The notes below the pieces were generated by a model. It was not told where the DNA came from and did not search any database. It was given only the letters and a program-made list of their open reading frames with translations. Both the position numbers and the translations under genes were made by a program. From Tridacna crocea (lineage: Eukaryota; Mollusca; Bivalvia; Cardiida; Cardiidae), in the NCBI GenBank assembly GCA_943736015.1, contig OX031068.1:33290296-33354295 (forward strand): 64,000 nt of DNA. Reading direction: 5' to 3'. Positions 1 through 64,000 of the stretch are shown piece by piece. How positions within the stretch are numbered: position 1 is the first letter of the stretch; each line of letters begins with the position of its first letter.

Positions 1-270
1 CCAGACCCCCGGTCCCCACCTCTGGATCCGCCCATGTAGACATTTGTTAATAATCTTTTTCTATAATTTATCTCTTTACATTTGACTCTTTCATTAATCA
101 ACAGACTAGCATGTATTCATTTTTCACTGGGACCAGAGAAGAAACATTTTTCTTTGCTATCAAACAAAGAATGACGCTTTCTACTATAGCAACACGTGAG
201 AGGTAAGACTTGCACGCACGAAAAGTAGTCTGTTCCATGTGCTTCACAAAATTTGTGGTGGTGTGAGTCC

Positions 271-498
271 TTAACCTTTTACCACACAATGACAATGTTT
301 AACAACTTGGAGAAGAAGCCTTTTGAAAACATTGTGGGAAAAGGAGAAAATGCTGATAACCAGCATTTTCTCCTTTTCCCACATAGTTTTGAACCCTATC
401 AAAGGAAAATTGCATCATTTGAGCCACTTTGAAATTGTCGTCTGCATATGCTTTTAATTTGGAGAGGTCTAAAATATTGCCATGTGTTACAGGGTTAA
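271..498 (+). repeat. TTAA-hp element, full length
   Basis: TTAA ends, palindrome complete. This subtype carries GACAATGTTTAACAACTTGG at the left and GCATCATTTGAGCCACTTTG on the right arm. Confidence 0.85.
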
Positions 499-1085
499 CC
501 TGTATCCTGCAAAACATAAATTGTAGACGATTTTTCTTGGAACATAAATATTATTCTGCTAAATCTCTTCATAATGAAATAGGTTTATATACCAGAGCGG
601 GGTGTGTAAAGCAAGATCAGACTGCATTTATGTGCAGGCTGATCCTGTTTGACATTCTCAGCTAAGTTCATGCATTGTCTTAAACTGCAGGACAAATGCT
701 AGCAACATTGTGACTTATCCCTTATACTGCTAAAGAGATTTAATAAAACTTAAAAGCTATTTCAAACTTTTTCTCTTATTTTTGTGAAAAAAATATGTTT
801 GATGTGTAGATACACTTTCTGCGAAAGATTCTTGAGGCACACTTGGCAACCTAAGGATAAAAAGCTTTAACACATACAAAGTCAAAACAGTGGCCTGCAG
901 TGCCCTACAAAAACTACTTCTCAAAAAAGTTTGGCAAAAGGAGTGATGTTGCCTTTAGCTACACTGTTTTCATACCCATTGATGTATCATAAATTATCAT
1001 TATTAATGTTGAGTTTCAGAATCTGTATTTTACATTAGTGTTTTCAAAGTAAGCTGCCGCAAAATACATTCTAAATGGTAAGGTG
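499..1085. other. Intergenic or intronic stretch, mostly featureless
   Basis: Only a weak copy of the AAGATCAGACTGCA hairpin family (about 605-655) is seen. No exon-like signal was found. Confidence 0.5.
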
Positions 1086-1314
1086 TTATCCCTTAAATGC
1101 ACAGTGTCGACTTTTAACAACATGGGTTAAGAAAGCTTCTGAAAACATTGCAGGAAAAGGAGAAAATGTTGGTAACTAGCATTTTCTCCTTTTCCCATAA
1201 TGTTTTCTACCCTAGCAAAAAACATATACAACATTTGAGCCACACCGAAATTGTCTTTTGCAAATGCTTTCAATTTAAACAATACTAAAATTTTGTCATC
1301 TGGTAAAGGGTTAA
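1086..1314 (+). repeat. TTAA-hp element, full length, diverged left end
   Basis: The left end is TTATCCCTTAAATGCAC and the right end GGTAAAGGGTTAA. The palindrome has a few mismatches. Confidence 0.75.
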
Positions 1315-1481
1315 AACCCAGTGTTATTATAGCAATAAGTTTTTAAATAGGCAGGCTGTACTAAATGGGCATTGCACATAATGGGATAAATTTGTATGAG
1401 GGCAATTTTGAAGTAACAACTTGCCGGTAGTCTTCAATTTTCAGATATGTTTGCTCTGTAACTCTCTGTCAGTAGAAACAG

Positions 1482-1695
1482 TTAACTCTTTCCCAAACAA
1501 GCCCTGTAGGAGAAGGCTTTTGAAAACATTGTTGGAAAAAGAGAAAATGCTGGTAACCATCATTTTCTCCTGTTCCCACAATGTTTTCTTCCCCATCCAA
1601 AACAAAAATCATCATTTCAGTTACAATGAATTTGTTGTCTGCAAATCCTTTCAATTTGGACACGTCCAAATTTTTGTCGTTTGATAAAGAGTTAA
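1482..1695 (+). repeat. TTAA-hp element
   Basis: The left end TTAACTCTTTCCCAAACAAG is subtype-C-like; the core and right arm are of main type A. A short deletion follows AAGCCCTG. Confidence 0.8.
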
Positions 1696-2086
1696 GATTA
1701 TGTGAAAGTTTACGACAAATTCATAGCTCAGATAAAAACAGCTACTGGCTTGGTCCACATGTGTGTGGAGAAGGTCCTTGTTTTTGTGGTTTAAAAACCA
1801 ACCACTTAGGCTTTTTTTCTATGCTTGTGAATGATCTGCCATTTCTTCAATAACACCGTTCTTTTATTTTTTCTGGTCTCATACCTTTAACCTTGATTAG
1901 CTTAATTCCAATGTACTTATTTTTCATACAAATATGCATGCTAAATGACCACAGCTGATGATATGCCATTAAACAACATTCATTCATTTTGTTCATTTAG
2001 GAATTTGTTTGTTGCTTGCTAAGTTTCATGTCTGTCCAAGGTATTTTAACTTTCTCCTCCTCGAATAATTCTGTCATAGACAATAT
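1696..2086. other. Unannotated intronic/upstream stretch
   Basis: No repeat or exon was recognised here. Confidence 0.4.
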
Positions 2087-2278
2087 TTTACTCTTACCAC
2101 ACAATCCCGACTTTTAACAACCCTGAAAGAGAAGACTTGAAAACATTGTGGGAAAAAGAGAAAATGCTGGTTACCCTATCAAAGGCAGAAATTATCATTT
2201 TAGCAACATTTTATTTGTTTTCTGCAAATGCTTTCAAATTGGTTGTGTAAAAATATTTGTTGTTTGGTGAAGGGTTAA
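2087..2278 (+). repeat. TTAA-hp element lacking the right palindrome arm
   Basis: The sequence runs from GAAAATGCTGG directly into the CCCTATCAAAGG segment, so half the hairpin is deleted. Confidence 0.75.
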
Positions 2279-2319
2279 GTCTAGCAAAGGACTAAGTGTT
2301 GAAGTCAAAGAACTCAAAA

Positions 2320-2395
2320 GCATATCGTCGGTTTACATGTACTTCCAAAACCTCGTAACTACAGCTTGTAACAAAGAAGAAAACCGACGATATGC
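2320..2395. repeat. Stand-alone inverted repeat, 15-bp arms
   Basis: GCATATCGTCGGTTT at 2320-2334 and its exact reverse complement at 2381-2395 enclose a 46-bp loop. No related sequence was noticed elsewhere in the window. Confidence 0.7.
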
Positions 2396-2424
2396 AGGCA
2401 ACAAAGTAATTTAGCTCAAAAGAT

Positions 2425-2500
2425 GGAGTAGAAAACATTGTAGAAAAAAAGAGAAATTGCAGGTTATCAGCATTTTCTCCTTATCCAGCAATGTTTTCAA
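2425..2500. repeat. TTAA-hp palindrome fragment
   Basis: Only the hairpin core (AAACATTGTAG...CAATGTTT) is recognisable, with an imperfect centre. Confidence 0.6.
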
Positions 2501-2602
2501 ACATTTTTTTTTTGTGTGTGTGTGTGTGCAGTCTGATCAGGATCCATATTAAGAACCACCAACATGACCTGGTTTTGTTTCCATTTGACCTTTATTGTCA
2601 CT

Positions 2603-2812
2603 TTAACCCTTTTGACGCCCCTGAGAAAGAAGCCTTTTGAAAACACTGTGGGAAAAGGAGAAAATGCTGGTAACCAGCATTTTCTCCTTTTCCCACAGCG
2701 TTTTCTACCCTTTCCAGAACAAATTTCAATTTTTCAGTCACCCTTATTTTGTCGTCTGCAAATGCTTTCAATTTGGACCACTTTAAAATTTTGTTGTGTG
2801 GTAAAGAGTTAA
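2603..2812 (+). repeat. TTAA-hp element with short left-end deletion
   Basis: The left end reads TTAACCCTTTTGACGCCCC, so the ACCACACAATCCC segment is missing. The rest is intact. Confidence 0.85.
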
Positions 2813-2882
2813 GCTAATCAGAAGTTGTGTTACCTTCAAATTCTTTTGAAAATAAGACTAGGAATGTTTTTTTGTATGGTAT

Positions 2883-3062
2883 TTAACTCTCTACCAAACA
2901 ATGTAAATTTATATGCAAATTGGAAACATTTGAAGACAACATAATTTAGGTGACTCAAAAATTGAAATTTGTTTTCTGAAGGGTAGCAAACATTGCGGGA
3001 AAAGGAGAAAATGCATCTATCTTGGGGTTGAAAAAACCAGGAATTGTTTGGTAAAGGCTTAA
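2883..3062 (-). repeat. TTAA-hp element, half-hairpin
   Basis: Minus orientation. The palindrome stops after GGAGAAAATGC and jumps to the terminal segment. Its right-hand TTAA (3059-3062) is shared with the next element. Confidence 0.75.
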
Positions 3063-3287
3063 GCCATTACCACACAATACCTACTTTTGACGCCCATGAG
3101 AAAGAAGCCTTTTGAAAACACTGAGGGAAAAGGAGAAAATGCTGGTAACCAGCATTTTCTCCTTTTCCCGCAGTATTTTCTACCCTTCCCAGCGCAAATT
3201 TCAATATTTCAGTCACCCTTATTTTGTGGTCTGCAAATGCTTTCAGTTTGAACCAGTCTAAAGTTATGTTGTGTGGTAAAGAGTTAC
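3059..3287 (+). repeat. TTAA-hp element, abutting its neighbour
   Basis: It starts at the TTAA that ends the preceding element (GGCTTAAGCC). Full palindrome; the right end has mutated to GAGTTAC. Confidence 0.85.
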
Positions 3288-3383
3288 ATGCATTTGAATC
3301 AATATCATGCTATTTCAAAGTATGGAAATTATTGTGAAGATGGCAATCTGTCATTGTATCTTTGGTCCAAGTGTTAGTCACTA

Positions 3384-3612
3384 TTAACTCATTACCAAAC
3401 GGCAATATCTAAGGCTTGTCCAAATCGTAAGCATTTGCAGACGAGAAAATAAAAGTAACTGAAAATTTGAAATGTATATTGAGAAGGGTAGAAAACATTG
3501 TGGGAAAAGGAGAAAATGCTGGTTACCAGCATTTTCTCCTTTTCCCACAATGTTTTCTAAAGGCTTCTTTCTCAGGGGCGTCAAAAGTAGGGTTTGTGGG
3601 GTAATGGGTTAA
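3384..3612 (-). repeat. TTAA-hp element, full length
   Basis: Complete minus copy with a GGTAATGGGTTAA end variant (CATTACC in place of CTTTACC). Confidence 0.88.
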
Positions 3613-3794
3613 TTTCGAAACTAGGTCAAAACCTACCAGATAGCTGTCTTTTAATTTTTTTCCTGATTGTAAAAGCGACTAACATATCACCCGACCTTAC
3701 AAAAACAGACTATTATCTCCACAATCTTTTCCATAATTTTAAATGGTACAATTAAGATTTAAATGCATTATTACAATCTGCATTGATTTTTTGG

Positions 3795-3890
3795 CATTTA
3801 CAGAGCCTTTAACCAATTGGTTTAGCCAATCAGGAGATGTGTTACTTTCTAAAAGCAGAATTAGATTGAATGAAATAAGAAATGATTTAT
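3795..3890. repeat. Fragment of the ACCAACCATTCTTAAG hairpin family
   Basis: TTTAGCCAATCAGGAGATGT and following sequence match the central part of the elements at 14095-14292 and 18305-18510. A second fragment sits at about 2813-2870. Confidence 0.5.
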
Positions 3891-3941
3891 GATGGACCTT
3901 GGTGAAGTTTTTTCAGAAGCAGTCATCTAAAATGATTAAGT

Positions 3942-4168
3942 TTTACCCATTACTAAATGACAAAATTTTAGATTTGTCCAAATTGAAAACATTTGCAGAC
4001 AACAATTTCATTGTGGCTCAGATAGAGCAACTTTTCTTTGAGAGGGTAGAAAACATTGTGGAAAAGGAGAAAATGCTGGTTACCAGCATTTTCTCCTTTT
4101 CTCACAATGTTTTCTAAAGGTTTTTACCTAAGGTCGTTAAAAGTTGGCATTGTGCAGTAAAAGGTTAA
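3942..4168 (-). repeat. TTAA-hp element, full length
   Basis: Minus copy of the subtype with TTTGAGAGGGTAG. The left TTAA has decayed to TTTA. Confidence 0.82.
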
Positions 4169-4314
4169 GTTGTATTTCTTATTTCACAATCAGTGTACAT
4201 TTGACAGAATGATTTGATTTAATATTTTGTAATAATCTTAATAAAATTTATCTCACAGAATACTTCATACATTACATCTATCAATTTTCATATGGTTTGC
4301 AATACCTGAAAATG

Positions 4315-4500
4315 GGTATTTGGATATTTGTGTGAAGTGTCGCTTTGGATCAGCCTGTGCAGTCTGCTCAGGTTAATCTGAGACAGCACTGTAAGACTAC
4401 ATTAGACTTTTTGCTGCAGTAGACTGGCTAAAAACAGAAAATTACATAGAAACAGAAAGTACTGTTTCAGATTAGCTTGGGTAGGACTGCACTGGATGAT
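4315..4500. repeat. GATCAGCCTGTGCAGTC hairpin element
   Basis: Imperfect inverted-repeat MITE with AGTGTCGCTTTGGATCAGCC at the left and a central ACTACATTAGAC segment. Relatives are at 17930-18145 and 37635-37830. I associate the family with heterodont bivalve genomes (from memory). Confidence 0.6.
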
Positions 4501-4511
4501 CAGACAACACT

Positions 4512-4740
4512 TTATCCCATTACCATTCAGACCCTACTTTTTACGACCCTGAGAAAGAAGCCTTTAGAAAACACTGTGGGAAAAGTAGAAAATGCTGGAA
4601 TCCAGCATTTTCTCCCTTTCCCACACTGTTTTCAACCCTTCATAAAACAAATTTCAAATTTTCAGTCACCTTTATTTTGTCGTCTGCAAATGCTTTCGAT
4701 TTGGACAAACCTTAAATATTGTTGTTTGATAAAGGGTTAT
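4512..4740 (+). repeat. TTAA-hp element, full length
   Basis: Ends TTATCCC and AAGGGTTAT. The palindrome centre is CTGGAATCCAG, a symmetric variant of CTGGTAACCAG. Confidence 0.83.
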
Positions 4741-4893
4741 GCAAATGTCTGATTGTCCCTTTTTTGCATACTGCAGGCCATAATATTATGGACTTGCAGT
4801 TTCAAGATCATTGATGCTTTGTATTTAGTCATTATTTTAGATACTACTGCATATATATTAACAATTAATCAAAATCTCATAATCTCAACACAG

Positions 4894-4993
4894 ACGAGTT
4901 CTACAAGCAATGCACCAGGCCAAAATAGAAGAAACCATTGCACAAGCTCGAGCCTTGCGGAAGGCTATGAAGAGTGGGAAAATGGCTGCAAAG
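4894..4993 (+). CDS. ITPR-like: ITPR-like exon 1 of window: basic helical cytosolic segment
   Basis: The acceptor is ...caacacag and the donor gtaaca. The first base completes a codon from an exon outside the window; 33 codons follow (RVLQAMHQAKIEETIAQ...KMAAK) and end in phase 0. The segment is a basic amphipathic helix. It plausibly matches the region around FYDRMKVAQQEIKATV just before the RIH-associated domain of IP3 receptors, though that match is weak. No upstream exon was found in bases 1-4893, which hold only repeats. Confidence 0.75.
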
Positions 4994-5016
4994 GTAACAC
5001 TTGTAACTTACAATAA

Positions 5017-5354
5017 TTGGTTTACATTTTTTACATTTTGCCAATGAAGAATGGTTTGTCTTTCCATAGACATAACTTGGCTTCTTTCCTAGTGTTCCCA
5101 ACCATAGATATTATTGTCTTCTTCTTTTCCAAGTTTTTAAACAGTTTGGCTGAAATTTGGTGTAAGAATTCCTGCAGTAAGAACTTGATCATTAGCAATT
5201 CTCATAATTATATACTTGGTTTACAAATGGAGGAGTTATAACTGCTTGACTTTTTAGCTGGGCAGTTTTTAAAGAAGAACAGGAGTTATTGTTATAGCTG
5301 TGGCATCATCATCATGTAAAAACTTGATAGTGACTTCAAACTAGGACAAGTTGT
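5017..5354. other. Intron 1, unrecognised stretch
   Basis: Nothing identifiable apart from an open frame that continues past exon 1 by chance. Confidence 0.4.
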
Positions 5355-5495
5355 CATCTAAGGCTTCTTCTTTTCTCATGATGTTTTCTGGCCTGTCAAA
5401 AAGAAATCACACTATTTGGGAAACATTTAAGTTGTCACCTTTGAATGTCTTCAGTTTGGAAAAGTCTAAAATTCTGTTGTTTGGTAAAGAATTAA
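5355..5495 (+). repeat. TTAA-hp right half
   Basis: Only the right arm and right end (TTGTTTGGTAAAGAATTAA) remain. Confidence 0.65.
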
Positions 5496-5515
5496 TCCAA
5501 CCCTGAGACTTTCAC

Positions 5516-5753
5516 TTAATTCCGATTTTCAATTATCCTAAGGAATAAACCTTTTGAGAATATTGTGAGAAATGAGAAATGGAAAAAATGCTTTGTAACC
5601 AGCATTTTCTTCTTTTCTCACAATGTTTTCTAGCCTTTCTAGTCTTTCTAAAACAAATCACACAGATTCTGATACATTTATTATATCTCCTCTAAATACC
5701 TTTAATGGAAATATTGGAATAAGCCCAAAATTTTGTTGTTTGGGAAAGTGTAA
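5516..5753 (+). repeat. TTAA-hp element, old and diverged
   Basis: The hairpin is weakened (AAAAAATGCTTTGTAACCAGC). The right end is TTGGGAAAGTGTAAC. Confidence 0.65.
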
Positions 5754-5892
5754 CATGACAAAATGTTGAACATGCTGCTAATGAGGAAGCATGAAGGATC
5801 CATAGATTGGCAAATTTACTAGTATAAAAATTTCTTGATGGTTGGTGAAACTACTATGCAGTTTTGTAATTTGTTTTTTTGTGTGTGTGCAG

Positions 5893-5997
5893 ACAGTTGC
5901 CATGATGAACAAAAATATGCTGTCCTCGATGGCATCGATGAGAAAGTCACTGGCTAGTCTACATTCAAACAGACCTGGGTCTAAAAACAGTAAACTG
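5893..5997 (+). CDS. ITPR-like: ITPR-like exon 2: Ser/Met-rich linker
   Basis: A (TG)n-rich acceptor tract ends gtgcag, and the donor is gtgagt. The exon has 35 codons, phase 0 to 0, beginning TVAMMNKNMLSSMASMRKS and ending GSKNSKL. It looks like a disordered basic/serine linker. No catalytic or binding motif is visible. Placement rests on clean splice sites and uninterrupted phase with its neighbours. Confidence 0.72.
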
Positions 5998-6130
5998 GTG
6001 AGTATCTTTACCCATTAAGTTTTAAAAAACCCCAATAGCCATCTTCAGTGGAGAATAAAACCTAGGTTGTAATGCCCATTTTGTGCAGTCTGATCTTGAT
6101 CTAAACTAGCTGTAAAGGCAATTGATGTGC

Positions 6131-6912
6131 TTTTTATACACCAGTCGAAGACGGGACATATTATGGGATCACCCGTGGCCTGCGGGCGTCCGGGCGGGCA
6201 GGCGGGTGGGCGGCGTCCAGTTCTTTGTCCGGAGCATAGCTCCAAAACTATACAAGCTAGGGTTATGAAATTTCATGGGTGGATAGATCTCATTGAGGGG
6301 GAGTGCAGTGCACAGAAATCATAACTCTTGCTCGCTTAATTTTTCAGTTATTGCCCTTTGTTGTTTTTCATACTTGAATTTTGTCCGGAGCATATCTCCA
6401 AAACTATACTAGCTACGGTTATGAAATTTTATGGGTGGATAGATCTTATCGAGGGAGAGTGCAGTGCACAAGAATCATAACTCTTGCTTGCTTAATTTTT
6501 GAGTTCTTTCCCATTGTTGTTTTTCATACTTGAATTTTGTCCGGAGCATATCTTCAGAACTATAGAAGCTAGGGATATGAAATTTCATGGGTGGATAGAT
6601 CTCACCGAGGGGGAGTGCAGTGCACAGGAATCATAATCTTGCTTGCTTAATTTTTGAGTTATTGCCCTTTGTTGTTTTTCATACTTGAATTTTGTCTGAA
6701 GCATATCTCCAGAACTATACTAGCTAGGATTATAGGTGGATAGATCTCATCGATGGGGAGTGCAGTGCACAGGAATCACAACTCTTGCTTGCTTAATTTT
6801 TGAGTTATTGCCCTTTGTTGTTTTTCATACTTGAATTTTGTCTGGTGCATGCCCCAGCTTTACAACTTGGGGTAAGACGGGCGTATCTTGCGACAATTTG
6901 CCGCTCTTGTTA
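6131..6912. repeat. Element with about four tandem ~157-bp units
   Basis: A TATACACCAGTCGAAGACGG head and a C/G-rich (GGGCGGGC) stretch are followed by tandem units, each with TTTTGTCCGGAGCATATCTC, AAATTTCATGGGTGGATAG, GAGTGCAGTGCACAG and TTTTTGAGTTATTGCCC. The tail is GACGGGCGTATCTTGCG...GCCGCTCTTGTT. A longer sister copy is at 27500-29059. Confidence 0.85.
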
Positions 6913-7540
6913 TCGACTGTAAAAATGGATGTTATCACGAGTCTAAAATTTTGCGAACAACAAAATACTGACATTACATGTTTTAATGTTTGGATGAGAA
7001 TTATTACCATTATCATTCAGTTTAACATTCTCTGTCATGAAAAGTATTTAAATTTGCAAATTGGCAGTATAAACTGCCTCTTAGCTGGTACTCAGGTCGA
7101 TTTTGATGAAAGCACTCATTGATGTTGACAAGGGTCCTAGTCAATTGCTCCTACATGATCCAGTGTCTAGGTAAAATATACCATAGCTTAACTGAATTTT
7201 ACGCTGGCAGATACATGTACCTTCTTAGTTTTTATGAATATGCGAAAACCGCGAAGATTTCCATGACACAAACTTTCTGGTTTTACGGTATTTGCTTTGA
7301 TAAAATTACTGTTGTGAGCTAATAAATGAGCAATACGGTGTGCTTTTCTTGACAGTAGGGTCAAACTTGATCTTCCCTATCAGAGGGAACAACAGTTCAT
7401 TTGTGTGAAGTTTACAATTCTTGTTTGCAGATGTTTCCAAATTCACAGAGTCTAATACATGTTGTTTGGGAAAGGGTTTATTTGTAAAGGTTAAAAGATG
7501 TCATCCTACAAACAGTTACAGAAACTTTTTAATTTTTCAG
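6913..7540. other. Intron stretch before exon 3
   Basis: No repeat recognised. The open frame upstream of exon 3 (from 7421) is chance. Confidence 0.4.
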
Positions 7541-7711
7541 AGACTGCATCCCCCACCGAACACCACCCCTGGGGGTCTGACCATCCCTCACAAAAGTTTA
7601 CCCAATGGTATTGAGATGAAGCAGATTAAAGCTAGTCATGTGAGCTTTGGTAGTAGTGGATTACCAGGCAAAAACAAAGTCGGCCCAGCTATACCTGAAA
7701 TTGAAGTAGAG
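7541..7711 (+). CDS. ITPR-like: ITPR-like exon 3: Pro/Gly-rich linker
   Basis: The acceptor is aatttttcag and the donor gtaagt. It has 57 codons, phase 0 to 0. It starts RLHPPPNTTPGGLTIPHKS and ends GPAIPEIEVE. The composition (Pro, Gly, Ser, Lys) indicates a flexible linker in the modulatory region. It has no clear counterpart in the vertebrate receptors I can recall, where this zone is also poorly conserved and alternatively spliced. Confidence 0.75.
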
Positions 7712-7752
7712 GTAAGTAAGAATTATTCTGAGCCATGCTCTGGCAAAAAAGG

Positions 7753-7981
7753 TTAAATCTTTACCACACAGTCCCGACTTTTAATGGCCCTGAGAAAGAA
7801 GCCTCTATAAAACATTGTGGAAAAAGGAGAAAATGCCGATAACCAGCATTTTCTCCTTTTCCCACAAAATTTTCTACCCTATCAAAGTCAGAAATCATCA
7901 TATTACCAAGATTTGATTTGTTGTCTGGAGGTGCTTTGAATTTGGTCCAGTCCAAAAATTTGTCGTTTGATAAAGAATTAA
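7753..7981 (+). repeat. TTAA-hp element, first of a joined trio
   Basis: Full length. Its right TTAA (7978-7981) is also the left TTAA of the next, oppositely oriented element. Confidence 0.88.
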
Positions 7982-8205
7982 CTCTTTCTTTCCCTCGCAA
8001 GAAAACTTCAGACCGGTCAAAATTGAAAGCATTTGCAGACAATAAATTGATGTGACTGGAATATTGAAATTTGGTCTGGGAAGGGTAGAAAGGATTGTTG
8101 GAAAAGTAGAAAATGCTGGTTCGAACATTTTCTCTTCTTCCCACAGTTTTCAAAAGGCTTCTTTCCCAGGGTCATTGAAATTAGGAATTTTTGGTAAAGA
8201 GTTAA
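7978..8205 (-). repeat. TTAA-hp element, second of a joined trio
   Basis: Minus orientation. The centre has mutated to GCTGGTTCGAAC, which breaks hairpin symmetry. Both TTAA ends are shared with neighbours. Confidence 0.85.
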
Positions 8206-8431
8206 CCCTTTACCAAACAATCCCTGGTTTTATGACCCTGAAATAGAAGCCTTTTGAAAACATTGTGGAAAAAGGAGAAAATGCTGACAACCAGCATTTT
8301 CTCCTTTTCCTACAACGTTTTCTACCCTGCTGGAAACAAATTTCATTTTTTTAGTTATATTTATTTCGTCGTCTGCAAGACTGCTTTCAGTTTGGACCAG
8401 TCTAAAATTTTGTCATTCGGTAAAGATTTAA
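8202..8431 (+). repeat. TTAA-hp element, third of a joined trio
   Basis: Subtype with CAATCCCTGGTTTT at the left. It begins at TTAA 8202-8205 and has an intact palindrome. Confidence 0.87.
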
Positions 8432-8479
8432 ATACATCTTAATGATGCATTGAATTACACAAGTCATCACAAATTTACG

Positions 8480-8640
8480 AATGCATAAAATCCATTTTGT
8501 CTAACAATTATCAGACTCATGAGGCAGAATGGTTATCTGACATGCAAAAAAATTGACTGTCAGTAAGATGTTTCGATTTAGGCCAGTCTTCAACCTTGCA
8601 GGTTGACCTGGATTGATACTTTCTCCACTTTCATTACAAG
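8480..8640. repeat. CCATTTTGTCTAAC repeat family copy
   Basis: Shares AAATCCATTTTGTCTAACA, GGCAGAATGGTT and ATGCAAAAAA blocks with copies at 12695-12840, 22930-23092 and 42855-43020. It is a dispersed, probably non-autonomous element. Confidence 0.55.
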
Positions 8641-8700
8641 CCTTTTCACATAGTTTGGCTCATTGGCTGAGCTTGATGCCAGTTTCTACTTTAGCAAATT

Positions 8701-8911
8701 TTAAAACTCTTTTCCAAACAACAAACTTTTGGACTACACCATATTCAAGGCATCTAGAGACAACAAATCAAATCATGGTAATTTGGTAATTTCTGACTTT
8801 GATAGTAAAATATTGTGGGAAAAGGTGAAAATGCTGGTTACCAGCAGTTTCTCCTTTTCCCACAATATTTCTATAGGCTTCTTTCTCAGGGTCAATAAAA
8901 GTTGAGATTAA
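8701..8911 (-). repeat. TTAA-hp element, terminal part lost
   Basis: The palindrome is present (GCTGGTTACCAGCAGTTTCTCC). The right end is lost after GTTGAGATT. A further hairpin fragment follows at 8998-9065. Confidence 0.75.
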
Positions 8912-9179
8912 AAAAAATGCTAACATTTTATAAAGTAGCAGCAATAGCTTTTCACTGAAGGTGTTGATCGGAAATGTGTTGTGTGTATAATTGGTTTTAA
9001 TGATGGAAATTTTCTTTAAAAGAGTAGAAAACATTGTGGGGAAAAGGAAAAAATACTGGTGGCAAGTCCATAGATTTATAGACCTATAAAGATTCAGTAG
9101 GTAAAGAAACTTAGCAAAAAAATCATAGGGTCATAAGATAGTAAACTCTGTTAGAACAATTTTTGTTCTGAATTGCCAG

Positions 9180-9323
9180 AATGCTGATGATGAGGAGTTA
9201 GAGAAGATGATGCTAGAACAGATGGCTGATATGCCGGACCTAGAGTTCAAGGATGACGGGTATATTGAACTGGTTCTACGTATCTTGGGGCTTATGTGTG
9301 ACAATCAGCACTTCGGATTACAG
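9180..9323 (+). CDS. ITPR-like: ITPR-like exon 4: start of RIH-associated domain
   Basis: 48 codons, phase 0 to 0. Acceptor attgccag, donor gtataa. An acidic stretch (NADDEELEKMMLEQMAD) is followed by YIELVLRILGLMCDNQHFGLQ, which aligns with IP3R PILRFLQLLCENHNRDLQ at the start of the RIH-associated helical domain. In IP3 receptors this domain couples cytosolic ligand-binding changes to the transmembrane gate. Confidence 0.88.
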
Positions 9324-9530
9324 GTATAATTATATCTCTTTGTATATTTTACCCTTCAATTCTAGATCTGGAAAAATCTGGTTGGCTAAGTCATTTGTTG
9401 GGTTAGCTAATCAGAAGTTCTGTTACTTTCGAATTTAGAAAAATTTTAAGAATTAGACTTGGAATGCTCTGACAGAATGAATGGTTCTCAAATATTTTCA
9501 ATTTATATTTGTGAGAATTAGTAGTTTGGT

Positions 9531-9610
9531 TTAAGGCTTTACCATACAATCCCGAGTTTTAACAGCTCTGGCAGGTTAGATGATTGAAAAGGTTGTGGAA
9601 AAATTTTAAG
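9531..9610 (+). repeat. TTAA-hp left-end fragment
   Basis: TTAAGGCTTTACCATACAATC then decays after GGTTGTGGAAAA. Confidence 0.6.
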
Positions 9611-10125
9611 CATGCTCATTGTAAGGATCAAGATCAGTCTGCCTAGACTGGTCACAATTGAAACAAAGAAGCATAAATTTGTTGGAAAGGAAAAAAATAT
9701 TATCCTTGAACTGTATGGAAAAGATTAGGGAAAAGTAGCAACTGAATTGTAGAAGTGTTCATTTTCTCTGAGGTTTTTTTTTTTTCAAAGCTTTCCATTA
9801 AGAAAATGGTAAATGATGTGAATGTTAAGGATTTTTGAATTTGAAATACTATGTTTCACGAAGTTTTTCTAAAAAGAAGAGAAAAAAGTATTACCGTGCT
9901 GTTGTTGTTGTCTAAGGTATTTTCCCGTACAAGTGCTATGGCACTCCGTCTTTGAAGGATATTCTTCTTGCAGTTGAGAAGTTTTTTTCTTTATCTGTAC
10001 AGGGTAAATGAGTTACTAATATAACATTCAGGCTTAGCGATCAAACTTTTGTGTGACATTTATGTGCATGTGCTATATGTTGCTATATACAGATATCTGG
10101 CAGGCATAGATTGAAGTGGAGAGAA
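9611..10125. other. Intron 4 stretch
   Basis: Poly-T at 9774-9784. A weak AAGATCAGTCTGCC hairpin piece lies near 9630. Otherwise nothing was recognised. Confidence 0.4.
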
Positions 10126-10378
10126 AGAGTCGGATACATGGTAATCCGGGTACCAGACGCTACCTCCTTTTTGAATAGATTTCCTTGGTTCTTTTACATG
10201 CTCATTTTAAAGCACCGATACACTCAAGGCTACCTTTGGGTTTCTAACCAGTTCACATAGTGTTGGGTGGGAGACACAAAGTGTCTCTGAAAAATATCCT
10301 ATTGGACCAGGATGCGAACCCCAGACCTCTAGGTCAGAAGTCAAATGTGTTAACCTCTAGGCCACCGCTCCACCCATG
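10126..10378 (-). mobile_element. tRNA-derived SINE
   Basis: On the minus strand a tRNA-like head contains an A-box-like GTGGCCTAGAGG and a B-box-like GGGTTCGCATCC, followed by a non-tRNA body with an AGACACTTTGTGTCTCC hairpin. The structure fits a SINE, not a tRNA gene. Confidence 0.7.
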
Positions 10379-10443
10379 ACATATCAACATCTAAGTGTTG
10401 TGAAGTGTTGTACTTCATAGTTGGTTTCCTGTATAGTATTTTA

Positions 10444-10672
10444 TTAACCCTTTACCAAACAAAAAATTTTTAGACTGGTCCAAATCGAAAGCATTTGCTG
10501 ACAACAAAATAACCACAACTAAAAAATTGAAATTTGTTACCAGCAGGGTAGAAAACATTGTGGGAAAAGGAGAAAATGCTGGTTACCAGCATTTTCTCCT
10601 TTTCCCACAATGTTTTCAAAAGGCTTCTTTCTCAGGGTCGTTAAAAGTCGGGATTGTGTGGTAAAGAGTTAA
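10444..10672 (-). repeat. TTAA-hp element, reference-quality copy
   Basis: Best example of the family. TTAACCCTTTACCAAAC and GTGTGGTAAAGAGTTAA form the terminal inverted repeats. A perfect palindrome runs from AACATTGTGGGAAAAGGAG through GCTGGTTACCAGC to CTCCTTTTCCCACAATGTT. Unique flanks are GACTGGTCCAAATCGAAAGC on one side and CTTCTTTCTCAGGGTCG on the other. No coding capacity. The TTAA target and CCC-type ends suggest piggyBac- or Kolobok-mobilised MITEs; the transposase source is not in the window. Confidence 0.93.
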
Positions 10673-10735
10673 AGACCATCTGACAGCTGTATGATATATA
10701 TGATGATGATTATTTATAATATCACTGTTTTTCAG

Positions 10736-10885
10736 AACTATCTAAGAGAGCAGCCCGACAACATCAAGTCTGTCAATCTGGTTGGTGAATGTACAAAATT
10801 CCTCAACATTCTCTACTCAAATATCAACACTAACTCTATAGCTCTCACGACCCAGGTCTTTGAAACTTTGGTGGAGTTCACATCT
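10736..10885 (+). CDS. ITPR-like: ITPR-like exon 5: RIH-associated domain core
   Basis: 50 codons, phase 0 to 0, between a tgtttttcag acceptor and a gtaagt donor. NYLREQPDNIKSVNLVGEC and TQVFETLVEFTS align with IP3R NFLRCQNNKTNYNLVCET and NQTLESLTEYCQ. This is the best-conserved cytosolic exon in the window. The region between (TKFLNILYSNINTNS) is shorter than the glycine-rich loop of vertebrate receptors. Confidence 0.92.
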
Positions 10886-10904
10886 GTAAGTATTACCCTT
10901 AGGC

Positions 10905-11065
10905 TGCTAAGTGTGACTCACTGACCTGTTGTGGACAGTGTAGATCCAAGATCAGACTGCACAGAATGTGCAGTCTGATCTTGGATCTACACTGTCCACT
11001 AAGGAAATATTATTCCCCAAAACATAGCTTAAAATTGCAATATTTTGGTTTTTAATGTCTAATTG
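10905..11065. repeat. TAGATCCAAGATCAGACTGC palindromic element
   Basis: A near-perfect palindrome at about 10938-11000 (GGACAGTGTAGATCCAAGAT and its complement around GCACAGAATGTGC), followed by a family-specific tail ending TGCAATATTTTGGTTTTTAA. Other copies: 16432-16585, 36955-37060, 53545-53655, 61040-61165. Confidence 0.8.
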
Positions 11066-11208
11066 AAAATTTCATTTCAGTTACTAAGCAGTATAAAGTT
11101 TAGGTTATTTAGTACCCCACTATAACAGATTATAGAGAGTATAAAATCAGTTTGCTTATTGAATTGAACATTTAAGATGATCTGTATTAGACATTCAAAT
11201 GACTAGTC

Positions 11209-11387
11209 TTAACCCTTTACTCCATAGATACTCATCTCTACGCTTTGCTTGTAGGAGCCTTTGGAAAACATTGTGTTTTCTATGCTATCAAAAGGTTTCA
11301 TATATACATAAGAAACGGCTTCATCCTTGCTGTTATGTAGGGTCAGTTAGAGATACCATAGAAATGCCTCATGGGGTAAAGGGTTAA
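11209..11387. repeat. TTAA-hp subtype B, hairpin deleted
   Basis: TTAACCCTTTACTCCATAG start and GGTAAAGGGTTAA end. Body sequence is shared with 46857-47087, but here the palindrome is lost between CATTGTG and TTTTCTATGC. Confidence 0.82.
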
Positions 11388-11839
11388 CAGAATAAGGCTT
11401 AAGTTAGATACTACCCCATAATGACAGGGAATGAAATTAATTGGCATATTTAATTAAGATGTTCTGTCTCAGCCAATCAAATGGTTATTTTAGAATATAG
11501 CACTAGAACAAAAGTAGGACAGTAATCATGTGAATATACAGCTCCAGTATAGAACAAAAGGGATTGAAAAAAAAAACTTTGAAGGTCCCCAATTAAATAA
11601 GTAAATGAATTAGTGCTCTTTCATTTTAAATTCTGTCAATTTTCTTTCCATCATATTTTGCATCCAAAATGTATATGTATGACATAAACTATAAGTATGC
11701 TCTCAGCAAAATGAATTTGCATACCCGACAAGTCGGAAAAAGTCTGCAAGGTCCATGTAAATACACAATGAAAACTTTGTTGCATGTAGAATTCAAAATA
11801 CTTTTTCCAATACATTGTAGATCTGCTTATTATTTGTAG
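11388..11839. other. Intron 5 stretch
   Basis: AT-rich with no recognised element. Confidence 0.4.
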
Positions 11840-11941
11840 GGAAATGGCACAAACCAAGCTGTTGTGTTTGACAATAAAATATGTGACTATGTTAATCATA
11901 TCTTGAGAGTGGGTGTGTATAAGGACTGTACTGATGAGCAG
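11840..11941 (+). CDS. ITPR-like: ITPR-like exon 6: RIH-associated domain, third part
   Basis: 34 codons, phase 0 to 0. Acceptor tatttgtag, donor gtaaat. GNGTNQAVVFDNKICDYVN corresponds to the IP3R stretch GPCHENQNCI...GIDIITALI. The GN-x-x-NQ turn followed by a helix is kept, so the exon continues directly from exon 5. Confidence 0.88.
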
Positions 11942-12027
11942 GTAAATATCCTAAGATTTCTTGAAATTCTGAATTGTTAGGCAAAGGGGTAAAGTCCTAG
12001 ATGCTTCACCTTCAACTCTGTTCTATG

Positions 12028-12248
12028 TTAGCCCTAGTTTAAACAACTTCAAGGAGAGAGGCTTTTGAAAACATGGTGAGAAATGGAAAAAATGCAAGCA
12101 ACCTGCATTTTCTTCTTTTGTCACAATGTTTTCTACCCTTGTTAAAGATAAATCACATCATTTTAGCCATATTTTTAGTTTGTTATCTGCAAAAATTAAT
12201 GCTTTCAATTTTGGACAAGTTTAAAAGGTCGTCAAAAAAGCAGGTTAA
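12028..12248 (+). repeat. TTAA-hp element, old
   Basis: Centre GCAAGCAACCTGC. The right end has decayed to CAGGTTAA. Confidence 0.65.
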
Positions 12249-12459
12249 ACTATTAAGAATTTAAATGATAACAGCCAGCCAGTACTAGAAACAGCAATGC
12301 AGAGTCTTCAAAACTTATTTCTCATGAATGAAAAATCTTACCATATAATTGATGGGAGATCCAAGATCAGAAGGATGGATGTTCAAAGCGTGCATAGAGC
12401 ACTAGGTAGCAGCCTGAGAATTGAAAATGCATTTTAGGATTGCTTGGTCAAAGAGGGTT

Positions 12460-12674
12460 TTAACCCTTTACCAAACAATCCCTGGTTTCTACGACCAGAG
12501 ATAGAAACCTGTTGAAAACATTGTGGGAAAAGGAGAAAATGCTGGTAACCAGCATTTTCTCCTTTTCCAACAATGTTTTCTACCCTGCTGAAAACAAATT
12601 TCAATTTAATTTGTCGTCTGCGAATTCTTACAGTTTGGGCCAGTCTAAAATTTTGTCGTTTGGTAAAGAGTTAA
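12460..12674 (+). repeat. TTAA-hp element, near full length
   Basis: CAATCCCTGGTTTCTACGACC subtype. A short deletion after TTTCAATTTAA removes part of the right arm. Confidence 0.88.
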
Positions 12675-12694
12675 TGCCTTGAAGCAGCATTCCA

Positions 12695-12840
12695 AGCAAG
12701 TAATCACGTAACTGTGGATCCATTAAATCCATTTTGTCTAACAGCCAGCTAAATCCTGGGGCAGAATGGTTCTTGGATATGCAGAAAATTAACCAAGGCA
12801 AAAACTTTCTACCCAGGTCAGCCCAAGAAGACTGCACAGA
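12695..12840. repeat. CCATTTTGTCTAAC repeat family copy
   Basis: Blocks TTAAATCCATTTTGTCTAAC, GGCAGAATGGTTC and GAAGACTGCACAG match the other copies. Confidence 0.55.
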
Positions 12841-12871
12841 CTGATATGTGACAATACTATTTGCAGATGCA

Positions 12872-12990
12872 TTGATTCTTTACCAGACGCCAAATATATC
12901 GATTTGTCCAGATTTAAAGCGATTGTAGACGATCTGTTTAAAGTGGCTCTAATTTGAAATTTAGTCTTGGATAGGGCAAAAAAACATTGT
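12872..12990 (-). repeat. TTAA-hp partial copy with empty target site
   Basis: Half element preceding a tandem duplicate of itself. GATCTGTTTAAAGTGGCTC (TTAA at 12938-12941) is uninterrupted here, whereas the duplicate has an insertion at the same TTAA. Confidence 0.82.
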
Positions 12991-12996
12991 GATGCA

Positions 12997-13450
12997 TTAA
13001 TTCTTTATCAGCCCCCAAATATATCGATTTGTCCAGATTTAACTTGATTGCAGACAATCTATTTAACCCTTTCCTAAACGACAAACTTTTGGACTAGACC
13101 AAATTGAAAGCATTTGCAGAAGACAATTCAAATCTTGCTGAAAAGATGATTTCTGTCTATGATAGGGTAGAAAGCATTGTGGGAAAGGAGAAAATGCTGG
13201 TTACCAGCATTTTCTCCTTTTCTGACAATGTTTTCAGAAGGCTACTTTTTCAGACCCGTAAAAACCAGGGATTGTTTGGGAAAGGGTTAAAGTGGCTCTA
13301 ATTTGAAATTTATTCTTGATAGGGCAGAAAACATTGTGGGGAAAAGGGAGAAAATCCTGATTACCAGAATTTTCTCCTTTTCCCACAATATTTTCTATAG
13401 GCGTTTTTCTCGGGATCATTGAAAGTTGGCATTGTGTGGTAAAGAGTTAA
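12997..13450 (-). repeat. TTAA-hp element interrupted by another copy
   Basis: The outer element is split at 13063-13290 by a younger copy. The right part resumes AGTGGCTCTAATTTGAAATT and ends GGTAAAGAGTTAA. Confidence 0.85.
13063..13290 (-). repeat. TTAA-hp element nested in an older copy
   Basis: Complete element bounded by TTAA on both sides inside 12997-13450. Confidence 0.9.
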
Positions 13451-13494
13451 ACCTGCTTTTCACACAGTATGACTTATTTGTTATTATTCTTTAG

Positions 13495-13596
13495 ATCTAC
13501 AGTTTAAAAAGAGCTATTGGAATACTGGTGCGATGTTTGACTGAGGAGAATACAAAGCCAAAGGATGAAGAGTCACAGCAAACTAATCTACCCAAG
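13495..13596 (+). CDS. ITPR-like: ITPR-like exon 7: helical linker
   Basis: 34 codons, phase 0 to 0. Acceptor tattctttag, donor gtaatg. IYSLKRAIGILVRCLTEEN is followed by a charged tail (TKPKDEESQQTNLPK). It aligns with IP3R [20 protein letters not shown], the helix after the RIH-associated core. The charged tail is extra relative to vertebrate receptors. Confidence 0.82.
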
Positions 13597-13615
13597 GTAA
13601 TGTATAAAGATTTTT

Positions 13616-13690
13616 TGTGTGATGGTGCTGGTCACACAGGAATGTCCTTGGGCAACACACTGCAGAGCCCCAGCCAAAGTCCTGTTGATT
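13616..13690 (+). mobile_element. SINE fragment
   Basis: AGGAATGTCCTTGGGCAACA then CTGCAGAGCCCCAGCC resembles the body of the element at 58580-58805. A related reverse-strand piece is at 14640-14705. Confidence 0.45.
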
Positions 13691-13839
13691 TCAAAACTGC
13701 AATGAATATAATTATGACCTATAGCCTTCATGTGATAGAAATACTTTGGAAAGTGACTTAAAAAGTTATCGAAAGTCAGATTATCTGTTTAACAGTTTAT
13801 TGTTTGAAATATATCATTTAAAATATATCATTGAAGGCA

Positions 13840-13962
13840 TAATGTGGACAACAAAATAAATGTTGCACAAATCAGGCTAGAAAACATTGCCTTTTCCCAT
13901 GATTTTTTCAAAAGGTTCTTCATTTGAGTTGTTAAAATTGAGATTGTGTGGTTAAGGGTTAA
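13840..13962 (-). repeat. TTAA-hp fragment
   Basis: Hairpin mostly lost. The right end is GTGTGGTTAAGGGTTAA. Confidence 0.6.
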
Positions 13963-14094
13963 GTCTTTCCTTACTTGGACCTCTTTCAATACCTTGAAAT
14001 ACATTCCACTGACACTCCAAATATCTTTCTCATATAGAAGCTCATATATTCTTGACAATGTACACTCAAGATTTAACTGTACATTCTGTGGAGT

Positions 14095-14292
14095 TTGGGT
14101 CCGTATTCACCAACCATTCTTAAGAAAACTCTTTGTCTCACTCTTCAAGATCTGATGACTGTAAAAGTAACAGAACTTCTGACTGGCTAAACCAAATGGT
14201 TTAGCTAGCCAGATGTTCTATTACTTTCATAGTGACGAAATTCTGAGGAATAAGTCTAAGAATTTTCCTAAGAAAGGTTGTTGAATATGGAC
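14095..14292. repeat. GGTCCGTATTCACCAACC hairpin MITE
   Basis: Terminal inverted repeats GGTCCGTATTCACCAACC and GGTTGTTGAATATGGACC. An inner palindrome surrounds AACCAAATGGTTTAGC, flanked by GTAACAGAACTTCTGAC and its near-complement. A second copy is at 18305-18510. Confidence 0.75.
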
Positions 14293-14403
14293 CCTGGCCT
14301 TGATTAGTACCGTGCGCAAATAGCACCATGTGCAAAAGTCCCATTTCTTAACCAGGAAGCTGGAAGGATAGATATGCTATTTTAAATTAGCATACTAAAA
14401 GTC

Positions 14404-14632
14404 TTAACCCTTTACCACACAACAATATTTTAGACCTGTCTGAATTGAAAGCATTTGCAGATGACAATTTCAATATGGCTTAATGATGCGATTTTTGTTT
14501 GATAGGGTAGAAAACATTGTGGGAAAAGGAGAAAATGCTGGTTACCAGCATTTTCTCCTTTTCCCACAATGTTTTCAAAAGGCGTCTTTCACGGGGGTCG
14601 TGAAAAGTTGGGATTGTGTGGTAAAGAGTTAA
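14404..14632 (-). repeat. TTAA-hp element, full length
   Basis: Intact minus copy with perfect palindrome and GGTAAAGAGTTAA end. Confidence 0.92.
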
Positions 14633-14766
14633 TCATACCTTTCCTGGGTTACACCTGTCCAGGGCTGGTATTCTGCAGTGTCTTGCCCAAGGGGTCTATT
14701 TCGAAGCAAGAGCTGTGAGCATGCGTATAATCAGGATGTCCTGATAACAAAACCAGTACTTTAGTG

Positions 14767-14949
14767 CTAAGCCTCTTTACCAAACTTGGACTTGGCCAAA
14801 TTGAAAGCATAAATTTTGCAGACTACATATTTAATGAAGTTCAAATGATGAGTTCTGCCTTTGATAGGGTAAAATCGTTGTTGGAAAAGGAGAAAATGCT
14901 AGCACAAGTATTATCTCTTCTTCCTACAATGTTTTCAAAAGTCTCAGGT
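14767..14949 (-). repeat. TTAA-hp element, old
   Basis: Core GGAGAAAATGCTAGCACAAGT. The right end is lost after AAAGTCTCAGG. Confidence 0.65.
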
Positions 14950-15359
14950 ATCCTTTGTTGATATAAAAGGCTGCGTTATACAATTAAATCACTTTCAACC
15001 TCAAAACTAGGTTGCCCAATCATCTTAAAAAACAAATTATAACAAATGATGAAATTTTCTGTTTGACTACATGTTATTGTTAATCACTTTGTAAACACAT
15101 GATTTGTTCAACTATTCAATCCTGTGTTATATTTTGTGAACGTAAATAATACAAGAGTATCACCAAACCATGAGATAGCAACAGTTACTGTTTACAATGG
15201 TAACAGTTTTTGACTTCCTGTAGAATGATTTTATGCTCGTCTGTAACATTTAATTTTAAATACTGGTAATACAGGTCAAATCTACGCCCATGGTAAATTC
15301 ACATCTTCATATTTGTGTTAATCAGATTTCTTCCCTGTTCTTTTGTATATCTGTAGAGC

Positions 15360-15588
15360 TTAACTCTTAACCAAACAACAAAATTATAGACTCGTCCAAA
15401 TTGAAAGCATTTGCAGACGACAAAATTAATCTCACTGAAGGTTTGAAATTTGTTTTGGGAAGGGTAGAAAACATTGTGGAAAAAGGAGAAAATGCTGGTT
15501 ACCAGCGTTTTCTCCTTTTCCCAAAATGTTTTCAAAAGGTTTCTTTCCAAGGGTCATTAAAAGTTGAGATTGTGTGGTATAGAGTTAA
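15360..15588 (-). repeat. TTAA-hp element, full length
   Basis: TTAACTCTTAACCAAACAAC start and GGTATAGAGTTAA end. One palindrome mismatch (CAGCGTTTTC). Confidence 0.9.
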
Positions 15589-15731
15589 AAGAGTGTCCTT
15601 GCTATTGTTCTGTCTAATATTTAGTGTCGAAGTCAGCTTTATGCCTGTTTGTTGGAACGTTTGATGTGAAAACTGATTGATGTCATAATTACACACCAAT
15701 AACATTTAATAAGTTTATTCCATTTAAAAGT

Positions 15732-15933
15732 TTAATTCTTCCCCAAACAAGCCCTGGTTTTTACGTATCTACAGTAAAAGTCTTTTGAAAACACTGTGGG
15801 AAAAGGAGAAATTGCCACAGTGTTTTCTACTTTTTTTTTAGAATTTTCTGCCATTTTCTCTAAATCTAACATTGTGGACTGCAAACTCTTGGTTTGGAAG
15901 AGTCCAAAATTTGTCATTTGGGAAAAGGGTTAA
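15732..15933 (+). repeat. TTAA-hp subtype C, one hairpin arm lost
   Basis: TTAATTCTTCCCCAAACAAG with CGTATCTACAGTAAAAGTC and GGTTTGGAAGAGTCC, diagnostic of subtype C. The centre jumps from GAAATTGCC to ACAGTGTTTTC. Confidence 0.78.
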
Positions 15934-15938
15934 TTGAA

Positions 15939-16148
15939 TAACCCTTATGACATTGCATAAATTTTAGGAAGAAGGCTTTTCAAACCTTTGTGGTAAAAGG
16001 AGAAAAATGCTCGTAACCAGTATTTTTTCTGTTTTGCACAATGTTTCTATCATTTCACTGACAAAACTTATCCAATATTGATTTTGTTTTCTATTGCAAA
16101 AGCATTCTATTTGATCAAGTTTTAATTTGATTATTTTGTGAGGAACTT
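15939..16148 (+). repeat. TTAA-hp element, degraded
   Basis: GGAAGAAGGCTTTTCAAACC and GTAACCAGTATTTTT are recognisable; the ends are poor. Confidence 0.5.
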
Positions 16149-16431
16149 TTACAGAGACTATATCTCTAAACTTGTGAGCACATACTTACATTGCCGATAG
16201 TTCATGTAAAAATTGTTGATGTCTTAAAGATGACTTTCACACAATAAAATCATCTCTGATTGTTGACACTGTCTCTTGAAATAATAAAAAGAAAAAAAGT
16301 AAACAAATTTGCATGTATAAAATAATACTACCTTCACAAGACATTTTTTGTTCTGCAGGAGATGTTTTGAAAACCAAATGGCTATACTTTCCTCTTAAAT
16401 TTTTAGACTGTGCAAAAGACAACTTAATTCT

Positions 16432-16585
16432 GGGGCTGCTGAGCACAACTCAGGACAGTATAGATCAAGATCAGACTGTACAGAACATGCAACATTCCAA
16501 TCTTGATCTACACTGTCCAAGAAAGAGATACTATTCACAAAAACATAACTTTAAAATAGCAATATTTGGGTTTTTAACAATATAA
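16432..16585. repeat. TAGATCAAGATCAGACTG hairpin element
   Basis: Diverged copy of 10905-11065 with the same tail (TAGCAATATTTGGGTTTTTA). Confidence 0.7.
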
Positions 16586-16840
16586 TTTAAAATTATTTGT
16601 TTTATTTAAAAGGATAAGGGTTAGTTGTGTCGCATGGTTCCTGTTGGAAAAGGGGCCAGTCTAGTAGATATTGGTGTGCATGATACCGAGCAAGATGTTG
16701 CATAGTATGGACCATAGTTGTCTAAAAGCAACTCAAGTATAAAGTAGTATGGTACTGCAAGATGTGGAACTGCACCCCCACTGAAAGTATTTGCAGGCAA
16801 AAAATTAATATAGCACAGGTGATGGTTGACCTTGAGAAGA

Positions 16841-17038
16841 TTACCATTTTTCCTAGTGAAAAAAATTCCGACTGGTCTGAATTGAAAGGATTTGCAGATG
16901 ATAAGGGTAACTGAAATGTTTTGCATTGGGTAGAAAATACTGTTGGTAAAAGAGAAAATGCTTGTTATCTCCTTTTCCCAGAAGGCGTCCATGTCTTGCA
17001 GGGTCGTTAAAACTTGGGATAGTGTGGTAATGGGTTGA
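16841..17038 (-). repeat. TTAA-hp element with hairpin deletion
   Basis: One arm is shortened (AATGCTTGTTATCTCC). It ends GGTAATGGGTTGA, shared with the next copy. Confidence 0.7.
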
Positions 17039-17225
17039 CCCATTACCACACAATCCATACTTTTGACAACCCTGAGAAAAAAGCCTTGGGAAAAGATTGT
17101 GGGAAAAGGAAAAAATGCTGATAGCCAGCATTTTCTCCTTTTCCAACATTGTTTTCTACTCTTCACAAAACAAATTTCAAATTTTTAGTCACTTTTAATA
17201 TGTCATCTGCAAAAGCTTTCGAAAA
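17035..17225 (+). repeat. TTAA-hp element, right end lost
   Basis: It starts at the shared TTGACCCATTACC. Palindrome intact; truncated after AAAGCTTTCG. Confidence 0.8.
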
Positions 17226-17460
17226 TTGCCAAAATTATACCATGATTACCTGATATGTAGATAGCCTGATCATGAATTGCAAGTTATTTGGATAACAAGT
17301 TTTATTCAAAATTATGCTAGAAATGGGCAGATACTGAACCATATCTGCTCTAAGCAGATCTCTTTCTCTGATTTAATCAAACTGTTAAATAGACTATAGT
17401 TTATGGTATTGTTTCACATAGTTGTTCAACTGTCTATGTTTTTCACACACTGTATTATAG

Positions 17461-17493
17461 ACAGAGTTCACTCGTCACGATATGTCGTCTAAG
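17461..17493 (+). CDS. ITPR-like: ITPR-like exon 8: 33-nt microexon
   Basis: An 11-codon exon (TEFTRHDMSSK) with acceptor gtattatag and donor gtaact, phase 0 to 0. It matches IP3R MESRHDSENAER, so it carries conserved residues (RHD) and is probably constitutive despite its size. It is isolated by introns of about 3.9 and 4.2 kb. Confidence 0.75.
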
Positions 17494-17925
17494 GTAACTT
17501 TGCCGTAGTACCCATGTTGTATCCCTTCAACACATTACCTCAAGATGGACTACTTTTTCCTTCTTGTAGTAAACCACTTTTGAAACATTGTGATGAAAGC
17601 AAAAGATTCCTGTTAAGGCATTTATCCTATTTTCTTCCTGATGTTTTTAAAAGCAAGTTGTCTGCAGATGTGTAAAAAGTCATGTCTTTGTGGTACTGTG
17701 TTGGTGCTTATTTTAATAGTATTTTTTTTTTATCTTTATCAGAGCTTATTCAGTTAATTTTCACAGTTTATAACATTTATTTTTACATTTTGAGTTCACA
17801 AACTGGCTAAATAATCTACACCTAGACTTCAAAGCAATTGACCAATTTCGAGAATCAGCTGACTCCCAAATGAGCAATCCTATGCTTTTATACATGCTTG
17901 CAAAACATTAAAAGAGGCATTCAGA
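17494..17925. other. Intron 8 stretch
   Basis: A faint TTAA-hp remnant at 17565-17660. Otherwise AT-rich and unrecognised. Confidence 0.35.
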
Positions 17926-17929
17926 GATT

Positions 17930-18145
17930 AGCGTAAAGTGTTATCTCAGATTAGCCTGTGCAGCCTAATCTGAGACAGCACTTTATGAATACATTAGATT
18001 TTATCCTGCAATATTCTTGCATGAAACAGAAATTACATAAAAATGGAATGGTTGTTTTGGATCAGCCTATGAGGATTGCACGGGCAGATCCGAAGCGACA
18101 CTGTATGCAAAATGTCTGAATGCCCCTTTTCGCGTGTTGCAAGCC
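17930..18145. repeat. AGATTAGCCTGTGCAG hairpin element
   Basis: GTGTTATCTCAGATTAGCC and its partial complement CTAATCTGAGACAGCAC form a left hairpin. ATTAGATTTTATCCTGCA is the middle block, and GGATCAGCC...GCGACACTG forms a second hairpin at the right. Confidence 0.65.
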
Positions 18146-18304
18146 ATATAACAGACGAAGTAAAAACTCTTTTGCATGTTTTAAGTAATTAGTAGGAGCA
18201 GAAAATAGTGCTGGGAACCAATAGAGTAAGCAGTTTCTGCCTTTACCACAATTTTTATACCATTTCAAGTTCAAATCCCATCTTTTGAAGAACACCTGGT
18301 TATG

Positions 18305-18510
18305 TATTCAGTACTATTCACCAACCATTCTTAAGAAAATACATGTACTCAGTCTTATTCTTCAGAATTTGTCTGTGTGAAAGTAACAGAACTTCATATT
18401 GGCTAATCCATTCAGTTTAGCTAATCAGAAGCTCTGTTACTTTCACAGAAAATCTTGAAGAACAAGACAAAGAATGGTCTTAAGAATGGTTGGTGAAAAC
18501 AGACCCTGAA
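18305..18510. repeat. CACCAACCATTCTTAAG hairpin MITE
   Basis: TIRs TTCACCAACCATTCTTAAG and CTTAAGAATGGTTGGTGAA. Inner arms GTGAAAGTAACAGAACTT and GCTCTGTTACTTTCAC. Same family as 14095-14292. Confidence 0.78.
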
Positions 18511-18560
18511 AATGTTTTCAATTCAGACCAGTCTAATTTTTCTTTATTTTGAGGTAAAAC

Positions 18561-18783
18561 GTTAATATGACCTTATACATTGAAAGCTTTGCATAGTATG
18601 GACAACTGCAAATTTATGACAAAATAAATGTGACTCTTGTGATGGGATTTGTACTTGAACTGGTCGAAAATATTGTGGCAAAAGGAGAAATTGCCATTGA
18701 CTAGCAGTTTCTGCTTTTCTGACAATTTTTTTAGATGTCTTTCTTTGGTTCATTAATAAATTGGATTGTGTGGTAAAAAGTGA
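18561..18783 (-). repeat. TTAA-hp element, old
   Basis: The core is subtype-C-like (GGAGAAATTGCC), with a GTGTGGTAAAAAGTGAA end. A right-end fragment of another copy sits at 18510-18563. Confidence 0.6.
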
Positions 18784-18874
18784 ATAAATTAATGTTATGT
18801 TTGATCACAGTGTGTGTACCCCTATACACTACAGTTCTTTCATAGAGTTGTGTTTTGTTCACTTTATTTTAGAT

Positions 18875-18960
18875 GTTGGCCACTTCAGTTGGTTAGCGCA
18901 ATTGGCCAAAAGCCAGTGAGCCTATGACATGGCCCTAGGTTCAGCATATGTGCATTAACT
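18875..18960 (+). mobile_element. Possible tRNA-like SINE head
   Basis: TCAGTTGGTTAGCGCAATTGG resembles an A box, and the following ATGGCCCTAGGTTCAGC a degraded B box. Confidence 0.4.
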
Positions 18961-20125
18961 TTTCTTTCAAACATCTATGAAAGTACCCTTCTGGTTTTGA
19001 CCAAATTTCACAGAAATGATCCTGCCTCTCTCCTCTTCAGATTTTATTCAAAGAAATTGATTCATATAAAAACTTGTTTGCCCTGGCAACAAAACTAAAA
19101 AGTATTGGAATATTTGAGAATTTTCTTGCCCAGAGTCATAAGTAAGGCCTACTGGGCTGTCAAACATTGCACTTAGTTTCGCGTAACTGCTACTGAATTG
19201 CTTCAAATTATAGCTCTGGCCTGGTAACAACTTTTACAAGGACTTATTTTGAAAACTTTAAAAATCTTCTGGTTGTGAACAATATGGCCTCGGCCAACCA
19301 AAATTGGCATGGAACTTCATCTTAGGGGTCTCTATTAATTTTCTGCAAATTAAAGCCCTTTGGCCAAATTAGCCCAGCACATGGGAGTCACAAGTTGAAA
19401 CTTGTAGTGTAGTAAAAATTTTAAAATTAATCTAAGGCTATCAAATTTGGCACTTAGCTTTTCTTAACTCATTACCAAACAACAAAATTTTAGGTTTTTC
19501 CAAATGGACAGCATTTGCGGACGACAAAATAAAAGTGATGGAAAATTTGAAATTTGTTTTGTGAAGGGTAGAAAACATTGTGGGAAATGGAGAAAATGCT
19601 GGTTGCCAGCATTTTCTCCTGTTTCCACAATGTTTTCTAAAGGCTTCTTATTCAGGGGCGGCAAAAGGGATTGTGTTGTAATGGGTTAAAAGGCCTTTAT
19701 TAAGATTCTTCAAGTTATAGCTCTGGAATCAAAACTGGCTTGTCCTTGGGGTCACAAGCTTTACATGAGCTTTTGTAGTTGGTAATTTAAAGATCTTCCT
19801 AAACCTAAGCCTAGGGCTCCTGAATTAGACATGTACCCTTATCTGGTGGATCTATTCTAAACTTGTTCAAAGTTTATAGCCCTCGAATGGATGTAAACTT
19901 AGAAAAAAATCTTATTTACAGTGTAATCATAAGGCCTAGAAAGGGATTATTTGATATGTGGCTTATAGACCTCTACCAGGATTTGAGGAATGATAGCTCA
20001 TAATAAAAGGCCTAAATCATGATCATAGGTGACATATGGACTTGCTGTAGGATCCAAAGTTTCGCATGGGCTTTTGTAGGGATAACTTTACAAATCTTCT
20101 TGTTTGTAACTACACTGTTAATAGG
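18960..20125. repeat. Diverged dispersed repeat with internal similarity
   Basis: Blocks such as GTCACAAG...TTTACATGAGC, TTTTGTAGGGATAACTTTAC and AAATCTTC recur every few hundred bases. It is interrupted by a TTAA-hp copy at 19464-19689. I cannot assign a family. Confidence 0.4.
19464..19689 (-). repeat. TTAA-hp element, full length
   Basis: Minus copy with palindrome centre GCTGGTTGCCAGC and GTAATGGGTTAA end. Confidence 0.88.
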
Positions 20126-20580
20126 TCTAGAATTGTGCAAAATTTTATTTTTCATCTTTATAATTGATATAATTATGTAGTGATTTTAATTTTTGTGAGT
20201 CTTTGTGATGTTCTACACTTACACATAAAAGTAGTCTGTGCTTGTTTCTTTCTGAGTTTACGAGTGAAACTAGTGATGTCTTTCATCTGTGTACCTGGCA
20301 AAAGCATGCTGTACTCTTGTTCATAGTCTTGCTGTAATGTTGTAATGTAATATAGAAGTGCTTTCTAATTAATGTATTCGGCTTTCTAGGACAGTGGCCT
20401 ACAATATTTTATCTGAATTTTCTTTTATTTTATTTCCGTACGCTTACCTGTGCTTTTACAGAACTACCAAAAAAAGAAAATTCTCTACATAATTTTATAC
20501 TTCATTAAATCACTTAGTCACATATATATACTATGTTGTTGAAAGGAAAAGTGCTTGTAAGCATTTATAAACATACATGT
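20126..20580. other. Intron 8 stretch
   Basis: AT-rich; nothing recognised. Confidence 0.4.
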
Positions 20581-20582
20581 AT

Positions 20583-20723
20583 TAAACTTTTTCAACAAAG
20601 TTTTCTGTCCTTTTAAAGACTCTTTCAAAAACAGAAATCATCATGTAAGCTACATTTTATTTTTCATCCTCTAATACTTTTGATTTGGTCATTTCTAAAA
20701 TTTTGTCACGGGTAAAGAGTTAA
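20583..20723 (+). repeat. TTAA-hp right half
   Basis: AAAGTTTTCTGTCC through GGGTAAAGAGTTAA; the left half is absent. Confidence 0.6.
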
Positions 20724-21037
20724 ATGAAACATGCTATGCAGCTCTGATTTGGAAACCGAGTTGCCATTGATCTATGGTAAGAATATAGCCCTTGAATTCT
20801 TTTTATGCAATGTATAATCACTGGATGAAAAAAAAAGAACAAAATTTTCGTGTGATATAATTCTGTCAGTTTTGACAAAATTATCAACTTGTCTCAACAA
20901 ATTTTGTTGATCTAGATATTGACATGGACCTAAGTTTATCTGGTATTTGTCGCTGATTTCCCAGTCTGAATTAGTATTAAATTCGGTTATTTTACCTTCA
21001 CTTAGGAACTTAATATAAAAACAGCATATGCTGAATC

Positions 21038-21198
21038 TTAAATCTTTACAGCATGATCCTGAATTTTAAACATCCTTAGGAAATAATGGTTTGAAAAGAT
21101 TATTGGAAAAGGAGAAAATGCTGGTAACCAGCATTTCTCCCTTTCCTACAGTGTTTTCTATTCTTCCACAGCCTAATTGCATATTATATTCATCATGT
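21038..21198 (+). repeat. TTAA-hp left part
   Basis: Palindrome present with small asymmetry. It is truncated where the next copy begins at TTAA 21199. Confidence 0.72.
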
Positions 21199-21427
21199 TT
21201 AACCCATTACCACACAATCCCTACTTTTGATGACCCTGAGAAAGAAGTCTTTGGAAAAAATTGTGGGAAAAGGAGAAAATGCTGGTGACCAGCATTTTCT
21301 CCTTTTCCCACAGTGTTTTCTACCCATCCTAAACCAAATTTTAATTTTTCTGTTACCACTATGTAATCTGCAAATGCTTTCAATTTGGACTAAAAGTCTA
21401 AAATTTTCTTGTATGGTAAAGAGTTAA
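21199..21427 (+). repeat. TTAA-hp element, full length
   Basis: TTAACCCATTACC to GGTAAAGAGTTAA, centre GCTGGTGACCAGC. A right-end fragment of another copy follows at 21428-21494. Confidence 0.9.
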
Positions 21428-21661
21428 GTAGTCATCCACAAATGCTCTAGACTTACACGTAACCTAAAATTTTGTTATCTGGTAATAAGTTAAATTTGTT
21501 AAAACTTTTTTCTTTTCTTTGAAATAATCTGTGGGTTTGAGAAGAAAAGCTCCTTTCTTTTTGCGACTGTCATGATGAATTCCAATTTCCATCATGAATT
21601 CTCTATGTTTCTTTGTTGCAGTATTATTGAAATAATCCTGTTATTTTTTCCTGTCACACAG

Positions 21662-21730
21662 GAAGTGATGGAGTACCTAGACACAGATATTCTAGTGGCC
21701 ACCATGACAGAGGCATACAGGGCTTACGAG
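21662..21730 (+). CDS. ITPR-like: ITPR-like exon 9
   Basis: 23 codons, phase 0 to 0. Acceptor tgtcacacag, donor gtaaat. EVMEYLDTDILVATMTEAYR aligns with IP3R [20 protein letters not shown], the helix pair before the cytosolic helical linker to the membrane. Confidence 0.85.
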
Positions 21731-21767
21731 GTAAATATTATTTCTCAATGAATCTACCTTGGTTTTA

Positions 21768-22690
21768 TTATACCCCCCAAAACTCTGTTTGGGGGGTATA
21801 TAGCAGTCAGCTTGTCAGTCGGTCGGTCCGTCTGTCGGTCTGTAGCTTTTTGTCCGCTCTATTTCTCAAAAACTACTGGACGAATTTTATTCAAACTTCA
21901 CAGGTAAACTCAGTATCAAACAGAGATGTGAATATGAAATGTTGGTTATGGTTCATTGATTTTTCACTGAGTTATGGCCCTTTCATGAAATTTCTTGTCC
22001 GCTCTTTTTCTCATCAACTATTGGACAGATTTGGTTTAAACTACACAAATAGACTCAGTATCAAACAAAGATGTGCATACGTCTCATGGAGTTATGGCCC
22101 TTTGATGATTCTGGACAAATTTCTTTCAAACTTCATGGATAGACTTTGCACTCAGCAAAGATATGCATATCATAAATTGTTCTAAGTTAATTAAATAAAA
22201 TTTCCAAGAGCTAAGCCCTTTTTTGTCGTTCTCTTTATGACGGTGCCCTTGCTGAATTGATGAAAATAAATTACACTTTTGATAGAATACTTTTAACACA
22301 GCTGTCCGTCGGTCTGTAGCTTTTTGTCCGCTCTATTTCTCATAAACTATTGGACAAATTTTATTTAAACTTCACAGGTAGACTCAGTATCAAGCAGAGA
22401 TGTGCATATGAAATGTTGGTTATGGTTCATTGATTTTTCACTGAGTTTGCTGAATTGATGAAAATAAATTATACTTTTGATAGAATACTTTTAACACAGC
22501 TTCAAGAAGCCATTGCAAGATATTCATCATCTTCAGTGATAGCTCTGGTATAATTGACTCTCCAGTCACTTATTTTGCATTCCTGTGACATTAATCTGTT
22601 TTGTGACAAGGAGCTGTTTGGGGGTATGATCACCTTTAGTGATAGCTCTAGTTTTTTTAGTTTTTTGTTCATGTCAGTAAACAATACTGT
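21768..22690. repeat. CCCCCCAAAACTCTG hairpin / GTCGGTC element
   Basis: Opens with a CCCCCCAAA...TTTGGGGGG hairpin and TATATAG, then a GTCNGTC run, then subrepeats of TGTCCGCTCTATTTCTCA, TTCAAACTTCACAGGTA and TATGAAATGTTGG. About 196 bp is tandemly duplicated: TGCTGAATTGATGAAAATAA occurs at 22251 and 22447. GATAGCTCT marks the tail. Confidence 0.7.
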
Positions 22691-22738
22691 ACCAACTATT
22701 CCATAGTTCTTAATGAGACACACTCCTGTAAAATGGGT

Positions 22739-22917
22739 TTAACACTTTACCAAACAACATAATTTTTAGACTAGTCCAAATTGAAAGCATTTGGACATAA
22801 CAAAATGTGACCCAAATATTAAAAATTGATTTGGGAAGGGAAGAAAACATTGAAAGAAAAAGGAGAAAATTTCCCACAATGTTTTCTATAGGACCCTTTC
22901 TAAGGGTGGTTAATAAT
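22739..22917 (-). repeat. TTAA-hp element, hairpin largely lost
   Basis: AAAGGAGAAAATTTCCCACAATG shows the centre deleted. The right end is vague. Confidence 0.7.
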
Positions 22918-22929
22918 TCATTTCTGTAA

Positions 22930-23092
22930 AAGTTACGGACTCATAAAGTCCATTTTGTCTATTATAAGCAAATAATTCATGAGGTATAATGTTCCACTCA
23001 GACATGCAGAAAACTTTATTGAAGCAAATAATTTTTACCCGTGTCAGCTGTAGACTGCGCAGGCAAATCTGAGCATATATTTTTTGCAGATG
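22930..23092. repeat. CCATTTTGTCTA repeat family copy
   Basis: CATAAAGTCCATTTTGTCTA, GACATGCAGAAAACTTT and GCTGTAGACTGCGCAGGC blocks are shared with 12695-12840. Confidence 0.5.
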
Positions 23093-23094
23093 TA

Positions 23095-23323
23095 TTAACC
23101 CATTACCACACAGTCCCTACTTTTGATGACCCTGAGAAAGAAGCCTTTAGAAAATATTGTGGGAAAAGGAGAAGATGCTGGTAACCAGCATTTTCTCCTT
23201 TTCCCACAATGTTTTCTACACTTCACAAAAGAAATTTCAAATTTTCAGTCACTTTCATTTTGTCATCTGCAAATGCTTTCAATTTAGACAAGGCTGAAAT
23301 ATTGTCATTTGGTAATGAGTTAA
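23095..23323 (+). repeat. TTAA-hp element, full length
   Basis: TTAACCCATTACCACACAG to GGTAATGAGTTAA; one palindrome mismatch. Confidence 0.92.
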
Positions 23324-23712
23324 ACCCTCTTTTCATAGAGTTTGGTTCAAATATATAATTATGGGATTATTAGTTGCTCTGTCACAAAGGTGCAGAATTT
23401 AGAAAATAAGGAAGGCTCTGGTTAGGTCCTTACAGGAGATCCTTGCGGAGTATGCTTGGGTAGCTTTCAGAACCCTAGGCTAGTGCTAGTGAAATATTAG
23501 TAAACGTGAATAAGTGGTTTTTTCCATGATATTTCTGAAATACTATTGAAAATAGGGTATAACATCATTCAAATTTTGTCATTTGGTAAAGGGTTGAAAA
23601 CGAACCATTGTAAGAAAAGAAGAAAACACTCTTTATACTTTCAAAGACAGAAATTATCTTCTGGACCACTTGTAATGTGTTCTGGAAAGCACTTTCACTG
23701 TGGTCAAGTCTA
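23324..23712. other. Intron 9 stretch
   Basis: A short TTAA-hp right-end remnant at 23565-23600; the rest is unrecognised. Confidence 0.4.
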
Positions 23713-23938
23713 TTAAAGTCTTTACCACACAATCCCAACTTTTAACGATCCTGAGAGAGAAGCCTTCTGAAAACATTGTGGGAAAGGGAGAAAATGCTGG
23801 TAACCAGCATTTTCTCCTTTTCCCAAAATGTTTTCTACCCTTCCCAGAACAAATTTCCATTTTTCAGTCTCATTTATATTGTCGTCTGCAAATGCTATTT
23901 GGACAAGCCTAAAATATTGATGTTTGGTAAAGAGTTGA
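23713..23938 (+). repeat. TTAA-hp element, near full length
   Basis: Left TTAAAGTCTTTACC; right GGTAAAGAGTTGA. Confidence 0.88.
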
Positions 23939-24181
23939 GGGTAAATTCAAACTGATTTTTTTCTCTAAAACAATGCAGCAAAAACAAATACTGCAGCTGC
24001 ATCATATTTTCTTATGGATTTAACTACACAGAGTGTTTTAATTTTTTATATAATTTTAAAGATTGCCTGTAATTTGTACTACAGCAAAAGGATGAGGAAC
24101 CGTCATGAGGCCCTCTTGTTTATGATGTTAGATTGGATATAGTTCATCCCATTAATCTGCTTGGTTTAGAAATTACCTTGA

Positions 24182-24394
24182 TTAACCCTTTACCACACAA
24201 TGCTGACTAACCAGGCTGTGAAAGCCTTTGGAAAACATTGTGGGAAAGGAGAAAATTCTGGTTACCAGCATTTTCTCCTTTTTCCACATTGTTTTCTTCC
24301 GTATCAAAGAAAATTTGCAGCATTTTGAAATTGTTGCTTGCATATGCTTTCAATTTGGACAAGTAAAAAATCTTATTGTTTGGTAAAGAATTGA
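24182..24394 (+). repeat. TTAA-hp element
   Basis: Subtype with CAATGCTGACTAACC. Palindrome intact apart from one base; right end GGTAAAGAATTGA. Confidence 0.82.
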
Positions 24395-24478
24395 TATCGG
24401 TCTATGCCATTGATCTGCTTGGTTTAAAATTTAGCTTCGATTAATGTCATTTTATGCCATATTTGTTCTATTTTACAG

Positions 24479-24484
24479 GATTTT
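24479..24484 (+). CDS. ITPR-like: Candidate 6-nt microexon (Asp-Phe) of the ITPR-like gene
   Basis: The string ttttacag|GATTTT|gtaagt has a good acceptor and a consensus donor around six bases that add Asp-Phe in frame between exons 9 and 11. In vertebrate IP3R the matching spot reads ...EVEFEDGE, so DF would fit. The reading frame is equally open without it, so chance splice-like sequence cannot be excluded. Confidence 0.35.
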
Positions 24485-24537
24485 GTAAGTTTCCATTGAA
24501 ATATAGCTATCATTAGTTGTATCTTTACCTGCTTTTT

Positions 24538-25970
24538 AGCTCACCTGAGCACAACGTGCTCAAGGGGAGCTTTTAGGATCACCCGGTGTCCGTCGTGCGT
24601 CAGTGCGTCGTGCGTCGTCAACAATTCTTTAAACATCAACTCCTCCTAAACCGCTAGGCCAATTTGGACCAAACTTGGCTGGAATGTTCCTTGGGAGGTT
24701 CTCCTTAAAAATTGTTCACAGAATTTGATTCTATCAAAAACTCTGGTTGCCATGGCAACCAAATGGAATTTTTTAGCAAATTCTTTAAAAATCTTCTCCT
24801 CTGAAACCGCTGGTCGGATTTTGAAATAATTTCACAGATATGTTCCTTGGGTGACCCTTTTCAAAAATTGTTCGCGAAATTTTGATCAGTCAAAAAATGT
24901 GGCTCTGGTGAATGGGGGCTACTTGCACTATACAGAAATGAAGGAATTCTTAAAAAATCTTCTTCTCTGAAACCTCTGGTCAGATTTTAAAATAATTTCA
25001 CAGATATGTTCCTTGGGTGACCCTTTTCAAAAATTGTTCGCGAAATTTTGATCCGTCAAAAAATGTGGCTCTGGTGAATGGGGGCTTCTTGCACTATACA
25101 GAAATGAAGAAATTCTTAAAAAATCTTCTTCTCTGAAACAGCTGGTTAGATTTTGAAATAATTTCACAGACTTGTTCCTTGGGTGACCCTTTTCAAAACT
25201 TGTTTGCAAAATTTTGATTGGGTCAAGAAACATGGCTCTGGTGAATGGGGGCTACTTGCACTATACAGAAATGAAGAAATTCTTAAAAATTCTTCTTCTC
25301 TGAAACAGCTGGTTAGATTTTGAAATAATTTCACAGACTTGTTCCTTGGGTGACCCTTTTCAAAACTTGTTCGCAAAATTTTGATTGGTCAAGAAACATG
25401 GCTCTGGTGAATGGGGGCTACTTGCACTATATTGAAATGAAGAAATTCTTGAAAATTCTTCTTCTCTGAAACCCATCGTCAGATTTTAAAATAATCTGAC
25501 AGAGATGTTCCTTTGGTGATCCTTTTCAAAAGCTGTACATATAATTTTGATCCGTCAAGAAACATGGCTCTTGTGAATGGGGGCTACTTGCACTATACGG
25601 ACATGATGAAATTGTTGAAAATTCTCTTTCTCTGAAACCCCTGGTCACATTTCAAAAGAAATTTTCAAAAATGTTCCTTGGGTGACCCTTTTCAAAACTG
25701 GTTCATAAATTTTGATCCATCAAGAAAGATGGCTCTTGTGGATGAGGGCTACTTGCTCTTGTACAGAAATGAGGAATTCTTAAAAATTCTTCTTTTTGAA
25801 ACTGATGGTCAGATTTTGAAATGACTTTTACAGGTGACCTTTTGAAAATTGCTTGGCAAAATTATAAATTTGGTTCCAATGTTTCAATACCTCAGAAAAA
25901 AAAATAGACTATGGTCATCTCAAAAATTCAGGTGAGCGATCCAGGGCCATCTTGGCCCTCTTGTTGTATA
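24538..25970. repeat. AGCTCACCTGAGCAC element with ~166-bp tandem array
   Basis: Head hairpin GAGCACAACGTGCTC, then GTCCGTCGTGCGTC, then about six units of ~166 bp (starts near 24799, 24964, 25130, 25296, 25462, 25630). Units carry TTCCTTGGGTGACCCTTTTC and GGTGAATGGGGGCTACTTGC. Tail GGGCCATCTTGGCCCTCTTGTT, whose last eight bases equal the tail of the ~157-bp elements. A related tail remnant lies at 24097-24121. Confidence 0.85.
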
Positions 25971-26067
25971 ATGTGTGCATTTGTTTCCATAATAGATTAA
26001 ATCTTATTTGTTTGTGGGAAATTTGCTTGTAATTGAGAGCTTATACTACATGTAAATGTGTTCTATT

Positions 26068-26268
26068 TTAACCCTTTGCCATATGAAAAAACTTTATACT
26101 TATTCAAATTGAAAGTTTATGCAGACGAAAAATCCATTGTGACTCTGTGGACCCTTTGGAGGCAGTGAAAATGTGGGGGAAAGAGACACCAGAATTTTCT
26201 CTTGCACCCATGTTCTCTGGAGCCTTTTTTTTTCATGTCATAAATCGGGTAGTATGGTAAAGCGTTAA
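26068..26268 (-). repeat. TTAA-hp relative, diverged
   Basis: TTAACCCTTTGCCATATG and GGTAAAGCGTTAA ends with ATTCAAATTGAAAGTTTATGC inside, but no clear central palindrome. Confidence 0.6.
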
Positions 26269-26295
26269 ATCCCGGGGTGCTCTGGACTTTCTCTT

Positions 26296-26618
26296 AGCTC
26301 ACCTGAACACATGGTGCTCAAGGTAAGCTTTTGTGATTGTGCTGTGTCCATTCTTCATCATCAACTTTAATATTATAGATGTCTAATATTCATGAATCTT
26401 AGATGAAATTGAAAATGAGTCAGGTCTTTGAGAAACATTATGCATACCCTAGAAGCCAAATTTTTAGTCAAGATTTTATCTTAAAAAATTTCTAAATTTT
26501 CTTTCATCAGGTCTAAAAGTAGGTCACTCACAGATAAATCTCTTGTAACCAAATTTTGATTCTGGTGATTATCAAATAGAATGTTTTTCCTGATATGATA
26601 AACAGTTTTGAAAGTGGA
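26296..26618. repeat. AGCTCACCTGAACACATGG element, partial
   Basis: Head of the same family as 24538-25970 (AGCTCACCTGAACAC...GTGCTCAAGGTAAGCTTTTG), without the tandem array. Confidence 0.55.
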
Positions 26619-26727
26619 TTAACCCTTTAGCAAATAATCCCAACTTTTGAAGAGAAGCTTTTTGAAAAGAAATGTAGAAAAAAGGAGAAGATGCTGGTAA
26701 CCAGCATTTTCTCCTTTTTTGCTGATT
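26619..26727 (+). repeat. TTAA-hp left half
   Basis: TTAACCCTTTAGC to the palindrome (GATGCTGGTAACCAGCATT); the right side is missing. Confidence 0.72.
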
Positions 26728-27213
26728 TGTGTAGGGCCATGGTTGCCATTTATCTTTTTAATTCTGAAGAAGCCATTGCAAATTTTAAAGATTTCCTTCT
26801 AAGGACATACTGATAAACAGCATGAGTAATAGCTCAGTAGACCTGTTCAAGATTTCATGATGGAATCTTTATTTCCCCTTTCCCCCTCCCCCTGAAAAAA
26901 AAAAAAATTGCAGCCATGGGTTAAAATTTAGCAGTGGTCACTGTTACAGATCACTTACTTCTCATTAGCCAGGGAAGCAATATAATTATGGTGGTCCTAT
27001 TGTCATCGAATAACATTTATCAATAAATTTTTCTGACTCTAGCATATCTTTAATTTGTAATAATGTATGAAAAACAGTTAAACATGTAGTTTTTGTCCCA
27101 TATAGACGAGAATGAAAATGACTTATACGAGGGTAAATATTGAATGTCAACAACCCAGTTGTGAAATCCTCCATTTCGAAACCTGTTTGTTTCTAATGTC
27201 TGTTACTTACACG
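26728..27213. other. Intron stretch
   Basis: Low-complexity C/A run at about 26873-26910. Nothing else recognised. Confidence 0.4.
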
Positions 27214-27358
27214 TTAACACTTTACCACACAATTCCAAGTTTAAATTACCCTTAGAGAACAGCCTTTTGAAAATATTGTGGGAAAAGGAGAAAATGCTGG
27301 TAACCAGCATTTTCTCCTATTCCCACAAATTTTTCAACAGTATCAATATGTTCTATCA
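27214..27358 (+). repeat. TTAA-hp left half
   Basis: TTAACACTTTACCACAC with full palindrome; truncated after CAACAGTATC. Confidence 0.75.
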
Positions 27359-27368
27359 TGTCATCCAT

Positions 27369-29178
27369 AATTCACCCTTTACCAAACAATTCCTGTTTTT
27401 TACAACCCCGAGGTAGAAGCAGACAGGTTTTGGAAACATTGTTAAGAAAAGAGAAAATACTGGTACCCAAACTATACTGGTAACCAGCATTTTCTCCTTT
27501 TTATACGCCCGTTGAAAACGGGACGTATTATGGGATCACCCGTGGCGGGTGGGCGGGCGGGCGGGCGGGCGGCGTCCAGTTCTTTGTCCGGAGCATATCT
27601 CCAAAACTATACTACCTAGGGTTATGAAATTTCATGGGTGGATACATCTCATCGAGGGGGAGTGCAGTGCACAGAAATCATAACTCTTGCTCGCTTAATT
27701 TTTGAGTTATTGCCCTTTGTTGTTTTTCATATTTGAATTTTGTCCGGAGCATATCTCCAAAACTATTCTACCTAGGGTTATGAAATTTCATGGGTGGATA
27801 CATCTCATCGAGGGGGAGTGCAGTGCACAGAAATCATAACTCTTGCTCGCTTAATTTTTGAGTTATTGCCCTTTGTTGTTTTTCATACTTGAATTTTGTC
27901 CGGAGCATATCTCCAAAAGTATTCTACCTAGGGCTATGAAATTTCATGGGTGGATAGATCTCATTGAGGGGGAGTGCAGTGCACAGGAATCATAACTCTT
28001 GCTCACTTAATTTTTGAGTTATTGCCCTTTGTTATTTTTCATACTTGAATTTTGTCCGGTGAATATCTCCAAAACTATACTACCTAGGGCTATGAAATTT
28101 CATGGGTGGATAGATCTCATTGAGGGGGAGTGCAGTGCATAGGAATCATAACTCTTGCTTGCTTAATTTTTGAGTTATTGCCCTTTGTCGTTTTTCATAC
28201 TTGAATTTTGTCCGCAGCATATCTCCAAAATTATACTACCTAGGGCTATGAAATTTCATGGGTGGATAGATCTCATCAAGGGGGAGTGCAGTGCACAGGA
28301 ATCATAACTCTTGCTCACTTAATTTTTGAGTTATTGCCCTTTGTTGTTTTTCATACTTGAATTTTGTCCGCAGCATATCTTCAAAACTATATTAGCTAGG
28401 GCTATGAAATTTCATGGATGGATAAATCTCATCAAGGGGGAATGCAGTGTATAGGAATCATAACTCTTGCTCACTTAATTTTTGAGTTATTGCCCTTTGT
28501 CGTTTTTATACTTGAATTTTGTCCGAAGCATATCTCCAAAACTATACTACCTACGGTTATGAAATTTCATGGGTGGATAGATCTCACCGAGGGGGAGTGC
28601 AGTGCAAAGGAATCATAACTCTTGCTCGCTTAATTTTTGAGTTAGTGCCCTTTGTCATTTTTAATACTTTAATTTTGTCCGGTGAATATCTCCAAAACTA
28701 TACTAGCTAGGGCCATGAAATTTCATGGGTGGATAGATCTCATAGAGGGGGAGTGCAGTGCTTAGGAATCATAACTCTTGCTTGCTTAATTTTTGACTTA
28801 GTGCCCTTTGTCGTTTTTATACTTGAATTTTGTCCGCAGCATATCTCCAAAACTATACTAGCTACGGCTATGAAATTCCATGGGTGGATAGATCTCATCA
28901 AGGGGGAATGCAGTGCACAGTAATCATAACTCTTGCTCGCTTAATTTTGTAGTTAGTGCCCTTTGTCGTTTTTCATACTTGAATTTTGTCCGGTGCATGC
29001 CCCATCTTTACAACTTGGGGTAAGACGGGCGTATCTTGCGACAATTTGCCGCTCTTGTTCCACAATGTTTTCTACCCTTCAGCAAACAAATTTCAATTTT
29101 GGAGTTATGTTTATTTTGTTGTCTGCAAGTGCTTTCAATTTGGGCCAGTCTAAAATTTTGTTGTTTGGTAAGGAGTTA
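27369..29178 (+). repeat. TTAA-hp element split by a 1.56-kb tandem-repeat element
   Basis: The left part runs to CATTTTCTCCTTTT at 27500; the right part resumes CCACAATGTTTTCTACCC at 29060 and ends GGTAAGGAGTTAA. It also carries an internal partial duplication, AAACTATACTGGTAACC. Confidence 0.82.
27500..29059. repeat. Element with about nine tandem ~157-bp units, inside a TTAA-hp copy
   Basis: Same head (TATACGCCCGTTGAAAACGG, GGGATCACCCGTGG, GGGCGGGC) and tail (GACGGGCGTATCTTGCG...GCTCTTGTT) as 6131-6912, with more units. TTTTGTCCGGAGCATATCTC-type motifs recur near 27580, 27738, 27895, 28052, 28209, 28366, 28523, 28674 and 28830. Several apparent open frames here are repeat artefacts. Confidence 0.88.
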
Positions 29179-29183
29179 AATGG

Positions 29184-29240
29184 TTTTCTACAAATGCTTT
29201 CAGTGTGGACTTGCCTAAAATTTTGTTGCGTGGTTAAAAG
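29184..29240 (+). repeat. TTAA-hp right-end fragment
   Basis: CAAATGCTTTCAGTGTGGAC to TTGCGTGGTTAAAAG. Confidence 0.5.
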
Positions 29241-29443
29241 ATGAGCTAAATTGATGTTGTTCTCAATGCATGTTGTGTTAATTCTGAAATTAATTTTGTT
29301 TTATTTCAATTCTAAAAATTAATAATTTTTTGTTTCTAGTGTAGTTAAACAGTTTTGTCACATATTTGCATGCAATTCTGTCTTCTAGTCAGTGCAACTC
29401 TTTAACACCTATGGAATGGTACATTCATTTATTCAGTCTAGCC

Positions 29444-29510
29444 AGAAGCAGACAGGTTTTGGAAACATTGTTAAGAAAAGAGAAAATACAGGTACTCAAA
29501 CTATACTGGA
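29444..29510 (+). repeat. Copy of TTAA-hp segment 27415-27480
   Basis: About 66 bp from AGAAGCAGACAGGTTTTGG to AAACTATACTGG repeats with two or three mismatches, including the aberrant AAACTATACTGG. Confidence 0.8.
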
Positions 29511-30348
29511 TGTATGCCAATTCTTTTAATAATTCTTTTAATAATACTATGAATGTTAGCAAAAATAAAATGTCCAAAATTGTAGTTTAAAGAATATTTA
29601 AACAATTTAAATATGTCTTTGGGGAGATATAGATCAGTCTGCTCACCTAAGATGGATTTGCTGGACTGAAGTTATTTCATTTAAGACACTCCAAGGGTTT
29701 AAGATTTTTAAGATTTTGCATGGTTTTTATCATTAAAACCATTCACTTCTTTGACTAGTTTGACACAATTCGTTTCACTAACAATAATATTCTACAGCAT
29801 AATACTCAAGAGCTTGTCACAGATGTACTGCTTATGAAATTGATTTCACTTTTATCATTCACAATTTACTATATACCGTGCATTATTTTTCTCTCTGTAG
29901 AAAAGAATGTTAAAGGAATTTAATCGAATTTGTCTATCATTTCTTGCTTTTGTTTGGTATGGAGTAATGTGGAAAAACAGGCAAAATTGGTGCATTATAA
30001 TACATTAAAAGTTGACAAAGATATTATGCAAGGTAGCAATACAATTTAAGCCTAAACCCTATCCTTTATGACAAATTTTAGATTCTTCCTAATTAAAAGG
30101 AGCTTTGAATTCATATAAACAAACTCTCTGTCTCTTTGTAGTTCTTTAGAAAAGGGTAATAAAAAAATGCCGGTTAAACATGTCACTTCTGTGGGCTGCT
30201 TGTCTAGACAAAGTACTGTTTTTCATATTAACAAACTAAGTGCATGTATTTGCATGTTATCCCTGTAAGGAACACCAAGGTTTGCTTACCAGTCATTGAC
30301 TTATTCATGTAAATGTACAAACCATTGAATATTCATTTGGAAGATTGC
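29511..30348. other. Intron stretch without recognised elements
   Basis: AT-rich; tandem TTCTTTTAATAA-like pair at 29520-29545. No exon-like signal was convincing. Confidence 0.4.
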
Positions 30349-30575
30349 TTAACTCTTTACCACATAATCCGGACTTTTATCGACCCTGAGCCTTTTGAAA
30401 GTATTGTGGAAAAAGGAGAAAATGCTGGCAACCATCATATTCTCCTTTTTCCACAATTGTTTCTAGTCTTTCCAAAACAAATTTCAATTTTTTTGAGCCA
30501 CATTTATTTTGTTGTCAGCAAGACAGTGCTTTAATTTGGACAAGTCTGCAATATTGTAGTTTGGTAAAGAGTTAA
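30349..30575 (+). repeat. TTAA-hp element, full length
   Basis: Palindrome with several mismatches (ATCATATTCTCC). Shares TTAA 30572-30575 with the next copy. Confidence 0.83.
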
Positions 30576-30803
30576 CCCTGTAACCTTACTATTCTAAGGC
30601 TTATGAAAAAAAAAGGAACTTTTGAAAATATTGTGAGAAAAGAAGAGGATGGGGGTACACAGCATTTTCTACTTTTATGACGATGTTTTCTAGTACCTAC
30701 CAAAAAGATATTTAATTTTTTGAGTCGCATTCATTTTGTTGTGTGAAAATGTTTTCAGTTTTAGACAATACTAAAATTTTTTGCAGTTTGGTAAAGAGAT
30801 TAT
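30572..30803 (+). repeat. TTAA-hp element, old, head-to-tail with its neighbour
   Basis: TTAACCCTGTAACC start; centre GATGGGGGTACACAGC; GGTAAAGAGATTA end. Confidence 0.6.
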
Positions 30804-31043
30804 TGAAAAAGATAGTTTCACTCACTTTGATGTAAAATTACATAAGTTGTAGTTTTCAAGGGTTCTTTTTCTCTATAATTTCCCACAAAATAGTGGACAG
30901 ACTGTAGATCACAGTTGATACTTGTTCAGTCTGGTCTTCAGATCTACTTCATCTGCAAAAGCAACTTCAGTTTTCACTTTCTACTGTACGAAAAATGTTT
31001 TTAAAAAAAAATGTTGATCATCATGATTTTGAATCATTCATGC

Positions 31044-31265
31044 TTTGTGAAACGACAAAATTTTAGACTGGTCCAAATTGAAAGCACTTGCAGACGACAA
31101 AATAAACGCAACTCAAAAATTGAAAATTGTTTCTAGTTGGGTAGAAAAGATTGTGGGAAAAGGAGAAAATGCTGGTTACCAGTATTTTCTCCTTTTCCCT
31201 CAATGTTTTCAAAAGGCTTGTATCTCGGGGCCATGAAAACCAGGGATTGTTTGGTAAAGGGTTAA
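31044..31265 (-). repeat. TTAA-hp element, left tip missing
   Basis: Begins AAACGACAAAATTTTAGACTG; palindrome nearly perfect; ends GGTAAAGGGTTAA. Confidence 0.87.
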
Positions 31266-31321
31266 TGCATCTCTTAAAAGTATCAAAATAACATGAAAAG
31301 GACAGGGTCATGTTGAATTAG

Positions 31322-31402
31322 ATTGCCTGGACTGAGCAGGCTGATCCAAGATGACACTTTATGCAAATATTGGAATATCCCTTTTTGCATGTTGTAGGCC
31401 AT
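31322..31402. repeat. GATCAGCC hairpin family fragment
   Basis: GACTGAGCAGGCTGATCCAAG with GACACTTTATGCAAAT and CCCTTTTTGCATGTTG, matching the right half of 17930-18145. Confidence 0.5.
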
Positions 31403-31540
31403 TACATGCTTTTGAATAATGTTTGATCAGTCCATTTTCTGTCAGATATATTAATATTGTTGATACAATTTAGTAAAATTCCAATAATATCAAATGAATA
31501 TAAACATGTAAAATAACCAATACCATTTTAAATAGTGCTT

Positions 31541-31715
31541 TTAAGTCTTTACCACACAATCCTGACTTTTAACTACCCTGAGAAAGAGGCCTTTTCCCAC
31601 TCTGTTTTCTACCCTCCAAGAATAATTTTCAATTTTTGAGTCACATTAATTTTGTCATCTGCAAATGCTGTCAATTTGGACCAGTCTGAAATTTTGTTGT
31701 TTGGTAAAGAGTTAA
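31541..31715 (+). repeat. TTAA-hp element with palindrome excised
   Basis: GAGGCCTTTTCCCACTCTG shows a ~55-bp deletion of the hairpin; both ends are intact. Confidence 0.85.
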
Positions 31716-31963
31716 ATTGTTAGTGGCTATCTCTATGATGTGAAAATCAAAATGTATTTTGAGAAATCATGCACTATATTAATTTTGTGTTATGAAATTT
31801 GTAGATTTTAAAATTTATCTTGGTTTCATATTAATTGTGTATCTATGCAAAACATGTAAGCATGCACCTTAATATGTTGCACTGGTATATTGCTTTAAAC
31901 TTTTTCACATATTTTATTTAAAACATGTATCTTGGATCACACAGTTCACTTATATCATTTCAG

Positions 31964-32069
31964 AGCAAACAAGATGAAGATCTAGAAACACTCCTGCATA
32001 GTGTTGGGTTCCAATATTTCCATCTAATAGCCCGGAAAATGGATTTAGAACCAGAACTGAAAAAAGAAG
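31964..32069 (+). CDS. ITPR-like: ITPR-like exon 11: cytosolic helix before the membrane domain
   Basis: 35 codons plus one base. Acceptor atatcatttcag, donor gtattt. SKQDEDLETLLHSVGFQYF then HLIARKMDLEPELKKE aligns with IP3R [20 protein letters not shown]. The preceding intron is about 7.5 kb, or 10.2 kb if the 6-nt exon is not real. Confidence 0.85.
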
Positions 32070-32359
32070 GTATTTACTTGTACATGTAGTCAAACCATGT
32101 CTAATGCTAACTCAGGAATGTTCCTCTTTCTTTCAATGCAATATAGATCTAAACAATGGACAAATTCATCTATTTCCATACAAATGTCTAATCTTTTATT
32201 ATTATTATCCCCCGCCGAAGGCAGAGGGATATAGTTTTAGCCTTGTCCATCTGTCAGTGTGTTCGTCAGGGAAAATATCTCCAATACCATTAGACAGAAT
32301 TTCATGAAACTTTATACATGCATACAATTATCCATACCTCCGATATGCTTTCTTTAATC

Positions 32360-33224
32360 AGTGTTGCATCCAGGCCGTGCAATTGTGGGATTCACGCTTT
32401 ATTTTCTGCCATCAAGCAATTTTGTGAATGTGATGGGGGAGCAATTGCGCAATTATTACTGGTGTAACTCCCGCAAAAAGAAGACACAGCTGCGTGCATA
32501 AAAGAGAAATTAAAAAAGTCGAGTCTGGTTTCAAGTCATTTCAATAAAATAATCGGAAGTCTGACAATGCTTCCTTACAGGTAGACTGTTCCAGGTGGTT
32601 TCCGATTTCATAGTGAAGTTTCTATTTAAGCGGGGAAACAATATATCTATGCATGCGCATTGAATGTTTACTTTCATAATGCTGACGAATTGAAGAACCC
32701 AGTGCTTTTAAACTTAGGATTTGTCATTTATTCCGCCCTAAGGAAACATGTCAAAGACTTTCATTGGTTCTGTTACCAATGCCGATGGTTCATACGATGA
32801 TATTATGGAAAGAATTGAGTGAAAACAGCTGGGAAATAAACTTAAGTTTGTTCGGTCCCACATTCAGACTTACAACCGAGGATGTACCGTAATCGTGAAC
32901 AAAAATGATGTGTACATCTACAGATGCGCATTATCAATCAAGAATGAGAATCTATAATGTTTGGTGTTAGAAATAAGGTAAGATCAACCCAATCGGGATC
33001 AACTCTCCCCTGTCGGCTGTAGAAATATAGATCTAGCAAATATCCTATCAGCCCTTGAAAGACAGTATTCATTTCCATTCAAAAAAGGAAATTGACCAGA
33101 AAAATACATATCTTGCGTATACTTAATTTTCTTTCACCCACCCCCGAAAATTTTTACTACCCCCATTTTGAAAATTCCATGGGGGATCTCCCCCTCTTGA
33201 CAGAATTCCTGAATGCAACACTGT
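32360..33224. mobile_element. TIR element with CAGTGTTGCAT ends, non-autonomous
   Basis: CAGTGTTGCATCCAGG at the left and CCTGAATGCAACACTG at the right are inverted repeats enclosing about 865 bp. Flanks TTAAT and TTGAT may be a mutated 5-bp target duplication. The superfamily is not assigned. Confidence 0.65.
32748..32957 (+). pseudogene. Relic ORF inside the CAGTGTTGC element
   Basis: A frame starts MSKTFIGSVTNADGSY and continues to SIKNENL-stop over 70 codons, but codon 25 is TGA. It starts just after a TTTATTCCGCCC tract. The product is not recognised. It could be debris of the element's own gene or of a captured exon. Confidence 0.35.
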
Positions 33225-33339
33225 TGATTTTTTACATGTTGAAAAATGGCCGACTGTGAGCGGTTTTAAGCTACATGGTCAGGTAAGGTTTTCGGCATGG
33301 GATATCATTTCAAGAAAATTGCTTATTAAAATTTCTTTC

Positions 33340-33567
33340 TTTCAAACTCTTACGATTGACAATATTTTTTACTTGTCCATATTAAAAAAGCATTTGCAGA
33401 CCACAAAATAGATATAAATCAAAAAGTGAAACTTGTTATGGAAAGTAAGAAAACATTAACGGAAAAGGAGAAATGCTAATTTCTAGCATTTTTTGCTTTC
33501 CTACAATGTTTTTGATAGCTCTTTTTCTTAGAGGCAACTTTAACTTGGTAATGTGTGGTGAGACATT
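33340..33567 (-). repeat. TTAA-hp element, old
   Basis: AAAGCATTTGCAGACC, GGAAAAGGAGAAATGCTAA and GTGTGGTGAGAC are recognisable. Confidence 0.6.
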
Positions 33568-33675
33568 TATTTTTTGTAATGCATGTATTAGTTGTAAAAA
33601 AGTCTTCATCATAAAAGCAGTAAGTTTGAATTACCTTTAATAACAGTTTCAGTTTCCAAATATGATTCGGTTGCA

Positions 33676-33906
33676 TTAACCCATTACCACACAATCCCTA
33701 CTTTTGACGACACTCAGAGAAAGAAGCCTTTAGAAAAATTGTGGGAAAAGGTGAAAATGCTGGTAACCAGCATTTTTTTCCTTTTCCCACAATGTTTTCT
33801 TCCCTTTACAAAACAAATTTCAAATTTTCAGTCACTTTTATTATGTCGCCTGCAAAGGCTTTCAATTTGGATAAACCTAAAATTTTTCTGATTGGTAATG
33901 AGTTAA
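33676..33906 (+). repeat. TTAA-hp element, full length
   Basis: TTAACCCATTACCACAC to GGTAATGAGTTAA; palindrome nearly complete. Confidence 0.9.
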
Positions 33907-34061
33907 TGCCTTTGGAAGAGGGAACTTAATGGATCTGCAAAAAGTATCAACTTAGGTCTGCCTGCATAATTGATGCAAGCTGACCTTGGTCAACTATTTT
34001 TGCCATGGGCCAACTTTCTGCATATCAAAGGACCATTCTACCTCATGATCTAGCTAGTTAT

Positions 34062-34308
34062 TTAACTCTTTACCAAAGGACAATTTTTCTACATAGATCC
34101 AAATTGAGAGCATTTTGCTGACAATACATTAATTAAATTTAGCTGAAATATAGCAATTTCAGTGAAAGTGTAGAAAACCTTGTAGGAAAAGGAGAAAATG
34201 CTGCTTACCTTATTTCTAACACCAGCATTTTCTCCTTTTCCCACAAAGTTTTCAAAAGGCACCTACTTCAGGGTCTTTAAATCCAGGGATTGTCTGGTAC
34301 AGGGTTGA
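34062..34308 (-). repeat. TTAA-hp element with an insert at the palindrome centre
   Basis: GCTGCTTACCTTATTTCTAA separates the two arms by about 20 bp, giving a looped hairpin. Ends TTAACTC and GGGTTGA. Confidence 0.8.
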
Positions 34309-34425
34309 GTAATCGATCCATACTAATTCGATGACTTACTTGTAATCATGACTCAGGAAAAAATTAATGCACAAAGCCTGCCCCCTCTCCCCCCCGTTAC
34401 CGTTTTCATATTCATTATATTTTAG

Positions 34426-34544
34426 ATTTCCTGAGGCAAGAAGATCAAGTGATGGCATTTGACTATTATGCTGAAAACAGTTTGTCAATTGAGATTATAA
34501 AGAATGAGGTTTTACAGAAAATATACTTCCGTGTGAAAGACAAG
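34426..34544 (+). CDS. ITPR-like: ITPR-like exon 12
   Basis: Two bases complete an Asp codon, and 39 codons follow, ending in phase 0. Acceptor attatattttag, donor gtatac. MAFDYYAENSLSIEII matches IP3R LEFYAKHTAQIEIV; VLQKIYFRVKDK matches MEQIVFPVPSIC. In IP3 receptors this is part of the cytosolic region stacked directly above the transmembrane domain. Confidence 0.88.
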
Positions 34545-34583
34545 GTATACATCTATTTACACTTGGCTAATTGGGTCTTACTC

Positions 34584-34801
34584 TTAGCTCATTACAAAAC
34601 AATCCACACTTTTAATGACTATGGGTTAGATTGCTCATGAAAATATCTTACATTCTGGTAGTCAGCATTCTATGATATTGTAAGACCTTTCAAAGACAAA
34701 CCCAATCATTTGAGCATCAATGATGTCCATCTTTTGTCTGGAAATCGATTCAGTATAATAATGGTCAAGTTTAAAGATTTTGCTCCTTGGTAAAGGGTTG
34801 A
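34584..34801 (+). repeat. TTAA-hp element, degraded
   Basis: TTAGCTCATTACAAAACAATC to GGTAAAGGGTTGA; the palindrome has largely decayed. Confidence 0.55.
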
Positions 34802-34829
34802 TTCCAATTATATTTTATTCAATTCTTTG

Positions 34830-35001
34830 AATTTCAAGATTTGTCCAAAAATGAAGTACTTGTTTACAACAACTGAAATGCAACTCAAATGGTCTTTGAA
34901 ACGGATTTGTCTTTGAAACGGTGGTAAAAACTCGTGAAATAGAAGAAAATAGTCTTGTCAGCGGCTTTAGCTTCCTTCCCTACCATGTTTTCAGTAGGCT
35001 T
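34830..35001 (-). repeat. TTAA-hp element, degraded
   Basis: AAGATTTGTCCAAAAATGAAG and CATGTTTTCAGTAGGCTTTT remain. A TTTGAAACGG duplication lies near 34898. Confidence 0.45.
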
Positions 35002-35224
35002 TTAATCCTTTACCACTTTACCACATGACAAAATTTTAGACCTGTCCAATTTGAAAGCATAATTTGCAGATGACAATTTCAATGTGGCCCAATAATACAA
35101 TTTTCTTTTGATAGGGTAGAAAACATTGTGGGAAAAGGAGAAAATGCTGGTTACCAGCATTTTCTCCTTTTACCACAATGTTTTCAAAAGGCCTCTTCTT
35201 CAGCATTGTGTGGTAAGGGGTTAA
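35002..35224 (-). repeat. TTAA-hp element, full length
   Basis: A CTTTACCACTTTACCAC stutter at the left end; palindrome with one mismatch; GGTAAGGGGTTAA end. It lies 67 bp before exon 13. Confidence 0.87.
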
Positions 35225-35291
35225 ATGTCCTGGGGCGATAAAACATGGGGTTGTTTTGCAACAAGGTCAGAGTTAACTGGTTTAATTGCAG

Positions 35292-35461
35292 AAAGTGTTG
35301 CGAGAAGAAATCAAAGAGAAATTCAAGTATGAGGTGGACAGATCATCACCTAGCAACAAGATTCGAGACTTCATGGACTGGTCCAGTGATATTATACAAG
35401 ATATCAAATATCAGAGACGAGTCCATGCCAACCCTGTAGGACGGTTACTGGTCAATGCATG
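35292..35461 (+). CDS. ITPR-like: ITPR-like exon 13: pre-S1 linker
   Basis: 56 codons plus two bases (TG). Acceptor tttaattgcag, donor gtatgt. SNKIRDFMDWSSDIIQDIK aligns with IP3R GSKINDFFLRSEDLFNEMN, and YQRRVHANPVGRLLVNAW with WQKKLRAQPVLYWCARNM, immediately before S1. It is one of the strongest pieces of IP3R-family evidence in the window. Confidence 0.9.
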
Positions 35462-35735
35462 GTATGTTTCATAATTCAAATAGAATATGGATGCATAATT
35501 TATGTCAAATGATCCAGGAATCTTTGGGCTAACTATTGTAGTTTGCATTTTTATTCTCAAGAATTTCGAAAGCTTCAAAGGAACATTTTCTGAAAGTCTT
35601 AATGAAATCAGAAATAGTGCTTCTTTCTTTATTCAGTTTTAGGCTATGAATGCTACTTTGAATTGTTGGTGAACATGAGCCAAAATTGGCAAAACACATT
35701 TTTTCGAATATTTAACCCCTGAATCAAAATTTGCA

Positions 35736-35964
35736 TTAACAGTCTACCGAACAACAAAACTTTACACTGCGCCAATTTGAAAGCATTAGCAAACAAAAAA
35801 ATTGAAGCAATTCAAAAATTTACATTTATTTTGCAAAGGATAGAAAACAGTGTGGGAAAAGGAGAAAAAGCTGGTTTCCAGCAATTTCTCCTTTTCCCAC
35901 AATGTTTTCAAAAGGTTACTTACAAAGCATTGTGAAAACCAGAGATTGTTTGGTAAAGGGTTAA
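35736..35964 (-). repeat. TTAA-hp element, full length
   Basis: Centre AAAAGCTGGTTTCCAGC; ends TTAACAGTCTACC and GGTAAAGGGTTAA. Confidence 0.85.
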
Positions 35965-36159
35965 AGTTTATAATTATATTAAATTAAGATGAATTCTTCA
36001 GTCTCTTTTGCAGAGGTCCAAATTACAGGGGAGGCTTTGTGTGATTACATTTCAAAGTTGTATGTTTCTTGGCTTAAATCTTTGTTGTGGGTAAATTATG
36101 ACATTGTTGTTGTATCCGAACTGTTGCAACCAGCAGTGTAAACAAACCTAGACAAAAAA

Positions 36160-36330
36160 TAACCCCTTTACCGCATGAAAAATTTCAGACTTGTCCAGTC
36201 AGAAGCACTTGCAGACAGCAAAAACAAAAATCTGAAATGAGTCTTTTGAAGAGAAGAAAACATTGTGGTAAATGGGGAAAATGCTGGTTATCAGCATTTT
36301 CTCCATTACCAACATTGGTTTAAAAATACT
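36160..36330 (-). repeat. TTAA-hp element, truncated right
   Basis: ATAACCCCTTTACCGCATG start; palindrome with mismatches; lost after AACATTGGTTT. It lies 89 bp upstream of the S1 exon. Confidence 0.7.
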
Positions 36331-36418
36331 GTTTTTATATACGTAGTTGATTAGATTATTTTTGTAAGAAATTAAGGCTATTAAATGACAGACAGCTATT
36401 CCATACATTTCATTTCAG

Positions 36419-36511
36419 GTTACCTCTGAACTATTCTACCATGTTTATTACCTTAACAATAGCCCTGTTTATCATGGTTACCTGGGAGGCTGGGCCAGAT
36501 GGGGATCCACT
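36419..36511 (+). CDS. ITPR-like: ITPR-like exon 14: transmembrane segment S1
   Basis: Acceptor catttcag; the donor gtaagt follows base 36511. One base completes Trp, and the exon ends two bases into a Leu codon. STMFITLTIALFIMVTW is a hydrophobic S1. EAGPDGDPL is a short luminal S1-S2 turn, shorter than the vertebrate PFKGVRGGTLEPHW loop. Confidence 0.88.
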
Positions 36512-36646
36512 GTAAGTAATGCTTATATCATCTCTGTTTTATTTGCAACACTTTGGATATCAAAGGGTATCTCTGCTTTCGGATACATGTCCCTGCAGAC
36601 TGCACAGAGTAATCTGTAAAGTTTAATGTTTTGTGGGATATTATGC

Positions 36647-36872
36647 TTAACCCATTACCAAACGACATTGTTTTGGACTGGTCCAAATTGAAAGCAATTG
36701 CAGACAATATAAAAGTGACGGAAAATTTGAAATTTGTTTTGTGAAGAATAGAAAACATTGTGGGAAAAGGAGAAAATGCTGGTTACCAGCATTTTCCCCT
36801 TTTTCCACAATGTTTTCAAAAGGCTTTGTCCTGAGGGGCGTCAAAAGTCGTCATTGTGTGGTAAAGGGTTAA
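36647..36872 (-). repeat. TTAA-hp element, full length
   Basis: Palindrome with CCCCTTTTTCC variation; GTGTGGTAAAGGGTTAA end. Confidence 0.9.
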
Positions 36873-36954
36873 CTGAAAGAAATTTTCAATTTTGGTATTG
36901 AAAAGCCTCATATTGCTCGTTCAAAGTTATGTTTTAAGGAATTATATCTTCTTC

Positions 36955-37060
36955 TTGGAGAGTGTAGATCTAAGATCAGACTGCATGTTGTGTGCAATCT
37001 GATCTTGGTATACACTGTCCGCAGAGGATCATTGAGTTGCGTTTAGCAGCCTAAGGGTTT
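36955..37060. repeat. TAGATCTAAGATCAGACTGC hairpin element
   Basis: Diverged hairpin copy with tail TTGCGTTTAGCAGCCTAAG. Confidence 0.65.
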
Positions 37061-37289
37061 AGGCAAGCTGACATGGGTTGAAACATTTTGCTATTTGTAA
37101 ATTTTCTGCATGACAAAGGACCAGTTTAGCTCCACATTGGGTCAGTTATTAAACACAGTGGATTATGTGGATCCATAGGTAAAGAGTTAAAGCCTTAGGA
37201 TTTGTGTTTAAAAAAAAACAAATTTTGTTGTTACTCTTATAAGAAATGTCAAATTACTTTCTATGTATTTTTTTTTTCACACATTACAG

Positions 37290-37442
37290 GTACAGGCCAT
37301 CCTACATTTTCAATAACGCGGGCATTGTGATCTATGTGCTTGGGGGTATCCACAATTTGTTGTCGCTTGGAATCTTTTTCAGCTACATCATATCCAACAG
37401 GCCAACCTTCCCTTCTTTTGGTGATATCACCTCCATCTGCAG
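37290..37442 (+). CDS. ITPR-like: ITPR-like exon 15: transmembrane segment S2
   Basis: Acceptor cacattacag, donor gtaaat, split codons at both ends. AGIVIYVLGGIHNLLSLGIF then FSYIISN is hydrophobic S2. RPTFPSFGDITSICR begins the cytosolic S2-S3 loop. The exon ends two bases into a codon (AG), the same phase in which exon 16 ends, so exon 16 can be skipped in frame. Confidence 0.87.
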
Positions 37443-37634
37443 GTAAATACATTTGATGAACATAGATTAACTTGTGACCTTTAAATTCTCTACTTATTGA
37501 GATAAACATTTTCTGTTAGAAATTATTTGTTAAAATCAGTTAATGGATCCTAAAGTTCTTCCTTGTAATTAATTCGGTTTGTAAAAGGTGGGCCTTTATG
37601 GCTTTCAAAATGCCAAAAGGTGCATTTAGACATT

Positions 37635-37830
37635 TGTGTAAAGTCCTTGTAGGCTAACCCAAGAAGGCACTTTACAACTACATTAGATTTTATCCTACAA
37701 TAGACTTGTGCAAAACATTTCATAAAAACGGAAAGTTGTTCTGGATTAGCTTGCATGGACTGAACAGCCTGATCTGAGTCACAGTTTAGGCAAATGTCAT
37801 AATGTCTCTTTTAGCATGTTGCAGGTAAAG
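37635..37830. repeat. GATTAGC hairpin element
   Basis: TACATTAGATTTTATCCTAC and CATTTCATAAAAACGGAAAG blocks place it with 17930-18145. Confidence 0.6.
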
Positions 37831-38148
37831 GTTTTCATAATTCCAACAAATTCCTATGAAAACTATGACAAGAATTTCTCTAGCACTCTACTTTAATTAT
37901 GTATATCACCTGTCAATTAGTTATAATTTTTACAGTACAGGGTTTCAGGGGGTCATCGGAATGTCAAATAATCAATAACAGATTATATTCAAATATGTAT
38001 GACATCAAAATTTCTGGTCAAAAAAAAAATGTCTGAGGTTACAGTTGAAAAGAAGCATCCTCTAATCTAATCACCAAAACTGGACATTTTATAGTGATTG
38101 TTGCCACCAAGTTTCTTTAACCCTTGTAGGGAAAAACACATCATACAG

Positions 38149-38339
38149 CAGAGCTCCAGATAGAGGAAGTGATTTTGATTTCAGAATTGGAAATATTCAT
38201 TATTCTCAACAAAGCCAATATTATGGGTACTCATTAGAATTGTCTCGTCGAAACGATTCTAATGAGTACCCACAACATAGGGTTTGGAAGAGAAATAATG
38301 GATTTAGAATGCCATTACTCCTTCTAATCTGGAGCTCTG
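38149..38339. mobile_element. CAGAGCTCCAGAT TIR MITE, 191 bp
   Basis: TIRs CAGAGCTCCAGAT and ATCTGGAGCTCTG, flanked by a 6-bp direct repeat ATACAG (38143-38148, 38340-38345). Internal hairpin GTACTCATTAGAATTGTC / CGATTCTAATGAGTACC. Confidence 0.85.
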
Positions 38340-38484
38340 ATACAGTATTTTTTAGGTTTTAAATAAGATATGGAATCACTGCAAGTAATCTAGACATTCC
38401 CATTTAAGCTGTATTGAGAATTCACCTGTTGTTGTAAAACTATGTAAAAGTATGTCTTATAGAAACTTATTGTTGGATTTTCAG

Positions 38485-38535
38485 AAAGATATACAACTAT
38501 TCAAAGTCAATGGGCAACAATCTGTTGTCTCCAGG
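38485..38535 (+). CDS. ITPR-like: ITPR-like exon 16: 51-nt in-frame cassette candidate in the S2-S3 loop
   Basis: Acceptor ggattttcag; GG is the last pair before gtattt. The exon begins and ends in the same phase and is exactly 17 codons long. Inclusion gives ..ICRKIYNYSKSMGNNLLSPGKQE..; skipping gives ..ICSKQE... The inserted peptide is basic and serine/asparagine-rich and lies on the cytosolic side. It could be constitutive, but length and phase allow alternative splicing. The donor (gtattt) is weaker than most in this gene. Confidence 0.6.
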
Positions 38536-38892
38536 GTATTTTGAAACCTTTACTTCATTATATTTTATAAAATTTTTCTTTTGTCATTTTGATGTAATGT
38601 TTTGTTTTTTTTATCACTTTCTTTTTTAAAATTTTGCATGATATTATAACATACTCATTTAAGCACACAAAGTTTCAACTTTTATCAAGTCACCAAAGAA
38701 ATAAATGCAGATTCTCTTACCTCCTGAATTGAGTTTACAGCAGATAACTTTCAAAATATCTTTATAAAATATGAGAAAAAAAAATGAATAAAGCCAGTTA
38801 GACCTAAATGAAGGCAATGGACATTTTCACTTTGTTAAATGTGATCAAAAGTATGCAAATTCAAGACACTAATATCCAAAATATGTTGCATA
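38536..38892. other. Intron 16 stretch
   Basis: AT-rich; nothing recognised. Confidence 0.4.
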
Positions 38893-39120
38893 TGGTGTCT
38901 GTGGTCGTGAGGAATTGAGTTGGCCTTGTAACTATAAGGTCCTGAGTTCGATACCCTCAAGCAGGTGTCATCTTTGGGATTTTTCATAGGCCCACATGTT
39001 CTGAGCGATTACTTGTGTAGTTTCCAGAAAGGAGAATCGAGAAAGATTAGTATAAGTTGTAAGAACTTGCTTCTCAAATCGATGTAAACAAATATGTTTA
39101 AAACTGAAATACATGTATGT
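38893..39120 (+). mobile_element. tRNA-derived SINE
   Basis: GGTGTCTGTGGTCGTGAGG with A-box-like GAATTGAGTTGG and B-box-like GAGTTCGATACCC, then a non-tRNA body (ATTACTTGTGTAGTTTCCAG). Confidence 0.6.
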
Positions 39121-39219
39121 TGCACAGTAAGGTCTCATTATATCTGATCTTGATTTACACAGGTTTGCTGCAACACAATGGGCAACATATTAAGTGTTGC
39201 TAAAATTATAGAATAAGTC

Positions 39220-39336
39220 TCTGTTGGAGTAAAAATATAACGGAAAGGAAGAAAAATGCTCCTTCCTCCACAATGTCTTTCAAAAGCCTTCTCTTACAGG
39301 ATTGATTAAAGTCCAAATCATTTTGTACAGAGTTAA
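39220..39336 (-). repeat. TTAA-hp fragment
   Basis: GGAAAGGAAGAAAAATGCTCC to GTACAGAGTTAA; hairpin broken. Confidence 0.55.
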
Positions 39337-39461
39337 CCATAAAGCTGCTAAGGGTGACTCACTGACCTTTTGTGGACAAGGTAGATCAAGATCAGACGGC
39401 ACAGGACATGCATGTTGAAGCAACATTATTTCAGTTTTTACTGTCCGCTTGAACATTTTAT

Positions 39462-39689
39462 TTAACCCTTTCCCAAACGACAAAATTTCACACTGGCCCA
39501 AATTTATGACACTTGCAGACAACAAAATAAACGTAACCCAAAAATTGAAATTTGTTCCCAGCATGGTAGAAAACATTGTGGGAAAAGGAGAAAATGCTGG
39601 TTACCAGCATTTTCTCCTTTTCCCACCGTGTTTTCAAAGGTTTTTATCTCAGGGCCGTATAAAACAGGAATTGTTTGGTAAAGGGTTAA
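39462..39689 (-). repeat. TTAA-hp element, full length
   Basis: TTAACCCTTTCCCAAACGAC to GGTAAAGGGTTAA. Confidence 0.92.
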
Positions 39690-40337
39690 CTTGTTTAGCA
39701 GGGTACAGGTCTAAAAGCACTCAGCAATAATTATGAAATGGACTTTTTCAGTGAAGGAAAACTAGCAATGCAATTTCAAGGTTCTTTTTGCCATAATATG
39801 GTTATTACAAAATGGCATACAGTGTAGATTCAGGGTCAGGTGATGCATGGTATAGAATAACCAGCAGCATAGATAAAAAATCAGACTGCAAATTCTGTGT
39901 AGTCTCATATTAATTCACTCTGTCTGGAAAAGCAACATAAGATGTGTTCAGCAATCTGCTTGCCAAAGACTATTTTCTGTATATTTTGTTAATTTGCATA
40001 TAATTATTCATTATGTTTCATTCACTCCTTTTTTGCTCCACTAGCAAGCAGAGCTAATGTCATGACCTGGGTTCTGTTTTTGGAAAAGCAGCCATTAGTA
40101 GACTAGTCTCGTTGACTCAAAACAATTTACATAAGTGGTCCCATATGTCTTTGAAACTTGCATGGACTGTTAAATACAATGAGTACTATAACCGTATCAA
40201 AGATTTCAGAATTCCAAATAATCAGGTTTCAATTCAATTATCTCGCAATTTGTTCATATCCATATCATAATGTGTGCTTACATATGATGTATGCATGAAA
40301 ATAAGCAAGTTCACTTCTAGTAGAGCGATGCAGGCCC
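39690..40337. other. Intron 16 stretch
   Basis: A weak copy of the AATCAGACTGCA hairpin family at 39825-39935; otherwise unrecognised. Confidence 0.4.
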
Positions 40338-40566
40338 TTAACTCTTTACCACACGACAAAATTTTAGGCTGGTTCAAATTGAAAGCATTTGCAGACGACA
40401 AAATAAAGGTGACTAAAAAATTGAAATTTAATCTGGGTAGGGTAGAAAACACTGTGGGAAAAGGAGAAAATGCTGGTTACCAGCATTTTCTCCTTTTCCC
40501 ACAGTGTTTTCAAAAGGCTTCTTTCTCAGGGGCGTCAAAAGTAGGGATTGAGTGGTAATGGGTTAA
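40338..40566 (-). repeat. TTAA-hp element, full length
   Basis: Perfect palindrome using the AACACTGTGGG / CCCACAGTGTT variant, changed on both arms. Confidence 0.93.
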
Positions 40567-40587
40567 GAGCCTGTAGTTGTTGTGAAC

Positions 40588-40736
40588 TCGTGAACTCTTT
40601 ACCAAACGACAAAATTTAAGACTAGTCCAAGTTGAAAGTATTTTCAGGCGACAAAATAGATGTGACTCCAATTTCAAAGATTGTTTTGGAAAGGTTAGAA
40701 AACATGGTGGGAAAAGGAGAAAATGCTGGTCACCCT
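40588..40736 (-). repeat. TTAA-hp left half
   Basis: ACTCTTTACCAAACGACAAA to GGAGAAAATGCTGG, then cut off. Confidence 0.8.
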
Positions 40737-40935
40737 TTACTGCCAAATTGACAACTGTGTGAAAGAAAACATTATGGAAAAGGGAGAAAATGCAGGTAAC
40801 CTGTCTTTTTTCCTTTATCTGACAATGTTTCATCTTATTTCAATGAAAGATATCTTTTGGGACACATTTTATTTGCTCTCTGCAGATGCTTTCATTTTGA
40901 ACAAGTCTGAACTTTTTCATGTAGTAAAGTGTTAA
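40737..40935 (+). repeat. TTAA-hp element, left end replaced
   Basis: Joins the preceding half element head-on; centre GCAGGTAACCTG; end GTAAAGTGTTAA. Confidence 0.7.
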
Positions 40936-40955
40936 CTTCCTACCTTATCATTTAG

Positions 40956-41189
40956 TTAACCCATTGCCACACAATGACAACTTTTGATGACCCTGAGGAA
41001 GAAGCCTTTAGAAAACATTGTGGGAAAAGAAGAAAATGCTGGTAACCAGTATTTTCTCATTTTCTCACAAAGTTTTCCAAGCTGTCAAAGAAAAATTGCA
41101 TCAGTTGGGCCACTATGAAATTGTAGTCTGCAAAATTAATGCTCTCAATTTGGATAGGTCTGAAATTCTGCAGTGTGGTGAAGGGTTAA
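40956..41189 (+). repeat. TTAA-hp element, full length
   Basis: Same GACAACTTTTGATGACC / GCATCAGTTGGGCCAC subtype as 271-498. Confidence 0.87.
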
Positions 41190-41521
41190 TCTGTGGTGGG
41201 ACATTACAGAAAATCACCACTTTCATTTTTAGCATGGCTGTTTTTGAGAAAACAATGAGGTATTATCTTAGTCCTTGCATCATAGTCTGAGTTGGTTGTT
41301 GTCCTTCGAAAACTTTGACTGATATTTACCAGTACTTCCAACTTTGACAAGTTGTTGACTATCAGAATAGGAATCTATACAATAATGGTAGTTAACTGTC
41401 AAAAAAATTTTGATGTAGTTATGCCCTTTTTTAAACTTAGATTTTTTTTAAAGCTTTTTTAGGCAAAACAAAAATATTGCATCATTAATCTAGCATCCAG
41501 AAGCTATTGCCATTTAGATTA

Positions 41522-41745
41522 TTAACGCTTTACTATAACACACAGTTTTTTTTTTATATTTCCAAGGTGAAAGCATCAAAATTTGTAGACAACATAATTA
41601 CCTAGTTTCGATCAAATGGTAGGCTATTTCTCTGAAAGATAAGAAAGCATCGTGGAAAATGGAGAAAATGCTGGTTACCAGCATTTTCTCTTTTTTCCCC
41701 CATATTTTCAGCCAAATTATCTGTCATGGTTGTTGTAACTGCCTT
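41522..41745 (-). repeat. TTAA-hp element, right end lost
   Basis: TTAACGCTTTACTATAACAC start; intact core; decays after CATATTTTCAGCC. Confidence 0.7.
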
Positions 41746-41771
41746 TACATGATGAAATTTACGCTGTGCCC

Positions 41772-41925
41772 AAATACAAAATTTCAGACTTTTCTTAATT
41801 GAAAGCATTTAATAAAGACATCTGACATGGCTCAAATGAAAAGAATCGTCATCAAAAGAGAGTTAACCATGCTGGTAACCAGCATTTTCTCCTTTTCCCA
41901 CAATGTTTGTACCTATTCATGGATA
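41772..41925 (-). repeat. TTAA-hp fragment, rearranged
   Basis: CAAAATTTCAGACTTTTC arm, then an interior deletion and GTTAACCATGCTGGTAACC. Confidence 0.6.
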
Positions 41926-42188
41926 AATACTGTCATCTGAAAAACATCTGAATGTATGGAATTGGCTTAGACTCCGGTAATCCATAATCATTGGCCCAAT
42001 AGCTGCTGGTCCCCTGCATCAATTATAATTACCTGCGTCTTAGCTGAATCTATATAATGAAAGGTGATGTTACACTAATTACATTACGGCACCCTTTCTT
42101 AAGGGCCTCTTTCTAGTTGCAGGCAAAGTTATGTCATCAGTCTTTTTGAAAGATTTTTTTTATTATTTATTACCTGTTTTTCCATCAG

Positions 42189-42294
42189 TAAACAAGAGCA
42201 TTCAGATGACGAGGATGACAGAAGTTGGAACGAAAAGAAAGGTGAATCCCATCTTGAAGTGAAGGCCTATGGATTTAAAACAATATACTATGTG
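42189..42294 (+). CDS. ITPR-like: ITPR-like exon 17: acidic S2-S3 loop and start of S3
   Basis: Acceptor tttccatcag, donor gtgagg. One base plus 35 codons, ending in phase 0. KQEHSDDEDDRSWNEKKGES is an acidic/charged cytosolic loop. LEVKAYGFKTIYYV starts S3 and corresponds to LDVEFLYHLLYLL in IP3R. The vertebrate hydrophobic stretch NKIIFLMSFVGN is replaced by the charged sequence, which looks more RyR-like. Confidence 0.83.
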
Positions 42295-42346
42295 GTGAGG
42301 ACATATTTGTGTAATATTTATATGTGCTATACTCTGGCAAAATTGG

Positions 42347-42810
42347 GTTAAATGCATCTCTTAGTTCAGTTGTTAGAGAATCTGACTCATGACTTGGTTG
42401 CTTCGGGTTCAATATCCAGTTACGGCAGATTTTTTTTCTCCTATAATTTTAGCCTCACACCTTTGATGCACATGAGCTAATAGTCGGTGGCTTTCAAAGA
42501 AAGAAGAGTTAGTAATAGTGTGAGAAAGCCAGGAAACGCAAGCATAGGTGCACTGGCTGAGTGACGTGACCTAAGCAGTAAAAATGACTTTAACCCTTTA
42601 CCACACGACAAGAATTTAGAATTTAGACCTGTCTGAATTGAATGCACTTGCTGCTGACTGTTTCAATGTGGCTCATATGGAATAATTTTTCTTTGATAGG
42701 ATACCAGCATTTTCCCCTATTTCCACAATATTTTCAAAAGGCTTCTTACTAAGGGTCGTCAAAAGTCGTCATTGTATGGTAAAGGGTTAAACTCCAAAAC
42801 AAACAGATCA
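42347..42810 (+). mobile_element. tRNA-derived SINE with a TTAA-hp copy in its tail
   Basis: Degraded tRNA-like head (TTAGTTCAGTTGTTAGAG, GGGTTCAATATCC), body AGTCGGTGGCTTTCAAAG and GTGTGAGAAAGCCAGGAAAC as in 46257-46524. The tail ...AAAATGACTTTAA is cut at TTAA by the element at 42590-42790 and resumes ACTCCAAAACAAACAGATC. Confidence 0.72.
42590..42790 (-). repeat. TTAA-hp element inserted in a SINE tail
   Basis: TTAACCCTTTACCACACGAC to GGTAAAGGGTTAA; one hairpin arm is missing between GATAGG and ATACCAGCATTTTCC. Confidence 0.85.
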
Positions 42811-42854
42811 CTCTATCTTTGTGATTCATGGATAAAGCAAGTCATCACCTAATG

Positions 42855-43020
42855 ATGGATTCATAAAACCCATTTAGAATAACAACTGACTGAATCATAA
42901 GATTGACTGGTCTTTTGACATGCAGAAAATTGACTGATGGCAAAAAATTTCAACTTGGCTTGGCATTTACTTACTGCTGGGGCTGATCATGGTCAATACT
43001 TTTTGATGATGCATTCAAAC
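42855..43020. repeat. CATTTAGAATAAC repeat family copy
   Basis: Diverged relative of 12695-12840 (CATGCAGAAAATTGAC, GGCTGATCATGGTCAATAC). Confidence 0.45.
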
Positions 43021-43124
43021 AGAGCATGGGTAACTTATAATGTTGCTTTCTCTCTTGCTGTCATGAATATTTGTTGATCCTCAATGGCCCCCCATGGTTG
43101 AAAAGGTGGGCTCGTCATCATGTA

Positions 43125-43252
43125 TTCCATTCTCCAATCCCACATTTTTTGTACTTTCACAGACAAATTCAATCATTCAAGCCAAACTTAATTTGTAGCC
43201 TGCAAATGTTGTCAAATTGACCACGTCTAAAATTTTGACACTGTGATGAATG
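43125..43252 (+). repeat. TTAA-hp right half, degraded
   Basis: CATTCTCCAATCCCACATT to CTAAAATTTTGACACTG. Confidence 0.5.
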
Positions 43253-43562
43253 ATAAATGCAACTCAATTGATGGAAGTTGTCTATAATGAAACAGAAAGC
43301 ATCCCTGAGGTAAAAAGTGAAAAAACAGAGTAGTTTAAACATATTTTATTCAATATAATTACAGATATTATTCATGTACAACAACATATTGCGAATAGGA
43401 TTAGAACAAAAGCATCAAAGCTTATATAGTTCCTCTCCCTAAAAAAAACAGAGTAGGTTAGTAACTTCAGTAAGTTTCACAAGTCTCCTTCCCAAAGATT
43501 TTAAAAACTCAGTATCGTTTGGTTATGGGGTTAATTGTGTCTTTTTGTTTCTTTTTTTCTAG

Positions 43563-43686
43563 TTTTTCCTTGCTTGCTCAATTGCTGGTACAATCACAGA
43601 TGGGTATTTCTTCGCATTCCATTTATTACATATAACAGAGCTCAACCAGTTATTGAAACGAGTCATCCAAGCAGTCACAACAAATG
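43563..43686 (+). CDS. ITPR-like: ITPR-like exon 18: S3 end, S4 and S4-S5 linker
   Basis: A poly-T tract precedes the ctag acceptor; donor gtatgt. 41 codons plus one base. FFLACSIAGTITDGYFFAF is hydrophobic. HLLHITELNQLLKRVIQAV matches RyR HLLDIAMGFKTLRTILSSV and IP3R [20 protein letters not shown], and TTNG| opens the conserved NGKS/NGRS junction with S5. The single trailing G pairs with GA at the start of either exon 19a or 19b. Confidence 0.9.
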
Positions 43687-44217
43687 GTATGTCAAATTGA
43701 TATGATTCCTTAGAACTTTTGATGAATTTGTCCCCTTTTTGTTAAAATGAAGGAGAGTTATGGTTTTGTTCTGCAACCATCCCTTGTCTATCTAATTTCT
43801 TGATGGCAGTTTCTCTTAAAGCCATGTGTGGGATGATTATTAAACGTATTAGGTTATTCCTAAAACAGGAAAAATATATTAACCCATATCTTGATAACTA
43901 AATGGAAATTTTCAATTTGAAAATAAAAACCTAAATATTGTTACTTCAAGCTGGATATCAGACACTGTAGATCCAAGATCAGTCTGCACGTTCTCTCTCA
44001 GCAGCCGTAAAAGTAAGTGATATCAGCTGCCCATCTTAGGACAATTTACAAAATTGTAATCAAGAAAACAATCACTCTCTGATACCCTGCCATCATTGTG
44101 CAATTGTTCAGTTGGCTTTCAAACCCTAGAGATTGTAAAACAGAATATAAAGGCCCGCTGGTAACCAAACCTGAGCAATTTTGAAGTCAAATTGCAGGCA
44201 AAATAAATTGATAGTAT
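43687..44217. other. Intron 18 stretch
   Basis: Short piece of the TAGATCCAAGATCAGTCTGC hairpin at about 43965-44010; nothing else recognised. Confidence 0.4.
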
Positions 44218-45032
44218 TTAACCCTTTACCAAACAACACAATTTTAGACTTGTCTAAATTGAAAGCACTTGCAGACTACAATACGAACAGAACTCAAAAA
44301 CTGAAATTTGTTTCTAGCAAAGTAGAAAACATTGTGGGAAAAGGAGAAAATGCTGGTTACCAGCATTTTCTCCTTTTCCCACAATGCAGGCCTCCTAGTG
44401 AAACCTTTGAAACCTTTAAAAACCTTTAATTTCTGAGCAAACCTTAAAAACCTTTACATTTCCCCAGAAAACCTTTAAAACACCAAAATAGCCTGTAATT
44501 CTCACTCAAAACCTTTATATTTCCTCTGACTGGTTGCCGTGCTAGCTTAAAGCAAGTAATGGATTTTGTTCTGAACAATGGTGATGTAGATCCTACACTG
44601 TAAAACAGGAGCTATGTATGATATAAATATGCAGAGAAAATAGGTATACACATTAAATAAGGTACATGTATGTATTATATTGCATAATTCAAACAGTATA
44701 TAACATCAGTTTACTAAGTAAGTGCGCCCAATATGACCTAAGTTGTCTACGGGCCCTAAAACATTATTCATTCATTATTCATTCATATAACATCAAAAAA
44801 TGACTTTGGTATGACTGTGGGTTTAATAAAGAAATGAGAACTTCGACGAAAATAGCCTTTATTTACTCTTTATTTTTTCATATTTTACACTAAAAGGCCT
44901 TTATTTTCATACATTGGAGCCTTTATAAAAACCTTTATTTTTGTTTTGGCCTGCTAGGAGGCCTGCACAATGTTTTCAAAAGGCTTCTATCTCAGGGACG
45001 TAAAAACCAGGGATTGTTTGGTAAAGGGTAAA
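44218..45032 (-). repeat. TTAA-hp element split by a 579-bp TIR element
   Basis: The left part runs to CCCACAATG (44386); the right part resumes CACAATGTTTTCAAAAGG at 44966 and ends GGTAAAGGGTAAA. Confidence 0.88.
44387..44965. mobile_element. hAT-like non-autonomous element, 579 bp
   Basis: TIRs CAGGCCTCCTAG and CTAGGAGGCCTG flanked by the 7-bp direct repeat CACAATG (44380-44386, 44966-44972). The interior has dispersed AAACCTTTA motifs, forward near both ends. CAGG...CCTG ends suggest hAT, although 8 bp is the usual hAT duplication length. Confidence 0.83.
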
Positions 45033-45384
45033 ATTTTATGATCATGAGTGTGACATTGGTACAATACAATCTTCAAACTCCCAGTGACTGGCAGAAAAAT
45101 GATTCTTGAATCAAGATTTAAGGTTTACAACTGTAATTCTAACTTTTAAGATTCATGTTCCTGCCAGTGACTGTATCTTTCACAGCCTAAACTGTAGCAC
45201 ATTTTCAGACACATAATAATATTCTAATTTTTATATGGTATGAATTAGCTTTGCCAGCATTTTGATCCTCAAATTTGTTACCATTGCCCACAGTGAGCCT
45301 TGAAAAGAAAGAGGCAGCACAATTATTATGAGAACTTTCTTCATGACAGCTAATCAGAATTTATGACCTTTTATAAGATTAATG
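45033..45384. other. Intron 18 stretch
   Basis: Nothing recognised. Confidence 0.4.
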
Positions 45385-45390
45385 TATCTA

Positions 45391-45543
45391 CAGAGCTCCA
45401 GATAAGAGAGATGGTATTTTAAATCCATTATTTATCCTCTCAATCAGACGATTCTAATGAGTACCCACAACATAGGGTTTATTGGAAAATAACTTACATT
45501 TTCAAGTTTGAAATAAAAATAACCCCCTCTATCTGGAGCTCTG
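45391..45543. mobile_element. CAGAGCTCCAGAT TIR MITE, 153 bp
   Basis: Second copy of the 38149-38339 family, with 6-bp direct repeat TATCTA (45385-45390, 45544-45549). One arm of the inner hairpin is deleted. Confidence 0.85.
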
Positions 45544-45549
45544 TATCTA

Positions 45550-46202
45550 TATGATAGCTTGAATTCTGTAATGAAAGTCAGAGGCTTTTAATCCTCTTGT
45601 TACTAAATGATAGAAGTGGAATTGTGAGACAGTGTTTATCAAAGATACTTAGAAGCTGTGTGATTTTGATCTGCACTGTCCATAAATATGTTTACTGCTG
45701 AGCATATTAGCCTATAATCTATGAAACCAAATTTATAACCGACAACATAGATGAAACATCTTTTTATAAAATGAAATACATGTACATGTATGATGCACAA
45801 TTCTTTCGACAGCTGCTGAAGGTTTTATAGCTCAAAAGAGGACCTACAGTGATAGTTTATCTATCTCCCGTACTACATAAAGCCAGAGTATGCTAACTTC
45901 TGTTGAAAAGCTGTGATAATTTAGTTAATCTCATATTCTGTAAACCATTGTAAGCCAAATGAACAAGGCAGCATTATATTTTGAAAGAAAAATACATGTA
46001 CTTGAAATTTCAAGTCCATTATCCACTGATTTGTGTAGCAAGGTGGTCTGTGTAGATATAAGAATGCACACTGTGCAACCTAATCTGAATACCAGGCCTA
46101 AAACAAAATTGTATTTGTAAATGGTATTTGAAGGGAAAGCTCTGGTTTTTTTTTTCATTTGCAAATTGGTTTACACATAGATGTAAATTAAAATAGATTC
46201 TA
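45550..46202. other. Intron 18 stretch
   Basis: Several ACATGTA/TACATGTA motifs; nothing assignable. Confidence 0.4.
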
Positions 46203-46627
46203 TTAACTATTTACCAAAAGATTGAATTTTAGACTTGCCAAATTTGAAAGTTTTTGTTGCCCGCCAGGGTGGCTCAGTGGTGAGCGTGTCGGACTCATGA
46301 CCTGGGGCTCGTGAGTTCGATACCCGGTTGAGGCAAACTTTCTTTCCGGCGTATTTTCGCCTCTCACCTCTGCTGAAGCATGTGAGAAAAGTAGTCGGTG
46401 GCTTTAAAAAGAAAGTAGTGTAAGTACCGGTGTGAGAAAGCCAGGAAACGCGTGTGCGTCACCTACTGCCATGATATGACCTTAGCTGTTAAAGTGGCGT
46501 TAAACCCTAATACAACCAACCAACAAATTGAAAGTTTTGCAGATTGTAATAGATTTTTCTGACAACAATGTTTTCAAATGACATCTCTCTAGATTGTTAA
46601 AACTTGGCATTGTATGGTAAAAGTTGA
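46203..46627 (-). repeat. TTAA-hp element split by a SINE
   Basis: The left part ends CAAATTTGAAAGTTTT; the right part resumes AAATTGAAAGTTTTGCAG and ends GGTAAAAGTTGA. The palindrome is lost. Confidence 0.75.
46257..46524 (+). mobile_element. tRNA-derived SINE with target duplication
   Basis: The head has an A-box-like GTGGCTCAGTGG and a B-box GAGTTCGATACCC. The body has AAGTAGTCGGTGGCTTTAAA and GTGTGAGAAAGCCAGGAAAC; the tail is GGCGTTAAACCC plus a CAAC repeat. Flanking direct repeats AAATTTGAAAGTTTT (46240-46254) and AAATTGAAAGTTTT (46525-46538) lie in the host MITE. A body fragment recurs at 58060-58150. Confidence 0.85.
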
Positions 46628-46856
46628 TACATTCAAGGATGAGCATAAAATTATGCGCATAAAGCATGTTTCAAACCCCACTTTATATATGAATTAATGC
46701 TTTGAAAACGCACTTTGCTAATTAAAAGCAAGAACTTCTATTATTTGAATGGGCAGAACATTTCAGCCTGCAAGATGGCTAAGCTTCAAAGATTAGGAAC
46801 ACATTTTAGAATTGATGATGATGATGAAAAGAAGCTTATGATATTGATTTTATATT

Positions 46857-47087
46857 GTAAACCCTTTACTCCATAGATACTCATTTCTACACATTACTTG
46901 TAGGAGCCTTTGAAAAACATTGTGGCAAAAGGTGAAATTGCTCGTGACGAGCAATTTTACCTTTTGTCACAATGTTTTCTATGCTATCAAAAGGTGTCAT
47001 ATACACATAAGAAACAGCTTTATCCTTGCTGTTTATTTAGGGTCAATTAGAGATACCATAGAAATGCTTTAAGGGGTATAGGGTTAA
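46857..47087. repeat. TTAA-hp subtype B, complete
   Basis: CCCTTTACTCCATAG start and GGTATAGGGTTAA end. Palindrome GCAAAAGGTGAAATTGCTCG / CGAGCAATTTTACCTTTTG around GTGAC, with symmetric differences from subtype A. The last 97 bp before exon 19a follow it. Confidence 0.88.
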
Positions 47088-47183
47088 GTGAAAGATTCAA
47101 ATGAATAATGAGTCTGCAAGTACAGTATGATAAACATCAGTGAACTTGTGTTTTAATATCGAAGTGATTTTCTATAATTACAG

Positions 47184-47362
47184 GAAAGTCATTAATGTTG
47201 GTAGCCCTGCTTGGTTTAGCCATATTCTACATCTACTCTCTTATCATCTTTGCTTTTTATCGTGAACGGATGTGGAAAAGGAGCAATGGTCGACATTGTA
47301 CAACAATATATGAGTGCTTTGTCTCTGTGATGCACCACGGACTTGTAGAGGGTCCCTATACG
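47184..47362 (+). CDS. ITPR-like: ITPR-like exon 19a: S5, pore helix and filter, alternative copy A
   Basis: Acceptor ctataattacag, donor gtaaga; 179 nt, entering in phase 1 and leaving in phase 0. S5 is KSLMLVALLGLAIFYIYSLI; the luminal loop is very short (FYRERMWKRSNGRHC); the pore helix TTIYECFVSVMHHGLVEG aligns with IP3R [20 protein letters not shown]. The exon ends GPYT where known receptors have GGGVGD. The vertebrate glycosylated luminal insertion is absent. Copy A is richer in charge (RERMWKR, E before CF) than copy B. Confidence 0.9.
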
Positions 47363-47669
47363 GTAAGAAAAACCTTAAAAGGGGTCACCTGTTGCTTGAG
47401 GTCACTGGAAGAAAATGTTACAATATTGACCAAAGGCTGATCTGGGTTCAAGCCACAGATGGATATATCTTAAAAGTTAGGATACTGTGAAATGATTCAT
47501 ACAGTGTGTGCTTGAGTTTTATGACTGAAATAATAGTAATGGCAACTCATAGAAGTTTGGCATTGTTTTCTGGTTGCTTTAGCAGGAACTAGATCGTCTG
47601 GTGTTTCTATGAGAAAATTTTACTTCAATTGAAACATTACTTCCTGCATCATTATTACATCAAGCATTT
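47363..47669. other. Start of the intron between alternative exons 19a and 19b
   Basis: No extra exon or obvious docking-site pairing was seen by eye. Confidence 0.35.
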
Positions 47670-47892
47670 TTAAACCCTTTAACAAACAACAAAAATCTGG
47701 ATAAGTCTGATGTGAACGCACTTGCAGGCAACAAGATAATGTAGCTCAAATGGAAATGGGGTCTGAAAAGGAGTAGAAAACAATGTGGGAAAATGGAGAA
47801 AGTGCCTGTTACCAGCATTTTATCCTTTTCCCACATTGTTTTGAAAACTGATCTTTCTCAGGGGTCATTAAAGTATTGTGGCAAAGAGTTAA
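47670..47892 (-). repeat. TTAA-hp element between exons 19a and 19b
   Basis: TTAAACCCTTTAACAAAC start; palindrome diverged at GTGCCTGTTACCAGC; GGCAAAGAGTTAA end. Confidence 0.78.
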
Positions 47893-48427
47893 AGTATCTA
47901 ATTGGAAAAGAATCAATGACTTAAAATTTATTGAATACCCTAGTAAATGTTCTTTCCAAAGGAGAAATAGCATTTTTATCGTTTATGTTGAAAAGTTGGT
48001 CTTGCCTTAAAAGAAGGTATTCTGTGACTTGGACTTATGTGGTGCTGTGGAATTGTTTACTGTTGTTCGGGTAGGGGCCTGTTTGTTTAACATGTTTTGT
48101 GGTGGTCTTTGTTTGCCTTTGTTGTTCACAGTGTGCTGTTATTCTGATAGGATCTGTTATCTCCTGTGATAGTTTGATGTTTCTATAATACCAATTAGTG
48201 TTTTGTCAAATTCAAATGACATGGCAGAGGTTGGGATGTTATTGGTCTGAGTGTTTTAACAACCTCTATGTGTTTTTGTTTGTGGTATTAGGTGATGATC
48301 AGCAAGTTCAAAGTGTTTAAGTATATGGATGTAGATATGCAGTTAGTTTTGAAGCATTCCTGTCTATCTCTATATTACAACATAAACTCTGGCAAAACGG
48401 TTGACTTATATTTACGAGACACATTAA
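47893..48427. other. Intron stretch between exons 19a and 19b
   Basis: A T/G-rich run (48050-48290) ends in a splice-acceptor-like ggtattag at 48293, followed by a 52-codon open frame running into a MITE. No donor or homology was found. Confidence 0.35.
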
Positions 48428-48834
48428 TTAACTCTTTACCTCATAAAAAATAATGACGGACTTGTCCAAATTAAAAGCATTTGTGAGCATCGAAATAAAT
48501 AAGGTTCGAATGGTAACCAGCGTTTTTCCTCTTTTCCAAAAAAGTTTTCAAAAGCCTTCTTCTTATCCCTTTACCAGACGACAAAATTTTAGCTATGTCT
48601 AAATTGAAAGCATTAAATTTTGCAGACGACAATTTAAGTGTGGCTCAAATGGTACAATTATTTATTGATTAGGTAGAAAACATTGTGGGAAAAGGAGAAA
48701 ATGCTGGTTACCAGCACTTTCTCCTTTTCCCACAATGTTTTCAAAAGGCTTCTTTTCCAGGGGCGACAAAAAAAGGGATTGAGTGGTAATGGGTTAAGGA
48801 TCTTATAACTAGGGAATGTGTGGTAAAGGGTTAA
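48428..48834 (-). repeat. TTAA-hp element interrupted by a second copy
   Basis: The outer left part ends AAAGCCTTCTTC at 48562; the outer right part resumes GGATCTTATAACTAGGG and ends GGTAAAGGGTTAA. Confidence 0.82.
48563..48797 (-). repeat. TTAA-hp element nested in an older copy
   Basis: TTATCCCTTTACCAGACGAC to GGTAATGGGTTAA; palindrome with one mismatch. Confidence 0.88.
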
Positions 48835-48879
48835 ATGTTGCTAAGATTGTGAAATGTGCATGTCTTTAGAATGTTGTAA

Positions 48880-48998
48880 TAGATTGTCGGTTTGTGGAAC
48901 ACAAGAGAAAATCCTGATAATCAGCATGTTGTCCTTTCCTCTTCTTTTCAAAGGCTTTCTTCAAGACCAATCATAGATTGAATTTGTCTGATAAATAG
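48880..48998 (-). repeat. TTAA-hp fragment
   Basis: AGAGAAAATCCTGATAATCAG core only, followed by a diverged right end meeting TTAA 48999. Confidence 0.5.
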
Positions 48999-49165
48999 TT
49001 AACTCTTTACCAAAGGACAAAACTTTAGACTGGTCCAAATTCAAAGCATCTGCAACCAATAAATTAAATCTTGTGAATATGTTGATTTCTGACTTTGATG
49101 ACAATGTTTTCTATAGGCTTCTTTTTCAGGGTTGTTAAAAGTCGAGATTGTGTGGTAAAGAGTTC
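48999..49165 (-). repeat. TTAA-hp element without palindrome
   Basis: TTAACTCTTTACCAAAGGAC; hairpin deleted between GACTTTGAT and GACAATGTTTTC; GGTAAAGAGTTCA end. Confidence 0.8.
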
Positions 49166-49312
49166 AAATGCTAAATGTACCAGTGTAGAAAATACAGGAG
49201 TTGAATGCAAACATTTCCTGTATAGTCTATCTTTGCTCTGTTTAGGGATGGTGTTAGATGCCAGCATAATGATAATAATTTCACAAGATTTCTTCGTTTT
49301 CAGGTAAGACAG

Positions 49313-49812
49313 ATATGTTGTTTTGTAAACAAGATGAGATGTATCATAACAACCAGTAGATGAATCACAATGAGACCGTGTCAAGCATTATTTTATTAAC
49401 AAACATACAAACTTTTTTCTTTGATTTTAGAGCACTAACCTTGTACCAGCTGTCAAAAAATAAGATGTATCAAAGGCCTTACTGAATAAATTAACATTGC
49501 TTTTATGATCTTAAATAGCAGAGATGCCTATAATTTTTGCGGATTCAACCAAAAACATGTTGTTTTGTAACCAAGATGAGATGTTTCATAACAACCAATA
49601 GGTGAATTGCATTGAGACAGTGTCAAGCGTTATTTTATTAACAAACATACAGACTTTTTTCTTTAATTTTAGAGCACCAACCTTGGACCAGCTGTCAAAA
49701 AACATAATGTATCTAAGGTCATACTAAACAAATTTGATGAACCATTAACATTGCTTTTATAATTTCAAATAGCTAAAGTTGCCAATAAGTCTTGCAGATC
49801 CAACCAAAAATA
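49313..49812. repeat. Direct tandem duplication, ~241-bp period
   Basis: TTGTTTTGTAAACAAGATGAG at 49318 recurs as TTGTTTTGTAACCAAGATGAG at 49559. GTGTCAAGC...TTATTTTATTAACAAAC and ACCAGCTGTCAAAAAA are in both halves. Moderate divergence. Confidence 0.8.
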
Positions 49813-49924
49813 TCATGCTTAAATTGACAAAAGAAAACCAAGGAAGGATAGGTACTAGGAGACGCTGTTTGATTATAACTAACAATTGCTCCTTTTCATT
49901 CAATAGTTTTCAAAAGCTGTCTGA

Positions 49925-50100
49925 GTACAATTGAGTCATGCTGCGCAGGCTGACCTGGGTTGATACTGTTTGCTCTATGAAAAGTTTTCTGATGTCTAAG
50001 GTTCAATCTAGCTCATGGTGCCATCGTTTACTATGATTATGTGGTGATTATCCTAGTATAACGCAGCATCCAGATGCATGGAACCTTCTTTTCACAGAGC
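49925..50100. repeat. Dispersed repeat family copy
   Basis: GCTGCGCAGGCTGACCTGGG and following resemble the right part of 8480-8640. Confidence 0.4.
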
Positions 50101-50174
50101 ATGGTTCATATAAATTGGTAATGTATAGACTTCTGCTATCTCTCTACCGTGTATGTATGTGTATTACATTGCAG

Positions 50175-50353
50175 GAAAATCTCTGATGTTGGTTGCGTTA
50201 CTCGGACTGGCCATATTTTACATTTATGCACTCATCTTGTTTGCATTTTATCGAGAGTGGATGTGGGCCTCATCTAATGGTCGACATTGTAAAACCATTT
50301 ACCAGTGTTTCGTGTCCATTTTACATCATGGACTCGTGGAAGGGCCTTATACG
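50175..50353 (+). CDS. ITPR-like: ITPR-like exon 19b: S5, pore helix and filter, alternative copy B
   Basis: Acceptor attacattgcag, donor gtgaat; same 179-nt length and same phases as 19a. About 51 of 60 residues are identical to 19a. Changes cluster in the luminal loop and pore helix: REW-MWASS for RER-MWKRS, CKTIYQCF for CTTIYECF, VSIL for VSVM. HHGLVEGPYT is unchanged. Including both copies shifts the frame, so they should be mutually exclusive. Preserved frame and splice sites argue that both are functional. Confidence 0.88.
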
Positions 50354-50691
50354 GTGAATAACACTTCTTTTCATTTGTGTCAGAACAGTTGTAATTGTTC
50401 CAACAGTCTTCTAATGAAGACCATCCTCCAATTATTTACCTGTTTCTTCTCCAGTTCATGTACTGCATTGGTCCTGATTTGGGGATATCATATATATCTT
50501 TAACTACACAGCTATATTTTTGAGTCAGTATCGTAATTTGATCCTATGAGCTAATATCACAGCCTATTCTCATTACATTGTTCTACAAAGTAATATATAC
50601 ATGTGCACATTTTCTAATGATTCAGAATAGAATTTTATACAAAAGTACATGAAGACCTTGCACATATAGTTATCATAAATATTATATAGGG
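50354..50691. other. Start of intron after exon 19b
   Basis: Nothing recognised. Confidence 0.4.
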
Positions 50692-51207
50692 AACACTGGG
50701 AAAAGGAGAAATTGCTCGAGCAATTTCTCCTTTTCCAACAGTGTTTTCAAAAACTTTTACTGCAGACACGTAAAAACCAGGGCTTGTTTGGGAAAGGGTT
50801 GATCTTTTTTCCTGACAATATTTCTGAAAGCCTGTAACGTCAGTTTGTTGAAACTCAGAATGGTATGCTAAATGGTTGTCACTGTAGTATAGCTCCTTGA
50901 TGAACAGATATTTAAGGCATGGAGCAAAACTCTTTATTTTCATATATTTGAAATGGTTAACTCATTAATAGTATGGCTGTTATTATGCCCTGCCCAAGGC
51001 GGAGGGATATATAGTTTTTGCATTGTCCGTCCATCCACCTGTCTGTCTGTGACTGTCCAGGACAATATCTCAAATACTATTGTAGATGATTTGTTTAAAC
51101 TTTGTGTGTACAATAACCTATTCCGCTGACAAACTTTTTTTTTCTTGATTGGATAAAAAATGGCCAATTGGGAGCAATTTTGAGCTACATGTATGTGGTC
51201 TGATGAA
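50692..51207. repeat. Near-identical duplication, copy 1
   Basis: About 516 bp repeated at 51401-51917 with roughly seven differences. It contains the 3' half of a subtype-C TTAA-hp element (to 50802) and a GCCCAAGGCGGAGGGATATA/GTCCGTCCATC element from 50983. Confidence 0.88.
50983..51207. repeat. CCCAAGGCGGAGGG / GTCCGTCC element
   Basis: Short head, GATATATAGTTTTTGCATTG, GTCCGTCCATCCACC, AATATCTCAAATACTATTG, AATGGCCAATTGGGAGC. A second copy is at 51693-51917; relatives at 32205 and 57327. Confidence 0.7.
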
Positions 51208-51291
51208 ATCCCAAGATTTTAATTACGGCATTCCTTTACCCATAGCATTTCTAGAAATAGACACATGAAATATAATATACTGGTTTACAGT

Positions 51292-51511
51292 TTAACCCTT
51301 TCCCAAACAACAAATTTTGGACCCTTCCAAACCGAAAGAGTTTGCAGACTGCAATTTTAGATTTGAAGAAAACTGTAGAAAGTTCTCAAAAAGGGTAGGA
51401 AGCACTGGGAAAAGGAGAAATTGCTCGAGCAATTTCTCCTTTTCCAACAGTGTTTTCAAAGACTTTTACTGCAGACACGTAAAAACCAGGGCTTGTTTGG
51501 GAAAGGGTTGA
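51292..51511 (-). repeat. TTAA-hp subtype C, complete
   Basis: TTAACCCTTTCCCAAACAAC to GGGAAAGGGTTGA. Core GGAGAAATTGCTCGAGCAAT is symmetric and lacks the usual TAA/TTA centre. Confidence 0.88.
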
Positions 51512-51917
51512 TCTGTTTTCCTGACAATATTTCTGAAAGCCTGTAACGTCAGTTTATTGAAACTCAGAATGGTATGCTAAATGGTTGTCACTGTAGTATA
51601 GCTCCTTGATGAACAGATATTTAAGGCATGGAGCAAAACTCTTTATTTTCATATATTTGAAATGGTTAACTCATTAATTGTATGGCTGTTATTATGCCCT
51701 GCCCAAGGCGGAGGGATATATAGTTTTTGCATTGTCCGTCCATCCACCTGTCTGTCTGTGACTGTCCAGGACAATATCTCAAATACTATTGTAGATGATT
51801 TGTTTAAACTTTATGTGTACAATAACCTATTCCGCTGACAAACTTTTTTTTTTCTTGATTGGATAAAAAATGGCCAATTGGGAGCAATTTTGAGCTACAT
51901 GTATGTGGTCTGATGAA
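51401..51917. repeat. Near-identical duplication, copy 2
   Basis: Begins inside the complete subtype-C MITE (51292-51511) and ends TGGTCTGATGAA. Offset from copy 1 is 709-710 bp. Confidence 0.88.
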
Positions 51918-52547
51918 TTTTTTGAAAATATCTTTTTTGGTGGGGGATATTTCAACAAAATTGCTTGTTAGATCTACGCTTAGCTTCAACCCTGCTATGG
52001 CAAATATTTTTAGGCAAAATGGCTTGCATTTAGTCCTCTAGTAAATACCTACTAGTAAATTTACTGATAGTGATGTTATTGTCTTATGAGTTGGCTCATA
52101 CAAGTAAGATCAAATATAAAATTTGCTTCATTCTATAGAGAGTTAAACAACTGTTTGTTTCATTAGAGACAAGTCACACCAGAGTCTCCACGGATAAAGC
52201 CCTGCTGAGCTTAATTCACGTACAGGTGAAACCCAGAAAACAGCTGTTTCCATAAATAAATGTGACAGAAATACTGAAGAGGGTTGAAAGTTGAAAACAA
52301 TAGAGAAATAGAAAACAACATGGCCTTACTAGTATTTTAAACATATTAAATTTCAATTTTCAAGGTTTTCTTTTTAAATTAAAACCAGATTATGATGTGG
52401 TCCTTGATTTTGGTTCTCTGAATCTCAAGAAGCATGTTCTTCTATTGGCACTTCAAAGTACTTGTTATTCCTGCAACTGCATGTGCATTGCAGGAGCTAC
52501 TACATTGTATGAGTCCACTGATGATGATGATGATGATGTTCTATTTA
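51918..52547. other. Intron stretch
   Basis: (GAT)n at 52516-52540; otherwise nothing assignable. Confidence 0.4.
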
Positions 52548-52726
52548 GGCATTTGAAAACATTGTTAGAAATTAGAAAATATTGATAACCAGCATTATCA
52601 CCTTTTGCCTTTACTTTCTCCACCTATCCAAAAAAAAACCTCATTTTTTAGTTTCTTTTCATTTGTCCTCTGCAAAATGCTTTAAGTTAAGACTTGTAAA
52701 TTTTTGGTCATTGGGTAAAAAGTTGA
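52548..52726 (+). repeat. TTAA-hp element, old
   Basis: TTTGAAAACATTGTTAGAAA to GGGTAAAAAGTTGAA; the palindrome is partly retained. Confidence 0.6.
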
Positions 52727-53029
52727 ACAAATTTCCACCAGGCAACTTCAAAGTTTTTTATATTTTTGGATAAAAGTTAAACTTATCAATTGGACAAAGA
52801 TTTCATACATAATTTTTGAGGGAAAAAATGTGGCATTAGGAGAAATAGCTTGTCACAGGCATTTTTTTTTTTAAATTTTGTAAGAATATGATCAATATTA
52901 TGTGGGAGTTGTACATATCTAATCCAATATAACTGATATTTCAGACATTCACGGAATCTGAAGTCAGTAAAAAATAGTCAAATGCTTTTACTTTGTAACT
53001 TTTATGTTGTTACAGTGATAATTAGAATT

Positions 53030-53098
53030 TGCCTTTCCTCTCTCTTTTGCTCTCTCTTGCTGTCTCTTACTTGCTCTCTCGCTCTCTCTCTCTCTTTG
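53030..53098. repeat. (CT)n-rich microsatellite
   Basis: CTCTCTCTTTTGC...CTCTCTCTCTCTCTTTG. It mimics a polypyrimidine tract before tttgtag, but no homologous exon follows. Confidence 0.8.
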
Positions 53099-53540
53099 TA
53101 GATTTCGTAGTCTCTAGCAAGTCAGATTGTAGATCTGTGCAGGGTTGCAATTTTGTGTCCATTCTCCTCTTACAGTTTTCAACATGTATAACTGAAATGG
53201 AATTAAAGCTCTCCTACAGCTGAATTTGTGTAACTGAAATTTTTTATATTTTTTATAAGCTTAGTTGGATATGTCATGAGTCATGTCCTTTCATTTTTTT
53301 TTTTACCTTGTTGATAGCTATGGCAATGGCTGGAGACATATTCTTTGTCCTTTACCTATTGCAATCATATTAGATATCCCAGATACCTGGGAGAACATTG
53401 TGGCAAAAATTATGTGCTTTTCTGTGTGCCGATAAAAATCTTGCTTTTAACTCTTATCCTGCTTAATAAAACAAATGGAAATTGCAAGCAAATGGTAAAA
53501 GCTCAAATACTGCTTTTTGAAGGTGTTTTTGGAGGAAAGA
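53099..53540. other. Intron stretch
   Basis: No element recognised. Confidence 0.4.
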
Positions 53541-53544
53541 TATA

Positions 53545-53653
53545 TCTTAATCGCACAGTGTAGATCCAAGATCAGACTGCACATTATACGCAGTCAGGTC
53601 TTTTTTCTACATAGTCTGCAAAAGGTTTTGAATCACGTTTAGCAGCTTAAGAG
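53545..53653. repeat. TAGATCCAAGATCAGACTGC hairpin element
   Basis: Hairpin with diverged right arm and the tail TCACGTTTAGCAGCTTAAG. A subtype-C MITE follows directly. Confidence 0.65.
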
Positions 53654-53879
53654 TTAACCCTTTCCCAAACAAGCCCTTGTTTTCACGTGTTTGCAGTGTA
53701 AGTCTTTTGAAAACACTGTGGGAAAAGGAGAAATTGCTCGTAACGAGCAATTTCTCCTTTTCCCAGTGTTTTCTACCCATTTAGAGAACTTTCTGCCATT
53801 TTTATCAAATTTGAAATTGTCGTCTGCAAACTCTTTGAGTTTGGAAGAGTCTAAAATTTATCGTTTGGGAAAGGGTTAA
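53654..53879 (+). repeat. TTAA-hp subtype C, complete
   Basis: TTAACCCTTTCCCAAACAAG to GGGAAAGGGTTAA. Palindrome GGAGAAATTGCTCGTAACG / CGAGCAATTTCTCC; the GTGGG of one arm is shortened on the other. Confidence 0.9.
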
Positions 53880-54065
53880 TTTAAACTCAGATTTTTTTTA
53901 TCTCCATAATTCGATGATTTTTCAGTTTTATCTTATATCCAGCTTACAATTGCTGTCATTCTTACATTAGTTAGAATTGCTTTTTTTCAGACTTTTGTGG
54001 AGACAGATGTTTGTAGCTTAGAGTTTAGTTTTTATAGCATGGTTTGCATGATGAGTGAAATATCA

Positions 54066-54288
54066 TTAATCCTTTACAAGAAGACAAAATTTTGAACGAT
54101 CCATATTGACAGCATCTAGTGGTGATAAAGAAAACTGGAATTTGTCTGTCAAATGGTTGATGTAAGAAACCAGCAAGGGAAAAGAAAAAAATGCTAGCTA
54201 CAAGCATTTTCTTTTCTTCCCACAATATTTTCTATAAAGTGTCTTCCATCAAGGAGGACAAAACATGGATTTTTTTTGGTAAAGAATG
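54066..54288 (-). repeat. TTAA-hp element, old
   Basis: TTAATCCTTTACAAGAAGAC start; AAAAATGCTAGCTACAAGC core; GGTAAAGAATGAA end. Confidence 0.65.
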
Positions 54289-54730
54289 AAGGATAGAAGT
54301 TAAGGGTATAATAACATTAGGATGGACTCATAACATGTGTTTGTTCGGTAAAAAAATTAAGAATAGAAGTTAAAGGTATAATAAAAGATACCTTTCGTGT
54401 ATCTTATTTTATTCAAATAGGTTTAATTGCCTTTGTGCCCATTGCAGATCAAGATAAGGCTGCACAAAACATGCAGCCAGATCCTTGATCTACATTTTGC
54501 TTTGTTACACTTCAGACAAAAGTAACCAAGAAAATACAATTATTTGCGTCATATTTTTAGGATGAAAATGTATGATAGGTTTATTTGGCGATCTTCAGTT
54601 TGATAGAAATTGTAATAATTTTCAGTTTGATGGAAGTTGTAATAATGTGATAATGATAACCTACCAACACCCAGATAGAAATTTATTTCTAGCTTTTTCA
54701 GCCATGGTTTGCATATTAAGTAAACATCAT
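54289..54730. other. Intron stretch with short direct repeats
   Basis: GAATAGAAGTTAAAGGTATAA-like unit occurs twice (54291, 54361), and TCAGTTTGATRGAAGTTGTAA twice (54596, 54623). A CAAGATAAGGCTGCA hairpin piece is at 54445-54495. Confidence 0.5.
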
Positions 54731-55096
54731 TTAACCCTGTACCACACTTGTATATTTATATCCCCGCAAAACAAATATTTTTGGGGTATACTGGAATCAG
54801 CCTGTCTGAGTGTCCGTCCGTGTGTCTGTCTGTGTGTCCATCTGTGTACAAAATACTGGTAATTCCGCTTTATGTCAAAGTGCTGGTGGGGGTATTAAGT
54901 CGCATTCAATAACAGCTCTAGTTTTAATCGTAGACACATCTAAATTCAAAGCAATCTCAGACAATAAATGAGCTCTGAAAACAATGTGAGAAAAAATGAA
55001 AGTGCTGGTTACCAGCAATTTCTTCTTTTACCACATGTTTTTCAAAAGCCTTCATTCCGAGAGTCATTAAAACTAAAGATTGTCTAGCAAAGCATG
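54731..55096 (-). repeat. TTAA-hp element split by a CCCC/GTCCGTCC element
   Basis: The left stub TTAACCCTGTACCACAC is separated from TTAATCGTAGACACATC; the core GTGCTGGTTACCAGC follows. Confidence 0.7.
54755..54923. repeat. TATCCCCGCAAAAC element inside a TTAA-hp copy
   Basis: CCCCGCAAAACAAATATTTTTGGGG hairpin, GTATACTGGAATCAGCC, a GTCCGTCCGTGTGTC run, then the tail CGCATTCAATAACAGCTCTAG. Confidence 0.65.
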
Positions 55097-55104
55097 AAAA
55101 CAGA

Positions 55105-55706
55105 ATTAGGTAGAATCACAGACTACATGACTAAGAAACATGTTAATTTGGTAAGACAGTCTTTTTCTTTTTTAGCAAGAATATGCTACAAAATAGTAGA
55201 ACTAAGATCAGACGAATATTCTGTGTACTTTGATCTTGATCCACACTATACACAAGAGAAACACAGGTCTACTTAGATCTACAGCTAAGGATAATTGTAT
55301 GGAAGTTTGATAGTTCTGTAGAGAAAAATATTGCGTGGAGTGTTTTGAATGTACATGTAGATTAATCTTAACTTATTTTGCTTTGTTTTGTTTAGGTGCC
55401 TGTTGGTTGCTTATATTTTCTTTCTTTCTTGCTTGTCTGTCACAGTAGGTTAGTGTATTTGTATGAGAGTGTTTGAAGTTCTTTTTAACCTGTAAATGCT
55501 TCTGTTGTGTGGTTTACTAAGTTTGTTTGATGTTTTGAATAAGTTTGCTTTGGGCTTCTTAACAAAAGCAAGTTTTTCTCAGTTTGCATTTTAGGATTTC
55601 TCACAAGGGACTTTTGATTTAAAACTTTCTGTGGAAAAGTAAAACAAAAAATGCTTGTAGATGTTGTCAAGGGAAAGAAAAAGCTTGTTGAGTCTAATCA
55701 TCAAAA
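55105..55706. other. Intron stretch
   Basis: Weak AAGATCAGACGAATATTCTG hairpin remnant at 55200-55250; otherwise unrecognised. Confidence 0.4.
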
Positions 55707-56791
55707 GGCCCGGTCACACCGCCCGATTTTTGCTGGAGCGTTCCTTGAACGGTAGGGAAGGGGGCCGAATTTCGACAACGCTCGTCATCGCGCTCAAAAT
55801 GGGAAAAAAATCGAAAACACGGGCGTTGGCTTAGCGGTGCACCCGCTGAAGCTGGTGTTGCTTTAGCGTTGGTTTAGCGGTAGCAAGCGTTGGTTTAGCG
55901 GTGACGCAAGCGTTGGTATAGCAGCGTTCTGTGCATGTGGGCTTTGGCTAGGCGGGGGTATGAAGTTGGTTTAGCGGCATACCGCTTGTGACTACGGAGC
56001 TGAATAGATCGTTTTCAGTATCCACTGTCTGACCCACACAACTCTGTCTCTCCTTCTCTTTCTTCTCCAACAGCTTGTTGCAATCTGGTGAGGTTATGAT
56101 TCTGCTGCTGGACTAGTGCACCAATCATAGCAAGTCTCTCAGCATTCATGGTGATTCAGTTTTACTTTAAATTTGAGCAATTATGATATAGATAAGGTCC
56201 GAACTCAACGGCAGCTCGATTCAAAATGAGCTTCTGGACCATTTCTCCCCGTATTTATAGCTAAATTCTGGTCCCGCTCCAACACCTTTATACCAACGCC
56301 AAACAAAAGTTCATCGCCGCTATGGCTCGCCGCTTCAACGCTCGACACCGTTCCAGCAACCCCGTGTCCGCTCGTAAAGCGCTTACAACCGCTCCACTGA
56401 AGTTTGTGCAACGTTTAATCGCCGCCCGGGCAACGCTGGCGAAGCAGCGGTGGTCCAGCGTTCAAGATTTCTGCGTTGGCCTAGCCGACCCAAGCGTCCA
56501 CAAACTTGCGTCTAGCGGTGCCAAATTTTGAATGGGCGTTGGCGGAGTGGGCGTGAACTTTACGGAAAATTGCCCCCCTCCTCACCGCTCGCAATATTTT
56601 GTGCAGCTCAAAACTTTCGGAGCGGTAGGACGGCGCCTCGAGAAACATCAGCGGTGGCCGAGCGTATACGGCGTTGTTTTTACGGGGACCAACTTTTGTT
56701 AAACGGTGGTGAACGGTTACGAGCGGTGATGAAATTTTTTCATCGCTCCAGGAACGCTTCAGCAAAGTTAGGGCGGTATGACCGGGCCTAA
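55707..56791. mobile_element. CpG-rich TIR element, ~1.08 kb
   Basis: AGGCCCGGTCACACCGCCC at the left and GGGCGGTATGACCGGGCCT at the right are inverted repeats that extend further inward (GCTGGAGCG / CGCTTCAGC). Flanking AAA may be a 3-bp target duplication. The interior is strikingly GC- and CpG-rich, with AGCGTTGGTTTAGCGGT-type short repeats, except for an AT-richer island at 56020-56210. Confidence 0.8.
56015..56149 (-). CDS. Small hypothetical ORF inside the CpG-rich TIR element
   Basis: A 44-codon frame begins MNAERLAMIGALVQQQNHN, continues as an amphipathic glutamine-rich helix and a charged tail (EEREGETELCGSDS) and stops at TGA. It occupies the AT-richer island and may be an exon remnant of a transposon or captured gene. 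Family unknown. Confidence 0.3.
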   Translation of the reverse strand: MNAERLAMIGALVQQQNHNLTRLQQAVGEEREGETELCGSDSGY

Positions 56792-56819
56792 AGATCGATT
56801 TTCCTCCAAAACCATCTTT

Positions 56820-57326
56820 TGATCTATTCCATCTTTTTATTAGACATATCTGTTTGTGTGTGTCTCTATTGCTGTCACTCATTCTGTCCATCAGTTTATC
56901 TTTCTTTCCAACTGTGAGTCTGTTTTCCTGCGTTTCTGTCTCTTGTCTGTCGCTCTTCTTATCCATCCATCTATCCATCCATCCATGCATATCTAGCTTG
57001 CATACTACCACTTCATCTTTCTACCTCTCCTGAAGCTAGATCCATTTATCTCTCTGTTGAACAACTCGTATATTTCTCTGTCTAGCAAACTATCCGTTTA
57101 TCTACCTGTAGCTGGCTATCTTTTCATCCTGCAAATTTTCCATCTACTGTATATATTTCTACTTGTAGGCTTGTATGGACTCTTCTATCCTTCCATCTAT
57201 CTCTCCACTTCCATATCCTGTTGCACCTTGAAAGAGTTAATGCAAAGCTTAAAGCTGGACTGTCTGTTATTTTAATTTGTCTTTGCCTGCAAGGTTTGTT
57301 AGGCATCCTTTGATCATACAATCTTT
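56820..57326. other. Pyrimidine-rich stretch with (ATCC)n
   Basis: ATCCATCCATCTATCCATCC at about 56958-56990 within a TCTGTCT-rich background; no gene. Confidence 0.6.
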
Positions 57327-57640
57327 ATCCTCCGCCAAAAGTGGAGGGATGTAGTCTTTGCCTTGTCCATTTGTCCACCTGTGCAATTATCTGCTTGTCT
57401 ATCTGCACAGATAATTATTTAAACTTCGAACGTGTTCCTTAAGATAGCCTCCCAATACACTTTGTATTGTTTAATGCCATATAATGGAAAAAGGGAGGCT
57501 TAATGTATAATTACATTATGGACCAATAACAAAAAGGCCACATATACATGGAAAACATCGTACCTATTACATACATGTATCAATCACTAAAGGTCTTTTC
57601 GGCAGGGTATATCATCTCAACGAAATAACTTGTTTTCATT
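57327..57640. repeat. CCTCCGCCAAAAGTGGAGGG element, diverged
   Basis: Hairpin head (CTCCGCCAAAAGTGGAG), GATGTAGTCTTTGCCTTGTC, CAATACACTTTG and GGTATATCATCTC, resembling 32205 and 50983. Confidence 0.55.
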
Positions 57641-57687
57641 TTCATCCAAGTTACGTTATTTATTCATTATTCATTTATTCTCAACAG

Positions 57688-57837
57688 CAATTTGAGAACC
57701 AACTGACAGATGACTTTGACATTGCCATAGGTGTTACAGTGTTTGATGTGTCCTTCTTCATCATTATTACAACAATTGGTCTGAACATCATCTTTGGTAT
57801 CATTGTCGATACCTTCTCACAGCTCAGAGATTCAAAG
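57688..57837 (+). CDS. ITPR-like: ITPR-like exon 20: S6 and gate
   Basis: Acceptor ttctcaacag, donor gtaaga; 50 codons, phase 0 to 0. QFENQLTDDFDIAIG is the post-filter luminal stretch, rich in acidic residues. VFDVSFFIIITTIGLNIIFG then IIVDTFSQLRDSK is S6, aligning with IP3R YDLLFFFMVIIIVLNLIFG and VIIDTFADLRSEK. Spacing from HGL to the S6 (V/Y)FD differs from vertebrate IP3R by about one residue, so no missing filter exon is needed. Confidence 0.92.
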
Positions 57838-57882
57838 GTAAGATTTATCTCTATACAAAGCATTTCTATCTTGTGTCCTATA

Positions 57883-58056
57883 AAAAGAGGGCTTTGGAAA
57901 AGGTTGTTAGAAACGGAGAAAATGTTGGTAACCAGCATTTTCTCCTTTCCTCAAAATGTTTTCCACTCTTTTAAAGACAAATATAATCATTTGAGCCATG
58001 TTTAATTTGATATCTAAAAAGGTTTACAAATTGAACAGGCCTAATACAGATTTAAT
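57883..58056 (+). repeat. TTAA-hp element, left end lost
   Basis: GAGGGCTTTGGAAAAGGTTG into a palindrome with mismatches; it starts 46 bp after exon 20. Confidence 0.65.
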
Positions 58057-58269
58057 ACCTAATTGAGGCAGACTTTCTTTTATGCTTAATTTTGCCTCTC
58101 ATTCATGCTAGAAAAGTAGTCAGTGACTTAGAAAAAAGTAGCGTGATTACTTTTGAATTTGAATAATTTATTTTGTATAAAAAGGCTTGGAATTAGAATT
58201 CCAAACTGTATTTGTAATTAATTTGTTCCTCATTTAACTTTGTAGTAATACTTTCTTTTTCACTTTCAG

Positions 58270-58347
58270 TGGGAAATTGACAAAGATATGCAAAACAACT
58301 GTTTTATTTGTAGCAGAGAGAGTTATGATTTTGAAAGACAAGGAGGG
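58270..58347 (+). CDS. ITPR-like: ITPR-like exon 21: zinc-binding linker, CxxC half
   Basis: Acceptor ttcactttcag, donor gtaagc; 26 codons, phase 0 to 0. WEIDKDMQNNCFICSRESYD aligns with IP3R [20 protein letters not shown]. The two cysteines of the C-terminal C2H2-type zinc site (CFIC) are present. FERQGG ends the exon and joins the histidine half in exon 22. Confidence 0.92.
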
Positions 58348-58579
58348 GTAAGCCCAAAAAACCTGTCATGCTTTTGTTGAACTTATTAATCAATCTTGCA
58401 TCAACCATTTTAAGACCAGTAGCATCATGGCAAGGCTGTCTAAGTCTTAGCCGCACTGAAGGCATTCAAGGTCAGGAGATTCACTTTTAAGCCAATTAGC
58501 ATAATTACATTCAGTGTTAACCTGATCAACATATGATATTCCATTCAAGCGTATCAGTATAATAACATTCAGTGTCAAG

Positions 58580-58805
58580 TCAATCCGCATAGTGTTAAAT
58601 TGTAGGACTAATGACCTTGAGGCCCTGGGTTCTAGCCTCATTGGATCCCTTGGGTCGTCCATGGGAATATCCTTGAGCAAGATACTTCAGAGCCCTAGCC
58701 TGCTACTTGAGAAAGCCAGGAAATACATGAATATGTAAGCTGTAGCAATAACATGGCTGAAGTAATCTTGAAAGCAGCATAAAGCACCAATCAGTCAATT
58801 AATTG
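58580..58805 (+). mobile_element. tRNA-derived SINE, second type
   Basis: Head TGTTAAATTGTAGGACTAATG with GGCCCTGGGTTCTAGCC (B-box-like), body GGAATATCCTTGAGCAAG and GAGAAAGCCAGGAAATAC, tail AGCAGCATAAAGCACCAAT. Confidence 0.6.
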
Positions 58806-58998
58806 AAAATCCATCAGCAATTACATTGCAGTGAGGTTAGTATCAAGTGCATCTAAAGAATTGGTTCAATCTTTATTTCCCTGCTGAAAGGCAGAAATAT
58901 ACTCTTCTAGGATTTTCTGTCCATTCATAATTTTTATATATATGTTGTAGAAAAGTGTACCTCCTTTGAGCAAGGATATCATTTTGATTCTTGACATG

Positions 58999-59225
58999 TT
59001 AATATTCTTCCCTAGCAGTGAATTTTAGACTTACAACTTGAGAGCATTCTGCATATGACAAATTTAAAGGTGTCACTATCAAATTTCAGTTTTTGATGGG
59101 AAAGAAAACACTGTGGGAAAAGGAGAAACGGCTGTTTAGCAGCATTTGCTCTTTGTTCCACAATGTTTTGAAAAGGCCTTCCCAATAGGTCGTTAAAACC
59201 AGATGTTTTTTCGGTAAAGGGTTAT
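58999..59225 (-). repeat. TTAA-hp element, diverged
   Basis: TTAATATTCTTCCCTAGC to GGTAAAGGGTTAT; centre ACGGCTGTTTAGCAGC. It ends 69 bp before exon 22. Confidence 0.7.
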
Positions 59226-59294
59226 TCTAGTTTACTACAGTATCATAAGGATTAAGATACCGCATTCTAAATCTCCTGTTTATATATCATCTAG

Positions 59295-59414
59295 GGCTTC
59301 TTGAGGCACGTGAAGCACGAACACAATCAATGGGCTTATCTGTTCTTCTTTATCCATCTCGATGAGACCCGGCCAAATGATTACTCCGCTTTGGAACTCT
59401 TCGTCTATAAATTA
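59295..59414 (+). CDS. ITPR-like: ITPR-like exon 22: zinc-binding linker, histidine half
   Basis: Acceptor atcatctag, donor gtaagt; 40 codons, phase 0 to 0. GFLRHVKHEHNQWAYLFFF matches IP3R FEEHIKEEHNMWHYLCF, keeping both zinc-ligand histidines (H-x4-H). IHLDETRPNDYSALELFVYKL matches [20 protein letters not shown], with the Gly of the TGPESY turn lost. Confidence 0.92.
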
Positions 59415-59927
59415 GTAAGTACTTTTGTAAACTTTTCTAAGTTCGAAAACTTACCGTGTACCTATATAGTGTCTGATAAAGTAGTCCCAAACAAGAAAGG
59501 CATTATGTTTTTAAATGTTGGCAAAGTTGCAAAGAATATGGATTATAATTTTATAAGTATTTTCCATACAAGAATCATCTATTTGATCAAGTAATGATTA
59601 GATGAAAATTTATTTATGAACCAAATGCACCTTTCTTCCCTTACCTTTTTTGTTTGCTTTGGTTTGCATGGTATCTTTCGTTTAAACATTATTGTAATTA
59701 CACTGTGGCAACCAGTACACCTATGCATGCTTTTTCTAGAGTTTCTTTCACCAGCACTTTTAAACAATATTTTTCCCAGGCTATTGGCTACTTTTTTCAC
59801 ATAAAAATCATCAAAAAAAAAGTCAGTGGTGAGAGATGAATGACTACCAGCAATTCTAGGAAAGAAATCTGCCAACCAGGTAATATCAAGTCTTGTTACA
59901 GTACCTACTAGGCTTCAGAGCTTCATG
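59415..59927. other. Intron 22 stretch
   Basis: No element recognised; overlapping open frames on both strands look like chance. Confidence 0.4.
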
Positions 59928-60233
59928 TCAGCCCCAGTAGCTCAGCTGGTAACATGCAGCACTGGAGAACAGGGGTCGTGGGTTCAGTCCTTGGCTAGGC
60001 TAGTTTCTTTTTGAGGACTGATGATAGTCATTGCAACAGAATTCATTCCTATCTCACCATTGGCCATTGTCACGACAATGTATATGTGGGAAAACAGCTA
60101 GTAGCTTGGAAATAGAATTGTTCAAAGTACTGGTAAAAGATTTATCAGGAAAGCATGGATAGGTGTGTGCACTGGCCTTTTTGACATAATAATTAATGTT
60201 GAACACAGCGTAAAACGCCATACAATCAGAGAT
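59928..60233 (+). mobile_element. tRNA-derived SINE, third type
   Basis: GCCCCAGTAGCTCAGCTGG (A box) and GTGGGTTCAGTCC (B box) 40-50 bp apart; body with GTCACGACAATGTATATGTG; tail CACAGCGTAAAACGCC. It is followed immediately by a palindrome. Confidence 0.75.
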
Positions 60234-60285
60234 TTAAGGATGACACACTCAATGACTGATTGAGTGTGTCATCCTTAAATCTCTA
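60231..60285. repeat. Palindrome at a SINE 3' end, ~27-bp arms
   Basis: AGAGATTTAAGGATGACACA and its reverse complement TGTGTCATCCTTAAATCTCT enclose CTCAATGACTGATTGAG. Confidence 0.85.
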
Positions 60286-60380
60286 AAGGAAAGTAAAGTC
60301 TAAGACTGATATATATTTAAAACATTAAATTTTGCCTACAAGAAATTGATAAGGGGCTCAAATGATGGGATTTATCTTTT

Positions 60381-60559
60381 AGTTCTTTACCCCTTTGAAA
60401 ACACTGTAGTTACCTGTATACCAGCTGATCCCCTTTTTGCTACAGTGTTTTCCATCGCTTCCCAGAAAAAAAATCCGCACTTTGAGGCACATCCGAACTG
60501 CTGTCTGCAAATGCTTTGAACTCGGACTAATCAAAAATTTTGTAGAATGGTAAATGGTT
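60381..60559 (+). repeat. TTAA-hp element, old
   Basis: CTTTGAAAACACTGTAG / CTACAGTGTTTTCC arms flank a decayed centre; GAATGGTAAATGGTTG end. It lies 26 bp before exon 23. Confidence 0.6.
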
Positions 60560-60584
60560 GCAACTGACAAGATTTATTCTGCAG

Positions 60585-60719
60585 CTGATGGTAAACAACT
60601 TCGATTTTTTTCCACTAAACCGTGCCTTGTCGCTGGAGAATGAGGAAGACAGTGACGAACAGAGAATGGAACATTTACAACAGCAAATAGATTATCTCGT
60701 CACTAAAATGAAGGAACAG
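60585..60719 (+). CDS. ITPR-like: ITPR-like exon 23: C-terminal acidic coiled coil
   Basis: Acceptor ttctgcag, donor gtaaag; 45 codons, phase 0 to 0. VNNFDFFPLNRALSL corresponds to IP3R RNLDWFPRMRAMSL. It is followed by an acidic run (ENEEDSDE) and a heptad-like helix (MEHLQQQIDYLVTKMKEQ), the tetramerisation coiled coil of the family. A donor rather than a stop shows that at least one more coding exon follows. Confidence 0.9.
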
Positions 60720-61039
60720 GTAAAGTACATCTATCTTTATTGTGTCTAAGCTATTTAAAGCTTTAACACGTCCTTGTGACATATGAGAGTGAATAAGCTG
60801 TGAGTTTTCATACATACGGATCGAGATTTATGCCAGGGTCTGTATTGACCAACCATTCATGATTTGTCTCATTCTTCTGAATTTCTACGTTCTTTAGTTC
60901 TTTAGAATATTTGGTTATAACAGACACATGTGAATAAAGCGGATACTCATTCTGCCAAAAGCCACATTCATTAATAACAGCAGTTAATAACAGCATTTGA
61001 TTAATTTCTTTGAGACCGTTGTACCTATCCATACACTGC
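60720..61039. other. Intron 23 stretch
   Basis: GTCTGTATTGACCAACCATTC at 60840 resembles the end of the 14095-14292 MITE family. Confidence 0.45.
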
Positions 61040-61164
61040 TCAACCTTTAGACTGCTAAGCGCAACTCACTGACCCTTTTTCGGACACTGTAGATAAAGAC
61101 CAGACTGCACCGATCGTGCATTCTGATCTTGAATCTAAACTGTCTGGAAAGGGAATATTTTTTA
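61040..61164. repeat. GACCAGACTGCACC hairpin element
   Basis: ACACTGTAGATAAAGACC and CTTGAATCTAAACTGTC arms; same family as 10905-11065. Confidence 0.65.
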
Positions 61165-63149
61165 TTTGAAGATGGGTCTGTGAAGTTGGCTCAACGCTCA
61201 GTAATCGACATTCAGCTCAACACCAGCCTTGTTGAGCCAGCTTGACATTCCAGCTCAACCGCCAGCTCAACAGCAAAAATACATATACATGTCAAAGTCC
61301 GTTTGATTATACCTATCAACATTCCAGCTCAACCGCCAGTTCAACAGTAAGAATACTTGTACATATGTTTCAATCAATGGCCGTTGAGCAAGCTCGACGT
61401 TCCAGCTCAATCACCAGTTCAACAGCAAAAATGCATATATATTCAAAATCAAAGTCCGTTGAACCAGCTCGACATTCCAGCTCAACCGCAAGCTCAATAG
61501 TAAAATACTTATACACATGTGTCAGTTTCCGTTGAGCAAGCTCGACGTTCCAGCTCAATCACCAGCTCAACAGTAAAAATACATATATATGTCAAAATCA
61601 ACGTCTGTTGAACCAGCTCGGCATTTCAGCTCAACCACCAGCTCAACAGTAAAAATACCTATACATATGCTTCAATCAATATCCGTTGGGCCAGCCCGAC
61701 ATTCGAGCTCACCCACCAGCTCAACAGTAAAAAATACTTATACATAATTATATTTTATCAATGTCTGTTGAGCCAGCTCGACATTCAAGTTCAACCACCA
61801 GCTCAACAGTAAAAATACTTAAACATATGTTTCGATCAATGTCCGGTGTGCCAGCTCGACATTTCAGCTAAACAGCAAAAATACGTGTATATGTCAAAAT
61901 CAAAGTCCGTTGAGCCAGCTCAACATTCCAGCTCAACCACCAGCTCAACAGATTTTGATATATATGTATTTTTGTTGTTCAGCTGGAATGTCGAGCTGGT
62001 GCAATGGACTTTGATTTTGATATAAATATGTGTTTTTGCAGTTGATCTGGCTGTTGAGCGAGAATGTCGAGCTGGCTCAACGGACATTGATCGAAGCATA
62101 TGTATAACCTTTTTGTACTATTGAGCTGGCGATTGAGCTGGAATATCTAGCTGGCTCAATGGACATTGATCGAATCGTATGTGAAAGATTTTTATTACTG
62201 TTGAGCGAGCGGTTGAGCTGGAATATCGAGCTGGCTTAAACGACATGGATCTAGTATTTTTGCTGTCGAACTGGCTCAATGGACTTTGAGTCTGAAATGT
62301 CTGTCTATTTTTCCTATTGAGCTGGTGGTTGATCTGGAATGTCGAGCTGGCTCAATGGACTTTGATTTTGCCATATGTGAATTATGTATTTTTTCTGTTG
62401 AGCTGGAATATCGAGCTTGCTTATCGGACATTGATCGAAATATATATATTTATGTGTTTTTACTGTTGAGCTGACGGTTGAGATGGAATGTCAAGCTGGC
62501 TCAACGGACTTTGATTTTAACACATATGTGTATTTTTGCTGTTGAGCTGGCTGTTGCCCGAATGTTGAGCTGGTGCAACGGATATTGATCGAAGCATATG
62601 TATAAGTAATTTACTTTTGAGCAGGCGGTTGAGCTGGAATGTCGAACTGGCTAAACGGACTTTGATTTCGACATATGTATGTTTTTTTGCTGTTGAGCTG
62701 GAATGTCGAACTGGCTCAACGGACATTGATCCAAACGTATATGTATAAATATTTTTACTGTTGAGCTAGCGGTTGAGATGGAATGTCGAGCTGTCTCAAC
62801 GGACTTTGATTTTGACATATATATATGTATTTTTGCTGTTGAGCTGTTGGTTTGAGCTGGAATGTCGAGCTGGCTCAATGGACATTGATCGAAACATATG
62901 TATAAGTATTTTCACTGTTGAGCTGGTGGTTGAGCTGGAATGTCGAGCTGGCTCAACGGACGTGTATCTAGTAGTTTTGCTGTTGAGCTAGTGGTTGAAC
63001 TGGAATATCGAGCTGGCTCAACATACTTTGATTTTGGCATGTATATGTATTTATGCTGTTGAGCTGGAATCTCGAGCTGGTTCAACAAGGCTTGTGTTGA
63101 GCTGAATGTGGATTTCTGAGCGTTGAGCCTACTTCACGGACCCTTCAAA
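61165..63149. mobile_element. Foldback-type element built of inverted tandem-repeat arms, ~2 kb
   Basis: Outer inverted repeats TTTGAAGATGGGTCTGTGAA / TTCACGGACCCTTCAAA and CTCAACGCTCAG. The left arm (to about 61960) is a tandem array of units with GAGCCAGCTCGACATTCCAG and CTCAACAGTAAAAATAC, 60-100 bp each. The right arm is the same array in reverse complement, but longer. All reading frames here are repeat artefacts. The layout recalls Drosophila Foldback elements. Confidence 0.85.
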
Positions 63150-63277
63150 GATACCTTTCAAAAAGCAGCTTTTACTGTTGGCTTGAAAGTTTCATTTCTT
63201 TCAAAAATATAATTTTTTTCCTTACGGGTATTTACCTTTACACTTCATCCAACCTTCTTTTTGCTTTCTGGCCTTAG

Positions 63278-63316
63278 TCCAGTGGACAACCGTTACTGGC
63301 AGTGAGGGAGAAATAG
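63278..63316 (+). CDS. ITPR-like: Tentative terminal coding exon of the ITPR-like gene
   Basis: A long pyrimidine tract (ccttctttttgctttctg) ends gccttag and is followed by 12 in-frame codons (SSGQPLLAVREK) and TAG. Phase fits exon 23. It is the best stop-containing acceptor seen between exon 23 and the window end, but the peptide has no recognisable homology and no clear AATAAA signal was found nearby. The true last exon may lie beyond the window. Confidence 0.32.
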   Translation, partial: SSGQPLLAVREK

Positions 63317-63325
63317 AGGGAGAAA

Positions 63326-63412
63326 TAGAGATTGTCTCAATACCTTGTACAGTACAAATTTTTGCAATAGAGATTGTCTCAATACCTTGTACAGTACAAA
63401 TCTTTGCAAAGA
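63326..63412. repeat. Tandem duplication, ~42-bp unit
   Basis: AGAGATTGTCTCAATACCTT plus GTACAGTACAAATYTTTGCA occurs twice in a row. It is just downstream of the tentative stop codon, so it would be 3' UTR if that exon is real. Confidence 0.85.
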
Positions 63413-63597
63413 TTCTGGCAAAGTCAGATATTCTAACTCTGAAATTCAAGTATACTGGTCATAAACATTATTTATTGATAAACGCTTTAAGAAAATGTAA
63501 TTTTGTCCGTCACTCTTTATTGCCTCCTGAAGCATATTCTCATAAAAAGACGTTTTTTGAAAGTACGTTTCTCAGCATAAATTAAGATATTATAACC

Positions 63598-63690
63598 GTG
63601 AAAACATTTAGCAAAAGGAAAATTTGCTTATGATGAGGAAATTCTCCTTTTTACACAATGTTCTCAGTTGACTTTTCTGCTGAAAAGAAG
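63598..63690. repeat. TTAA-hp core fragment
   Basis: GTGAAAACATTTAGCAAAAGG and AAATTCTCCTTTTTACACAATG arms. Confidence 0.5.
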
Positions 63691-63828
63691 CTGTCAGCAG
63701 CATCAAGTAAGATTCCTTTATCCTGAACTTTGTTTTACCAGTGCTTCCAAATTGTACTTTATTATAATTATAATTACTGATAGTAATTATGCAGTTGCAC
63801 CTGACACGGGAAACCATTGTGAACGCCT

Positions 63829-64000
63829 TTAACCATTTTCCAAATCACGAATTTCGAGACCCTTCCATATTCAAAGAATTTGCTGATAAGAATTTTCAAA
63901 ATGTTATATAAAATGAAGTTCTGTAACAGAGTAGATAACATTTTGGAAATAGTAGAAAATGTTGTTTGCCTGCATTTTTTACTGTTCACGCAATGTTTAC
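63829..64000 (-). repeat. TTAA-hp subtype-C-like element running off the window
   Basis: TTAACCATTTTCCAAATCACG start with GACCCTTCCATATTCAAAG; diverged palindrome; the right end lies beyond 64000. Confidence 0.65.

What the first reader, a model, noticed from the sequence alone, without database searches (positions are those of the whole stretch)
47184..50353. Mutually exclusive S5/pore exons (19a, 19b)
Two 179-nt exons 2.8 kb apart have the same acceptor phase (1) and donor phase (0). Since 179 is not a multiple of 3, joining 19a to 19b shifts the frame, which enforces exclusive use. About 51 of 60 residues match; the differences change charge in the luminal turret and pore helix (RERMWKRS vs REWMWASS, TTIYECF vs KTIYQCF). 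Splicing would therefore choose between two ion-conduction variants of one channel, something I do not know to be described for IP3 receptors.
Basis: partly seen in the sequence, partly recalled or inferred. Interest (0 to 1): 0.92.

Follow-up and report, generated by a model that had tools for sequence, protein, structure and literature searches.

The report
Alternative pore exons in clam IP3R-like channel
A clam calcium-release-channel gene carries two interchangeable versions of the exon that builds its pore, with a reading frame that allows only one at a time, and a second such exon pair in its regulatory part, so splicing probably makes different channels from one gene.

Summary
Exons 19a (47184-47362) and 19b (50175-50353) are both 179 nt, acceptor phase 1, donor phase 0, with GT-AG sites. 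They match at 51 of 60 residues, although 37 of 59 third codon positions differ. Splicing in both, or neither, gives a stop within four codons. Best explanation: a functional mutually exclusive pair coding for S5, turret, pore helix and filter entry.

(2) Two Mya arenaria proteins from a contig of the same length carry different exon 19s but 163 of 163 identical shared downstream residues. (3) The gene is not a canonical IP3 receptor: it belongs to an IP3R-B-like group lacking the GGGxG selectivity filter, so a conduction switch cannot be assumed.

No RNA evidence was available, and 60 columns do not settle how old the 19a/19b split is. Pore exons of this kind are published for NALCN and Cav3; my searches found none for IP3R/RyR pores.

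The parts
47184..47362 (+). exon 19a, 179 nt: S5, luminal turret (RERMWKRSNGRHC), pore helix, start of filter region
   Evidence: own-genome search; P0001 match E 1.6e-26
50175..50353 (+). exon 19b, 179 nt: same segment, turret REWMWASSNGRHC, pore helix KTIYQCFVSILHH
   Evidence: own-genome search; P0001 match E 1.7e-28
43563..43686 (+). exon 18 (...NQLLKRVIQAVTTN + one base), common upstream exon
   Evidence: gene model; spliced reading; P0001 match
57688..57837 (+). exon 20 (QFENQLTDDFD... S6 ...DTFSQLRDSK), common downstream exon
58270..58347 (+). exon with the CFIC motif (zinc-finger-like linker)
59295..59414 (+). C-terminal exon (HVKHEHNQW...)
60585..60719 (+). C-terminal coiled-coil-like exon
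42189..42294 (+). exon before exon 18 (acidic loop, start of S3)
37290..37442 (+). transmembrane exon (YVLGGIHNLLSLGIFFSYIISNRPTFPSF)
35292..35461 (+). exon before the membrane domain (KVLREEIKEKFKYEVDRSSPSNKIRDF)
34426..34544 (+). exon (FLRQEDQVMAFDYYAENSLSIEIIKN...)
   Evidence: the script printed the end one base short, the end is set here by the AAG|gtatac junction
9180..9323 (+). RIH_assoc exon 1
10736..10885 (+). RIH_assoc exon 2
105..202 (+). second duplicated exon, copy b, 98 nt (TSMYSFFTGTREETFFFAIKQRMTLSTIATRE); its partner copy a lies outside the window at window coordinates -3883 to -3786 (G000:C13:33286412-33286509)
4894..4993 (+). common exon downstream of the second pair (RVLQAMHQAKIEETIAQ...)

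Best explanation
19a and 19b are a functional, mutually exclusive exon pair in an IP3R-B-like intracellular channel gene of a bivalve. Each mature mRNA joins exon 18 to one of them and then to exon 20, so each subunit gets one of two S5-turret-pore-helix segments. The frame polices the choice: joining 19a to 19b reads ...GPYT-ENL-stop, and skipping both reads ...VTTN-AI-stop, so both products should be degraded or truncated. Shown here: anatomy, phases, stops, constraint, an alternative exon 19 in Mya. Inferred: that both are spliced, that the choice is regulated, and that the more positively charged 19a turret alters how ions meet the luminal mouth of the pore. A second pair (98 nt each, acceptor phase 0, donor phase 2) in the regulatory helical region follows the same logic for double inclusion, so up to four isoforms are possible.
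For: Equal length, same phases, GT-AG sites; stops on co-inclusion and on skipping. Near-saturated third positions with 50/59 identical residues; in a drift simulation, copies with a mean of 34 of 59 third-position differences kept a mean of 9 and at most 17 of 59 residues, 400 runs. Splice sites of both copies lie within the range of the 14 exons scored with a generic recalled matrix, 19b with the weaker donor. One colinear gene: the Mercenaria orthologue P0001 maps in order, 2381 of 2601 residues covered, residues 1-122 not found in the stretch searched. Among 59 exon-derived queries only the two pairs recur; three other extra hits were 15-24 residues at E 0.03-0.04. Mya arenaria P0002 and P0122, on a contig of the same length, share 163/163 downstream residues but differ in exon 19. 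Second pair: copy a groups with Mya isoform X3, support 96/94. Pore-exon switching is published for NALCN (PMC3557258, passages) and Cav3 (PMC9694082, abstract).
Against: No transcript of this species was seen; the three protein searches returned no protein identical to the spliced window sequence. P0122 is a rough gene model (odd N-terminus, CFIC exon missing), and its exon 19 does not clearly pair with window 19a: support is low, and neither {19a, Mya alt, Dreissena P0004, LGN_P0158} (p-AU 0.32) nor {Mya alt, Mya main} (0.158) is rejected. A sister relation of 19a and 19b is only just disfavoured (p-AU 0.038, 60 columns). For the second pair the tree has 33 columns, Mya is a long branch, and sisterhood of the two copies is not rejected (p-AU 0.097). 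Other full-length relatives show one exon 19 each, but clustering at 90% identity hides isoforms. Skipping of the second pair does not meet a stop within the exons read.
Confidence: 0.82

Rival explanations
1. Only one copy is spliced in this animal; the other is a relic or a recently silenced exon.
For: No RNA evidence for either. 19a carries residues not seen in most of the 18 other exon 19s compared: R at column 29 otherwise only in 2 of 18 rows; 19b has a weaker donor score (2.5 against 5.4).
Against: Both frames are open, both have intact splice sites, and residue conservation is far above what drift gives at this synonymous divergence. Silencing that is very recent cannot be excluded.
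Confidence: 0.1
2. Assembly artefact or allelic (haplotype) duplication, or a partial tandem gene copy.
For: Bivalve assemblies often hold uncollapsed haplotypes (recalled).
Against: 29.6% nucleotide difference, at saturated third positions, is far too much for alleles; only this exon is repeated, neighbours are single copy.
Confidence: 0.02
3. The pair works mainly as an on/off switch: regulated co-inclusion or skipping makes stop-containing transcripts that lower channel level, and the residue differences are near neutral.
For: Both unproductive forms meet a stop at once.
Against: A poison exon need not keep a full S5-pore coding frame; both copies do.
Confidence: 0.05

Closest known systems
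NALCN exons 15a/15b and 31a/31b (PMC3557258, passages seen)
   Same: Tandem mutually exclusive exons covering the pore loop of one channel gene, found in molluscs among others; alternative pores from one gene.
   Different: Different channel family; there the exons swap a selectivity-filter E for K. Here the exon ends at the filter entry and the channel lacks a canonical filter.
Lymnaea Cav3 exons 12a/12b (PMC9694082, abstract and outline seen)
   Same: Alternative exons for the S5-P turret; a lysine in one version changes ion preference. 19a likewise adds basic residues to the turret.
   Different: Voltage-gated plasma-membrane channel, tested by electrophysiology; the present pair is in an IP3R-family gene and untested.
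Insect RyR mutually exclusive exons in SPRY2 (PMC6026295 and PMC4204029, passages seen)
   Same: Mutually exclusive exons in the same superfamily of release channels.
   Different: Cytosolic SPRY2 domain, not the pore; PMC6026295 states that such exons were not sought in insect IP3Rs.
IP3RB subfamily (leech, PMC7992859, passages seen)
   Same: Invertebrate IP3R subfamily reported absent from vertebrates, fly and nematode; relatives from annelids and an acorn worm appear in my searches.
   Different: That paper, in the passages seen, describes gene copies and neuron-specific expression, not alternative pore exons; that the window gene is an IP3RB is my inference, no tree with the paper's sequences was built.

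Membership tests
Mutually exclusive exon pair | neighbouring homologous exons of like length with the same flanking phases | tested here: met
   179/179 nt, phase 1/0
Mutually exclusive exon pair | intact canonical splice sites on both copies | tested here: met
Mutually exclusive exon pair | co-inclusion unproductive | tested here: met
   ENL-stop; skipping gives AI-stop
Mutually exclusive exon pair | conserved in other species | tested here: inconclusive
   an alternative exon 19 in Mya with identical downstream residues; orthology of the alternative copies unresolved
Mutually exclusive exon pair | each used in transcripts, never both | not testable with these tools
   no RNA reads of this species available
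IP3 receptor family | IP3R/RyR domain set | tested here: met
   RIH_assoc and Ion_trans in joined window exons; orthologues P0001-P0003 also carry PF01365, PF02815, PF08709
IP3 receptor family | closer to IP3R than to RyR | tested here: met
   ITPR3 1.4e-14, best RyR 9.5e-10; the 14 PDB sequences at E <= 1e-50 for orthologue P0001 are all IP3Rs
canonical IP3 receptor | GGGxG selectivity filter (motif as stated in PMC7939385, passages) | tested here: not met
   window reads HHGLVEGPYT-QFENQLTDDFD; 3 of 151 S6-bearing proteins fetched have GGGxG[DE]
canonical IP3 receptor | IP3-binding residues | tested here: inconclusive
   only the alignment of Mercenaria P0001 with ITPR2 was seen: RQKLMR kept, the stretch with Arg-269 changed; residue numbers recalled
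Pore-switch exons (NALCN/Cav3 type) | alternative exon covers turret or pore loop | tested here: met
   AF2 model of relative P0121: exon 19 = residues 103-162, S5 helix to 128, pore helix 144-157
Pore-switch exons (NALCN/Cav3 type) | measured change in permeation | not testable with these tools
   needs electrophysiology

The most novel reading that the evidence does not exclude
A filterless branch of the IP3 receptor family uses splicing to set its pore: the two exons give channels with different ion preference or conductance (19a turret strongly basic, 19b nearly neutral), and a second exon pair in the regulatory region lets the animal pair each pore with one of two regulatory surfaces. It would be the first pore-altering splice choice in the IP3R/RyR superfamily, in a pore that must select ions without GGGxG.
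Probability: 0.35. Interest if true: 0.87.

Novelty: new variant of a known kind. Interest (0 to 1): 0.72.

Why it matters
IP3 receptors are textbook single-pore channels whose known splicing is in cytosolic parts (recalled; the papers seen name cytosolic sites). A spliced pore would add the IP3R superfamily to NALCN and Cav3 as channels whose pore is chosen by exclusive exons, and offers natural sequence pairs for asking how a member without GGGxG conducts. The IP3RB group is described as understudied (PMC7992859, passages).

Tried and rejected
Third copy of exon 19 in the window: tblastn with six exon-19 variants; in the part of the output that I saw (it was cut) only 47183 and 50174 stood out, all else was at E 0.37 or worse. 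A frame-correcting exon between 19a and 19b: the best chain of my rough gene finder has none, and two S5-pore segments in tandem would not fit the channel's topology (inference). RyR membership: rejected on scores. An old shared 19a/19b pair in Mya and the window species: not shown, trees too weak. RNA pairing between introns as the exclusion mechanism: not tested. A canonical GGGVGD receptor elsewhere in this genome: search did not complete. The AF2 model is of relative P0121, not of the window protein, mean pLDDT 71.6, pTM 0.46; its best PDB match is an IP3R3 (E 1.3e-9) but with TM 0.40 and rmsd 14.6, so it serves only to place helices.

Papers: seen as passages: PMC6026295, PMC4204029, PMC7992859, PMC3557258, PMC7939385; abstract and outline: PMC9694082; all other papers only as search listings. 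The statement that no spliced IP3R/RyR pore was found rests on searches of an open-licence library.

Full report
What is there. The two exons are exactly as described: 47184-47362 and 50175-50353, each 179 nt, acceptor phase 1, donor phase 0, 2,812 nt apart. They agree at 126 of 179 bases and 50 of 59 complete codons; differences by codon position are 12/4/37. In a simple drift simulation of 19b, copies with a mean of 34 of 59 third-position differences kept a mean of 9.4 and at most 17 of 59 residues in 400 runs. So neither copy has been free of constraint for long. In the whole assembly (1.05 Gb) the DNA of 19a finds only itself and 19b; the protein of 19b also finds two diverged paralogue exons on C10 at 36% and 40%.

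The gene. A rough gene model from codon use and splice sites, extended by hand, gives the membrane domain: exon 18 ends ...NQLLKRVIQAVTTN plus one base, exon 20 begins QFENQL and carries S6, then a CFIC exon and a C-terminal tail. The Mercenaria protein P0001 (87% identical over the 204 residues searched) maps colinearly from 86.7 kb upstream of the window to 60719, 2381 of 2601 residues covered at E <= 1e-3; its residues 1-122 were not found in the stretch searched. So this is one long gene, not a stray fragment. The closest named relatives are Mercenaria 87%, Mya 86%, Mactra 85%, so the source is a bivalve; the species is not given.

Exclusivity. Exon 18-19a-19b reads ...GPYT ENL stop; exon 18-20 reads ...VTTN AI stop; 18-19a-20 and 18-19b-20 are open.

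A second pair. The spliced comparison showed that one other part of P0001, residues 1700-1737, hits twice: at window coordinates -3883 to -3786 (outside the window) and at 105-202. Both copies are 98 nt, acceptor phase 0, donor phase 2, 25 of 32 residues and 67 of 98 bases identical, differences 7/4/20 by codon position. Joining both meets a stop inside copy b; skipping both does not meet one in the exons read. Copy a (KDRFSLSQVATRER) groups with the exon in Mya isoform X3 (KDKFNLAQVAMRER), support 96/94, whereas Mercenaria isoform X2, Mactra and Dreissena carry b-like exons; the tree has only 33 columns, Mya is a long branch, and sisterhood of the two window copies is not rejected (p-AU 0.097). 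A scan with 59 exon-derived queries found no further pair; three other extra hits were short and weak.

Other species. Mya arenaria supplies the best outside evidence. P0122 is a crude model, so this shows two alternative exons at what looks like one locus, not two mRNAs. On 60 columns the Mya alternative exon groups with Dreissena P0004 and LGN_P0158 (bootstrap 88; not starred in the second tree), not with window 19a. Sisterhood of 19a and 19b is weakly disfavoured (p-AU 0.038), and both copies are closer to ENA_P0154 (87% and 90%) than to each other (85%), which hints that the split predates this species. The six exon-sized ORFs found by the last search show that single-exon pieces exist in other assemblies but gave no second pair. 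Most full-length relatives show one exon 19; the database is clustered at 90%, so isoforms that differ only here are hidden.

Where the differences lie. In the AF2 model of relative P0121 (pLDDT 71.6, pTM 0.46) exon 19 spans residues 103-162: end of the S5 helix (to 128), turret (129-143), pore helix (144-157) and the start of the filter region. Of the nine a/b differences two fall in S5, four in the turret and three in the pore helix. The two cysteines of the exon are invariant in the 46 aligned sequences.

Not a canonical IP3R. The joined window exons score best with IP3Rs (1.4e-14) and less with RyRs (9.5e-10), yet the filter motif GGGxG, which PMC7939385 describes as conserved in all IP3R subtypes and as giving dead pores when its glycines are mutated (passages), is absent: HHGLVEGPYT-QFENQL. 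Of 151 fetched proteins with the S6 motif, 3 have GGGxG[DE]. The group looks like the IP3RB subfamily of PMC7992859 (passages), which is my inference. So what flows through this pore is open, and 'two ion-conduction variants' remains a hypothesis.

Known parallels. NALCN has mutually exclusive pore exons in molluscs and other phyla (PMC3557258, passages), and Lymnaea Cav3 turret exons 12a/12b shift Ca/Na preference through one lysine (PMC9694082, abstract). The present pair works like these if expressed. Insect RyR has an exclusive pair in SPRY2, and insect IP3Rs were not examined for such exons (PMC6026295, passages). My searches listed no paper on a spliced IP3R or RyR pore.

Verdict. Real, functional-looking mutually exclusive pore exons in an IP3R-B-like gene, with a second pair in the same gene; expression and electrical effect unproven. 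Confidence 0.82 for exclusive functional exons, 0.35 for the bold conduction reading.

Noticed in passing
window 105-202 and window coordinates -3883 to -3786 (L029): Second duplicated exon pair in the same gene, 98 nt each, in the region upstream of the RIH_assoc domain; copy a resembles the exon in a Mya isoform, copy b those in Mercenaria, Mactra and Dreissena.
   Followed up: yes
HHGLVEGPYT in 19a/19b and QFENQLTDDFD at 57688: The GGGxG selectivity filter of IP3Rs is missing in this gene and in 148 of 151 S6-bearing relatives fetched.
   Followed up: partly
P0001 (Mercenaria orthologue), residues about 280-300 and 486-500: Against ITPR2 the IP3-binding core is partly kept (RQKLMR) and partly changed where the Arg-269 stretch lies; IP3 gating is uncertain.
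   Followed up: no
whole window: A palindromic repeat containing ACATTGTGGGAAAAGGAGAAA has 54 + and 56 - strand matches with up to 4 mismatches; probably a miniature transposon family.
   Followed up: no
50893-51129 and 51602-51838: Two copies of a 78-residue reading frame that differ by one residue, in the intron after 19b.
   Followed up: no
61236-63133: Stretch of repetitive reading frames on both strands (VEPARHSSSTASS-like), probably a tandem array.
   Followed up: no
P0001/P0013 and P0004/P0039: Mercenaria and Dreissena each have two related proteins on a contig of the same length with differing S6 exons, so linked paralogues of this gene.
   Followed up: no
G000:C10:16184923-16185087 and 57052997-57053161: Two paralogous pore exons, each found once, 36% and 40% identical to 19b.
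   Followed up: no
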